Assembly: GCA_001303585.1 (NCBI GenBank)
Contig: LJTT01000021.1
Span: 1-45,222, forward strand
Direction of reading: 5' to 3'
Length of the DNA stretch: 45,222 nucleotides
Source: Betaproteobacteria bacterium SG8_41
GTDB lineage: Bacteria > Pseudomonadota > Gammaproteobacteria > Burkholderiales > SG8-41
Part shown: one piece after another, positions 1 to 45,222 of the stretch
Numbering within the stretch: the first letter of the stretch is position 1
How the letters are laid out: every line of letters starts with the position of its first letter
Position numbers and translations under genes: made by a program
Notes under the pieces: model-generated
What the model was told of the DNA's origin: nothing
The model's database searches: none
The model's input: only the letters and a program-made list of their open reading frames with translations

Positions 1-1477
1 TGCGGGCAGCGGCAGCGGCAGACGCGCCGGCGAGCCGGCCGAACACCGCGCCGGAGACGAGTCCGGTGCCGCTTGGATAGTTGAAATAGAACAGGCCTCC
101 GACCATCTCGCCCGCACAGTAGAGCCCCGGGATGGGATGGAAATGGACGTTCAGCACCTGTCCGGTCTCCTTGTCGATGCGCAGCCCCCCGAAGGTGAAG
201 GTGATGCCGCAGGTCGTGGCATAGGCTTCGAACGGCGGGGTATCGAGCGGCTGCGCCCAGTTCGACTTGGGCGGGTCGATGCCGGCCGTGCATTTGCCGT
301 CCTTGACGGTGTGTTCGAATGCCACGTCCGCGCGCACCGCTGCGTTGTACTCGCGCACGGTCTTCAGAAAGTTTTCCGCGTTAACGCCTTCGAGCTGGGG
401 CGCCAGCTCTTCCAGGGTGTTCGCCGTCGCCTTGGTGACGAATTTGATGCGGTACTCGGAGCGCAGCAGGTGCTTTACCTTGGAGTCGAATACCTGCCAC
501 GCGAATTGTCCCGGCTGCTTCAACACCTCGCCGCCATACTTGGCATAGGTGAAGGAATGGAAATCAAGGCCCTCATCGACGAAGCGCTTGCCCTCGGCGT
601 TGATGAGGAGACCGAAGATATAGCTATGCTTCTGAAACTGATCGCCGACATTGACGTCGCCAAACTCGGGCGCGTAGCGGTCCCAGCCGGTGGCGTGGCA
701 CCCGGACCAGTTGCCATAGGGCGCGGCGCCGATGTCCAGCGCCATTCTGAGGCCGTCGCCGGCGTTGAAGCGCGTGCCGCGGACCTTGGCGAGTTCCCAG
801 CCTGGCCCGAGGTAGCGCGTGCGCCACTCCGGATTTGCCTCGAAGCCGCCGCATGCCAGCACCACGGACTTCGCGCGGAATTCGACGAGCTTGCCTGCCT
901 GCTGCGCGCGCACCCCCTCCACACGAACGCCGTCGTAGAGGAGAGACATGGCGCGGGTATCGTAGAAAATATCGATGCCGGCCTTTTTGGTGGCCGCGTC
1001 GAGATACTGCACGAGACCGGCGCCACCGCCGGAAACCTCGATCGGCATGTTTCCGAAGAACTTGCGCTTGCCGTTGACGATCGCGGACTGGCGCCCCCAG
1101 TTCGGAACGAATCGCGCGCCCTTCGACCGCAGCCACGCCATGGTCTCGAGGCTGTTGTTGACCAGGATCTCCGACAGGTCGGCATCGGTGCGGTAGCTGG
1201 TCAGCTGGTAGAGCTTGTCGAGATATTCCTCGCGGGTGTTGGTGCCGAAGTCGCTGTTGGCGATCTCCTCATCGGTGAGGTCGGTCACGCGCTTCAGATC
1301 CTCGACCGTCTCGTAGGCAAAGCGCATCACGCCGCCGGCGAAGCGGCTGTTGCCTCCGTGCTCCTCCTCGGGCGCGGCCTCGAGCACGGCCACCTTGGCC
1401 CCCTGGTCGCGCGCCGAGAGCGCGGCGCACAGCGCGGCATTGCCCTTGCCGACCACAACGACATCGTACTCACTCAT
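1..1477 (-). CDS. FAD-dependent dehydrogenase, tricarballylate dehydrogenase (TcuA)-like, 3' end outside window
   Basis: Reading leftwards from the ATG at 1477-1475 gives 492 uninterrupted codons that run off the window. The N-terminus has the Rossmann FAD motif GKGNAALCAALSA (residues 10-22), then an acidic strand end and a HGGNSRFAGG segment. These are typical of the fumarate reductase/succinate dehydrogenase flavoprotein superfamily and close to TcuA, which oxidises tricarballylate to cis-aconitate. Near the visible end lies YCAGEMVGGLFYFNYPSGTG, the C-terminal FAD-binding block, so little more than the last residues is missing. It is probably the last gene of a minus-strand operon, 189 bp after a Bug binding protein. 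The exact substrate is not visible. KstD-like or urocanate-reductase-like flavoproteins are alternatives, but the 'GNAALC' start favours the TcuA branch. Confidence 0.82.
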   Translation of the reverse strand, partial: MSEYDVVVVGKGNAALCAALSARDQGAKVAVLEAAPEEEHGGNSRFAGGVMRFAYETVEDLKRVTDLTDEEIANSDFGTNTREEYLDKLYQLTSYRTDADLSEILVNNSLETMAWLRSKGARFVPNWGRQSAIVNGKRKFFGNMPIEVSGGGAGLVQYLDAATKKAGIDIFYDTRAMSLLYDGVRVEGVRAQQAGKLVEFRAKSVVLACGGFEANPEWRTRYLGPGWELAKVRGTRFNAGDGLRMALDIGAAPYGNWSGCHATGWDRYAPEFGDVNVGDQFQKHSYIFGLLINAEGKRFVDEGLDFHSFTYAKYGGEVLKQPGQFAWQVFDSKVKHLLRSEYRIKFVTKATANTLEELAPQLEGVNAENFLKTVREYNAAVRADVAFEHTVKDGKCTAGIDPPKSNWAQPLDTPPFEAYATTCGITFTFGGLRIDKETGQVLNVHFHPIPGLYCAGEMVGGLFYFNYPSGTGLVSGAVFGRLAGASAAAAAR

Positions 1478-1598
1478 TTTGCCTGCTGCTCCATTGGACG
1501 TTCAGGATCGCGCGGTCCGGGACGGGCTTGGCCGCTCGACGACTTTCCCGGCGGGAATCCGGCATTTTACTACTGCTTCAGCCTCCCGCCTCGCTGGT

Positions 1599-1641
1599 CA
1601 GCTCGTGCCAGCGCGTGGGTCCCTCGACGCGGCACGAGCTG
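1599..1641. repeat. 11-bp perfect inverted repeat, hairpin
   Basis: CAGCTCGTGCC (1599-1609) is exactly complementary to GGCACGAGCTG (1631-1641), with a 21-nt loop that has further self-complementarity (GCGT/ACGC). It lies directly beyond a second hairpin in the 189-bp gap after the stop of the Bug gene at 1667. It has no T tract, so it is more likely an mRNA 3'-end or stabilising structure than a classical terminator. Confidence 0.6.
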
Positions 1642-1660
1642 GGCGGGGCGACGCCCCGCC
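1642..1660 (-). terminator. GC-rich hairpin just after the Bug gene stop (weak terminator candidate)
   Basis: GGCGGGGC (1642-1649) pairs perfectly with GCCCCGCC (1653-1660) around a GAC loop. It starts 6 nt past the TAG stop of the minus-strand gene at 1667. No U tract follows on the minus strand, so intrinsic termination is uncertain. It may be an attenuating or processing hairpin between two operon genes. Confidence 0.4.
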
Positions 1661-1666
1661 GCTGCG

Positions 1667-2656
1667 CTATAAGGTTCCCTTGATGCCGGCCTTCTCGATC
1701 ACGTCCGCGAACTTTGCCGACTCCTTCTGCAGGAACCGGTCGAAATCCTCGGGCGTGCTCGCGACGACCGTCATGCCGCCCCTCGCAAGCTGCTTTTGCA
1801 ACTCTGGAAGATTGAGAATGCGGCCGACTTCGGCGCTGAGCTTGCGAATCGAGCTCTTGGGCGTGCCCGCGGGAACCAGCATCCCGTACCAATTCGTCAT
1901 GTCGTATCCCTTCAGCCCGCCTTCGGCGATCGTGGGGATGCCCGGTGCGATTGGCGTTCGCGCGGGCGTGGTGACACCCAGGGCACGCAGCTTTCCGGAC
2001 TTGATGAGCGAGATGGCCTGCAGGATATTCATGAAATAGACGGGGACGCGCCCCGCCAGCACGTCGGTCACGGCAGCGCCGGCGCCCTTGTAGGGGATAT
2101 GAACCATCTTGATGCCGGAAATCGAATTGAAGAGCTCCGCGCTGAGATGCGGCAACGTCCCGACGCCGGCCGAGCCGAAGTTGATGTCGCCCGGATGCTT
2201 GCGCGCGAGGGCGACGAATTCCCGGACGGTCTTGACGGGCAGGGAGGGATGGACCACCAGCACCAGCGGTCCCGCGGCCAGCCGTGACACGCGTGCGAGA
2301 TCGCGTATCGGGTCGTAAGGCAGCCGTTTGTACATGCTGGCATAGGCTGCATAAGCCGCGGGAACGACCAGCATCGTGTGACCATCAGGCGCCGCCTTTG
2401 CGACGATACCGGTGCCAACGCTTCCGCCAGCCCCCGGGCGGTTGTCCACCACGACCGTCTGTTTCCAGGACTCGCTCAGCTTCTTTGCAATCAGGCGCGA
2501 GAGGATGTCGGTCCCGCCGCCGGGCGAGAACGGAACCACCAGCCGCATGGGGCCGGATGGATACGCCTGCGCGGCGGCAGTCGGCGCAAAAGCAATGGCC
2601 GCGAAGATCCAGGCCAGGGCGCGAAATACGCGATAAGCTTTGAAGGCGTTTTTCAT
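1667..2656 (-). CDS. Bug/TctC-family periplasmic tricarboxylate-transporter binding protein
   Basis: The 329-residue protein has a cleavable signal peptide (hydrophobic stretch, AAAQA at about residues 26-30) followed by the family hallmark PFSPGGGTD, the loop that binds the carboxylate ligand. VVVDNRPGAGG and the central HIPYKGAG segment are also typical of Bug (Bordetella uptake gene) proteins, which bind small carboxylates or amides for tripartite tricarboxylate transporters. The ATG at 2656 is preceded by AAGGACG at ribosome-binding distance. No TctA/TctB membrane genes are present, so this is an orphan receptor, as is common in Burkholderiales. It lies between the MmgE/PrpD gene (153 bp upstream) and the TcuA-like dehydrogenase, suggesting that it delivers a substrate to those enzymes. 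Confidence 0.93.
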   Translation of the reverse strand: MKNAFKAYRVFRALAWIFAAIAFAPTAAAQAYPSGPMRLVVPFSPGGGTDILSRLIAKKLSESWKQTVVVDNRPGAGGSVGTGIVAKAAPDGHTMLVVPAAYAAYASMYKRLPYDPIRDLARVSRLAAGPLVLVVHPSLPVKTVREFVALARKHPGDINFGSAGVGTLPHLSAELFNSISGIKMVHIPYKGAGAAVTDVLAGRVPVYFMNILQAISLIKSGKLRALGVTTPARTPIAPGIPTIAEGGLKGYDMTNWYGMLVPAGTPKSSIRKLSAEVGRILNLPELQKQLARGGMTVVASTPEDFDRFLQKESAKFADVIEKAGIKGTL

Positions 2657-2809
2657 GGCGTCGTCCTTAAAGTATCGTTGTTGGCGCTGCGCGAGTAGCT
2701 GCTCCCTGAAACTGCCGCCGCGAGCGCGGACACAGGCTTGCCCGGTCGCCTGTCGTGCTGGGTGCTCGCATTACTGCCAATCCAATCGAAAAGCCGTTTC
2801 TTGTTTGCC

Positions 2810-4219
2810 TCAGGCGGGGGCGAGTCGCGCGCCCCGACGGGCGCGCGGCGCCGGGGCAGCAATGATCCCGGTCAGCTCGCGCACATCGGGCAGCTCATCG
2901 AAGCGTTGTGTTGCGCCGTAGAGGTCCGCCACCTGCTCCGCGCGCAGGACGCGCAGGCCGCAGTTCTCGAACTTCTCCTTGAGCAGCTCCAGCGGCAATG
3001 GATTCGACGAGGTGCGCCCCAGCGGCTGGTCGACCTTGGCCGTCAGTATCTCGCCACCGGTCGTGCGCACCCGGACTTCCGCGGCGAAATGGTTGTCCGC
3101 CGGGAACTGCTCCGTCGTGTACGGCGCCACGTGCACGCGTGCCATGAGCGCGCGCACCCCCGCATCGAGGTGGGCCTTGCCCTCGAAGTGCTCGAGCATG
3201 ACTTTGCGGTCGGTCGCCGCGCGGGCGAGACAGTATTGAAGGCTGAATTTCGCGTCGAGCTCGCTGCGCGGATCCGGGCGGTTGGTGTGCTCGAGCCGGC
3301 GGGCATGCGTCCAGGCGTCAATGCGCTCGATCCTGGCCGGCGCGAGCTTGTGCCGGCGCGCGAGCTCGAGCATCGCGTCGAGCGCAGGGTGTGTGCTGCC
3401 GCAGCAGGGGTACTGCTTGATGGCAATGCCGGGGCTCACGATGTCGAGCGGATCGGCCCAGCGCGCGATGATGCGCGAGGCGTCGTAGGTGCCTTCGCCG
3501 TTGAACACGTTGAAGAAGCCCTGCTTGTGCTCGAAGGCCTCCGGGCCCGCTGTGAAGCCGGCGCGCGCGAGCTGTGCCGCGTAGAGGCCGTTGCGCGAGC
3601 AGTGGCCGACGTGCAGCGGTTTCACCATCGTGCCGAAGTTGGACTTGAGGCCGGAAGCGAACGACGCTGCGATGGCAAGCGCGGTTGCCGTGCGCCTGTC
3701 ATCGAGGGCCATTAGCTTTGCGCTGGCTGCAGTCGCCCCGAATACACCGAGCGTCGCCGTGGGGTGCCAGCCCTTCATGTAGTGATGGAAGTGGACCGCC
3801 AGCGCAATCTTCGTCTCGACCTCGAATCCGGTGACGTAGGCGGCGAGGAAATCGCGGCCGCTGGCGCCAGACTCGTCGGCGAGCGCGAACAGCGCCGGCA
3901 GGATTGGCGCCGAGGGATGACCACCGAAGGTGTTGTTGCAGTCGTCGAAATCGAGCGCATGAGAGGCGGTGCCGTTCACAAGCGCGGCATCCAGCGCGCC
4001 CACTCGCCGGCTCATTCCAAAAAGCGCGGCCGCGCCGGCCGCGGGCGTGCCGAGCGCTTCCAGTGCGAGGCGGGCCGCCGGCTCGCGGCTGCCGGCGAGC
4101 GTGACGCCGAGATAATCGAGGATGCCGACCCTGGCCCAGTGCAGTGCGTCTGCGGGCAGACCTTCATAATGCAGGGCGCCGATGCGCCGGGCGAGATCGA
4201 GGGCGATTGTCATGGTCAA
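2810..4219 (-). CDS. MmgE/PrpD family protein
   Basis: The 469-residue protein has the length and pattern of the MmgE/PrpD family, which includes 2-methylcitrate dehydratase PrpD and cis-aconitate decarboxylase. Recognisable segments are DYLGVTLAGS near residue 35, NGTASHALDFDDCNNTFGGH (about residues 82-101), GWHPTATLGVFGA and IKQYPCCGSTHPALD. The substrate cannot be fixed from sequence. The family acts on tricarboxylates and related acids, which fits the flanking Bug receptors and the TcuA-like dehydrogenase. The ATG at 4219 is 6 nt after the stop of the upstream Bug gene (4226), so the two are almost certainly co-transcribed. The Shine-Dalgarno is weak (AGAGAAC), consistent with translational coupling. 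Confidence 0.92.
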   Translation of the reverse strand: MTMTIALDLARRIGALHYEGLPADALHWARVGILDYLGVTLAGSREPAARLALEALGTPAAGAAALFGMSRRVGALDAALVNGTASHALDFDDCNNTFGGHPSAPILPALFALADESGASGRDFLAAYVTGFEVETKIALAVHFHHYMKGWHPTATLGVFGATAASAKLMALDDRRTATALAIAASFASGLKSNFGTMVKPLHVGHCSRNGLYAAQLARAGFTAGPEAFEHKQGFFNVFNGEGTYDASRIIARWADPLDIVSPGIAIKQYPCCGSTHPALDAMLELARRHKLAPARIERIDAWTHARRLEHTNRPDPRSELDAKFSLQYCLARAATDRKVMLEHFEGKAHLDAGVRALMARVHVAPYTTEQFPADNHFAAEVRVRTTGGEILTAKVDQPLGRTSSNPLPLELLKEKFENCGLRVLRAEQVADLYGATQRFDELPDVRELTGIIAAPAPRARRGARLAPA

Positions 4220-4225
4220 GTTCTC

Positions 4226-5233
4226 TTAGATTTTTTCGAGGCCGATCTGCTTGACGATCTTGGCCCATTTCGCCAGTTCGCCGCGAATATGCGCATTAAA
4301 CTGCGCCGGCGTGCTGCCGACCGCTTCGGCGCCATCGGTCGCGAGCTTGTTCCTCACTTCGGGGTCCTGGAGGATGCGCGCGACTTCGCCGCTGAATTTC
4401 GCGACGATTGCCGGCGGCACCTTCGCGGGCATCGCCAGTCCGTACCACTGGGTGACTTCATAGCCCGGAACCCCGGCCTCCATCATCGTCGGGATCTCCG
4501 GCGCTGCGGGCCAGCGCTTGGGTGTCGTGACAGCAAGCGCGCGCAGCCTTCCCGCCTTCACGTGTGAGCCCGCTTGCAGCAGCGTCGAGAACAGCATTTG
4601 AATGCGGCCGGCGATGACATCGATCATCGCCGGGTTGCCGCCTTTGTAGGGAATGTGGACGATTTTGATGCCCGCGAGCTCCCCGAACATCTCGCCCGAG
4701 AGGTGACTCAAACCCGCGCGTCCCGACGAGCCGAAGTTCAGCGTGCCTGGTTTGGCCTTGGCCAACGCAACAAGATCCCCGACAGAGCGCGCCGGCAAGG
4801 ACGGATTGACGACCAGAGCGTACGGCTGTCGCGTGGCCTGCGTGACCGGCTGCAGGTCGCGCGTCATGTCATAGGGAATCGCCTTGAGAAGATGCACGTT
4901 GACCGTGTGGCTCGCCGAGATCATGGTCAGCGTATAGCCGTCTGGCGTCGATCTGGCCGCGATGCCCACGCCGATGGTGCCGTTGGCGCCCGGGCGGTTG
5001 TCCACGACGACCTGCTGGCGCCAGGCCATCGTCAGCTTCTGCGCAATCAAGCGGGCCGTGAGATCGGTGCCGCCACCCGGTGAGAAGGGCACGACGAACC
5101 GTATTGGTTTGCTGGGATAGGCCTGCGCTGCGTCGCCTTGCGCGCCTAGCGCTTGCGAGCTGCAGGACAACAATGCGCTCGCGCCGAGGGCGACGACCGC
5201 GCCTGATAACGGATGTTGAAATAATGGTTTCAT
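4226..5233 (-). CDS. Bug/TctC-family periplasmic binding protein
   Basis: 335 residues with an N-terminal export signal and then PSKPIRFVVPFSPGGGTD, the ligand loop of the family. VVVDNRPGANG and HIPYKGG follow at the usual spacing. The signal region contains LLSC (Cys24), so a lipoprotein is possible. An alternative signal-peptidase I site is AAQA near residue 38. The ATG at 5233 has GGGAG 9 nt upstream. It is the first gene of a tight pair with the MmgE/PrpD gene (6-nt gap) and lies 77 bp after the DUF4387 gene. No transporter membrane subunits are nearby. Confidence 0.93.
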   Translation of the reverse strand: MKPLFQHPLSGAVVALGASALLSCSSQALGAQGDAAQAYPSKPIRFVVPFSPGGGTDLTARLIAQKLTMAWRQQVVVDNRPGANGTIGVGIAARSTPDGYTLTMISASHTVNVHLLKAIPYDMTRDLQPVTQATRQPYALVVNPSLPARSVGDLVALAKAKPGTLNFGSSGRAGLSHLSGEMFGELAGIKIVHIPYKGGNPAMIDVIAGRIQMLFSTLLQAGSHVKAGRLRALAVTTPKRWPAAPEIPTMMEAGVPGYEVTQWYGLAMPAKVPPAIVAKFSGEVARILQDPEVRNKLATDGAEAVGSTPAQFNAHIRGELAKWAKIVKQIGLEKI

Positions 5234-5310
5234 CGCTTCTCCCTTTAAACTGCTTGTGTAATTATTTGTCCGCCGTGTAACGGCCGGCGGCGGTCATTTT
5301 ATACCCGAAG

Positions 5311-5694
5311 TCAAGGCACCTCGATTTCCATCAGCGGCGCGTACTGCTGCCCGCCGTGGCCGTCGCTGTCCGTCAGGTCGCCCTGGAACACCGGCCGTGG
5401 AATCGAAGCCTTGACCGCGAGCGCATTGTCGCAAAAGAAGAACTTCACGCGCTCAGGCGGCAGCCCGAAGCGGGCGGCGACGGCATCGCGGCTGACCGCG
5501 CCCGAGCGCTTGACGCGCTCATAGGTGGCCGCGTCCTCGAACATGATGTCGAACGTGAGCTCGAAAGGGCCCGCGTTCTTGCTACGGATCAATCGCGCCA
5601 GTTTGGCGGTCGAATTGCGCGAAGCAAGAGCAGACCGAAATCTTCGGGGAGGGCGCGTTTCAGGGTAGGGCACATAATTTGCATCTGGTTGCAT
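5311..5694 (-). CDS. DUF4387 family protein, partner of AtuA-like protein
   Basis: From about residue 28 the protein matches DUF4387: KLARLIRSKNAGPFELTFD, a central DAVAARFGLPPERVKFFF segment and a C-terminal QQYAPLMEIEVP. Members are about 100-110 residues and are typically encoded next to, or fused to, AtuA/DUF1446 proteins, as here. Their biochemical role is not established. The ATG at 5694 gives 127 residues, but the first 25 or so do not look like the family, and the first codons fall in an ATCTGCG-type intergenic repeat. No better ATG lies between it and the conserved part. The true start may be a non-ATG codon, or the repeat may have displaced the original start. Confidence 0.8.
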   Translation of the reverse strand: MQPDANYVPYPETRPPRRFRSALASRNSTAKLARLIRSKNAGPFELTFDIMFEDAATYERVKRSGAVSRDAVAARFGLPPERVKFFFCDNALAVKASIPRPVFQGDLTDSDGHGGQQYAPLMEIEVP

Positions 5695-5712
5695 CTGCGT
5701 TTATCTGCGGCT
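5683..5712. repeat. ATCTGCG-type short tandem repeat (short copy)
   Basis: Contains GCATCTGGTT, GCATCTGCGT and TTATCTGCGG in near-10-bp register, then CTAAAAA. It is related to the four-copy ATCTGCGTTT array at 11310-11349. It sits between the AtuA-like and DUF4387 genes and overlaps the annotated DUF4387 start. Confidence 0.6.
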
Positions 5713-5721
5713 AAAAAGGGT

Positions 5722-7103
5722 CTACAAGGCGGTGACGCGGGAGCCGTCGATCGCATAGAGCTCCATCGGGAACATCTCGTACGGGTCATCGGGCTCGACC
5801 ACGTGGTTGACGTTGAAGCGGTAGACCGCCCCGCGATCGAGATGGGCGGAAGCGCCGTGATCAGCCCGCTCCATTCCGGGATCGGCAGGTGCAGTGCCTG
5901 GTGCCGGACAATGCCCGCAATGGAGCTCGCGATTTCCTGCGTTGGTGCGGTCGCCTCGATGATCAGACAGAGCTCGTGCGCGGCAGTCTCCTTGACCGGC
6001 TCGAGCGCGCCCATGGTCCCGTTCTTGCCGTAGATCCGGATCGTGAGGTGGTACTGCCCGTGTGTGAGTGCATCCCCGTAAATCTGTTTGACACGCGCGT
6101 GGATGCGCGCGTGAAGGCGCGCGGTCCAGTCGTCGATCTGCCGCACGATGAAGGGGTCGCGCACCGAGCCGATGACGATGCTCTGGTAGCCCACCTTCTC
6201 GGCGCCTTCGAGCTTGACCGTGTAGATGTCGGCGGGATCGAATTGGCTGCCAGCAACACGGACGCGGCGCGGGTCGACCGCGTGATAGGTGCTGGCAGTC
6301 AGATCGAGCGTGCCGGACGATTCTCTCAGGAAGTAAGGGTCCGCGTTCTCGTACAGGCTGTGGGCGGCGATGCTCTGCGGCGTGCAGCGCAGGTCCGGGT
6401 CGGGCGCCTCGACCTCGAAATGGTCGTCGCGGATGAAAGCCATCATGCAATCGGGCGTCTTGCGTTTGACCACGGCCGCGGCGCCGCACTCAAGGATCTT
6501 CGCCGCGTGCCATGCAAGCCCCGCTGGAAAGCCCTCACGCATGGGCAATCCTGCAAAAATCGCCGTGTCGCTCGAGCGGCCCGCGATCACCACGTCCGCG
6601 CCAGCGTCGAGTGCTCGCAGAAAGGGCTCGGCCCCCATCATCCCGACGAAATGCTCGCCGCGGTCGATGACCGCCCCATCGAATGCCGGTGCCGGGTCGA
6701 GCGGCTTTATGCGGCCCTCGCGCAGCCGCTGATTGAGAAACTCCTTGGACTGCTCCGCATGAATCAATGCGAGCCTGAACGACAGTTTTTCCTCGCGGGC
6801 AATTTCTTGCGCGATGTTGAACGTCCAGTCGAGATGAAAGTCTGCCCCGGCTGTGCCAGCCGAGCCGATGAGGAGGGGAACGCCGAGCCCGCGCGCGCCG
6901 AGCAGCATGAGCCGCAGATCGCGTTTCACTGCCACACGGGGAAACGCGGGCTGGCCCGAGCCAAGGTGGCTCGGGCCGGGATCGGTCGAGCCGGCGTCGC
7001 AACCGATGAAGTGCGGCCGCGACGCGAGCGCTCGTTCGAAGGACGATTCGACAAAGCCGGAGCCGAGAACCCCGGTGGGCGACAAGACCCTCATCTCGTT
7101 CAT
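5722..7103 (-). pseudogene. AtuA-like (DUF1446) protein with an apparent one-base frameshift near its 3' end
   Basis: Frame 1 from the ATG at 7103 gives a full AtuA/DUF1446-type protein: IGCDAGSTDPGPSHLGSG near residue 34, a glycine-rich IGSAGTAGAD, DVVIAGRSSDTAIFAG and SLYENADPYFLRE. The family is named for acyclic terpene utilisation, but many members sit in unrelated carboxylate loci. At about 5830 the coding sense jumps frame. The expected C-terminus (AVYRFNVNHVVEPDDPYEMF, then MELYAIDGSRVTAL) continues to the TAG at 5722 in another frame. The span 5722-7103 is 1382 nt, one base short of a multiple of three. One extra base in the CCCC run at 5829-5832 restores a 460-residue protein. A sequencing or assembly indel is as likely as a real mutation. 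Start supported by AGGA before ATG 7103. The gene begins 23 bp after the sulfatase. Confidence 0.82.
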
Positions 7104-7126
7104 TGTCGTCCTCGTTGTGCCCCTGC

Positions 7127-8608
7127 TCAGGGGTGACGATCGGCTTCGACCGGGTGAAGCGTCGCCTTCACGCCCGGCGGCGGAGTGTGCGTGATCGATC
7201 CGCGTTTCATGATCGCAGCCTTGCCGCCGAAGCGCTCCATGCAGCGCGCCTGGTCCGCCCGCGCGCTCCGGTCGACTGCGTCGGGGTCGAGCAGCCGGCG
7301 CAACTCGTTCTCGTATTCGTCGAGGACGGGGCGATGTTCCGGGTCCGAAGCGAGGTCGACCCGTTCGTAAGGGTCGGCCGCGAGATCGAAGAGCATGGGA
7401 TCGAACCCGACGTAATGGACGTACTTGTAGCGCCCGCGGCGAATCATGAAGCAGCCGCAGATCGATGCCGTGGCATGGTACTCGGAAAAAGCGCTGCGAT
7501 CGCGCAGGGCGCCATTGGCGACATCGAATAGTGACGCGCCGGGAAGATCGCCGTCCTCCGCGGATGCACGTGCGCCGACGCACTGGAGGATCGTCGGGAA
7601 GGCATCGACCAGTGTAACCGGCGTATCCACGGTGCGGCCCTGCGGTACGTCCGGGCCGGCCATGATCAGGGGAATGCCGGCGGCTTCCTCGAACAAAGTG
7701 GACTTGGCCCAAAGGCCGCGCGTGCCGAGATTCTCGCCATGGTCGCTGCCGTACATGACGCGGGTCGACGCCGCGAGACCGGCGCGCTCGAGCGCGGCGA
7801 GAACCTTGCCCACATTGTCGTCGAGAAAGCTGACGAGTCCGTAGTATGCGGCGATGGCCCGGCGCACCATCTCGGGCCCACTGAACCCGTCGTCGTAGGG
7901 GCGGCCCCGCGCGAGAGCGTCGAGATACGGGTGGCGAGGGCGTTCAGCCACACTGTAACGATCCGGCATGGGGATGGTTTTCTCGTCATACAAACGAAAA
8001 AATGCTTCCGGCGCAAGAAACGGTGGGTGCGGGCAGACGAACCCGACGTAGAGCACCCACGGCTTGTCACGGTGCTTCGGGGCTTCCTGCTCGAGCCAGC
8101 GGCAGGTTTCCGCTGCAATGTCGCGGTCGTACCTGGTGTATTCAGACTCGCCAGGACCGGCTTGCGGCCCCAGTTTGCGCGCGCCGGTGCGCACGATGAC
8201 TTCGTCCCGTATCAGCCCGGAAAGATCGCCGATGCCGTCGGCAATGTGCATCGGGATGATCTCTTCGTGGAATCCGTCGCGCGCGGGATCCGCGCTCAGG
8301 TAATGGAGCTTACCGATGGAGGTGACGCGATGGCCTTGCGCCATCAACCTGTGCCCCCAGGCCGGCACGCTGCCGTCGTAGGCGATGGCATTGTCCCAGA
8401 AGCGGATCTGGTGCACGTAGCGGCCCGTCGCGAAGCTCGCGCGCGCGGGCACGCAGATCGGGGAATTCGTGTAGGCGGCCGTGAAGCGCGTTCCCCGGGA
8501 AGCGAGCCGGTCGAGATTGGGCGTCTTGGCCATCGGGTGACCGTAGCAGCCGGCGATCCGCGGATTGTGCTGGTCGGAAAGGATCACAAGCAGGTTGGCG
8601 GGCTTCAT
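7127..8608 (-). CDS. Sulfatase (alkaline-phosphatase superfamily, formylglycine type)
   Basis: 493 residues. The sulfatase signature is ICVPARASFATGR, in which Cys52 (C-x-P-x-R) would be converted to formylglycine. Metal-binding residues are visible at the N-terminus (SDQH, residues 11-14) and in YGSDHGEN (around 287-292), followed by Lys302 in AKSTLFEEA. It resembles choline-sulfatase/arylsulfatase-like hydrolases. No signal peptide is evident, so it is probably cytoplasmic. A longer reading frame upstream lacks family similarity, so the ATG at 8608 in front of KPANLLVILSDQH is chosen. It is the first gene of the minus-strand operon and diverges from a Bug gene at 8763. The substrate is not identifiable. 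No formylglycine-generating enzyme is in the window. Confidence 0.9.
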   Translation of the reverse strand: MKPANLLVILSDQHNPRIAGCYGHPMAKTPNLDRLASRGTRFTAAYTNSPICVPARASFATGRYVHQIRFWDNAIAYDGSVPAWGHRLMAQGHRVTSIGKLHYLSADPARDGFHEEIIPMHIADGIGDLSGLIRDEVIVRTGARKLGPQAGPGESEYTRYDRDIAAETCRWLEQEAPKHRDKPWVLYVGFVCPHPPFLAPEAFFRLYDEKTIPMPDRYSVAERPRHPYLDALARGRPYDDGFSGPEMVRRAIAAYYGLVSFLDDNVGKVLAALERAGLAASTRVMYGSDHGENLGTRGLWAKSTLFEEAAGIPLIMAGPDVPQGRTVDTPVTLVDAFPTILQCVGARASAEDGDLPGASLFDVANGALRDRSAFSEYHATASICGCFMIRRGRYKYVHYVGFDPMLFDLAADPYERVDLASDPEHRPVLDEYENELRRLLDPDAVDRSARADQARCMERFGGKAAIMKRGSITHTPPPGVKATLHPVEADRHP

Positions 8609-8719
8609 CTTGATCTCTGGCTCGGAGCGGGCGGCGGGTCGGCTGCCGGCGACATCATCGCATGTGCCGCTGTCGCGGAAAAGCACCGGCGCAAACCCGG
8701 CCGAGCACGACTTCGGCGC

Positions 8720-8727
8720 AGTATAAT
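8720..8727. promoter_or_regulatory. Overlapping divergent -10 elements between sulfatase operon and Bug gene
   Basis: TATAAT at 8722-8727 on the plus strand lies 36 bp before the Bug ATG. The same site read on the minus strand gives TATACT (8725-8720) toward the sulfatase. Neither has a convincing -35 box. The short palindrome CTCCATTTTGGAG at 8733-8745 sits in the Bug leader and could be an operator. Prediction by eye only. Confidence 0.4.
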
Positions 8728-8762
8728 CGCCTCCCTCCATTTTGGAGCGAAGGGAGAGAGCG

Positions 8763-9752
8763 ATGAAAAAAATGACATTGTTGCGATTGATTCTCGGGGC
8801 GGTTCTCGGCGGCACGTTTGCGCTGGCGCAGGCGGCTGCCTTTCCCGACAAGAACATCCTGATGGTAGTGGCGGGAAGCCCCGGCGGCGGACTCGACACC
8901 GTGGGGCGCGCGATAGACAACGCTGTTCAGGACAGCCAGTTGATTCCTACCGGATTCGTGCTTCGGAACATGGGCGGGGCGGGCGGAAATCTGGCGAAGA
9001 GCTATGTTCATCAACGCAAAGGCGATCCTTACACGGTCTACATTGAATCGAACCGGATCTACGTGAACCGGATCGTGGGCACCACCAAGCTCAGCCACAG
9101 GGACGTCACACCCGTCGCGCGGCTCATTACCGAATATCTGGTCTGGGCGGTGCGCGCGGATTCTCCCTACAAGTCGGCCAAGGAGGTTCTGGACAAACTC
9201 AAGGCCAATCCGGGCTCGCTGGTGTTCGGCGTCGGGACGATCCCCAGCAACGATCAGATGAACATCCTGCGCCCTGCGCTGGCCTATGGCGCCGACCCCA
9301 GGAAGATCAAGGTCGTGCCATTCAAGAGTGGCGGTGACCTCATGATCCAGCTGTTGGGTGGGCACGTGCCGATCATTTCCACGGGACTGTCCGAGGCAAT
9401 CGAGCAGGTCAAGGCCGGCAAGGCTAGGCTGCTGGCAATTTCGGCGCCGCAGCCGGTTCCCGGTGACGCGGCCAATGTTCCGACCTGGCGCTCGATGGGC
9501 GTCGACGTGAGCATCCTTCACTGGCGTGGCATGTTTGCGCCGCCGGGTGTCCCTGGACAGACGGTCGAATATTGGGATCAGACCCTCGCGAAAATGGTGA
9601 AAACCAATGCCTGGAAGAAGGCACTGAACCGCTTCGGCTGGCACGACGCCTATGCGGACTCGGCACGGTTCCGCAAAGAGCTTGGCGAGGAGGAAAAAGC
9701 CTATGCCCAGTTGCTCACGCAACTCGGCATGGCCAAGGGTTTGAAGAAGTGA
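8763..9752 (+). CDS. Bug/TctC-family periplasmic binding protein (divergent member)
   Basis: 329 residues from the ATG at 8763, which follows GGGAG at good spacing. A signal peptide is cleaved near residue 26 (AQAAA). The ligand loop reads VVAGSPGGGLD instead of the usual PFSPGGGTD. The central region (PFKSGGDLMIQLLGGHVPI) and C-terminal HWRGMFAPPGVPG are clearly of the family. It is transcribed away from the sulfatase operon and shares its short control region, so it may be the receptor for that pathway or respond to the same signal. The stop at 9752 is followed within about 10 bp by a repeat element. Confidence 0.9.
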   Translation: MKKMTLLRLILGAVLGGTFALAQAAAFPDKNILMVVAGSPGGGLDTVGRAIDNAVQDSQLIPTGFVLRNMGGAGGNLAKSYVHQRKGDPYTVYIESNRIYVNRIVGTTKLSHRDVTPVARLITEYLVWAVRADSPYKSAKEVLDKLKANPGSLVFGVGTIPSNDQMNILRPALAYGADPRKIKVVPFKSGGDLMIQLLGGHVPIISTGLSEAIEQVKAGKARLLAISAPQPVPGDAANVPTWRSMGVDVSILHWRGMFAPPGVPGQTVEYWDQTLAKMVKTNAWKKALNRFGWHDAYADSARFRKELGEEEKAYAQLLTQLGMAKGLKK

Positions 9753-9759
9753 AGAAATG

Positions 9760-9874
9760 AAGAGGTGATGACGATTGGTGATGACTGCGGGTGACGATCA
9801 ATGGTGATGAGTAGCCGTTGCGATATTCGTCGCTAGTGTTTCATCACCATCTCATCACCATTTTTCATCACTCC
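9760..9874. repeat. Inverted-arm tandem repeat element, 13-bp unit
   Basis: The left arm has GGTGATG or GGTGACG at 9764, 9777, 9790 and 9803, an exact 13-bp spacing. The right arm has the complement, TCATCACC, at 9841 and 9852 and TCATCACT at 9865. The centre (9811-9840) contains ATTCGTCGC. It fills the gap between the converging Bug gene and tRNA-Sec. Confidence 0.7.
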
Positions 9875-9886
9875 TGCTGCAATGAG

Positions 9887-9981
9887 TGGCGGAAGAGAGT
9901 GGGAGTCGAACCCACGAAGGACCGCCAGCGGCCCCTACCGGGTTTGAAGTCCGGCCGCCCCACCGGGGGCGATTCCCTTCC
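9887..9981 (-). tRNA. selC: tRNA-Sec (UCA anticodon), selenocysteine tRNA
   Basis: The minus strand folds as a 95-nt tRNA-Sec. It has an 8-bp acceptor stem (GGAAGGGA with TCTCTTCC), a 6-bp D stem (CGCCCC/GGGGCG) with a 4-nt CGGT loop, and anticodon loop CTTCAAA (UCA at 9947-9945). A long variable arm (GGGCCG-CTGG-CGGTCC) and a 5-bp T stem GTGGG/CCCAC follow, then discriminator G and an encoded CCA. The 8+5 acceptor/T geometry, long D stem and UCA anticodon are diagnostic of bacterial tRNA-Sec and match the E. coli layout. One oddity is that the last anticodon-stem pair is A-C (CCGGA with CCCGG). The tRNA is serylated by SerRS, converted by SelA and delivered to UGA by SelB, both encoded just beyond. 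Confidence 0.97.
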
Positions 9982-10006
9982 GTTGCATGCGCTTTCGGCG
10001 AACGTG

Positions 10007-10083
10007 CATCGTAATTCGAAAATCGTGAATCGTAAATCGTGAATCGAAAATCGAGAATCGAGAATCGAGAATCGAGAATCGTG
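10007..10083. repeat. Heptamer array AATCGNN, 11 units
   Basis: Eleven consecutive 7-mers from 10007, nine of them starting AATCG: AATCGTG, AATCGTA, AATCGTG, AATCGAA, four of AATCGAG, AATCGTG. It lies between tRNA-Sec and the thioredoxin-reductase-like gene. No inverted second arm is obvious, so this is a one-armed version of the element seen elsewhere. Confidence 0.85.
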
Positions 10084-10144
10084 AGGCACGGGCTCTTCTG
10101 AGCACGTTTGCGAGCAAGTTCCCTTCGCCATTTGGCGTTTTTGA

Positions 10145-10172
10145 CCGGCGTCTGTCGGCGTTCATCGGCGGC
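10145..10172. repeat. TCGGCGTTCATCGGCGG-type repeat
   Basis: Contains GGCGTCTGTC, GGCGTTCATC and GGCGGCT in 10-bp register. This is a diverged relative of the ATCTGCGTTT decamer repeat (TCnGCGTTnATCnGCGG pattern). It lies 13 bp beyond the stop of the thioredoxin-reductase-like gene. Confidence 0.5.
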
Positions 10173-10184
10173 TGGAATTCGGTT

Positions 10185-11099
10185 CTACTTGAGCCGGGTG
10201 AGCGCGCTGGCGACGGCAGTCTCGGCTTCCTTGACCGCGTCGGTCAGCAGTCCCGAGTAGCCGGCCCGCACCGCGCCGGCAGCCCACACGCCGTCAAGCG
10301 CGGTTTTCAGGGACCCGTCGGTAAGGACGGCACCGTTGGCGTCGCGCGCGATCGCGGCCGGGAGGTACTCGCTGTTGGGCGCGAGCCCAATGTACGCGAA
10401 AAAACCGGCGCACGGAATCTCCGAGCGCGTGCCGTCCGCCGCGTTACGAACGCGGACTTTCTCGACGCACTGTCCGCCGGTGATCTCCTCGGCGACCGTA
10501 TTCCATTGCACGGCAATGCGATCGCTCGCGTTCACCCGGTCCACGAAGTGACGGCGAGCGCGGAAACCCGGGCCACGGTGCAGGAGATGCACCTTGCGGC
10601 AGAAGCGGGCCAGCACCAGCGCCTCCTGCAGCGCCGAATCCCCGCCGCCAACCACCACGACCTCCTCGTCCTTGAACATCGGGCCGTCGCAGTCGGCGCA
10701 TTGCGACACCCCGCGGTGGTCGAACTCGGCCTCGCCCGGAATACCAAGCCGCTTCAACCGCGCGCCGGAGGCGACGATGACTGCGCGGGCCAGGTGCGTC
10801 GTGCCCTCGGTGCGCACTTGTAGCAAGGCGCCGTCTGCGGCGATGCCCACCACCCGCTCGTTGATGCTCTGCACGCCTGCCTCGGCGTTCTCCTGCATCA
10901 GAGTGGACGCGAGCTCGACGCCCGATGCGTGCTCGGTTGCCGGCGAGCCCTCGAGCTCGTTGATATTGATCACCAGTCCGCCGAAGAGCTCCGCTTCGCA
11001 GGATGCGACGCTACGGCCTTGACGCGCCGCGCGGCATGCCGCGGTGAGTCCGGTGATGCCTTCTCCGATCACGACGACGTCGTACGTCTTATCAGTCAT
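10185..11099 (-). CDS. Thioredoxin-reductase-like FAD/NAD(P)-dependent disulfide oxidoreductase
   Basis: 304 residues with the thioredoxin reductase layout: FAD motif GEGITG near residue 12, redox-active Cys134-Ala-Asp-Cys137 (in SQCADCDGP), the NAD(P)-binding VVVGGGDSALQEALVLA, and a C-terminal FAD-contact region ending GVWAAGAVRAGYSGLLTDAV. The first glycine motif lacks the usual GPAG, and the NADPH site reads HRGPGFRARR instead of the more common HRRxxFRA, so it is not a textbook TrxB. It lies between selB and tRNA-Sec, all on the minus strand. It could supply electrons to a Sec-containing redox protein such as the glutaredoxin-like product at 16055-16825. That partnership is inference from position only. 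Confidence 0.88.
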   Translation of the reverse strand: MTDKTYDVVVIGEGITGLTAACRAARQGRSVASCEAELFGGLVININELEGSPATEHASGVELASTLMQENAEAGVQSINERVVGIAADGALLQVRTEGTTHLARAVIVASGARLKRLGIPGEAEFDHRGVSQCADCDGPMFKDEEVVVVGGGDSALQEALVLARFCRKVHLLHRGPGFRARRHFVDRVNASDRIAVQWNTVAEEITGGQCVEKVRVRNAADGTRSEIPCAGFFAYIGLAPNSEYLPAAIARDANGAVLTDGSLKTALDGVWAAGAVRAGYSGLLTDAVKEAETAVASALTRLK

Positions 11100-11110
11100 T
11101 GCCCTGCCAT

Positions 11111-11225
11111 CTCAAATGAGTAACTGGTGGCGAGAAATGGTGATGAGAGTTGGTGACGTGTACTGGTGATGTAGCGCATTTTCGACCGTGCTTGTCACCA
11201 CATTTGACCGCCAACATTCATCGCT
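11111..11225. repeat. Degenerate inverted-arm repeat element (GGTGATG type)
   Basis: The left arm has GGTG-containing units near 11126, 11139, 11151 and 11164. The right arm has CACC/ACCG complements (TGTCACC near 11194, CATTTGACC after it). The centre includes TTTTCGACCG. Much diverged. It fills the region upstream of the thioredoxin-reductase-like gene. Confidence 0.5.
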
Positions 11226-11274
11226 ATTTTCGTATCAAAAGTGCATCAGCGTGTATTGGCTGCTGCCTAACGGT

Positions 11275-11309
11275 GTTCTGGGTTCAAAGTTCCGGGTTGC
11301 GCGTTCCAA
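11275..11309. repeat. Heptamer array GTTCNNN, 5 units
   Basis: GTTCTGG, GTTCAAA, GTTCCGG, GTTGCGC, GTTCCAA in unbroken 7-bp register, directly abutting the decamer array that follows. It is the same unit family as the left arms at 16.9, 28.5, 29.5 and 31.0 kb. Confidence 0.7.
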
Positions 11310-11349
11310 ATCTGCGTTTATCTGCGTTTATCTGCGTTTGTCTGCGGTT
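11310..11349. repeat. Decamer array ATCTGCGTTT, 4 units, overlapping the selB 3' end
   Basis: ATCTGCGTTT three times (11310, 11320, 11330) plus GTCTGCGGTT. The selB stop (TAA at 11330-11328) lies inside it, so the last SelB residues (about TADKRR) are translated repeat. Such TCTGCG repeats occur between genes in many bacterial genomes (general knowledge). Translated, they give peptides of the NADKRR type. Confidence 0.85.
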
Positions 11350-13304
11350 GGATTGCTTTGGCTCTTTGCCGGCAGTTTGAGCGGCTCGGCGGGACCCAGG
11401 ACCGCAGCGTAATCCTTGCGCATCTTGCGCGCGTCGCCCACGCGCTGCGTGATGGCAAGCGTGTCGAGAAACTCCAGGATTTCGATCGCAAGGCCGCGCC
11501 CAACGCCGGTTGCGTCGCGATACTGCGCGGCCGTGAAAGTGCCGCCGGCGCTTTTCTGCGCGAGGGCCTGCGCGGTCGCGGCAAGCGAGGCGACAGTGCT
11601 TCGCAGGTAGAAACGGTCGGGTTTGAGGCGCATGATCTCGCCCGTCCGGCTCTTGCGGTGGAGGAAGTCCTTGAGCGCTGTTTCCTTCAGCTTGAGCTTG
11701 AGCGCCAGTTCGGGGATCGGCGGCGCGTTCGCCCCGCCGGCCTGCAACGCCGGCTGCAATGCCTGCCACATCCTTTCGTCCTCGGGATTCGCGGTGGCGT
11801 CGTGCCCGGGCAGGCGGGCGACAGTCCCGTTGATCTGGAGCTGGCGCTCGTCGGCCAGCCCCCGCGCTATCGCCTGAAAGACCTCCAGCGGGAGCTTGGG
11901 CGCGAGCTCGGCTCGCAGCGCAGAGAGCTCCATGCCAACTGCCTGTGGCTGGGTGCGGTGAAACTCGCGCACGCGGGCGGGTATTCGCGCGCGCAGCTCG
12001 TCGCGCAGCTTGGTCGGGACGCCGATGCGGGCCTCCTTGCCGAGCGCCACGATGCCGGCGTCGGCATAGATCTGTGCCGCACGCTCCGGCTTGAGGTTGA
12101 ACGCGCGCTCGAAGCGCGCCAGGTCCACGCCTTGCGGCTGGCTCTTCAGCAGCTCCGCGAGCACGGTCTCTGCCGGGCCCGCGTCAAGGGCGGCCAGCTC
12201 GGCATTGCGCGCCGCGGCCGAGCGGCGCCCGGCGCGCACGAACGGATCGATGATCACGCCGCCGCCAAGGGTGCGGCGAGCGGATTGATCGCGCAGGATG
12301 AATCGATCGCCGTGGAGCGCGCCGACGGATTTGTCGAGCACGAGCTGCGCGAGGCCCGTCGTTCCCGGGGCGATGGTGCCGCCTCCCGGAATCGCAATTC
12401 GAGCCGTCACGTCGGCGGTCGCGAGGTGCACATGCAGCGGCGTCCAGTGCTCGAGCGGGTGCGTCTCGGCTGCAAGCACAGTGACGCGGGCGTCAAACCG
12501 CTGCGTGGGTGAGTGAATCGCTTCGTGCAGGACCCAGTCGCCTCGCGCAACCGTCTCGAGGTCGGCCCCGGTCAGGTTGAGCGCACAGCGCTGTCCGGCC
12601 TGGGCGCGCTCGGCCGCGGCGCCCCGGATCTGAATGCTGCGGACGCGCACCGGCGTTCCCCTGGGCGAGATGACGAACCGGTCGCCCGGAGCGGCAGTCC
12701 CGTTGAAGACCGTGCCGGTAACAACTGTCCCGCTGCCTGCGACGATGAACGCCCGGTCGATCGCCAGTCTGAAGTGCTGTCCCTCCGCCGAGCGTGCAGA
12801 CTGCGCATCGGCTGCGGCGACAAGCGCCCGGCGCAGGTCTTCGACGCCGGTGCCGCTGACGGCCGAAACGGCCATCACGGGTGCGCGATCGAGGCGGGTG
12901 CCGGCCAGCAGCGCCTTGACGTCCGCGGCGACCTGAGCGACGCGCTCCGGCGCAACGCGGTCCACTTTGGTGACCGCCGCGATTCCGTGGCGGATGTCGA
13001 GAAGGTCGAGGATATTGAGGTGCTCGACGGTCTGCGGCATGACGCCGTCGTCGGCGGCGACGACAAGCAGCGCGAAGTCGATGCCGCACACGCCTGCCAG
13101 CATGTTGCGGATGAAGCGCTCGTGCCCGGGGACGTCCACGAATCCCACCACGTTGCCGCTCGGGAGCGGCCAGTAGGCGAAGCCCAGGTCAATGGAGATG
13201 CCGCGCGCCTTTTCCTCGGGCAGGCGATCGGTGTCCACGCCCGTTAGCGTCCGGACGAGCAGGGTCTTGCCGTGGTCGATGTGTCCCGCGGTTGCGACGA
13301 TCAT
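11328..13304 (-). CDS. selB: Selenocysteine-specific elongation factor SelB
   Basis: 658 residues. The N-terminal GTPase domain has GHIDHGKT (residues 7-14), DVPGHERFI and TKVD. EF-Tu-like beta-barrels follow ([14 protein letters not shown]). A long C-terminal half made of winged-helix repeats binds the SECIS hairpin. SelB carries Sec-tRNA-Sec to in-frame UGA codons. A longer reading frame exists, but its first 24 codons are repeat sequence, so ATG 13304 ([14 protein letters not shown]) is chosen. It lies 64 bp after selA in the same direction, with a heptamer element in the gap. The C-terminal few residues are encoded by the ATCTGCGTTT repeat. Confidence 0.97.
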
Positions 13305-13315
13305 GTTCGAGCTGC

Positions 13316-13383
13316 GTGAATGGTGAGTGGTGAATGGTGAATGGATGTAACCCGGCCCTTTCCATTCACTATTCACTATTCAC
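13316..13383. repeat. Inverted-arm heptamer element GTGAATG / CTATTCA in the selA-selB gap
   Basis: Left arm: GTGAATG, GTGAGTG, GTGAATG, GTGAATG in 7-bp register (13316-13343). Right arm: CCATTCA, CTATTCA, CTATTCA (13362-13382). The 18-nt centre is short. The selA TAG stop (13371-13369) and its last codons (VNSE) are inside the right arm. Confidence 0.85.
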
Positions 13384-14805
13384 GCCTTTGGCCTCCAGGT
13401 CCAGATGCTTCAGTTGCTCCACGAACTCCTGTTCATGCTCCAAACAGCGGAGATCCATGATGAAGGTGCCCTCGCGCACGCGCCCGATCACGGGAACGGG
13501 CAGGGCGCGAAACGCCGCCGCGATCTCCGCCGCCGCGGCACTGCGCCGCTTCCCCGGCACGCTCACCGCGATGCCGCAGCTCGCGATGAGGTCCACAGGC
13601 AACGAACCGCTGCCGATCTGGCTTTTCAGCTCGACAATCGCAGTGTCGGCCGCATCCCCGAGCGCCGCCTGCACGGCCGGCAGCAGCCGTCGCGCCTGCG
13701 ACTCGATGTCGGGCAGCGGCCGGGTCAGCGAACGCAGCGTCGGCAACGAATTGCGCAGCCGCTGCGGATCCGAATAGAGCTTGAGAACGGCCTCGAGGGC
13801 GGCCAGGGTCATCTTGTCGACGCGGAGCGCGCGTTTCATCGGATTTCTGCGCATGCGCTCGATCAGCTCCGCGCGGCCCGCGATGAGGCCCGCCTGCGGG
13901 CCACCGAGCAGCTTGTCGCCGCTGAAGGTGACGACGTCGGCGCCGGCTTCGAGCGCATCGCGCGGCGTGGGCTCATGCGGCAGGCCGTATTCCTCGAGAT
14001 CGACCAGCATGCCGCTGCCGAGATCCACGATGAAGGGCAGGCCGTGTTTGTGCGCCAGCGCCGCAAGATCGGGCTCGGCGACCGCCGCGGTGAAGCCCTG
14101 GATGGCGTAATTGCTGGTGTGCACCTTCATGAGCGCGGCAGTGCGAGGTGAAATGGCGCTGGCGTAGTCCCTGAGATGGGTGCGATTGGTCGTGCCGATC
14201 TCGCGCAGCCTGCAACCGGCCCGGGCCATGATGTCCGGAATTCGGAATGCGCCGCCGATCTCGATCAACTCGCCGCGCGAGACCGGCACTTCCTTCCTCG
14301 GGGCGAGCGTATTGAGCGCGAGGTAGACCGCGGCGGCGTTGTTGTTGACCACGAGCGCGGCCTCCGCGCCCGTGAGTTTCGTGAGCCAGCGCTCGATATG
14401 CCGGTCCCGCTCCCCGCGATCGCCGCCGCCAAGATCGAACTCGAGATTCACGGGCCGCGTCATCGCACGCGCGACCGCGTCGGCAGCCTCCTGCGGCATG
14501 AGCGCGCGCCCGAGATTGGTGTGAAGCACTGTGCCGGTCAGATTGAACACCGGCCGCAGCGATGGGCGCGTCTCTTGCGCGAGCCGCGCGGCGCAGGCCC
14601 GCACGAACAAAGCTTCGTCGAAGTGAGAGCTGTCGTGGGCGTTGCTGCGGGAGAGCGCCGCGCGCAGGGCCGTGATCTCGGCGCGTGCGGCTTCGGTTAC
14701 CAGAGGGCGGCCGTAGCGCGAGACGAGGCTGCCGATTGCGTCGAGCCTTAGCAGCCGGTCAAGAGAGGGGATCGCGCGACGCGCGGACGGTCCGCGGTTC
14801 AGCAT
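13369..14805 (-). CDS. selA: L-seryl-tRNA(Sec) selenium transferase SelA
   Basis: 478 residues, the usual SelA length. It is a PLP enzyme that converts Ser-tRNA-Sec to Sec-tRNA-Sec using selenophosphate. Visible features are the N-terminal domain (SLDRLLRLDAIGSLVSRYGR), NLTGTVLHTNLGRALM around residue 88, VVNNNAAAVYLALNTLA, IVDLGSGMLVDL, and the PLP lysine in FSGDKLLGGPQAG (Lys298). It is the first gene of a minus-strand order selA-selB-(thioredoxin-reductase-like)-selC. The last residues are translated heptamer repeat, so the conserved SelA C-terminus has been slightly altered. selD is not in the window. Confidence 0.97.
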   Translation of the reverse strand: MLNRGPSARRAIPSLDRLLRLDAIGSLVSRYGRPLVTEAARAEITALRAALSRSNAHDSSHFDEALFVRACAARLAQETRPSLRPVFNLTGTVLHTNLGRALMPQEAADAVARAMTRPVNLEFDLGGGDRGERDRHIERWLTKLTGAEAALVVNNNAAAVYLALNTLAPRKEVPVSRGELIEIGGAFRIPDIMARAGCRLREIGTTNRTHLRDYASAISPRTAALMKVHTSNYAIQGFTAAVAEPDLAALAHKHGLPFIVDLGSGMLVDLEEYGLPHEPTPRDALEAGADVVTFSGDKLLGGPQAGLIAGRAELIERMRRNPMKRALRVDKMTLAALEAVLKLYSDPQRLRNSLPTLRSLTRPLPDIESQARRLLPAVQAALGDAADTAIVELKSQIGSGSLPVDLIASCGIAVSVPGKRRSAAAAEIAAAFRALPVPVIGRVREGTFIMDLRCLEHEQEFVEQLKHLDLEAKGVNSE

Positions 14806-14913
14806 GGCGGACAGGCGCGGAGCGTCGGGTAAGGGAAAGTCACCGCGATCATGGTGTCTGCGGGAGCGGCGTAGTGAAGCGGGCCTCGCAGTTTAGCCCA
14901 ACTTCGGGCCGTG

Positions 14914-14922
14914 TGCTATTCT
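14914..14922 (+). promoter_or_regulatory. Extended -10 promoter candidate for the Bug gene at 14987
   Basis: TGC directly followed by TATTCT (14917-14922), 65 bp before the ATG. A poor -35 (TTTAGC near 14892) is compatible with extended -10 use. By eye only. Confidence 0.35.
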
Positions 14923-14986
14923 CGCCTCGACCCCACGCATTCCCGCGTGCGCCCGCCGGGCGCAGGCATCCAGGGAGGAAAAAAAG

Positions 14987-15976
14987 ATGAGGGCCATGAC
15001 GACAGGGGCACTGGGCCTGGCCGCTCTGCTGGCCTGTGCCGGTGCCCACGCGCAGGAAGCCGGGCCGTTGCGGAGCTATCCGGCGAAGCCGATTCGCTTC
15101 ATCTGCCCTTATAACCCCGGTGGCGCGGGCGACATCTTCAGCCGCACCATCGCCCGCAAGCTGACCGAGTTCTTGGGGCGCAGCGTCGTGGTCGACAATC
15201 GCGCCGGTGCGAACGGCGGAATCGGCACGGCGCTTGCGGCAAAAGCGATGCCCGACGGCTATACGCTGCTGATGGGCAACAGCGGCCCGTTGACGGTCAA
15301 TCCCAACCTTTACCGCGGTGTCCCGTACGATCCGGTGCGGGACTTTCAGCCAGTGACCCAGGGCACGGTCTATTGGTACGTGCTGGTCGCGCTTTCTGCT
15401 GCGCCGTTCAAGTCTCTCGACGATCTGGTCGCCGCGCTCAAATCAAAGCAGGGCACCCTCACGTATGGCTCGACCGGAATCGGCGGCGGCAATCATCTTG
15501 CGGCTGAGCTGTTCAATCTCATGACCGGGGGCAAGGCGATACACGTGCCGTACACGGGCAGCGCTGTGGCGCTGGCATCGCTGCTCGGCGGGCAGACGAA
15601 TTACATGTTCGACACGGTGGTAACGGCGGTGCCGCACATCAGGGCGGGGCGGCTGCGGGCGTTCGCCGTGACGGCGACGAAGCGCTCGCGGGCTCTTCCC
15701 GACGTTCCCACTCTGGACCAGCTGGGCCTGAAAGGCTACGACATCACGCAATGGCAGGCAGTGGTCGCGCCGGCGGGAACGCCGCGGCCGATCGTCGATG
15801 CGCTCCACCGCGCCGTCGTGCGAGCGCTCCGGTCGCCCGACGTGATCGAGCGCATCGGCCCGCGCGCGGGAAACGAGCTCGTCGGCAACACGCCGGACGA
15901 GTTCTCGCGGGTGATCAAGAACGATCTCGCCAAGTACGCGAAGATCATCAAGGCGGCGGGCATTGTGGTGCCGTAA
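14987..15976 (+). CDS. Bug/TctC-family periplasmic binding protein
   Basis: 329 residues. The signal peptide is cleaved near residue 22 (AGAHA). The ligand loop PYNPGGAGD is a variant of PFSPGGGTD. VVVDNRAGANGG and HVPYTGS follow at normal spacing. The ATG at 14987 is preceded by GGGAGG at an 8-nt distance, an unusually good ribosome-binding site for this window. It is divergent from selA and converges on the Sec-glutaredoxin gene, with no transporter membrane genes. The relation to selenium metabolism is probably only positional. Confidence 0.93.
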   Translation: MRAMTTGALGLAALLACAGAHAQEAGPLRSYPAKPIRFICPYNPGGAGDIFSRTIARKLTEFLGRSVVVDNRAGANGGIGTALAAKAMPDGYTLLMGNSGPLTVNPNLYRGVPYDPVRDFQPVTQGTVYWYVLVALSAAPFKSLDDLVAALKSKQGTLTYGSTGIGGGNHLAAELFNLMTGGKAIHVPYTGSAVALASLLGGQTNYMFDTVVTAVPHIRAGRLRAFAVTATKRSRALPDVPTLDQLGLKGYDITQWQAVVAPAGTPRPIVDALHRAVVRALRSPDVIERIGPRAGNELVGNTPDEFSRVIKNDLAKYAKIIKAAGIVVP

Positions 15977-16058
15977 CCAGGTGACCAAGAGACTAGGTGA
16001 GAACGTGTGACCCGGTGACCGACTGCCTGGTCACATAGTTACCCGGTCAATTCGTCAC
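15975..16058. repeat. Inverted-arm element GTGACC / GGTCAC between convergent genes
   Basis: It begins at the TAA of the Bug gene and ends at the TGA of the Sec-glutaredoxin gene. The left side has GTGACCA, GTGACCC and GGTGACC. The right side has GGTCACA, ACCCGGTCA and CGTCACTC. Units are diverged but the 7-bp register is mostly kept. Confidence 0.6.
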
Positions 16059-16825
16059 TCAAAGAGGCGTTCTGGCAACGGCAGTCCGGCGAGATCTTCG
16101 GGCGTGAGACGACCCTCCGGCTCGATGCTGTAGCGCTCGAGCAGGTGGACCAGCTGCCGTGAATGCTGTGCCGAGTGCCAGGTACAGCGCTCAAAGAGCT
16201 GGTGCATCGTCTGCTGGCCGTAATAGGTCTTGAGTTTCTGCTGGCAGGTGCGGTCAGCGAGGCCGCCCCACCACTTCTGAAGCTTTCCGATCACCGCGTC
16301 GCCGTATGCGACGAACTCCGCGCCATCCAGAAAAGTGCCATCCTCCGGCGGAACCGTGGCGAGACTGTTACTGTATTCGACGCCGTCGACGACCGTCTCG
16401 AGGTAGGCCTCGGCGATGCGGAAGACGTGGTGTCCCAAGAGGCGGATCGAGCGGTCGCGGTTCTCGATGACGCGGTCCTTGAGGCGCTCCTTTGGCAGTT
16501 GCCGCAGGTAGCGCTGCGAAGCGCGCAGCACCGCTATCCATTTCTCGAGCAGTTTTTCGGGCGGCAGCGGCGTGTGCCCGGTGCCCGCAAGGCCGACGAA
16601 TTCCGCTACGTCTTCCAGGTTCTGGCCGAACACGAACTGCTCGCCTTTGGCGATGACCGGCAGGTTGCGCACGCCGTACGCGAGCAGCCGCTCGCGTCCG
16701 CCGGCGTCGTTAAGCACGTCGACCGCGACGAAGTCGATGCCCTTTTTCGAAAGAAACTCTTTCGCTCGGAGGCAGCTGCTTCACCCGGGCTGGGTGAAGA
16801 GCGTGAAGCGCTCGGCCGATTCCAT
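16055..16825 (-). CDS. Selenoprotein: Sec-containing glutaredoxin domain fused to DinB-like domain (in-frame UGA at 16783-16781)
   Basis: Ordinary translation stops at codon 15. Reading UGA as selenocysteine gives 256 residues. The N-terminus is a glutaredoxin fold: FTLFTQPG-Sec15-SSC18, RAKEFLSKKGIDFVAVDV, the cis-proline loop VRNLPVI (Pro56), and FGQNLEDVAEFVGL. Sec sits where glutaredoxins carry the attacking cysteine of CxxC. After about residue 85 comes a DinB/YfiT-like four-helix domain with the expected metal-type histidines (His132/133, His217, His221 in TWHSAQHSRQL). A SECIS-like hairpin follows the UGA, and selA, selB and selC lie 1.2 to 7 kb away. ATG 16825 is the only upstream ATG in frame, and its ribosome-binding site is weak. 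Likely role: thiol or peroxide chemistry with a thiol-dependent transferase-like partner domain; the substrate is unknown. Automated annotation would start at 16717 and lose the redox motif. Confidence 0.92.
16748..16783 (-). promoter_or_regulatory. bSECIS-like element: UGA codon and downstream hairpin
   Basis: On the minus strand UGA (16783-16781) is followed after 16 nt by CGAAAGA-GTT-TCTTTCG (16764-16748). This is a perfect 7-bp stem, or 6 bp with a 5-nt AGTTT loop. The loop starts 22 nt after UGA and has G at its second position. This meets the known bacterial SECIS pattern: apical loop about 16-37 nt after UGA, with a G in its first two bases. Confidence 0.8.
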
Positions 16826-16913
16826 GGGCTGTCGAGGCGGAGTGATCGAAGGAGCGAAGCCTAACCTTCGCTCGGGCTGCACGTCAAGGCAAATGGCGAA
16901 TGGCTACGGCCGC

Positions 16914-17036
16914 GTTCAATGTTCCCGGTTCAATGTTCCGAGTTCAAAGTTCAATGTTGGGAGCTTCGTAAACCGCTGCCGTCCGACTTTGAACTTTGAA
17001 CTTTGAACTTTGAACTTTGAACTTTGAACTTTGAAC
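16914..17036. repeat. Inverted-arm heptamer element GTTCAAT / TTTGAAC with conserved core
   Basis: Left arm: seven 7-mers starting GTTC or GTTG (16914-16962), imperfect. Right arm: seven perfect TTTGAAC copies (16988-17036). The core is 16961-16987 (GAGCTTCGTAA, then ACCGCTGCCGTCCGAC). The perfect arm lies 9 bp from the mnmA stop. It separates mnmA from the Sec-glutaredoxin gene. Confidence 0.93.
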
Positions 17037-17045
17037 CTGAGACCG

Positions 17046-18200
17046 TTATCCCTCCGCCCTGAATAGTTCAGTACCGGGCGGACACTCTCGCGGGCGGTCG
17101 TCCTCGGCCTTGGGCCGCTCTACCGACTCGATGATGCCGCCGCCCAGGCACACCTGGCTCTCGTAGACGACGACCGACTGGCCGGGCGTGATCGCCCACT
17201 GCGGTTCGGCGAAATCGACCGTGCACTGTGCAGCGCTCACGCTGTCGATCGTGCAAGGCGCGTCTTTCTGACGATAGCGAGTCTTCGCGCTGTAGACCCA
17301 GTTGCAGTGCGGCATGAACCCGCTCACCCAGCTGAGATCGGTTGCCTTGAGGCGGCTGTGGTAGAGCGCGGGATGTTCCCGCCCCTGCACCACGATCAGG
17401 CGGTTGTGCTCGAGATCCTTGGCCGCGACGTACCATGGCTCGCCATCGCCATCGCGGATGCCGCCGATGCCCAGGCCTTGCCGCTGGCCGATGGTGTAGA
17501 ACATGAGGCCCTCATGCCGGCCGACGAGACGTCCTTCGAGCGTGTGGATCTCGCCCGGATTCGGCAGAACGTAGCGGCCGAGGAACTCGCGAAATGGGCG
17601 CTCGCCGATGAAACAGATGCCGGTCGAGTCCTTCTTGTCGTGAACCGGCAGCCCCTCGCGCCGCGCGAGCTCGCGCACGTCGCGCTTGTGGAGTGCGCCC
17701 ACGGGAAACAATGTCCGGGCGAGCTGCGTCTGGTTGAGCCGGTAGAGAAAGTAACTCTGATCCTTGGTGCCGTCCTCGGCTTTGAGGAGCTGGAAGAGGC
17801 CGTCGGTTTCCCGCGCCTGTGCATAGTGGCCGGTTGCAATGCAGTCCGCGCCGAGCCCAATTGCGTGGTCCAGGAAAGCCTTGAACTTGATCTCTGCGTT
17901 GCAGAGCACGTCCGGGTTAGGCGTGCGGCCGGCGCGATATTCCCGCAGGAAATCGTTGAATACGCGGTCTTTGTATTCGGCGGAGAAATTGACGACATCG
18001 ATCTCGATGCCGATCCGCTCCGCTACCGCCACGGCATCGACCAGGTCCTCGCGCGCCGGGCAATATTCGTCGGTGTCGTCGTCCTCCCAGTTCTTCATGA
18101 ACAGGCCCGACACCTTATAGCCCTGTTGCTTGAGCAGCAGGGCGGCGACGGACGAATCAACGCCGCCCGACATGCCAACGATAACGCGTTTTCCTGTCAT
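17046..18200 (-). CDS. mnmA: tRNA-specific 2-thiouridylase MnmA
   Basis: 384 residues. The PP-loop ATPase motif is GMSGGVDSS (residues 9-17). Catalytic cysteines are visible as Cys100 (in [12 protein letters not shown]) and Cys196 (in [13 protein letters not shown]), matching the pair known from E. coli MnmA. It transfers sulfur to U34 of tRNA-Lys, -Glu and -Gln in the cytoplasm. The ATG at 18200 gives the conserved N-terminus [14 protein letters not shown]. In Sec-using organisms the same wobble uridine can be converted further to 2-selenouridine by SelU, but no selU is seen here. The NUDIX gene ends 168 bp upstream in the same direction. Confidence 0.97.
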
Positions 18201-18367
18201 GCTTGTTGATGCTGTATTGATCGGACCGCAGCGAAAGGGAAGTTGGGGAGAAATTCCGGGTTCGGAACCCGATAGGATTGTACAAGATGCGAGCCCAGCT
18301 GGACGATGCAGGCGGCAGGGTCACGGCCCTCTGGCGCTCTTCGCCCTCCCGCTGTGCATCGCGAGCC

Positions 18368-18820
18368 TCATGATCTGGAATATTGTTGCAGAACGGCGAG
18401 CGGGTAGCGCCGGCCGGCCAGATAGTCCTCGATGCAGCGCATGACCAGCGGCGAACGGTGGCGGCCCGACTCGCTTCGGATCTCGTCCAGGGTTAGCCAT
18501 ACGGCCCGGACAATGCCGTGGTCGAGGGCGCGCCCTTCCTCATGCGCCGTGATCTCCCCCGTGAAAGCAAACCGCAGGTAGGTGACGTCCTCTTCGTCAT
18601 GGCGATACTGGTAGACACCCAGCAACGCGGCAGGCTCGAAGACGCAGGCGGTTTCCTCGAGGGTTTCCCGCACGACGGCCTGGAGCAGGGTCTCGTCCGG
18701 ATCCAGATGGCCGGCGGGCTGATTGAAGCGCCGGCCGTGCTGGGTATCCTCCTCGACGAGGAGAAAGCGGCCGCCGCGTTCGGCGATCGCGGCGACGGTC
18801 ACGTTGGGTTTCCAGAGCAT
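18368..18820 (-). CDS. nudJ: NUDIX hydrolase, NudJ-like phosphatase
   Basis: 150 residues with a complete Nudix box starting GHLDPDETLLQAVVRETLEE (residues 37-56) and a normal overall fold (VTVAAIAERGGRFLLVEE at the start). NudJ removes phosphates from HMP-PP and nucleoside triphosphates. nudJ directly upstream of mnmA is a common arrangement in proteobacteria, and both genes are on the minus strand here. ATG 18820 (MLWKPNVTV) matches the family N-terminus. Confidence 0.9.
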   Translation of the reverse strand: MLWKPNVTVAAIAERGGRFLLVEEDTQHGRRFNQPAGHLDPDETLLQAVVRETLEETACVFEPAALLGVYQYRHDEEDVTYLRFAFTGEITAHEEGRALDHGIVRAVWLTLDEIRSESGRHRSPLVMRCIEDYLAGRRYPLAVLQQYSRS

Positions 18821-18904
18821 GGGCGCGCTGCAATGCGCGGATTGTATCTCTGCCGGTTGCGATGTTCACGCGGTTTGCGGGTTGTCGCTCCAGGGGGCGA
18901 TCTG

Positions 18905-18938
18905 AAAAAAGAAGGGCGGGGTCTCGACCCCGCCCTTC
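18905..18938 (-). terminator. Strong intrinsic terminator
   Basis: GAAGGGCGGGGTC (18911-18923) pairs perfectly over 13 bp with GACCCCGCCCTTC (18926-18938) around a 2-nt loop. On the minus strand it is followed by six U (AAAAAA at 18905-18910). It ends the transcript of the small PsiF-like gene at 19027-19200, ahead of nudJ. Confidence 0.92.
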
Positions 18939-19026
18939 CTCCTCGAATTCGTTTGTTGTTGCCGATCAGTTCGGTTTTTTTGGCCTCACGCCTTAATCTG
19001 GCCCTCAGGCCAATTTCTGAACCTTA

Positions 19027-19200
19027 CTACTTCGCTGCCGGGCACGTTACCTTTTTACCGCCAATCGTGACTTTTGCGCCGGCCTTCTTGCCCTTGCAGG
19101 CCTTGGCGATTGCTTCCTTGCTCGGATCGGCCGCGATGACCGGCGCCGTGAAAGCCAGCGCGAATGAGCCCAACAGAACTGCTGCGAACAGCTGCTTCAT
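19027..19200 (-). CDS. Small secreted PsiF-repeat-like protein
   Basis: 57 residues. The signal peptide MKQLFAAVLLGSFALAFTAPVIA precedes a short mature part, ADPSKEAIAKACKGKKAG, then VTIGGKKVTCPAAK, with two cysteines that could pair. Sequence and size resemble the PsiF/PsiF-like periplasmic proteins (a phosphate-starvation-inducible family in E. coli), but the similarity is short. The ATG at 19200 has an excellent GGGAGGT Shine-Dalgarno. It is a stand-alone gene with its own terminator 90 bp downstream. Function unknown. Confidence 0.75.
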   Translation of the reverse strand: MKQLFAAVLLGSFALAFTAPVIAADPSKEAIAKACKGKKAGAKVTIGGKKVTCPAAK

Positions 19201-19440
19201 AAAACCTCCCATGTCAGGACATGTTGAATAAATACCGGCAGCGAAGCCGCCGGCCGCTCGTTCGAGCGCCGCAAGCGTATTCGAAAGCCCTGCAGAGGGC
19301 AACGGCCTTGCCAATGGTGGTGAAAAAATTTGAAGGAAGGAGCCGTTTGTGTCGCCGCGCAGCGACAATGGCGCTTGAAACAACGCGTGCGCCGGGTCCA
19401 GCGGGGAGCCGGCCCCGGCGGCACCAGGGATCTGTATCCC

Positions 19441-19460
19441 GTCGCGGCTCAGGCCGCGAC
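19441..19460 (-). other. Hairpin enclosing the malate synthase stop codon
   Basis: GTCGCGGC (19441-19448) pairs perfectly with GCCGCGAC (19453-19460). The 4-nt loop and stem junction contain the TGA stop of aceB (19451-19449). There is no U tract, so it is more likely an RNA-stability or processing structure than a terminator. Confidence 0.5.
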
Positions 19461-21080
19461 GCTTTCGCGCAGGTCGCGCGTGAGCCAATCGTAGCCGGGC
19501 AACGTGAGGAACTCGACGTATTCGTCGGCCGTCGTGATCTGGTCGAAGAGTCTGGCCGCCTCTTCGTAACGGCCCGTCTCCCACGCCTCTTCACCCAATA
19601 GTGTCTTAACTTTTGCGAGCTCTTCCGGCAGCAGCGTGCGAAAGAGCTCCTTGGTCACTTTCCGGCCGTCGTCCAGCAAGCCCTTGGGGCTGCGGATCCA
19701 CTGCCAGATCTGGGAGCGCGAAATCTCCGCGGTGGCGGCGTCCTCCATCAGGTTGTAAACCGGAACGCAGCCGTTGCCGGCCAGCCACGCGCCGATGTAC
19801 TGGATGCCGACGCTGATATTGTTGCGCAGGCCTTCTTCCGTGATCGGCTTCTCCGGCCGGAACTCGAGCAGGTCATTTGCGGTGACCTGCACGTCATCGC
19901 GCCTTTTGTGGATTTGATTGGGCGTCAGCATGTAATGGTCGAAAACGGTGCGGGCGAGTTCAACGAGGCCCGGGTGCGCGACCCAGGTGCCGTCGCAGCC
20001 GTCGGTTACTTCGCGCACCTTGTCGGCCCGCACCTTCTCGAGCGCCGCGGCGTTTGCCTCCGGATCGTTCTTGATGGGAATCTGCGCTGCCATGCCACCC
20101 ATGGCGAAGGTCTTGCGACGGTGGCAGGTCTTCACGAGAAGCAGCGAGTAGGCGCGCATGAAGGGAGCCGTCATCGTCACCTGGGTCCGCTCAGCCAGGC
20201 AGAAATCGCGGTTCGAGCGGAATTTCTTGATGCAGCTGAAGATGTAGTCCCAACGTCCGATGTTGAGGCCTGCCGAGTGCTCGCGCAGCTCGTACAGGAT
20301 CTCGTCCATCTCGAAGGCGGCAACCACGGTCTCGATCAGCACTGTGGCCTTGATCGTGCCCACGGGAATACCCAGCTCGCGCTGCGCCGTGACAAAGATG
20401 TCGTTCCACAACCGCGCCTCGAGGTGGCTCTCAAGCTTGGGCAGATAGAAATACGGCCCGCTGTCGTGCGCGAGGGCAGGTTTCGCGTTGTGGAAGAAGT
20501 ACAGCGCAAAGTCGAAGATCGCGCCGGCCACCGGGTCACCATCGATCAGCACATGGTGTTCCATCAGGTGCCAGCCTCGCGGGCGCACGAGCAGCGTCGC
20601 GATCTTTTCGTTCAGCCGGTACTCCTTTCCCTCGGGTCCGGCGAACGCGATCGTGCGGTTCACGGCGTCACGCAAGTTGATCTGGCCCTCGACCATGTTG
20701 TCCCAGGTCGGCGCGTTGGCATCCTCGAAATCGGCCATGAAGACGCTGGCGCCGGAATTGAGCGCGTTGATGACCATCTTGCGGTCGGTCGGGCCGGTGA
20801 TCTCCACGCGCCGGTCCTCCAGGTCCCGGTGCACCGGCGCAACGGTCCAATCGGACTCGCGGATCTGACGGGTGTCGGGCAGGAAGTCGGGCAGCTTGCC
20901 TGCATCGAATTCGGTCTGGCGCTTGGCGCGCGCCGCCAGAAGTGCCCGGCGACGCGCTTCGAACTTGCGCACAAGCTTTGCCAGGAAGGCGAGCGCTGGT
21001 CCCGAGAGTATTTCCTGATAGGCCGGCGTCATCCGGCCAAGGATATCGACGCCGTCAGGAAGGGCGGTGGGGCGGCTCAT
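19449..21080 (-). CDS. aceB: Malate synthase A
   Basis: 543 residues, full length for the A isoform. Recognisable blocks are [20 protein letters not shown] split around residues 90-110, [51 protein letters not shown] and [19 protein letters not shown]. It condenses glyoxylate with acetyl-CoA to malate in the glyoxylate shunt. The ATG at 21080 fits the family N-terminus. It is transcribed divergently from the unidentified gene at 21609 across a 528-bp gap. Isocitrate lyase is not adjacent in this window. Confidence 0.97.
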
Positions 21081-21156
21081 GTAGCTTCATCCTCGTTTTG
21101 GGTTGACGCGAACCGAAAAGGCCTACGAATCGATTTCACCATACAAAAAAGAAGAC

Positions 21157-21186
21157 TGAATAGGATGCTGCATTGCATTATGTCAA
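21157..21186 (-). promoter_or_regulatory. Sigma-70-like promoter candidate for aceB
   Basis: On the minus strand there is a perfect TTGACA (21186-21181), an 18-bp spacer and TATTCA (21162-21157). The leader would be about 70 nt to the ATG at 21080. A second TTGACA lies at 21215-21210 and may be part of a repeated regulator site. Confidence 0.5.
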
Positions 21187-21401
21187 GTCTGCTATTGGCC
21201 CCAAAACCCTGTCAAGACAAAATGTTTTTACAGGTGCATTTGCACAACATATGACCAAACCCGTTTTGATTTTCCTAAAGTAAGCGGACACTTATATTGC
21301 GGGATCGGAGCAGGCCAATGCCGGACAAAAGAGATCGACTGTCTCCGGGACCCCCGTGCCGAGCAGGTGTCTGGCCACGGCCGGGGGGCTTAAGGGGGGC
21401 A

Positions 21402-21412
21402 TTTGCTATAAT
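21402..21412 (+). promoter_or_regulatory. Extended -10 promoter candidate for the gene at 21609
   Basis: TTTGC followed by a perfect TATAAT (21407-21412), giving the TGn extended -10 pattern. No good -35 was found. Initiation near 21419 would give a leader of about 190 nt. Confidence 0.45.
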
Positions 21413-21608
21413 CCGGGCCTTCCAGGGTGCCATCCAGCATCGTTGCACTGCAGCGCGCCGGCAAAGCGCTCCTTTCGCGCTCAAAAAACAGGTGCCAGGG
21501 GTGAGAAATGCGATCCGGCCCGCATTCTTCCGTACGCTCGAACAGATCGCTGAAATATCCCGAATACCCGAACACATTACCGACCAAACCGAACGGAGAA
21601 GGTGAAAC

Positions 21609-22985
21609 ATGACCGCACAACTGGACCTGTTGAAGATCGCCCAGGAAGAACAAAGTGGGGATTTATTCAAGTTGCTGGACAGCGTCTACAAGCGATCGAA
21701 GGTCCAGCCGCGCGGCATATCGGATGCGGTTATCTGGGAAGGCGGGAACCCGCACGGCGGCGTGAAGCCGGTCGCGCACGCGTTCACGGATATGTTTGCG
21801 CTCAACGGAACGCTGATGGCGCTGGATGTGCTGGGTTTGCCGTTCCTCGGCGTGCCGATGATGGCGCAGTACCGCCACGACAAGAAGCTCGCACCGGTCG
21901 AGTGGTTCGGCAAGCTTGACGCCACTTCCATCAAGTGGTCCACGGCCGGAGACTTTCTGGTCAACGACAACGGTAAGAAGGTGGTTGTCATGGGCAAGTC
22001 CGCGAATGCGCCGCTGCGCACCGCGGCAGGGGTCTACTGCAACGTCCGGCCCTACGGCACGGTCACCAACGTGCGTTTCATGCCCGGCCTGCCGTACTCG
22101 CAGGACGGCAAGAAGTTCCGCGTCGATCGCGATACCGGCAACATCCACTCCGAAATGAACACCCCGGGAATCCGGATGGCGTACGCAGTTCGCCTGTTCC
22201 TGAAAATGGTGCACGAAACGGGACAGATCGGCCGCGTTGCCACCAAGCCGACGCAGGCCCAGGAAGACGCCGTTAACGCGGGGATCCTGCGCTGGTTGCT
22301 TCAAGGCACCAAGTTCGAGCTGAAGCGGCGCTACGCCGTCGACGCCTACGCCGAGCACAAGGCGAACGTCGACGCGATCGTCGCCCTCCTGCCCAAGGAC
22401 TTCAAGGCCGGCATGGAGAACTGGGGCGGGGAAATCAATGAGCACATCTCCGACACCAATTTCGGCATCTTACTGCACGACATGTATCAGCAGCGCGACG
22501 TCGTCGTCTACTCAACGGATCTCGACGGCGACCGCTTGACCGACCTCATGGCAGACGCGCCCGACGTCCTGCGCGGGTGGGGGCAAAAAATTCTGGAGCA
22601 TGTCAAAGCCGGCACCGACATGAAGAAGGTCTGGAAGGAGATGGGCTTCACCATGACGAACGGCAAGGACATGACGAGCGTCATGTACCGTATCGAGGGC
22701 GAGCCAATCTTCGAGCAAACGCTGGGTTCCGCGGACGCGATGCTGCTGCGCCTGCTGGCCGGCGACGAGACGGTCGGCGGCGAGAAGCAGCCCTACGATC
22801 CGCGGATCCATTTCGTGCTGATCAACGAGGCTTACAAGGCCGCCAATCCGGGCAACACGGAACTGGCTCGCTGGCTGGACGCGCAGCTGGAGACCTTCGA
22901 CAAGATCTATGGCGGCAAGCGCCCCCGTTACCTCGAGGGCTACAAGAAGCTGAAGGAAGCGATCAAGCCTTGGGGCACGAAGTAA
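21609..22985 (+). CDS. Conserved-looking cytoplasmic protein of unidentified family, 458 aa
   Basis: I do not recognise this family. The coding frame is strong, with good codon bias and a clear Shine-Dalgarno (GGAGAAGG before ATG 21609), and the protein is hydrophilic with no signal peptide or membrane segment. Features visible are a glycine-rich VIWEGGNPHGGVKPVAHAFTD near residue 40 (given here in part), GVPMMAQYRHDKK, a basic-aromatic NVRPYGTVTNVRFMPGLPYS, IHSEMNTPGIRMAYAVRLFL, an acidic STDLDGDRLTDLM, and a C-terminal ARWLDAQLETFDKIYGGKR. It is not isocitrate lyase: that enzyme's KKCGH motif is absent. Divergence from aceB suggests, but does not prove, a link to acetate or C2 metabolism. 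A terminator follows at 23117. Confidence 0.85.
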   Translation: MTAQLDLLKIAQEEQSGDLFKLLDSVYKRSKVQPRGISDAVIWEGGNPHGGVKPVAHAFTDMFALNGTLMALDVLGLPFLGVPMMAQYRHDKKLAPVEWFGKLDATSIKWSTAGDFLVNDNGKKVVVMGKSANAPLRTAAGVYCNVRPYGTVTNVRFMPGLPYSQDGKKFRVDRDTGNIHSEMNTPGIRMAYAVRLFLKMVHETGQIGRVATKPTQAQEDAVNAGILRWLLQGTKFELKRRYAVDAYAEHKANVDAIVALLPKDFKAGMENWGGEINEHISDTNFGILLHDMYQQRDVVVYSTDLDGDRLTDLMADAPDVLRGWGQKILEHVKAGTDMKKVWKEMGFTMTNGKDMTSVMYRIEGEPIFEQTLGSADAMLLRLLAGDETVGGEKQPYDPRIHFVLINEAYKAANPGNTELARWLDAQLETFDKIYGGKRPRYLEGYKKLKEAIKPWGTK

Positions 22986-23116
22986 TAAGCGCTATTCCGG
23001 GCGGACGCAATGCCGCGCCGCCCCACCCCAGAGGGGGTGCGGCCTGATTCCAGCGGCGTCCACCCTGCTCGGAAAGGGCGGCCGGGGCGCAGACGCGACG
23101 CTCGCCCCCAATGGAT

Positions 23117-23150
23117 AAAGCCCACGTCAACCGTAGTGGCGTGGGCTTTT
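23117..23150. terminator. Bidirectional intrinsic terminator
   Basis: AAAGCCCACG (23117-23126) pairs with CGTGGGCTTT (23140-23149) over 10 bp. A T tract lies at the right and A-rich sequence at the left. It lies between the converging 458-aa gene and the cold-shock gene and can serve both. Confidence 0.88.
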
Positions 23151-23187
23151 CTATCGTTTCAGGATGCCGGCGCGGCCGGCGCGAGGA

Positions 23188-23394
23188 TCAGGAAGCGGCC
23201 TGTATATTCGAGGCCTGCTTACCCTTCGGGCCCTGGGTTACCTCGAACGACACCTTCTGGCCTTCCTTGAGGGTCTTGAAACCGCTCATCTGGATCGCCG
23301 AAAAGTGCGCGAACAGATCTTCGCTGCCATCGTCCGGGGTAATGAACCCGTAGCCTTTGGCGTCATTGAACCACTTCACCGTACCTGTTGCCAT
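23188..23394 (-). CDS. Cold-shock domain protein (CspA family)
   Basis: 68 residues: [18 protein letters not shown] then [16 protein letters not shown], with both RNA-binding motifs (KGYGFI and DLFAHF) intact. It is a nucleic-acid chaperone for mRNA at low temperature or in general growth. The start is ATG 23394 with AGGTAGG upstream; a longer reading frame extends into the leader and is not used. The upstream gap to clpS (239 bp) is long enough for the structured leader typical of csp genes. It shares a terminator with the convergent gene. Confidence 0.96.
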
Positions 23395-23633
23395 ACACCT
23401 ACCTCTGCCGAAATTAGCGGGCATGGGGCCCGCACGCTGTTTGAGTTTCAAGATCGCGTACGGGCGAAACCGGTAAGCGAAAGCGCTTGAAGCCAAACAC
23501 TCAATCGCTTTCTAGGACATTTGCCCATGGAAGTCAAGTAACCCCCCCTTGGCGACGTGAATTCGCCACTTGAAAAATTCCGGATTATGGTGAAAATACC
23601 AAACGAAGCCGGAATTTAAGTGTTATTTTTGCC

Positions 23634-23942
23634 ATGGCGAGTCGACAACGGGAAGGCACGGTTCTTGAGGCGAAGAAGAGCAAGGTCAAGGCGCCGCCAA
23701 TGTTCAAGGTGCTGCTCTTGAACGACGATTACACGCCTATGGACTTTGTGGTCATCGTGCTTCAGAAATTCTTCGCGCTGAGTCGCGAAAAGGCGACACA
23801 GATCATGCTCAAGGTGCACCGCGATGGCATCGGGGTTTGCGGGATTTACCCGCGCGATGTGGCCGCGACGAAGGTGGAACAGGTAAAATCGTACGCGAAG
23901 CAGCACCAGCATCCGTTACAGTGTGTGATGGAAGAGACGTGA
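23634..23942 (+). CDS. clpS: ATP-dependent Clp protease adaptor ClpS
   Basis: 102 residues. The ClpS core is visible: [20 protein letters not shown], then VLQKFF, and a C-terminal KHRDG-like segment [20 protein letters not shown]. ClpS binds N-degron substrates and delivers them to ClpAP. The stop (23940-23942) is 1 nt before the clpA ATG (23944), so the two are translationally coupled, as in most proteobacteria. Confidence 0.97.
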
Positions 23943-23943
23943 C

Positions 23944-26199
23944 ATGATTGCGCAGGAACTGGAAGTCAGCTTGCACATGGCCTTCATGGAGGCCCGGCAG
24001 AAGCGCCACGAGTTCATCACCGTGGAGCATCTGCTCCTGGCGTTGCTCGACAATCCGTCGGCATCGGAGGTGCTGCGCGCCTGCGCCGCGGATATCGAGG
24101 ACCTGCGCAAGCAGCTGGCCGAATTCGTGACAGAGCACACGCCGATCCTGGCCGGCGAGGAGGCCGACACCCAGCCGACGCTCGGCTTCCAGCGGGTGAT
24201 CCAGCGGGCGATCCTGCACGTTCAGTCCTCCGGCAAGAAGGAAGTGACCGGCGCGAACGTGCTGGTAGCAATTTTCGGCGAAAAGGACTCCCACGCCGTC
24301 TATTTCCTGCACCAGAAGGGCGTCACGCGGCTCGACGTGGTCAATTTCATCTCGCACGGCATTACCAAGGTCCCGCAGGCGAGCCCGCAGAAAGGCGAGC
24401 AGGAGGCCGAGACAGAACAGGAAGGCGCGGCCGGCGGCGCGCTGGAGAACTACACGCTCAACCTGAACACGATGGCCCTGGCGGGGAAGATCGACCCGCT
24501 GATCGGGCGCGAGCGGGAGCTCGAGCGCGTGATCCAGACCCTGTGCCGGCGGCGCAAAAACAACCCCCTGTTGGTGGGCGAGGCCGGCGTGGGCAAGACC
24601 GCCATTGCGGAGGGTCTCGCGCGCCGCATCGTCGAGGGCGAGGTCCCGGAGGTGCTCAAGAAGAGCCACGTCTACGCGCTCGACATGGGAGCCCTGCTTG
24701 CCGGCACCAAGTATCGCGGCGACTTCGAGCAGCGGCTGAAGGCGGTGCTCAAGCAGTTGGTCGACAACCCCAACGCCGTCCTGTTCATCGACGAGATTCA
24801 CACGCTGATCGGCGCCGGCGCGGCGTCGGGCGGCACGCTGGACGCTTCGAACCTGCTCAAGCCCGCGCTGCAGACCGGCCAGCTGAAGTGCATCGGCGCC
24901 ACCACCTACCAGGAGTTCCGCGGGGTGTTCGAGAAGGACCACGCGCTCTCGCGCCGTTTCCAGAAGATCGACGTGATCGAGCCGTCGGTGCCGGAGACGA
25001 TTCTGATCCTGAAGGGCCTCAAATCGCGATTCGAGCAGCATCACGGCGTGAAATACATGCCCGCCGCGCTCACGGCGGCGGTGGAGCTCTCGGCGCGCTT
25101 CATCAACGACCGGCACCTGCCGGACAAGGCCATCGACGTCATCGACGAGGCCGGCGCGGCGCAGAAGATTCTGCCGCGCACCAAGCAGAAACGCATCATC
25201 GGCAAGCACGAGATCGAGGAGATCATCGCCAAGATCACAAGAGTGCCGGTGCAGGCGGTTACGGCCGACGACCGCAACGCCCTGAAGAACCTCGATCGGG
25301 ATCTCAAGGCGGTCGTATTTGGCCAGGACAAGGCCATCGATGCGCTCGCTGCGGCGATCAAGATGGCCCGCAGCGGCCTGGGCAACCCGCAAAAGCCGAT
25401 CGGTTGCTTCCTATTCTCGGGCCCGACCGGCGTCGGCAAGACCGAGGTCGCGCGCCAGCTCGCCTACATCATGGGTGTCGAGCTGATTCGGTTCGACATG
25501 TCCGAATACATGGAGCGGCACGCGGTTTCGCGGCTGATCGGCGCGCCGCCGGGCTACATCGGTTTCGACCAGGGCGGGCTGCTCACCGAGGCCGTGACCA
25601 AGAACCCCTATTCGGTGCTGCTGCTCGACGAAATCGAAAAGGCGCACCCGGACATCTTCAACATCCTGCTCCAGGTGATGGATCACGGCACGCTGACCGA
25701 CAACAACGGTCGCAAGGCGGATTTCCGCAACGTGGCGATTGTCATGACCACGAATGCCGGTGCGCAGGAACTCTCCAAGACGTCGATGGGCTTCACGCCC
25801 AGCGCGCATACAGGCGACGAAATGGCCGAGATCCGGCGCATGTTCACCCCGGAGTTCCGGAACCGGCTCGACGCCATCATTTCGTTCAACGCGCTCGACA
25901 ACGACATCATCATGCGCGTGGTGGACAAGTTCCTGCTGCAGCTCGAGCAGCAGCTCGAGGAGAAGAAGGTCGAGCCGGCGTTTACCGATGCGCTGCGTGC
26001 GTATCTGGCCAAGAAGGGTTTCGACCCGCAGATGGGGGCCCGCCCAATGGCGCGGCTCATCCAGGACACGATTCGCTCGGCCCTCGCCGACGAATTGCTG
26101 TTCGGTCGGCTTGCCCACGGGGGGAAGGTGACCGTCGATATCGGTCCGGACGAGAAGATCCAGCTCACTTTTGCGGAAGAGCCGGCTGGCGTGACCTGA
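23944..26199 (+). CDS. clpA: ATP-dependent Clp protease ATP-binding subunit ClpA
   Basis: 751 residues. It has the N-terminal ClpN repeat domain ([29 protein letters not shown]), AAA+ module 1 ([29 protein letters not shown]) and AAA+ module 2 ([31 protein letters not shown]). The C-terminal small domain is [18 protein letters not shown]. It unfolds substrates for ClpP. The start one base after clpS and full length indicate an intact gene. A terminator follows at 26230. Confidence 0.98.
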
Positions 26200-26229
26200 C
26201 CCCGCGCTCTGAACCAGAGGCAACGCGCG

Positions 26230-26266
26230 CGCCCCGTGTTCCGACGGAACCGGGGCGTTTGCTTTT
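26230..26266 (+). terminator. Intrinsic terminator after clpA
   Basis: CGCCCCG (26230-26236), one bulged T, GTTCC pair with GGAAC and CGGGGCG (26246-26257) around a GAC loop, followed by TTTGCTTTT. About 30 bp downstream of the clpA stop. Confidence 0.85.
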
Positions 26267-26422
26267 CTTGACCTGGATCATGCAGGCGCCGGTTGAAGCT
26301 TGCCGCGGACTTGACGCCCTGCGAGCGCAATCGGACACTCTCAAAAGCGTCGCGGTGCGCCCCGGGCGCCACAACCTGGTGCCGGGACAGGGGCGAAACC
26401 CGACGAAACCTCGGAGGATGCC

Positions 26423-26773
26423 ATGAGACCAGTCGCGATCGGCGCAGGGTGCGCGGCCCTGCTGCTGTGGGGTGGTTTTGCCGCGCAGGCCCAGGACAGC
26501 ACTCAGGCGCGGAGCCTTGCCGCTGCCTGCTTCACCTGCCACGGTACCGACGGGCGCAGTGTGGGCGGCATACCGCCCAGCCTTGCCGGCCAAGACAAGG
26601 GCTACCTGCTGCAGCAGATGAAGTCGCTCAGGGCTGGACAACGGCCGGCGACGATCATGCACCAGCAGGCGAAGGGCTACACCGATCAGGAACTCGAGCT
26701 GATCGCGGGCTATTTTGCGAGCGTCACGCCCGGCCCCGCTGCGGCGGCTCCCGCGGCGCGTGGCGGCTTCTGA
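26423..26773 (+). CDS. Monoheme c-type cytochrome (FccA-like subunit)
   Basis: 116 residues. The signal peptide is cleaved near AAQAQ (residue 24). One heme site is Cys36-Phe-Thr-Cys39-His40 in AAACFTCHGTDG. Candidate axial methionines are in LLQQMKSL or ATIMHQQ. Its size and sequence resemble the class I cytochrome subunit of flavocytochrome c sulfide dehydrogenase. The matching flavoprotein gene begins 10 bp after the stop. It is periplasmic and would accept electrons from the flavin subunit. ATG 26423 with GGAGG upstream. Confidence 0.93.
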   Translation: MRPVAIGAGCAALLLWGGFAAQAQDSTQARSLAAACFTCHGTDGRSVGGIPPSLAGQDKGYLLQQMKSLRAGQRPATIMHQQAKGYTDQELELIAGYFASVTPGPAAAAPAARGGF

Positions 26774-26783
26774 GGAGGATGCC

Positions 26784-28055
26784 ATGTCACTTACCAGACG
26801 GGAATTCATGAAGTGGATGGCGGCCTCGACAGGGGTCGCGGCTGCGGCAGGATGCGCCGAAATGGGTACTGGCGGCGCGGGGCGGGTGGTCGTGATCGGG
26901 GGTGGCTACGGCGGAGCGACCTGCGCCCGTTACATCAAGATGTGGGCGCCCGAGATCGACGTCACCGTGGTCGAGCGCAATGCCGTATTCGTGTCGTGCC
27001 CGATCAGCAATCTCGTGATCGGCGGCAATACCTCGATCGACAGCGTCACGATGAGCTACGAGGGCCTGAAAAAGCGCGGCGTCCGGATGGTGCGCGACGA
27101 GGTCGTGGGCGTCGATGCGAGTGCGCGCCAGGTTCGGCTTGCCGGTGGGGACACGCTCTCATATGACCGGTTGGTCGTCTCCCCCGGGATTGATTTCATG
27201 CTCGAACGAATCCCCGGCTTGAGGAGCGCTGACGCGCGCATGCGCGTCCCGCACGCATGGAAGGCCGGCGCGCAGACCGTCGCGTTGCGCAAGCAGCTCG
27301 AAGCGATGCGCGATGGCGGAGTCTATGTGTTCCACGTTCCGCTGTCGCCCTACCGCTGCCCGCCGGGGCCGTACGAGCGCGTATGCCAGGTCGCGGATTA
27401 CTTCAAGCGCGCCAAGCCGCGCTCCAAGATCATCGTGCTCGATTCTAACCCCGACATCGTCTCCAAAAAGGGGCTGTTTCTCCAATCCTGGAACGGGGTC
27501 TACAAGGGGATGATCGATTATCGCCCCAACAGCGAGCTCGAGGACGTCGACGTGCGCGGCATGACGGTGAAACTCACATTCGACAATGTGAAGGGCGATG
27601 TCCTGAACGTCGTGCCGCCGCAGCGCGCCGGCGACATCGCGGTCAAGACGGGGCTCATCACCGCAAACCAGCGCTGGTGCGGAGTCGACTGGCGAACGCT
27701 CGAGTCGACCGCTGTCAAGGGCGTACACGTTCTGGGGGATGCGACCGTGTCGGCTCCTAGAATGCCGAAGTCCGGGAGCATGGCCAACCAGCACGGCAAG
27801 ATCGCGGCGGGCGCGATCGTCGCGCTGCTGACTGGACGGCCGGTCAACGAGAATCCGGTGATCATGAACGCCTGCTACAGCTTCGTCGATGGCCGCTCGG
27901 CGATGCACGTCACCTCGGTGCACAAATATGACGCGGCGAGTAAGACCATGGTGCCGGTGAAGGGGGCGGGTGGCGTCTCCAAGTCAGCGAGCGAGGCAGA
28001 GGGGACCTATGCCTGGGGCTGGGCGCGGAACATCTGGGGCGATACGCTTGGCTGA
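26784..28055 (+). CDS. Flavocytochrome c sulfide dehydrogenase flavoprotein subunit (FccB-like)
   Basis: 423 residues from ATG 26784, which follows GAGGAGG. The N-terminus has a twin-arginine motif and hydrophobic stretch (SLTRREFMKWMAAST), so it is exported folded with FAD. The FAD motif is VVVIGGGYGGATCARYIK. FccB-type cysteines occur in VFVSCPISNLVIGG and CPPGPYERVCQVADYF. The C-terminus WARNIWGDTLG is typical. With the preceding cytochrome it would oxidise sulfide to sulfur, or other sulfur compounds, in the periplasm. A sulfide:quinone-reductase-like role is less likely given the partner cytochrome. Confidence 0.93.
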   Translation: MSLTRREFMKWMAASTGVAAAAGCAEMGTGGAGRVVVIGGGYGGATCARYIKMWAPEIDVTVVERNAVFVSCPISNLVIGGNTSIDSVTMSYEGLKKRGVRMVRDEVVGVDASARQVRLAGGDTLSYDRLVVSPGIDFMLERIPGLRSADARMRVPHAWKAGAQTVALRKQLEAMRDGGVYVFHVPLSPYRCPPGPYERVCQVADYFKRAKPRSKIIVLDSNPDIVSKKGLFLQSWNGVYKGMIDYRPNSELEDVDVRGMTVKLTFDNVKGDVLNVVPPQRAGDIAVKTGLITANQRWCGVDWRTLESTAVKGVHVLGDATVSAPRMPKSGSMANQHGKIAAGAIVALLTGRPVNENPVIMNACYSFVDGRSAMHVTSVHKYDAASKTMVPVKGAGGVSKSASEAEGTYAWGWARNIWGDTLG

Positions 28056-28086
28056 ACGGCGTTTGCTCCTGACGTAACGGAAAAAA

Positions 28087-28108
28087 GGGCGCGTCAGCGC
28101 CCTTTTTT
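28087..28108. terminator. Bidirectional terminator embedded in the end of the DUF2784 gene
   Basis: GGGCGC (28087-28092), loop GTCA, GCGCCC (28097-28102), then TTTTTT on the right and AAAAAA on the left. It serves the fccB transcript and the convergent minus-strand gene, whose TGA stop (28096-28094) lies in the loop. Confidence 0.93.
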
Positions 28109-28480
28109 CCTGCGGGGTGCGGGCGGAACCAACCAGAAAGTGAACGCGACGATTAAAGCGAAGGTCACGTATGCGGCAGTGAACACCCACGGCGGAAAGT
28201 CATAAAACAGCAGCCGGTGAATCCACGTCGCGATAAAGCCCTTGTCCGCCTGCGTGCCTCGAAGCGTGGCCTCCCAGAGCGTGAGCGGGCACCAGATTCC
28301 GGCGACGGCTTCCGCGGCGACGAACACGATGGCGCCGAGGTGGGCCGCGCGGAACCAGAAATTGCGTGCCCACGCCCATCGCAGGACCACACCGATCCAG
28401 ATGAGCGCGAGCCCGCCTACCACGAAAAGCACGAAGGCGAAGTGCATTATCAGGATGATGTCGGCGACAAATGTGCGCAT
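28094..28480 (-). CDS. DUF2784 family membrane protein
   Basis: 128 residues with four likely membrane segments (LIMHFAFVLFVVGGLALIWI; AAHLGAIVFVAAEAVAGIW; the LLFYDFPPW region; VTFALIVAFTFWLV) and the DUF2784 pattern GIWCPLTLWE. Function unknown. It ends in a basic tail (PRRKKGR) encoded by its own terminator. It is the last gene of the minus-strand series from ArsS, 140 bp after the sulfurtransferase with a heptamer element between. Co-function with that cluster is not established. Confidence 0.88.
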   Translation of the reverse strand: MRTFVADIILIMHFAFVLFVVGGLALIWIGVVLRWAWARNFWFRAAHLGAIVFVAAEAVAGIWCPLTLWEATLRGTQADKGFIATWIHRLLFYDFPPWVFTAAYVTFALIVAFTFWLVPPAPRRKKGR

Positions 28481-28490
28481 GCCCGGGATT

Positions 28491-29475
<985 letters not shown>

Positions 29476-29533
29476 TTCCAATCCAATACTTGGTGATGGG
29501 TGATGGGCAAGAACGGCGCGCATGTCTGACGTC

Positions 29534-29640
29534 GTTCAACGTTCCGAGTTCCACGTTCAAAGTTCCGTGTTCCGAGTTCAAAGTTAAAAGCGAGGAACTT
29601 CGTAAGCCGGTGTCGTCCGACTTTGCTTGAAACTTGAAAC
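29534..29640. repeat. Inverted-arm heptamer element GTTCNNN / TTGAAAC with conserved core
   Basis: Left arm: eight 7-mers beginning GTTC or GTTA (29534-29589). Core 29597-29621 (ACTTCGTAAGCCGG, then TGTCGTCCGAC). Right arm: only two TTGAAAC copies (29627-29640). The core is nearly the same as at 16961. Confidence 0.9.
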
Positions 29641-29657
29641 TCGGCCAGTGGCAAAGC

Positions 29658-30308
29658 CTAGCGCGTGGCGGGATGCTCGTCGAGGAGTTTGGACTCGATC
29701 AACCGCCGGTAATCTTCCGGCCGGTCGACGTCCCACAAGGTCTCGAGCTCCCTCCAGCTCCAGCCCAGCTCGCGCAGACGCGCACGGGTATCCCCGAGCA
29801 CGGTGTCGCTGCCCCAGGCAATGCCTTCGAAGACCCGTTTGTCCGAACGCGTGAGCCCCAGCAGCACGTAGCCACCGTCCTCGGCCGGCACCAGGACGGC
29901 CGCGGGCCCATCGAGCAGCGCCTGATCGGCCGCCCGCAGGTGACGCGCCGTAAGGACCGGACAGTCGCTGCCGATCAGCAGCACACGGGCGTGAGCCGCC
30001 AGGGCGGTGCTTGCCGCGGCAGACATGCGCGCGCCGAGATCTCCGCCGGCTTGTGACACGAGTTCCACGCGGTAACGATTGCTGCAGAAGCGGAAGAAGT
30101 CATCGTCGCAATCCGGAGCGCAGTGCAGCTCGACCGGCCCAAGGGCGGCTTTGCGCGCGGTTGCGAGCGCGCGCTTGACCATGCGCGCGTGCAGGGCCGC
30201 GGCGCCCTCTGCTCCAAGCAGCGGAACCAGACGGGTCTTCACCGCGCCGGGACGGGCCGCGCGCGCGAATACGATGATGCAGCTCGTGCCGGAATCAGCG
30301 GCCGCCAT
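29658..30308 (-). CDS. TIGR04282-type glycosyltransferase (DUF2064), arsenosugar-associated
   Basis: 216 residues with the family N-terminus CIIVFARAARPGAVKTRLVP, then LGARMSAAASTALAAH, LLIGSDCPVLTARHL and AVLVPAEDGGYVLLGL. This family is named for its link to arsenosugar biosynthesis and is almost always next to a TIGR04283 glycosyltransferase, as here (14-bp overlap with the preceding gene). The sugar donor and acceptor are not known from sequence. Minus-strand gene, co-transcribed with the next glycosyltransferase. Confidence 0.92.
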   Translation of the reverse strand: MAAADSGTSCIIVFARAARPGAVKTRLVPLLGAEGAAALHARMVKRALATARKAALGPVELHCAPDCDDDFFRFCSNRYRVELVSQAGGDLGARMSAAASTALAAHARVLLIGSDCPVLTARHLRAADQALLDGPAAVLVPAEDGGYVLLGLTRSDKRVFEGIAWGSDTVLGDTRARLRELGWSWRELETLWDVDRPEDYRRLIESKLLDEHPATR

Positions 30309-30972
30309 ACCTCATTGCCAATCGGCGCGGATCGGCGCCGAGCCAGTATTCCAGTCGCAGCCTCCACATGAGCAGGACGGTGCGCAGCACGCCGCGTCTC
30401 TCCCAGCGCCGTCCCGAGGTGACGATGCAGTGATTAAGGCACAGCGGCGGACTGAACCGCTTGAGCCGCTTCGACAGCTCGATGTCCTCCATCAGGGGTA
30501 TGTCGGGGAAGCCGCCCGCGGCGGTAAACAGAGTGCGGGTGACGAATATGGCCTGATCGCCGGTCGCGATGCCGGTCAGGCGGGAGCGCGCGCTCATCAA
30601 GCGCTCGACGGCTCTCAGAAGGGGGTGACGGCCATCGATCCTGACATCGAACCGCCCCCAGCCGCGACGGGCGCGCTTGAGTCCGTCGATGATGAGTCCA
30701 TCGGCTGCATCCGGCAGCAGCGTATCGGCGTGAAGAAACAGCAGGATCTCTCCCCGGGCGCGGCCAGCGCCCGCGTTCATTTGCGGAGCGCGGCCCCGCG
30801 GCGCGCCGATGACGGCATCGGCCAGGGGCGCAGCGCGTTCCGCCGTCCCGTCGTCGCTGGCGCCATCGACTACGATCACCTCCGCCCCGCGCCGGCGCAC
30901 CGGCTCGAGCGCCCGGAGCGTTCTCTCAATGCCGTCGGCTTCGTTCAGGCAGGGGATGATGATCGACAACAC
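30295..30972 (-). CDS. TIGR04283-type family 2 glycosyltransferase, arsenosugar-associated
   Basis: 225 residues. It is a GT-A fold family 2 glycosyltransferase: LSIIIPCLNEADGIERTL, EVIVVDGASDDGT, the acceptor/metal region LLFLHADTLLPDAADG and the later PLMEDIELSKRLKR. Family members cluster with ArsS. It overlaps the start of the following TIGR04282 gene by 14 bp, a strong sign of coupling. Cytoplasmic or membrane-associated. ATG 30972 gives the standard start MLSIIIPCLNE. Confidence 0.93.
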   Translation of the reverse strand: MLSIIIPCLNEADGIERTLRALEPVRRRGAEVIVVDGASDDGTAERAAPLADAVIGAPRGRAPQMNAGAGRARGEILLFLHADTLLPDAADGLIIDGLKRARRGWGRFDVRIDGRHPLLRAVERLMSARSRLTGIATGDQAIFVTRTLFTAAGGFPDIPLMEDIELSKRLKRFSPPLCLNHCIVTSGRRWERRGVLRTVLLMWRLRLEYWLGADPRRLAMRYGGR

Positions 30973-30992
30973 TTTGGGCTTCGCCTCTCAGA

Positions 30993-31151
<159 letters not shown>

Positions 31152-31154
31152 GCG

Positions 31155-31982
31155 TTAGCGTTTGGCGTCGTTGAGCCCCCAATCATAATCGAGGAAAGAC
31201 AGCTCTGCTTTTTCTTCCCGGATCGCGCGCTGGTGCGCGGGGTCATCGGCAAGGAGATCCGCGTATTTGGCCAGGAACTGCTCCCGCGAGCGAATAGGCG
31301 GCAACTTGCCCTCGAAACCGCGGAAGCCGCTGGTCCAGTCAACCTCGAACCAGCCGAAGATCATCGAGACCTCGAGGCGTCCGCTGCCGGGATCAAAGCG
31401 GTTGCGCATCCGGTCCGAGAGGAAACGCCGCGTTTGCTCTTCGAGCTGGGCGTCGAGCCGCGCGGCGACGTACGCCTCCTCGCGCAGCATGGGGCAGCCA
31501 ATCGAGGCGCAGTTGACGGCGAAATGCACGCGCGGCTCGTCGTAGGCTCCAGGTCTTCTCAGCGTTTCGTGCTCGATGCGATCCAGCGAGTATGACTCTC
31601 CGAGCAGCATGAAGAATTCGTCTCTGAACGGGTTGCCGAAGATTTTTCCGAAGTCCCAGATCGATCGAATGTCGGGATAACGCGAGAGGATCTTCTCGAC
31701 GGTAAAAGCGTTGTAGGCGTTGATCAGAAACGCCATCCGTCGCGACTTGGTCCAGCCGTTGAACTCGGGGGCCGCGACGTTCGAGAGCGCATCCAGATAG
31801 GACTTGAGGGCGGGGCGATCCCGGCGAAAGCCTTCATAGCGAACGCGTGACGCTGTGCCCCTGTCCGCCAGCACCACGTGCTTCTTCACGAGCGCGTCCC
31901 ACGCCTTGTGCTCGTGGTCGAATCGTTGTGCGGACGCGGCGCTGATGACGCTCAGCGCAAGGACGAGCAGAATAAATCTCAT
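31155..31982 (-). CDS. DUF547 domain-containing exported protein
   Basis: 275 residues. A signal peptide (MRFILLVLALSVISAASAQ) precedes a DUF547 domain with SRRMAFLINAYNAFTVEKIL, IHFAVNCASIGCPML-type segment (VHFAVNCASIGCPMLREEAY), and a C-terminal YDWGLND. DUF547 proteins are often found with ArsS and the TIGR04282/04283 pair. Their biochemical role is unknown. It begins 30 bp after the TVP38-oxidoreductase gene and is exported to the periplasm. Confidence 0.92.
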   Translation of the reverse strand: MRFILLVLALSVISAASAQRFDHEHKAWDALVKKHVVLADRGTASRVRYEGFRRDRPALKSYLDALSNVAAPEFNGWTKSRRMAFLINAYNAFTVEKILSRYPDIRSIWDFGKIFGNPFRDEFFMLLGESYSLDRIEHETLRRPGAYDEPRVHFAVNCASIGCPMLREEAYVAARLDAQLEEQTRRFLSDRMRNRFDPGSGRLEVSMIFGWFEVDWTSGFRGFEGKLPPIRSREQFLAKYADLLADDPAHQRAIREEKAELSFLDYDWGLNDAKR

Positions 31983-32012
31983 CCCTCGACTCTCATCCTT
32001 GATCCCTGCGGC

Positions 32013-34160
32013 TCACCCGCGCATCCACGCGTGATAGCGCGCCACCCAGTTGAGCACGCTTTGCGGCGCGTGCGCTTTCTTCCACATCCCGGCGGCGTAC
32101 TTGTTGGCCTCGGCGAGCGTCGGATAGATGTGGATCGTGCCGAGGATCTTGTTCAAGCCGAGGCCGTGGCGCATGGCGGCGATGTACTCAATGATCAGGT
32201 CGCCCGCATGCTCTGCGGCAATGGTGACGCCAAGGATCCGGTCCTTGCCGGGGACGGTAAGCACCTTGACGACGCCGTGTGCTTCCTCATCCGCGATGGC
32301 GCGATCGAGATCGTCGATGCCGTAGGTGGTGACTTCGTACGGTATCTTTTTCTCCTTTGCTTCGGTTTCGTTCAGGCCCACGCGTGCGACTTCCGGCTCC
32401 GTGAACGTCGCCCACGGAATGACGGAGTAGTCGGCCTTGAATTTGCGGAAGCGGCCAAACAGGGCGTTCACCGCGGCGTACCACGCCTGATGCGCAGCGG
32501 TGTGGGTGAACTGATACGGTCCGGCAACATCGCCGCAGGCATAGATGTTGGGGTAGAGGGTCTGCAGATATTCGTTGGTCTCGACGGTGCGCGCTCTCGT
32601 CGTCGCTATTCCCAGCTCCTCGAGGCCGTAGCCCGAAGTATTGGCGACGCGCCCGACCGCGCACAGAAGCTGATCGAAGGGGATCCGCACATCGTGCCCC
32701 TCGTGCTCGGCGATGAGGATTTTCTCGCCGTTCTCGACCTTGAACTGCTTTGCCTTGTGGTTGACCAGGACATTGATGCCCTCCTTGCGGAACTGTCCCA
32801 TTACCAGGTCCGAGATCTCGGGATCCTCCCGGATCATGATCCGCGGCAGCATCTCCACCTGGGTGACCTGCGAGCCAAGACGCGCGAACGCCTGGGTCAG
32901 CTCGGAGCCAATCGGCCCGCCGCCCAGCACGACCAGCCGCGGCGGGAGCTGGCGAAGCTGCCAGACTGTGTCGGAGGTAAGGCAGCCGACGTCCTCGATG
33001 CCGGGAATCGGCGGCACGAACGGCCGGGCACCTGCCGCGATGATGATGGCGCGCGTCGTGAGCGTGCGCACGCCGGCCGGCGTCTTCACCTCAACGGCCC
33101 ACGGCGAGGTGATCTTGGCTTCCCCCTCGATGCACTCGACCCCCAGGCTCGTGTAGCGCTCGACCGAATCGTGAGGTTCGACTGTTTTCACCACGCGTTG
33201 CACGCGTTCCATCACGTCGGCAAAGTCGAATTCGGCGCTCGCCGCTTTGAGCCCGTACTCGGGCGCGCGGCGGATCTGCGAGAGCAGGCGCGCCGACTTG
33301 ATGAGCGCCTTGGACGGCACGCAGCCGGTATTCAGGCAGTCGCCGCCCATCTTGTGCTTCTCGATCAGCGTCACTTTGGCCTTTACCGCGGCCGCGATGT
33401 AGGCCGAGACCAGCCCGGCGGAGCCCGCGCCGATGACGACAAGATTGCGCTCGAAGCGCGGTGGCCGCTGCCATTTGGCGTACACCTTGCGCGCCTTGAT
33501 CGCGTTGACGGCCCACTTGGCGATGAGCGGGAAGACGCCGAGCAGGGTAAAAGAAATGATCAGCTCCGGCGAGAGGATTCCTCGCAGCGACTCGATCCTG
33601 GCGATCTGGGTGCCCGCGTTGACGTAAACGACGGTGCCGGCGAGCATGCCGATCTGGCTGACCCAGTAGAAGGCCCACGTCCGGATCGGCGTGAGACCCA
33701 TGACGAGATTGATCACGAAGAATGGAAAAGCGGGCACCAGACGCAGCGTGAAGAGATAGAAGGCGCCGTCCTTCTCGACGCCTGCATTGATTGCCTTGAG
33801 GCTTTCGCCAAAGCGGCTTTGTATCGCGTCGCGGAAGAGAAAGCGTGAAGCCAGGAACGCGAGCGTGGCTCCCAGGCTCGAGGCGAACGACACGATCACG
33901 GTGCCCCATAGCAGGCCGAAGATCGCGCCAGCGACCAGCGTCATCAGCGCCGCCCCCGGCAGCGAAAGCCCCGTCACAGCGACATAGATGACGAAGAAGA
34001 CGGCCGCGGTCTGCAACGGGTTCGCGGTGAAGTAGCTGTCGATCGCCGCCTGCTGAGACTTGAAGAACTCGAGCGTGAAGAAGCGCCCGAGGTCGAACAT
34101 GAAGAACGCCGCGATTGCGGCAGCGATCACAATGATCAGAACGAGCCTGCTTTTTTTCAT
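32013..34160 (-). CDS. TVP38/TMEM64 membrane domain fused to mercuric-reductase-like disulfide oxidoreductase
   Basis: 715 residues. The first 220 or so form a DedA/TVP38-type membrane domain (LSLPGAALMTLVAGAIFG; LFTLRLVPAFPFFVINLVMG). From about 238 a complete class I disulfide oxidoreductase follows: FAD motif VVIGAGSAGLVSAYIAAA, redox pair Cys275/Cys280 in GGDCLNTGCVPSKAL, NAD(P) motif VVLGGGPIGSELTQAFARLG and dimer-interface tail GTIHIYPTLAEA. It lacks the N-terminal heavy-metal domain and C-terminal Cys pair of true mercuric reductase. The fusion puts a thiol redox enzyme at a membrane transport-like domain. The start codon overlaps the preceding metallophosphoesterase stop (ATGA). Its exact substrate is unknown; arsenic or thiol chemistry is an inference from context. 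Confidence 0.94.
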   Translation of the reverse strand: MKKSRLVLIIVIAAAIAAFFMFDLGRFFTLEFFKSQQAAIDSYFTANPLQTAAVFFVIYVAVTGLSLPGAALMTLVAGAIFGLLWGTVIVSFASSLGATLAFLASRFLFRDAIQSRFGESLKAINAGVEKDGAFYLFTLRLVPAFPFFVINLVMGLTPIRTWAFYWVSQIGMLAGTVVYVNAGTQIARIESLRGILSPELIISFTLLGVFPLIAKWAVNAIKARKVYAKWQRPPRFERNLVVIGAGSAGLVSAYIAAAVKAKVTLIEKHKMGGDCLNTGCVPSKALIKSARLLSQIRRAPEYGLKAASAEFDFADVMERVQRVVKTVEPHDSVERYTSLGVECIEGEAKITSPWAVEVKTPAGVRTLTTRAIIIAAGARPFVPPIPGIEDVGCLTSDTVWQLRQLPPRLVVLGGGPIGSELTQAFARLGSQVTQVEMLPRIMIREDPEISDLVMGQFRKEGINVLVNHKAKQFKVENGEKILIAEHEGHDVRIPFDQLLCAVGRVANTSGYGLEELGIATTRARTVETNEYLQTLYPNIYACGDVAGPYQFTHTAAHQAWYAAVNALFGRFRKFKADYSVIPWATFTEPEVARVGLNETEAKEKKIPYEVTTYGIDDLDRAIADEEAHGVVKVLTVPGKDRILGVTIAAEHAGDLIIEYIAAMRHGLGLNKILGTIHIYPTLAEANKYAAGMWKKAHAPQSVLNWVARYHAWMRG

Positions 34161-35182
34161 GTCGGATTTTCCTGCCGCAATGGTTTCTGGCGAATGGAGC
34201 CGATCGGCCCCGCATGACGACGGATTGCCTGGCCAACCCCATAGTCCGTGCCGCGTGTGATTCGCGCGTAGTAAGACAGGTGCGCGGCCGAGCCCGGTGG
34301 CCAGCTGTCGAGAAACTCGCGCTCGAAGCGCGTGGCGTCGTAATGCAAGGGCAGCGCTTCGATGCGGACGCCGTTGGCCTCAATCGTGTAAAGCGAAGAG
34401 GCTGCGGGGACCCGCGTCGCGCTGATGCGCGTGATGACCCCATGCTGCGTCGCGCGAAAATTCGGCATGCCGGCGGCCCCGTTGTTGACGAGAACGCGCC
34501 CGCCGGGCAGCTCGCACGCCACTGGCAGGCAGGTGTGGCTGCTGGCAAATATGTCTGCGCGGGCCTCTTCGAACCAATGGCTTGCCTTGGCGATCTGGTC
34601 TGGGTTCTCCAGCGCTTCCTGGGAAAAGCCCCAGCCGGCCAGGGACTCCGCATCTCCGTGCACGATCGCCACACGCGCGCTACCGACGCGCGCGACCAGA
34701 TTCAGCGGCAGCAGACCGAGGCGCTCCCGCAGTCCGGGGAAAGCGCGCGCCGTGTCGCGCAGTCGCTCCATGACGGCGTTTGAGCGCCCGACCTCGGCAT
34801 CGCTCACCCAGTCCGGATAGCCGCAACCGCACCCTGCCTCCGCGTTGTCGCCGGCGAGCTCGGTCTCGACGTTGCCCCGCAGCGCCACGTGCTCGAGGAC
34901 GGTGCGGTTGACGTAATCGAAGCCCTCTGGATCGACGTTGAACCAGTTGAAGTCTCCGTTGAAGACCATTGCCGTGCGGCCCGTATCGGCTGCGGCGAGC
35001 GCCAGGACGCTGGCGAGCGCGGGCCGGTTACCGTAAAGGCCGCCAACGACATACAGTGTGTCGGCAATGAGCTCGGGCTCTCGCGCGAGCGAAACGGGCG
35101 CGTAGCGGTAGGACAGGGGGCAGCTGCGACCAGGCCGCCCGCTCCATGAATCGTGAATCGTGAACTGTGAATCGCGTGCCAT
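34157..35182 (-). CDS. Metallophosphoesterase-like protein of the arsenosugar cluster
   Basis: 341 residues from ATG 35182. It has calcineurin-like features: DTLYVVGGLYGNRPALASVL, VFNGDFNWFNVD, VALRGNVETELAGD (GN[HV]E motif), IVHGDAES and SSHTCLPVACELPGGRVLVN. A cysteine-rich NAEAGCGCGYPD lies in the middle. The first 15 residues (ARDSQFTIHDSW) are translated TGAATCG heptamers and look unlike the conserved part, which begins near CPLSYRYAP. No better ATG lies between. A much longer frame runs antisense-like through the symporter gene and is not used. The gene starts 5 bp after the symporter stop and overlaps the next gene by 4 bp. Confidence 0.86.
   Translation of the reverse strand: MARDSQFTIHDSWSGRPGRSCPLSYRYAPVSLAREPELIADTLYVVGGLYGNRPALASVLALAAADTGRTAMVFNGDFNWFNVDPEGFDYVNRTVLEHVALRGNVETELAGDNAEAGCGCGYPDWVSDAEVGRSNAVMERLRDTARAFPGLRERLGLLPLNLVARVGSARVAIVHGDAESLAGWGFSQEALENPDQIAKASHWFEEARADIFASSHTCLPVACELPGGRVLVNNGAAGMPNFRATQHGVITRISATRVPAASSLYTIEANGVRIEALPLHYDATRFEREFLDSWPPGSAAHLSYYARITRGTDYGVGQAIRRHAGPIGSIRQKPLRQENPT
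35147..35174. repeat. Heptamer array TGAATCG, 4 units, at the 5' end of the metallophosphoesterase gene
   Basis: TGAATCG, TGAATCG, TGAACTG, TGAATCG. It lies inside the called coding region, between the presumed ATG and the conserved domain. Confidence 0.8.
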
Positions 35183-35187
35183 GTGCG

Positions 35188-36597
35188 CTAACGCCCGGTG
35201 GTTGTGACGGCCGGACCCGCCGCGAATCGCTGCAGTGCAAGCGGGATGAGGAAGCCGGTAAAGCAGATCGCGAGGCCGTAGACGTTGGTGCCAAGCAAAA
35301 GCGCGTATTTGCCCGTACCGATCCCCCACGCTGCCGGAATCGTGCCGACGGCGAGAAGCACGCCGAGCAGAACACCCGGCCAGAACGCGAAGTGGAAGCT
35401 CCAGGGCGAGTACTGTACGAAAGGGGCCAGCAGGAAGACCGGCGCGAGACCCATTACCATGGTCCCGCTGAGCGTCGTTGCCTTCAGGATGTCGGTTCCC
35501 GCGATCATCGGCAGATTGCCGAACACCGCGATCGCCAGCATCGCCCACATCCCGATCGTGACTGCGCGCGGCCCCGGCGCGCGGCCGGCGAGGAGCGGCA
35601 TTTCCTGGCCGACCGACTTGGCGAGCGAGGAGAAGGTCGAGTCGAGCGTTGAGCCGGCCGCCATGACCATCACGATCGTCATCAGGAGGTAGGGCAGGGC
35701 GCCGAACGCCAGCGCGACCGCGCCGGGCATGTTGTTGCCGGACGGCAGGCCCTCGAGCCGGGCATGCACGCCGACGAGGCTGAAGGCGAAGATGCATGCG
35801 AAGCCGAGCACGCCGGCGATAATCATCGCGCGCAACATCTTCCGCTCTTCGGTGATGAACCCGCGGTCGGTCAGGACAGGGTCGTGAAACGGGTAGGAGA
35901 GCACCTGCAGCAGCGCAACGAAAACCAGATCGAGGCCGGCATCAAGGCGCCACTCGCCGGCGGCGAGCAGCCGGGCAGGACCATGCGCGGGAAGTATGGC
36001 GAACAGCACCACTGCCATGACCGCAACCAAGAGCACGGCCTGTATGACGTCCGTGAAAATCGAGCTGCGCAGCCCGCCCTTGAGGCTGTAGAAGAGCGTG
36101 ACGGCTGTGAACAGCAGCGCCGCGGCGATGAAGGTCCATTCCCCCGGTCTGCCGTAATAAGCGCCCACGACCGCTGTGTTGCTCCACACCTCGTTGTAGA
36201 GACGAATCAGGATCGCGAGCGTAAAGCTGAGTGCTGCAAGCTTCCCGTATTTCGATATCAGGAACGGTACCAGGCCGGTCGCGCCGTGCCGCGTGCGCAG
36301 CCAGTAGATGACGATCCCCGCCAGCGGGATGGACAGCCAGTAGGTTGCGTAGGCGAGTCCGCCGACGACGCCGAACGAGGCGCCGAGATTGGCGGCGTTA
36401 GTGACTGATTTCGCGAAGATCCAACTAATGAAGATGCTGCAGGTGAGGGCCCAGGCGTTCGCCGGGCGCCCTGCGCTGTCCGTCCCAGCGAAAAAACCGG
36501 ACACCGTGCGCGCGTGCGGCGAGATCACGTACATGACCGTACCGTAGAGCAGCAGGAACCCCCAGAAGTACATCGCCATCGCAGGATCGAACGTCAT
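35188..36597 (-). CDS. Sodium:solute symporter family (SSS) membrane transporter
   Basis: 469 residues with about 13 hydrophobic segments and SSS-type landmarks: the first helix YFWGFLLLYGTVMYVI, AWALTCSIFISWIFAKSVTN, FYSLKGGLRSSIFTDVIQAV (TM6 region) and MAAGSTLDSTFSSLAKSVGQ (TM9-like). It would import an organic solute with Na+. An SSS member beside ArsS is a known arrangement, but the substrate is not established. The longest reading frame begins at a TTG. ATG 36597 (MTFDPAMAMYFW) is preferred. Confidence 0.93.
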   Translation of the reverse strand: MTFDPAMAMYFWGFLLLYGTVMYVISPHARTVSGFFAGTDSAGRPANAWALTCSIFISWIFAKSVTNAANLGASFGVVGGLAYATYWLSIPLAGIVIYWLRTRHGATGLVPFLISKYGKLAALSFTLAILIRLYNEVWSNTAVVGAYYGRPGEWTFIAAALLFTAVTLFYSLKGGLRSSIFTDVIQAVLLVAVMAVVLFAILPAHGPARLLAAGEWRLDAGLDLVFVALLQVLSYPFHDPVLTDRGFITEERKMLRAMIIAGVLGFACIFAFSLVGVHARLEGLPSGNNMPGAVALAFGALPYLLMTIVMVMAAGSTLDSTFSSLAKSVGQEMPLLAGRAPGPRAVTIGMWAMLAIAVFGNLPMIAGTDILKATTLSGTMVMGLAPVFLLAPFVQYSPWSFHFAFWPGVLLGVLLAVGTIPAAWGIGTGKYALLLGTNVYGLAICFTGFLIPLALQRFAAGPAVTTTGR

Positions 36598-36611
36598 TAG
36601 CTGCTTCAAAA

Positions 36612-36746
36612 GGTGATCGGTGACCCGTGACCGGTGACCCGTAAACTGCGACTCGTGGTGCGCGTCCGGAGATCAGATCTGCGTGAGTTCGCTTGATCGT
36701 CCGGTCACCACCGGTCACTGGTCACAGCTCACCGGTCACCGATTCA
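36612..36746. repeat. Inverted-arm heptamer element GGTGACC / ACCGGTC
   Basis: Left arm: GGTGATC, GGTGACC, CGTGACC, GGTGACC, CGTAAAC (36612-36646). Right arm: GGTCACC, ACCGGTC, ACTGGTC, ACAGCTC, ACCGGTC, ACCGATT (36703-36744). The centre contains GAGTTCGCTTGATCGTCCGG, partly similar to the conserved core. The arsS TGA stop (36746-36744) lies at its right end. Confidence 0.85.
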
Positions 36747-37706
36747 CGAAAGGGCGCCACCGCAGCTCGATCCCTGACCGGCGGTGCAGCCGTAGCAGTG
36801 ATCTTTCACCGTGATGGGATTTTCACCGAGATGGGCGCCAATGAGGTCGCGCAAATGCATGGCAGGCCGGCCGCGCCAAGCCAGCGGCAGGCCCAGCATT
36901 TGGTTGAAGTCGCAGTCATAGAGGTAACCGCGCCAGTCCACACTCAACAAATTACGGCACATGACGGACTCCAGGTTCTCCGGGCGATAGGCCGCTTTCA
37001 GGAGGTCCATATAACGCTCGAACTGGCCTTTGGTAATCAGCATGCTGCCGAAGCGCTGGATCGGCATGTTGGTCAGCACGAGCAGGCGGTTGAAGCTCAC
37101 GCCGAAGCGCTCGCCGAGGTAGCGGCGATAATCCAGCTCGAGACCATTCTGCGAAGGCGGGAGCGAGGCGCCCTGCGGGTTGTAGACGAGGTTCAACAGG
37201 AGGTCCGATTCGGGTTGCCCGTAGCCGATCGCATTCAACGTCCGGAGCGCGCGAATGCTGGCCTCGAACACACCTTGGCCGCGCTGCGCATTGACGTTCT
37301 CTTCCAGGTAGCACGGCAGTGAGGCGACGATTTCGACGCGGTTGCCTGCGAGAAATTTAGCCAGGTCTTCCTGTCCGGGCTGCTCCAGTATCGTCAGGTT
37401 ACAGCGGTTCAATACGTGCACGCCGAGATTGCGCGCGGCCAGCACGAGCCCGCGGAAGTGGGGGTTGAGCTCTGGGGCGCCGCCCGTCACGTCAAGCTTT
37501 TTCACGCCCGAGGCCTTGAGAAACGCGATTACTTCCGAGATGGTTTCGCGGTCCATCAGCTCGGTCCGGGTCGGGCCGGCATTGACGTGGCAGTGCAGGC
37601 AGCTCTGGTTGCACTTGTAGCCCAGATTGACCTGGAGCGTTTCCAGGCGCCGGCGGCGAATGGCGGGGAAATCACTTGCCTCAAGCCGGGGCAATGTCGC
37701 ATGCAT
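36744..37706 (-). CDS. arsS: Arsenosugar biosynthesis radical SAM protein ArsS (cysteine form)
   Basis: 320 residues. The radical SAM cluster motif is Cys32-xxx-Cys36-xx-Cys39 in YKCNQSCLHCHVNAGP. The radical SAM/DUF3641 C-terminal domain is VMCRNLLSVDWRGYLYDCDF, ending in Cys304/Cys307 and Cys315 (CYGCTAGQGSSCGGALS). ArsS joins the adenosyl moiety of SAM to dimethylarsenite-derived arsenic, an early step to arsenosugars. Many family members have Sec in the C-terminal motif; here a cysteine codon is present. ATG 37706 has GGAGAG upstream. It is the first gene of the cluster, which is read leftwards to about 28 kb. No arsM methyltransferase is in the window. Confidence 0.93.
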   Translation of the reverse strand: MHATLPRLEASDFPAIRRRRLETLQVNLGYKCNQSCLHCHVNAGPTRTELMDRETISEVIAFLKASGVKKLDVTGGAPELNPHFRGLVLAARNLGVHVLNRCNLTILEQPGQEDLAKFLAGNRVEIVASLPCYLEENVNAQRGQGVFEASIRALRTLNAIGYGQPESDLLLNLVYNPQGASLPPSQNGLELDYRRYLGERFGVSFNRLLVLTNMPIQRFGSMLITKGQFERYMDLLKAAYRPENLESVMCRNLLSVDWRGYLYDCDFNQMLGLPLAWRGRPAMHLRDLIGAHLGENPITVKDHCYGCTAGQGSSCGGALS

Positions 37707-37853
37707 TTGAAACTCTCCAAATCAAAAGCGGCCGCGGACGGCCCGCAATCCAGCAGCAATTCGGGGGCGTGGGGAGGACTCCGGCCAGCCGCTTGTTACC
37801 GCTAGAGAGCCCTGCCTGCGCAAATGATAGTTTGGCAGTGCCGCATTTTTTCA

Positions 37854-37859
37854 ATTATA
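37854..37859 (-). promoter_or_regulatory. -10 box candidate for the ArsS operon
   Basis: A perfect TATAAT on the minus strand, 148 bp before the arsS ATG. No good -35 element is visible. Confidence 0.35.
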
Positions 37860-37924
37860 CGAACCTGGGGCGGAGTTGGATGCGCAGCCGGGTGACGGAT
37901 GACGCGGCGACGGCGTGTTTCGCG

Positions 37925-37954
37925 TTGACCCCAACCCTCTGACTAAGCTAACCT
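37925..37954 (+). promoter_or_regulatory. Sigma-70-like promoter candidate for xseB-ispA
   Basis: TTGACC (37925-37930), an 18-bp spacer and TAACCT (37949-37954), ending 27 bp before the xseB ATG. Confidence 0.4.
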
Positions 37955-37981
37955 TTCCCTTTTGCATCGGGCGGCGCCCGC

Positions 37982-38215
37982 ATGCCCAAGACCGCCAAAT
38001 CCCAGACCCCCCAGAGCTTCGAGTCAGCCCTCTCCGAACTGGAGCGAATTGTCTCCAATATGGAGGCTGGCCAGATGCCCCTGGAGCAATCGTTGTCGGC
38101 GTACAAGCGCGGGGCGGAACTGCTTAAGTTCTGCCAGGCGGCCCTGCAAGACGCGCAGCAGCAGGTCAAGATGCTGGAAGAAGGCGTCCTGCGGGACTTC
38201 AAGAGTGACGACTGA
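37982..38215 (+). CDS. xseB: Exodeoxyribonuclease VII small subunit
   Basis: 77 residues with the XseB core SFESALSELERIVSNMEAGQ, PLEQSLSAYKRGAELL and CQAALQDAQQQVKML. It binds XseA to form the single-strand exonuclease VII. ATG 37982. Its end overlaps the GTG start of ispA by 11 bp, the standard proteobacterial xseB-ispA-dxs arrangement. Confidence 0.95.
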   Translation: MPKTAKSQTPQSFESALSELERIVSNMEAGQMPLEQSLSAYKRGAELLKFCQAALQDAQQQVKMLEEGVLRDFKSDD

Positions 38216-39095
38216 TTTCCAGGCGTGGTCCCATGAGAATGTCCAGCGCGTCGAGAGCGTGCTGCAGCGCGTCCTGCCGGGGACTGATATCGCGCCAGCG
38301 CGCCTCCACGAGGCAATGCGCTACGCCGTGCTGGGCGGCGGGAAGCGCGCCCGCCCGCTGCTTGCCTTCGCCGCCGGGGAGCTGGCGGGGGCCGATCCGG
38401 GGCGCGTGGAAATAGGCGCGGCCGCGGTTGAGCTGATTCACGCCTATTCGCTGGTGCACGATGATTTGCCGTGCATGGACGACGACGTGCTCAGGCGCGG
38501 CAAGCCTACCTGCCACGTCGAGTATGATGAGGCGACTGCGCTCCTGGTGGGCGACGCCCTTCAGAGTCTGGCGTTCCAGCTGCTCGGGGACTACCGGTTG
38601 GCCGATGACGCACGGGTCCAGCTCGAGATGGTCAAGCTGCTGGCGGCGGCGGCGGGTTCGCGCGGGATGGCCGGCGGGCAGCAGATCGACCTTGAGTCCA
38701 CGGGAAAAACGCTGACCGTGCCCGAGCTGGAGTTCATGCACATTCACAAGACGGGCGCGTTGATTCGCGCCGCCGCTCTGATTGGCGCGCGCTGCGGCAG
38801 CCTGGGCGAACGGGAGCTCTCGCAAGTGGATCATTTCGCGAAGTTGATCGGTCTCGCGTTTCAGGTCGTTGACGACGTGCTCGACGCCGAGTCTCCGACC
38901 GCGACGCTCGGCAAGACCGCGGGCAAGGATGCAATGAACAACAAGCCGACTTACGTCAGCGCCATGGGCGCAAGCCGCGCCCGGGAATTTGCGCAGCAGT
39001 TGCGCGAGCGGGCGCTTGGGGCGCTGAAGGCGTTCGGTGCAAGGGCGTTGCGGCTGCAGCAGCTGGCGGACTTCATCGTGTTGCGTAAGTTTTGA
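38205..39095 (+). CDS. ispA: Polyprenyl/farnesyl diphosphate synthase IspA
   Basis: 296 residues from the GTG at 38205. Both aspartate-rich motifs are present: HDDLPCMDDDVLRRGKPTCH and FQVVDDVLDAES. KTGALIRAAALIG is also typical. It makes C15 (and C10) isoprenoid diphosphates from IPP and DMAPP. A longer frame begins upstream inside xseB and is not family-like. The GTG start overlaps the xseB 3' end, which supports coupling. Confidence 0.96.
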   Translation: MTTDFQAWSHENVQRVESVLQRVLPGTDIAPARLHEAMRYAVLGGGKRARPLLAFAAGELAGADPGRVEIGAAAVELIHAYSLVHDDLPCMDDDVLRRGKPTCHVEYDEATALLVGDALQSLAFQLLGDYRLADDARVQLEMVKLLAAAAGSRGMAGGQQIDLESTGKTLTVPELEFMHIHKTGALIRAAALIGARCGSLGERELSQVDHFAKLIGLAFQVVDDVLDAESPTATLGKTAGKDAMNNKPTYVSAMGASRAREFAQQLRERALGALKAFGARALRLQQLADFIVLRKF

Positions 39096-39099
39096 ATAC

Positions 39100-39206
39100 A
39101 ATGTCGAATGTTTGATGCTGAATCATCAATGACGAGTGCGGAACGAACCGAATGCCTGAGAATGTCCTTGGCTCAACGTTGACCATTGAGCATTCCGCAT
39201 TGAACT
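39100..39206. repeat. Inverted-arm heptamer element AATGNNN / TTGANNN
   Basis: Left arm: AATGTCG, AATGTTT, GATGCTG, AATCATC, AATGACG, AGTGCGG (39100-39141). Right arm: CTCAACG, TTGACCA, TTGAGCA, TTCCGCA, TTGAACT (39172-39206). It starts 4 bp after the ispA stop and ends 5 bp before the dxs ATG. Confidence 0.75.
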
Positions 39207-39211
39207 CACCA

Positions 39212-41080
39212 ATGTACGACCTGCTCAAGACAATCAACTATCCGCGCGAGTTGCGCCAGCTCGACGAGCGGCAGCTCAAGCGGCTCGCGGACGAGCTGCG
39301 GGCGTTTCTGGTGGAGTCGGTCAGCCAGACGGGCGGACACCTTTCGTCCAATCTCGGGACCGTCGAGCTCACGATCGCGCTGCATTACGTCTTCGACACG
39401 CCGCACGACCGAATCATCTGGGACGTGGGGCACCAGACGTACGGCCACAAGGTGCTGACCGGACGCCGCGAAGGCATGAAGCGCATGCGCATGTGGCAGG
39501 GGCTCTCCGGTTTTCCGCGACGGGAGGAAAGCGAGTACGACACTTTCGGCACCGCGCATTCCAGCACCTCGATCAGCGCTGCGCTCGGGATGGCGGTAGC
39601 CTCCAAGCTCGCGGCTGTCGAGCGCCACGTCGTGGCGGTGATCGGCGACGGCGCGATGACCGCCGGCATGGCGTTTGAGGCGCTCAACAACGCCGGCGCG
39701 ATGGATGTGGATCTACTCGTGATCCTCAACGACAACGAGATGTCCATTTCCCCGCCGGTTGGCGCGCTGAACAAGCATCTGGCCAAGCTTATGTCTGGGC
39801 GTTTCTACACGGCAGCGAAGCGCGCCGGCGAGAAGGTGCTGGGCGAGCTTGCGAAACGCGCCGAGGAGCACGTGAAGGGCATGGTGACGCCGGGGACCCT
39901 TTTCGAGGAGCTGGGATTTAACTATATCGGGCCAATCGACGGTCACGATCTCGATGCCTTGGTTCCGACGCTGAGGAACATGAAGGAGCTCAAGGGCCCG
40001 CAGTTTCTGCATATCGTCACCCGCAAGGGCGCGGGCTACAAACTCGCCGAAGCCGACCCCGTGCTCTACCACGGCGTGTCCAAGTTCGATGCCAGCAACG
40101 GCATTGTTGGCGGCAAGAGCAGCGGCAAGCTGACGTATACCCAGGTATTCGGCAACTGGTTGTGCGACATGGCGGCGCTCGACGAGCGGCTGGTCGGCAT
40201 TACGCCCGCCATGCGCGAGGGCTCGGGCTTGGTGCGCTTCGCCGAGGAGTATCCGGAGAGATATTTCGACGTCGGCATCGCCGAGCAGCACGCAATGACG
40301 TTTGCGGCGGGGCTCGCCTGCGAGGGCTACAAGCCGGTGCTCGCGATCTACTCGACGTTCCTGCAGCGCGCCTACGATCAGCTCATCCATGACGTGCAAA
40401 TCCAGAATCTCCCGATCGTTTTGGCGATCGACCGCGCCGGGCTGGTCGGTGCCGACGGAGCCACTCACAACGGGAGCTTCGATCTCACGTACCTGCGCTG
40501 TCTGCCCGGAATGACCGTCATGACGCCGTCTGACGAGAACGAATGCCGGCAAATGTTGTTCACCGCATTGCAGATGGGCACGCCCGCGGCGGTGCGCTAT
40601 CCGCGTGGCACGGGCCCGGGCGCCGACATCCTCCAGGAAATGACCGCGCTGCCGGTGGGCAAGGGCGAGATTCGCCGCCGCCGCAGCGATTCGGCGAACG
40701 GCGCGAAGAAAGTGGCGCTGGTTGCATTCGGTTCCATGTTGCGACCCGCTCTCGAGGCGGCGGACGAGCTCGATGCGACGGTCGTGAACATGCGTTTCGT
40801 GAAACCGCTCGACGAGGCGCTGGTGCTGGAGCTTGCCGGCAGCCACGATCTGCTGGTGACGATGGAGGAAAACGTCGTGATGGGCGGCGCCGGCAGCGCA
40901 GTACTCGAGGCGCTGGAACGGGCGCGCCGATGCGTCCCTGTACTGCAGCTGGGACTGCCGGATCGTTTCATCGACCAGGGTGACCCCGGAATTCAGCTCG
41001 CTTCGGTCGGTCTCGACAAGGAGGGCATCGTCAGATCCGTCCGGGAGCGGCTGGACCAGCTAACGTCCATGAACGGTTAG
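39212..41080 (+). CDS. dxs: 1-deoxy-D-xylulose-5-phosphate synthase
   Basis: 622 residues from ATG 39212 ([17 protein letters not shown]). The TPP-binding [28 protein letters not shown], and transketolase-like [18 protein letters not shown] (as [12 protein letters not shown]) are present. It condenses pyruvate and glyceraldehyde-3-phosphate, the first step of the MEP isoprenoid pathway. A reading frame starting 60 bp earlier is rejected because its extra 20 residues are translated repeat. It lies with ispA in one isoprenoid operon. Confidence 0.97.
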
Positions 41081-41134
41081 CGTCGAATTGCATGCCAGCG
41101 TGGCTGGCCAGGTTCATACTAGCTATAACTTGCC

Positions 41135-41155
41135 GCTTACGGCTCACGACTCACG
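41135..41155. repeat. Short heptamer array before folE, 3 units
   Basis: GCTTACG, GCTCACG, ACTCACG in 7-bp register, 7 bp before the folE ATG. It is a short relative of the other heptamer arrays. Confidence 0.55.
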
Positions 41156-41162
41156 GAAATTT

Positions 41163-41804
41163 ATGGCGCTCAACAAGCAGATGTTCGAGGAAAACGAGAT
41201 GGACGGCTATGCCCGCCGTGACCAGTACAATCCGGTGCTGGTCCAGCGCATTGCCGACAATTACCGCGCCATCCTGAAGGATCTGGGTGAAGATCCGGCG
41301 CGTGAAGGGCTGCGCAACACGCCGGAGCGCGTCGCAAAGTCGTTGCAGTTCCTGACCCATGGCTACGACCTCGATCCTGCGGGGATCCTGCGCTCGGCGA
41401 TGTTTAGCGAGCAATACCAGCAGATGGTCATCGTCAAGGACATCGAGCTCTACTCCCTTTGCGAGCACCACATGCTGCCCTTTTTCGGAAAGTGCCACGT
41501 TGCCTATATCCCGAACGGCCAGATCGTCGGCTTGTCCAAGATTCCGCGCGTGGTGGACGCGTTCGCGAGGCGGCTCCAGGTCCAGGAGCGGCTCACCGTG
41601 GAGATCCGCGACTGCATCGAGCAAACGCTCAAGCCCATAGGGGTTGCGGTCGTCATCGAGGCCCAGCACCTGTGCATGGTCATGCGCGGCATTCAGAAGC
41701 AGCACTCCATCGCGACCACGTCCGCTTTTACCGGCGAGTTCGATGCCGACAGGACGCGGGCCGAGTTCATGCGGCTGATTGGCCGCAGCGCTCCGGTTGG
41801 CTAA
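41163..41804 (+). CDS. folE: GTP cyclohydrolase I (type IA)
   Basis: 213 residues from ATG 41163. Zn ligands are Cys100, His103 and Cys171 in [19 protein letters not shown] and [33 protein letters not shown] and [10 protein letters not shown] are the catalytic-site regions. It converts GTP to dihydroneopterin triphosphate for folate. An upstream start would add about 25 residues from a repeat-rich gap and is not used. It follows dxs by 82 bp on the same strand. Confidence 0.97.
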
Positions 41805-41824
41805 CGGTCCGTCACTAATCGACC

Positions 41825-41933
41825 AAGTGACTAAGTGACTAAGTGACTAAGTGACTTGGCAATCCATCAGTCGCCGCCATATTTCTTGTTTACGACGTAA
41901 TCACCCAGTCACTTAGTAACCTAGTTACTCAGC
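41825..41933. repeat. Inverted-arm element with 8-bp unit AAGTGACT
   Basis: Left arm: AAGTGACT four times exactly (41825-41856). Right arm: AGTCACTT, AGTAACCT, AGTTACTC (41907-41930). The centre of about 50 nt has TTTACGACGTAATC. Unlike most other copies the period is 8, not 7. It lies between folE and ribBA. Confidence 0.9.
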
Positions 41934-41946
41934 CGGCGGCGAAGCG

Positions 41947-43233
41947 ATGAGCGCGACAGACAATATCAATACCAGCGAATACGTCGTCGAGCAGATCCTG
42001 CCCGAAGTGCGCAAGGGCCGCATGGTGATCCTGGTGGACGACGAGAAGCGGGAAAACGAGGGCGACCTCTTCGTTGCCGCGGAGCGCGCTACGCCCGAGG
42101 CAATTACGTTCATGGCTGCTCGCGGGCGGGGCCTCATCTCGCTCGCTCTGACGGAAGACCGCATGCGCCAGCTGGGTCTTGCCCTGATCACCGACGATAC
42201 CGGCAATCAGACGAAATTCGGAACCGCATTCGCCACGCCGATTGACGCGCGCGAGGGCGTTGGCTCCGGCATGTCGGCACACGACCGGGCGCGCACGATA
42301 GCGGTCGCCATCGCGGACGGCGCGAAGCCTACCGACCTTATCCGGCCCGGCCGGCTGCAAACGCTGCGCGCCGTCGACGGCGGGGTGCTCGCGCGGCCTG
42401 GCCATACCGAAGCAGCGGTGGACCTCGCGCGGCTGGCGGGCCTGAAGCCTGCGGGTGTGATCTGCGAGATCATGAAGGAGGACGGCACCATGGCCCGCAT
42501 GCCGGACCTCGAGCGCTTCGCGCGCGAGCACAACATCCGCATACTCAGGATCGCCGACCTCGTCGCTTACCGGCAGGGTGAGCGACAGATCCGCCGCCGC
42601 TCGGAGACGACGCTGCCCACGCGCAAAGCTGGCGAGTTCCGGCTCGTGGTTTACGCCGACAGCATGGAGTCGACGCTCTTCGTGGCGCTGGTAAAGGGCG
42701 ACATCCGTGCGGAGGAGCCAACGCTGGTGCGCCTGCACTCCCAGTGTCTTACGGGAGACGTGTTCGGCAGCGAGCGCTGCGACTGTGGCGAGCAGCTCGA
42801 CATCGCGCTAAAGATGATCGAGCAGGCCGGCGCGGGCGTGCTGGTCTACACGTTCGACGAGGGGCGAGGCATTGGGCTGCTCAACAAAGTCCGGGCCTAT
42901 GTGCTCCAGGACCAGGGCCACGATACGGTAGAGGCGAACCACGAGCTCGGTTTTGCGGCCGATATGCGCGATTACAAGGCGGGCGCGCATATCCTGTTTG
43001 ACCTTGGCGTGCACAAGGTGCGTCTCATGACGAACAATCCTGACAAAGTTCAGGCGCTCGCGCGCTACGGCCTTACTGTTACGGAGCGGGTCGCGATCGA
43101 GGTGCCGCCGCGCCAGTCAAACCTGAGCTATCTCAGCACCAAGCGCGCCAAATTCGGACACCTGCTCACGTTGGTGACCGGAAGGCAGGAGCCGGGGTCG
43201 GAAAAGCGGGATCCCGACGACAAACCTCAGTGA
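41947..43233 (+). CDS. ribBA: Bifunctional 3,4-dihydroxy-2-butanone-4-phosphate synthase / GTP cyclohydrolase II
   Basis: 428 residues. The RibB half has VDDEKRENEGDLFVAAE, and GHTEAAVDLARLAGLKPAGV. The RibA half has Zn cysteines Cys267, Cys278 and Cys280 in SQCLTGDVFGSERCDCGEQL, then DEGRGIGLLNKVRAYVLQDQ and MTNNPDKV. Both are first-step enzymes of riboflavin synthesis. The usual YLxQEGRGIGL of the GTP cyclohydrolase II site reads YTFDEGRGIGL, with the key EGRG kept. ATG 41947. It ends directly in a GGTCACC repeat. Confidence 0.96.
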   Translation: MSATDNINTSEYVVEQILPEVRKGRMVILVDDEKRENEGDLFVAAERATPEAITFMAARGRGLISLALTEDRMRQLGLALITDDTGNQTKFGTAFATPIDAREGVGSGMSAHDRARTIAVAIADGAKPTDLIRPGRLQTLRAVDGGVLARPGHTEAAVDLARLAGLKPAGVICEIMKEDGTMARMPDLERFAREHNIRILRIADLVAYRQGERQIRRRSETTLPTRKAGEFRLVVYADSMESTLFVALVKGDIRAEEPTLVRLHSQCLTGDVFGSERCDCGEQLDIALKMIEQAGAGVLVYTFDEGRGIGLLNKVRAYVLQDQGHDTVEANHELGFAADMRDYKAGAHILFDLGVHKVRLMTNNPDKVQALARYGLTVTERVAIEVPPRQSNLSYLSTKRAKFGHLLTLVTGRQEPGSEKRDPDDKPQ

Positions 43234-43256
43234 CCGGTCACCGGTCACGGGTCACG
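43230..43256. repeat. Short GGTCACC heptamer array at the ribBA stop
   Basis: CCGGTCA, CCGGTCA and CGGGTCA in 7-bp register, starting at the TGA stop of ribBA. It lies between that gene and the convergent protease gene, as a one-armed copy. Confidence 0.65.
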
Positions 43257-43263
43257 CATCGTC

Positions 43264-43914
43264 TCAATAACGCTGGATCAGCATCAGCGTATCCCCGTCG
43301 CGCCTCATCTCCATGCGGTTGAGGAAGCTCATCCCGAGCAGCGCGACCGGCAGCCGGCCGCCCTCGATCACGATCGCGTCGATATTCGCCAGCTTAATGC
43401 CTCCAATATCCACGGCGTCGAGCCGCACGCGGTAGACGGGCACGACGCCGTTTGCCGTCTGTGTCAGCACTTTCCTGCCGGCAAGGTAGTTGACACCGGT
43501 GCGCTTGGCTTCATCGCTCGACAGCGCAATTGTGGTCGCCCCGGTGTCCACCATGAATCGGGTTGAAACGCCGTTGATGGAACCGACGGTGAAGAAATGA
43601 CCGCGAGAGTCGGCCGTCAACACGACTTTTTTGCGCTCGCTGCGCGGGGGCGCGGTGGTCGCGATGGCGCCGTGCTGCCCGGGCGTAAGGGTCTCGCGCT
43701 TGCCATCGATTTCGAGCGTGGCGGACTCGCTGTCTGCGCTGATCAGCCGGACGCCTTCCGGCGTGGTCTCGCCGACCGAGAGCGTGCGCGGCTTGCCGCC
43801 GTTGATTACCACCACCGCCTTGTTGGCAAAGAGCCCGACCACGGCGACGTCCGCCGCCGCGGCGAGGCCTGGCGCCAATAGGAGGGCAAGGAGAATTGCA
43901 CTAAGATGACGCAT
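43264..43914 (-). CDS. Retropepsin-like (clan AA) aspartic protease, exported
   Basis: 216 residues. A signal peptide (MRHLSAILLALLLAPGLAAA) is followed by a small beta-rich domain and a retropepsin-like domain with the active-site motif FMVDTGATTIALS (Asp123) and the family C-terminal LLGMSFLNRMEM. It matches the TIGR02281-type periplasmic proteases, presumably active as a dimer. Natural substrate unknown. A longer reading frame upstream is antisense to the amidotransferase and is not used. ATG 43914. It diverges from the next gene with a 21-bp gap. Confidence 0.93.
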   Translation of the reverse strand: MRHLSAILLALLLAPGLAAAADVAVVGLFANKAVVVINGGKPRTLSVGETTPEGVRLISADSESATLEIDGKRETLTPGQHGAIATTAPPRSERKKVVLTADSRGHFFTVGSINGVSTRFMVDTGATTIALSSDEAKRTGVNYLAGRKVLTQTANGVVPVYRVRLDAVDIGGIKLANIDAIVIEGGRLPVALLGMSFLNRMEMRRDGDTLMLIQRY

Positions 43915-43935
43915 GTCCGTCCCGCCAGCGAGAAA

Positions 43936-44649
43936 ATGATGAAAACAATCGCCATTTTCCGCCATGCACCGATCGAGGGTCCAGGATATTTTGCCGCATA
44001 CCTCGAGCGGAATGGCATTGCCTGGCGGCTCGTTAGAGTGGACGAGGGGGAGGCCATTCCGCCTGATCCGCGCGAATTCCGCGCACTGGTCTTCATGGGC
44101 GGTCCGATGAGCGTCAACGATGACCTGCCATGGCTTGCTCCTGCGTTTCGCCTCATACGCGAGGCCCGCGACGCGGATATTCCTGTGCTCGGCCACTGCC
44201 TGGGCGCGCAGTTGATGGCAAAAGCGCTGGGCGGCGTGATAACCCGCAATGCGGTGAAGGAAATCGGCTGGGGCCAGGTCGCGGCGGCGGATGACGGGTT
44301 CGCGCGCGACTGGATCGGGGCGCGTTCCTTCAGCGCCTTTCATTGGCATGGTGAGACATTCTCCATCCCGCCCGGCGCAACGCGCATCGCCTCGAGCGCC
44401 CATTGCGAAAATCAGGCGTTCGTCCTGGGCAAGCATCTCGGCCTGCAATGCCACGTCGAGATGACCCGCGAGCTGATCGCCGCATGGTGCAAGAGCGGGG
44501 CGCGCGAGATCGAGCGCAACCTGAAAAAGAGTCCCGCGGTACAGCCGGTCGAGGAAATCCAGCGCGACCTCGATCGCCGGCTCGCCGAACTGCACCGCGC
44601 CGCGGACCGGATCTACGATCGGTGGATGGCCGGCCTCCAACACCAGTGA
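43936..44649 (+). CDS. Class I glutamine amidotransferase-like protein
   Basis: 237 residues with the triad Cys88 (GHCLGAQ), His173 and Glu175 (QCHVEMT), and the N-terminal LVFMGGPMSVND. It resembles stand-alone GuaA-N-like amidotransferases that act on small molecules such as glutamyl conjugates. The acceptor is not identifiable. Two ATGs (43936, 43939) are adjacent; the first is annotated. The TGA stop is part of the first CAGTGAC repeat. Confidence 0.9.
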   Translation: MMKTIAIFRHAPIEGPGYFAAYLERNGIAWRLVRVDEGEAIPPDPREFRALVFMGGPMSVNDDLPWLAPAFRLIREARDADIPVLGHCLGAQLMAKALGGVITRNAVKEIGWGQVAAADDGFARDWIGARSFSAFHWHGETFSIPPGATRIASSAHCENQAFVLGKHLGLQCHVEMTRELIAAWCKSGAREIERNLKKSPAVQPVEEIQRDLDRRLAELHRAADRIYDRWMAGLQHQ

Positions 44650-44741
44650 CCAGTGACCAGTGACTGGTCACGAGGGACCTACGTAGTTCGACGTTTCGGT
44701 TTTTTTCCTCCGGTCACCGGTCACAGGTCACCGGTCACGGA
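44644..44741. repeat. Inverted-arm heptamer element CAGTGAC / GGTCACN with related core
   Basis: Left arm: CAGTGAC three times (44644-44664); the first contains the amidotransferase stop. Right arm: GGTCACC, GGTCACA, GGTCACC, GGTCACG (44712-44739), ending 3 bp from the yajQ stop. The core has ACCTACGTAGTTCGACGT, which agrees at 13 of 16 aligned positions with the element at 28.5 kb. Confidence 0.88.
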
Positions 44742-44742
44742 G

Positions 44743-45222
44743 TCAATCGCGGAAGTTCTTGAACTGCAGCGGGTAGTCGGTCACGGATTTTCGCACGAGG
44801 GCGATTACTTCCTGCAGGTTGTCTTTCTTCGCGCCGGACACGCGCACGACGTCACCCTGGATGCTCCCCTGGACCTTGAGCTTGCTGTCCTTGATGAGCT
44901 TCACGAGGTTTTTGGCCCGTTCCTGCTCCACACCCTCGTGCACCTTGATCTCCTCCTTGACCTTGTTACCGCTGATCGCCTCTATCTTGCCCGGCTCGAG
45001 CGCGCGGATGTCGACCCCCCGCTTGGCGAGCTTGCCCGTCAGCACGTCGCGTAACTGGTGCAGTTTGAACTCGTCATCGGCGTAGGCAGTCAGCGCCTTG
45101 GTCTTGTCGTCGATCTCGACGCGCGCATCCGAGCCCTTGAAATCGAAGCGGTTTGCGATCTCGCGGTTGCACTGGTCCACTGCGTTGCGAATCTCGACGT
45201 GATTGACTTCGGAGACGATATC
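44743..45222 (-). CDS. yajQ: YajQ family nucleotide (cyclic di-GMP)-binding protein, 5' end outside window
   Basis: 159 codons are visible, from [20 protein letters not shown] at the edge to the stop at 44743. The rest shows the YajQ duplicated fold: [20 protein letters not shown], then [20 protein letters not shown], and the C-terminal [10 protein letters not shown]. Only about four residues (usually MPSF) are missing. YajQ proteins bind RNA or cyclic di-GMP. Confidence 0.96.

Follow-up and report, generated by a model that had tools for sequence, protein, structure and literature searches.

A glutaredoxin-DinB fusion gene with an in-frame UGA, very probably a selenoprotein gene, near selA, selB and tRNA-Sec in a betaproteobacterium

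Results

The window, i.e. the whole stretch of DNA analysed here, comprises 45,222 nt of contig LJTT01000021.1 (GCA_001303585.1) of Betaproteobacteria bacterium SG8_41, and its main features are collected in Table 1. On the minus strand lies a gene, here called Grx-DinB, which starts with an ATG (16825-16823), stops with a TGA (16057-16055) and carries a single internal in-frame TGA. An earlier sequence-only reading had located a UGA at codon 15, in the first cysteine position of a PG-U-SSC motif, within a frame open on both sides. Translation from the ATG at 16825 confirmed the TGA at 16783-16781, and the interval 16825-16058 is stop-free apart from this codon. ORF calling with translation table 11 returned just 16717-16055, a GTG-initiated frame of 220 amino acids, which is the headless DinB protein that standard annotation had been expected to report.

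Table 1. Features of the Grx-DinB locus (positions in the window)
Feature	Position	Strand	Evidence
Grx-DinB, predicted selenoprotein gene: redoxin (Grx/NrdH-like) + DinB, 256 aa	16058..16825	-	Frame, Pfam matches, model
In-frame TGA, putative Sec15 of PG-U-SSC	16781..16783	-	TGA in 68/80 named-record loci, TGC/TGT in 12/80
Glutaredoxin/NrdH-like domain, residues 8-65	16631..16804	-	PF00462 3.5e-13, PDB sequence matches, structure comparison
Cys18 of U-x-x-C	16774-16772	-	Invariant in 44 sequences
Putative bSECIS core hairpin CGAAAGA-GUU-UCUUUCG, 17 nt	16748..16764	-	16 nt after UGA; conservation, folding
Presumed cis-Pro56	16660-16658	-	Invariant in 44 sequences
DinB/YfiT four-helix domain, about residues 85-241	16103..16573	-	Pfam, model, structure matches
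DinB histidines H133 / H217 / H221	16429-16427 / 16177-16175 / 16165-16163	-	Invariant in 44 sequences
mnmA-like tRNA 2-thiouridylase, conserved upstream neighbour	17046..18200	-	ORF, neighbour clusters
selA, Sec synthase	13369..14805	-	TIGR00474, 584.8 bits, over cut-off
selB, Sec elongation factor	11328..13376	-	TIGR00475, 429.3 bits, over cut-off
Thioredoxin-reductase-like (TrxR-like) flavoprotein, CADC	10185..11099	-	TIGR01292, 249 bits, below cut-off 343
tRNA-Sec, anticodon TCA	9887..9983	-	Rfam, 77 bits

The selA, selB and tRNA-Sec genes, said to lie within 7 kb, were all found, the tRNA-Sec being ∼6.85 kb from the UGA. The selD gene is located elsewhere in the genome (L187, contig C69) and has its own UGA, at HGGG-U-GCK. 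As this Sec-SelD adjoins a frame which, by recognition, resembles MnmH/SelU, the organism likely uses both Sec and selenouridine. The mnmA-like gene was likewise named by recognition, as was a plus-strand gene (14987-15976) between Grx-DinB and selA, presumably encoding a TTT-type periplasmic receptor, whose cluster occurs in 38 of 94 loci. Heptamer tandem repeats are found round mnmA, selA-selB and tRNA-Sec (16986-17036, 13316-13344, 13364-13383 and 10016-10081), the one at 16986-17036 consisting of 7.3 perfect copies of ACTTTGA.

The proposed glutaredoxin fold reaching to the cis-proline was supported by PF00462, which matched residues 8-65 with 50 bits (cut-off 22.9), U-x-x-C included, and by the invariance of the presumed cis-Pro56. 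The best PDB sequence match of the redoxin was 7c10 'Glutaredoxin' (2.9e-9), titled 'Dithiol cGrx1', which we take to be a Cys-replaced clostridial Sec-glutaredoxin. The remainder of the protein had been read as a DinB-type domain with three histidines; in agreement with this, the AlphaFold model (pLDDT 96) consists of a redoxin and a DinB/YfiT bundle that matches DinB/YfiT structures, and H133, H217 and H221 are invariant (n = 44). The DinB_2 profile PF12867 aligned with residues 126-225 at E 8.2e-5 and 23.5 bits, 1.3 under its cut-off of 24.8; the 220-residue headless product scored 24.2 bits, and of the homologues L046, L180 and L183 scored 31.0, 28.7 and 24.9 bits, respectively, with no match in L047. 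A divergent clade (L047:9257-10018, L048:2534-3298 and L049:9848-10612), showing 26-28% identity (26% for L048 and L049), has kept the Sec codon and a near-identical hairpin. L048 and L049 are devoid of H217 and H221 and L047 of H217, and some members of the family may thus no longer have a metal site.

A first homologue set of 60 genomes, SG8_41 included, yielded 70 match rows in 40 genomes, and 57 matches with a 5' part remained upon removal of seven C-terminal fragments and six weak glutaredoxin-only matches. A single TGA was present in 56 of the 57, and one match (G051) had none. Of 37 copies read directly, 36 have the TGA as the U of PG-U-xxC, and G051 reads PG-C-TSC. Among the best 80 of 208 loci from named records, all 80 of distinct sequence, codon 15 was TGA in 68, TGC in 8 and TGT in 4. 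Cys homologues, by which the Sec-x-x-Cys assignment was to be checked, thus exist as full fusions in 12 of the 80. Homologues having neither Sec nor Cys at position 15, which had been named as contrary evidence, were found in none of the 106 loci read (95 distinct sequences). The record titles of the 80 loci refer mostly to Betaproteobacteria or Burkholderiales and in some cases to Deltaproteobacteria, Binatia or Alphaproteobacteria, most loci coming from metagenome bins, where foreign contigs are possible; the Cys form also occurs in the named isolates Sheuella amnicola, Acidovorax sp. MR-S7 and Paraburkholderia piptadeniae.

Scanning 399 genomes of the order gave matches in 130, and 36 of these carry the full-length fusion; the matches in the other 94 are weaker (best 1.4e-11), concern mostly the redoxin part and stand outside the Sec/Cys count. 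The full-length fusion contains the TGA in 28 genomes and is stop-free in eight, all eight having Cys (TGC in seven, TGT in one) and none the exact hairpin. At the level of the phylum (398 genomes, E ≤ 1e-15), matches were obtained solely in SG8_41 and in G558. Within the family of SG8_41, 3 of 36 genomes (G004, G008 and G021; 72-92% complete) gave no Grx-DinB match; G004 still has selA and G021 a strong tRNA-Sec.

A bSECIS element had been suspected within 16783-16740. A hairpin is indeed present inside that stretch, although its conserved part is narrower (16764-16748). The hairpin pattern CGAAAGAGTNTCTTTCG occurred at 56 sites in 36 of the 60 genomes of the first set (reversed control, 0), and all 56 sites fell inside the Grx-DinB family, with the Cys copy as the sole family match lacking the pattern (n = 57). 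In the best 80 of 208 named loci, the exact 17-mer was found in 66 of 68 TGA forms versus none of 12 Cys forms, and the two remaining TGA forms keep the pairing, L144 by changes on both sides of the basal pair and L165 by forming a G-U pair. Over the 106 loci (95 distinct), the figures were 76 of 79 for Sec and 0 of 16 for Cys forms. Codon usage was compared with L146, L182 and L186 left out, as their start or stop is missing. In the 67 Sec genes, which are related so that the counts do not represent independent events, the codons of K22, E23, F24, L25 and S26 are fixed in 66-67, in contrast to third positions that are 75% G/C overall and to a mean major-codon share of 0.61 (maximum 0.88) at 38 other conserved residues; in 11 Cys genes, the codons of K22-L25 are variable.

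The window hairpin had a minimum free energy of −18.3 kcal/mol (54 nt) and a z-score of −2.09, with 7 of 200 dinucleotide shuffles being equally good, and z-scores against mononucleotide shuffles averaged −1.4 per locus in 37 loci that included the Cys copy, some being near 0. As raw folding stability gives weak evidence, the hairpin was judged by its conservation. L106, from the one-contig genome G558 outside the order, has the TGA without the consensus hairpin; GAGACUC-AAG-GAGUUUC folds in the same stretch, and the genome has selB. From its sequence, L106 appears to have exchanged the letters of the SECIS and retained Sec.

The selA gene scored above cut-off in 108 of the 399 genomes of the order, including 28 of 28 with the TGA form and two of eight with the Cys form (Fisher p 1.4e-5); selB adds G136, so that by selB three of the eight Cys-form genomes are Sec-capable. 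For the named loci, selA was checked in the genomes of 20 of the 80 (all 12 Cys and 8 of 68 Sec loci, which may overlap the 399-genome set and are not summed with it) and scored above cut-off for all eight Sec loci and for six of the 12 Cys loci, the other Cys loci showing one partial match (197 bits) and, in five cases, none or a weak one. Sec forms were found only together with the Sec machinery, and Cys forms with or without it. The Sec fusion is absent from 80 of the 108 selA-positive genomes. The family of SG8_41 (36 genomes) includes at least seven genomes with a TGA-bearing FdhA match; SG8_41 itself (92% complete) gave none.

Gene neighbourhoods were compared for 82 distinct Sec sites picked by the hairpin, a choice that excludes Cys forms and L106. 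Grx-DinB often lies upstream of selA-selB-(TrxR-like)-tRNA-Sec: selA and/or selB follow on the same strand at 42 of the 82 sites, and these 42 include 28 with a TrxR-like gene, 20 with tRNA-Sec and 33 with mnmA upstream. Where at least 7 kb of downstream DNA was available (14 sites), TrxR-like was present in 12 and tRNA-Sec in 11. Fourteen of the 42 sel-linked sites had no TrxR-like match, some being truncated at contig ends; in L045, L173, L176 and L178, tRNA-Sec follows close behind selB with no TrxR-like gene. Neither sel genes nor mnmA were seen at 34 of the 82 sites, for some of which the available DNA is short. The TrxR-like proteins retain CADC and GGGD-x-ALQEA. A trxR gene near the Cys copy L183 was rejected as a functional link, as its product is 30% identical to the TrxR-like protein of the window and is probably an ordinary TrxB.

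Genes of glutathione metabolism adjoin a few copies: gshA-gshB lie ∼3.5 kb from Grx-DinB in L150, L153 and L157, and ggt ∼90 nt downstream in L168 and L179, links that are hints only, coming from few, related genomes with one member per cluster scanned against Pfam. Close to Grx-DinB, a gene of the UGSC family (PF24696, from the scan of one member) is interrupted by a TGA at GA-U-GAC or GC-U-GSC in L042:10451-12340, L134:6853-8646 and L147:6825-8597 as well as in L034, L113, L115, L117, L138 and L143. In all nine loci read the TGA was present, directly followed by a GC-rich hairpin (GCCCGCCGTGTTGCGGGC), and the gene likely encodes a second selenoprotein, of an already known type; it was not seen in the window.

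A protein database search gave 2,676 homologues at E ≤ 0.001. Judged from length and query coverage, none of the best 120 of them reaches residue 15; the longest of these 120 are four proteins of 238 amino acids that start at residue 19, most others having 219-227, and the homologues beyond the best 120 need not all be Grx-DinB fusions. Literature searches, whose scope was open papers apart from supplements, gave no publication about a glutaredoxin-DinB selenoprotein. The 119 selenoprotein families in Table 1 of a 2026 review (PMC13188914) include Grx and several fusions and no DinB, and the word DinB occurs nowhere in the main texts, as available, of PMC13188914, PMC12013277, PMC9312934 and PMC5330540. 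The earlier suggestion that the fusion is undescribed agrees with these searches and with that family table.

Discussion

The gene at 16825-16058 is very probably a selenoprotein gene, in which the 16764-16748 hairpin likely helps the UGA to be decoded as selenocysteine: the UGA and the hairpin occur together with the Sec machinery, and homologues have Cys in the place of Sec. The UGA could instead be an ordinary stop, the 220-residue headless DinB being made from the GTG at 16717 and the DNA before it being a relic left by decay or by an assembly error. Table-11 ORF calling yields this product, and the database entries among the best 120 of 2,676 resemble it; yet this reading is extremely improbable given that 68 of the 80 named loci share the identical TGA. 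At residue 37, where the annotated product starts, just 16 of 67 Sec-form genes have a start-type codon, and purifying selection is equal before and after the UGA, the uncorrected pN/pS against the window gene (66 pairs) being 0.47 for residues 2-14 and 0.47 for residues 37-256, with 0.29 for residues 16-36 minus the hairpin codons. Moreover, the hairpin codons are locked in the TGA forms alone, and the Cys homologues are continuous.

Like the Sec-containing glutaredoxin (PF00462, UxxC), Grx-DinB has its predicted Sec in place of the first cysteine of C-x-x-C; PMC13188914 lists the former as a plain Grx, with Kim et al. 2011 as its reference 85. It differs from plain Sec-Grx in that its redoxin is NrdH-like and makes up the N-terminal third of a two-domain protein, and in its near-invariant SECIS. 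The UXX-star selenoproteins and the HUGP/GUXX-star fusion are glutaredoxin-like (seleno)proteins as well, but Grx-DinB stays below the cut-offs of the corresponding models (NF041212, 36.9 versus 66 bits; NF041211, 23.3 versus 100; NF041114, 20.0 versus 72; NF045501, 16.9 versus 325). With the DinB/YfiT or S-transferase-like (STL) superfamily, including BstA, mycothiol S-transferase and EgtB, it has the four-helix fold and three histidines in common, the H-x3-H spacing being that of H217/H221 in Grx-DinB and H160/H164 in BstA, whereas its bundle is preceded by a redoxin domain. Glutathione transferases have a similar plan, a Trx-fold N-domain followed by an all-helical C-domain; however, the whole-length Foldseek comparison was poor (4hz2, TM 0.33, rmsd 11.6), and the helical domain matches DinB.

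We favour the reading that Grx-DinB is a selenium-dependent thiol transferase or reductase, as predicted from its domains, in which the redoxin serves a metal-bound thiol site. The three DinB histidines would coordinate a metal for the activation of a low-molecular-weight thiol. This thiol is probably glutathione, the usual small thiol of Gram-negative bacteria and therefore, together with the gshA-gshB and ggt genes near a few copies, the likeliest candidate. The mixed disulfide or thiol adduct so formed would be reduced or transferred by the adjoining U-x-x-C redoxin domain, whose selenenylsulfide would in turn be reduced by NADPH via the TrxR-like protein encoded between selB and tRNA-Sec, which is likely the electron donor of the Sec-redoxin. 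Such a chain, from NADPH through the flavoprotein and the Sec-redoxin to the thiol adduct at the DinB site, is suggested by the resemblance of the redoxin to NrdH, the linkage of the TrxR-like gene and the histidines of DinB. As a complete scheme it is put forward tentatively, as less likely than not.

Other functions have to be weighed against this thiol transferase or reductase. The protein might be a Sec-dependent deglutathionylase that acts on electrophile or xenobiotic conjugates, DinB serving only for substrate binding and the redoxin for the removal of glutathione. This would suit a superfamily that includes thiol transferases, and CoA-transferase, MmgE/PrpD, TTT receptor, gshA-gshB or ggt genes stand near some copies (MmgE/PrpD and TTT receptor presumably so, being named by recognition). 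Away from the sel genes, however, the neighbours differ from genome to genome, and we regard this function as fairly unlikely. A role in selenium metabolism, the Sec-redoxin reducing selenodiglutathione or handing selenium to SelD, would account for the place of the gene beside selA, selB, tRNA-Sec and mnmA (42 of 82 sites are followed by selA and/or selB, and 33 of these 42 are preceded by mnmA). It would also fit the Sec-SelD next to an apparently MnmH/SelU-like frame in the own genome. The available part of PMC13188914 counts the glutathione and thioredoxin systems as possible selenium carriers to SelD. Against it, Cys forms occur in genomes without detected selA (six of eight in the order scan, one of these with selB; among the 12 named Cys loci, five with at most a weak match and one with a partial one only), and at 34 of the 82 Sec sites sel genes and mnmA are both missing from the available DNA, which is short for some. 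We consider the chance of such a role small. That the protein is no enzyme but a metal chaperone or sensor under redox control is highly doubtful: the invariant three-histidine site and the redox pair do occur together in one confident predicted model, but Sec in proteins is usually catalytic, and neither a regulator nor a metal transporter is prominent among the commonest neighbour clusters, few of which were family-scanned.

Taken jointly, Grx-DinB might represent a selenoenzyme class of its own, in which Sec on the redoxin and a thiol bound at a three-histidine metal site of the DinB bundle share a single active site, a glutathione transferase-like plan built from other parts, and which in one Burkholderiales family would largely have replaced formate dehydrogenase as the protein sustaining the Sec code; as a whole, this picture is rather doubtful. 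The data add a probable selenoprotein family whose database members, among the best 120 of 2,676, miss the active-site residue. The near-invariant SECIS provides an exact sequence tag with which the family can be found in metagenomes, and since Cys forms exist in named isolates, what Sec contributes can be tested directly. In the part of a 2006 survey that treats them (PMC1794560), the selA-selB-selC genes of Sec-decoding Alphaproteobacteria, Betaproteobacteria and Pseudomonadales are accompanied by fdhA as neighbour and sole selenoprotein gene. The window shows the same selA-selB-tRNA-Sec order, but the neighbour is Grx-DinB and not fdhA, i.e. a betaproteobacterial sel locus centred on a redox protein instead of FdhA. 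Because a sel locus can be built round Grx-DinB, the use of Sec in these Burkholderiales is likely wider than FdhA-based surveys say.
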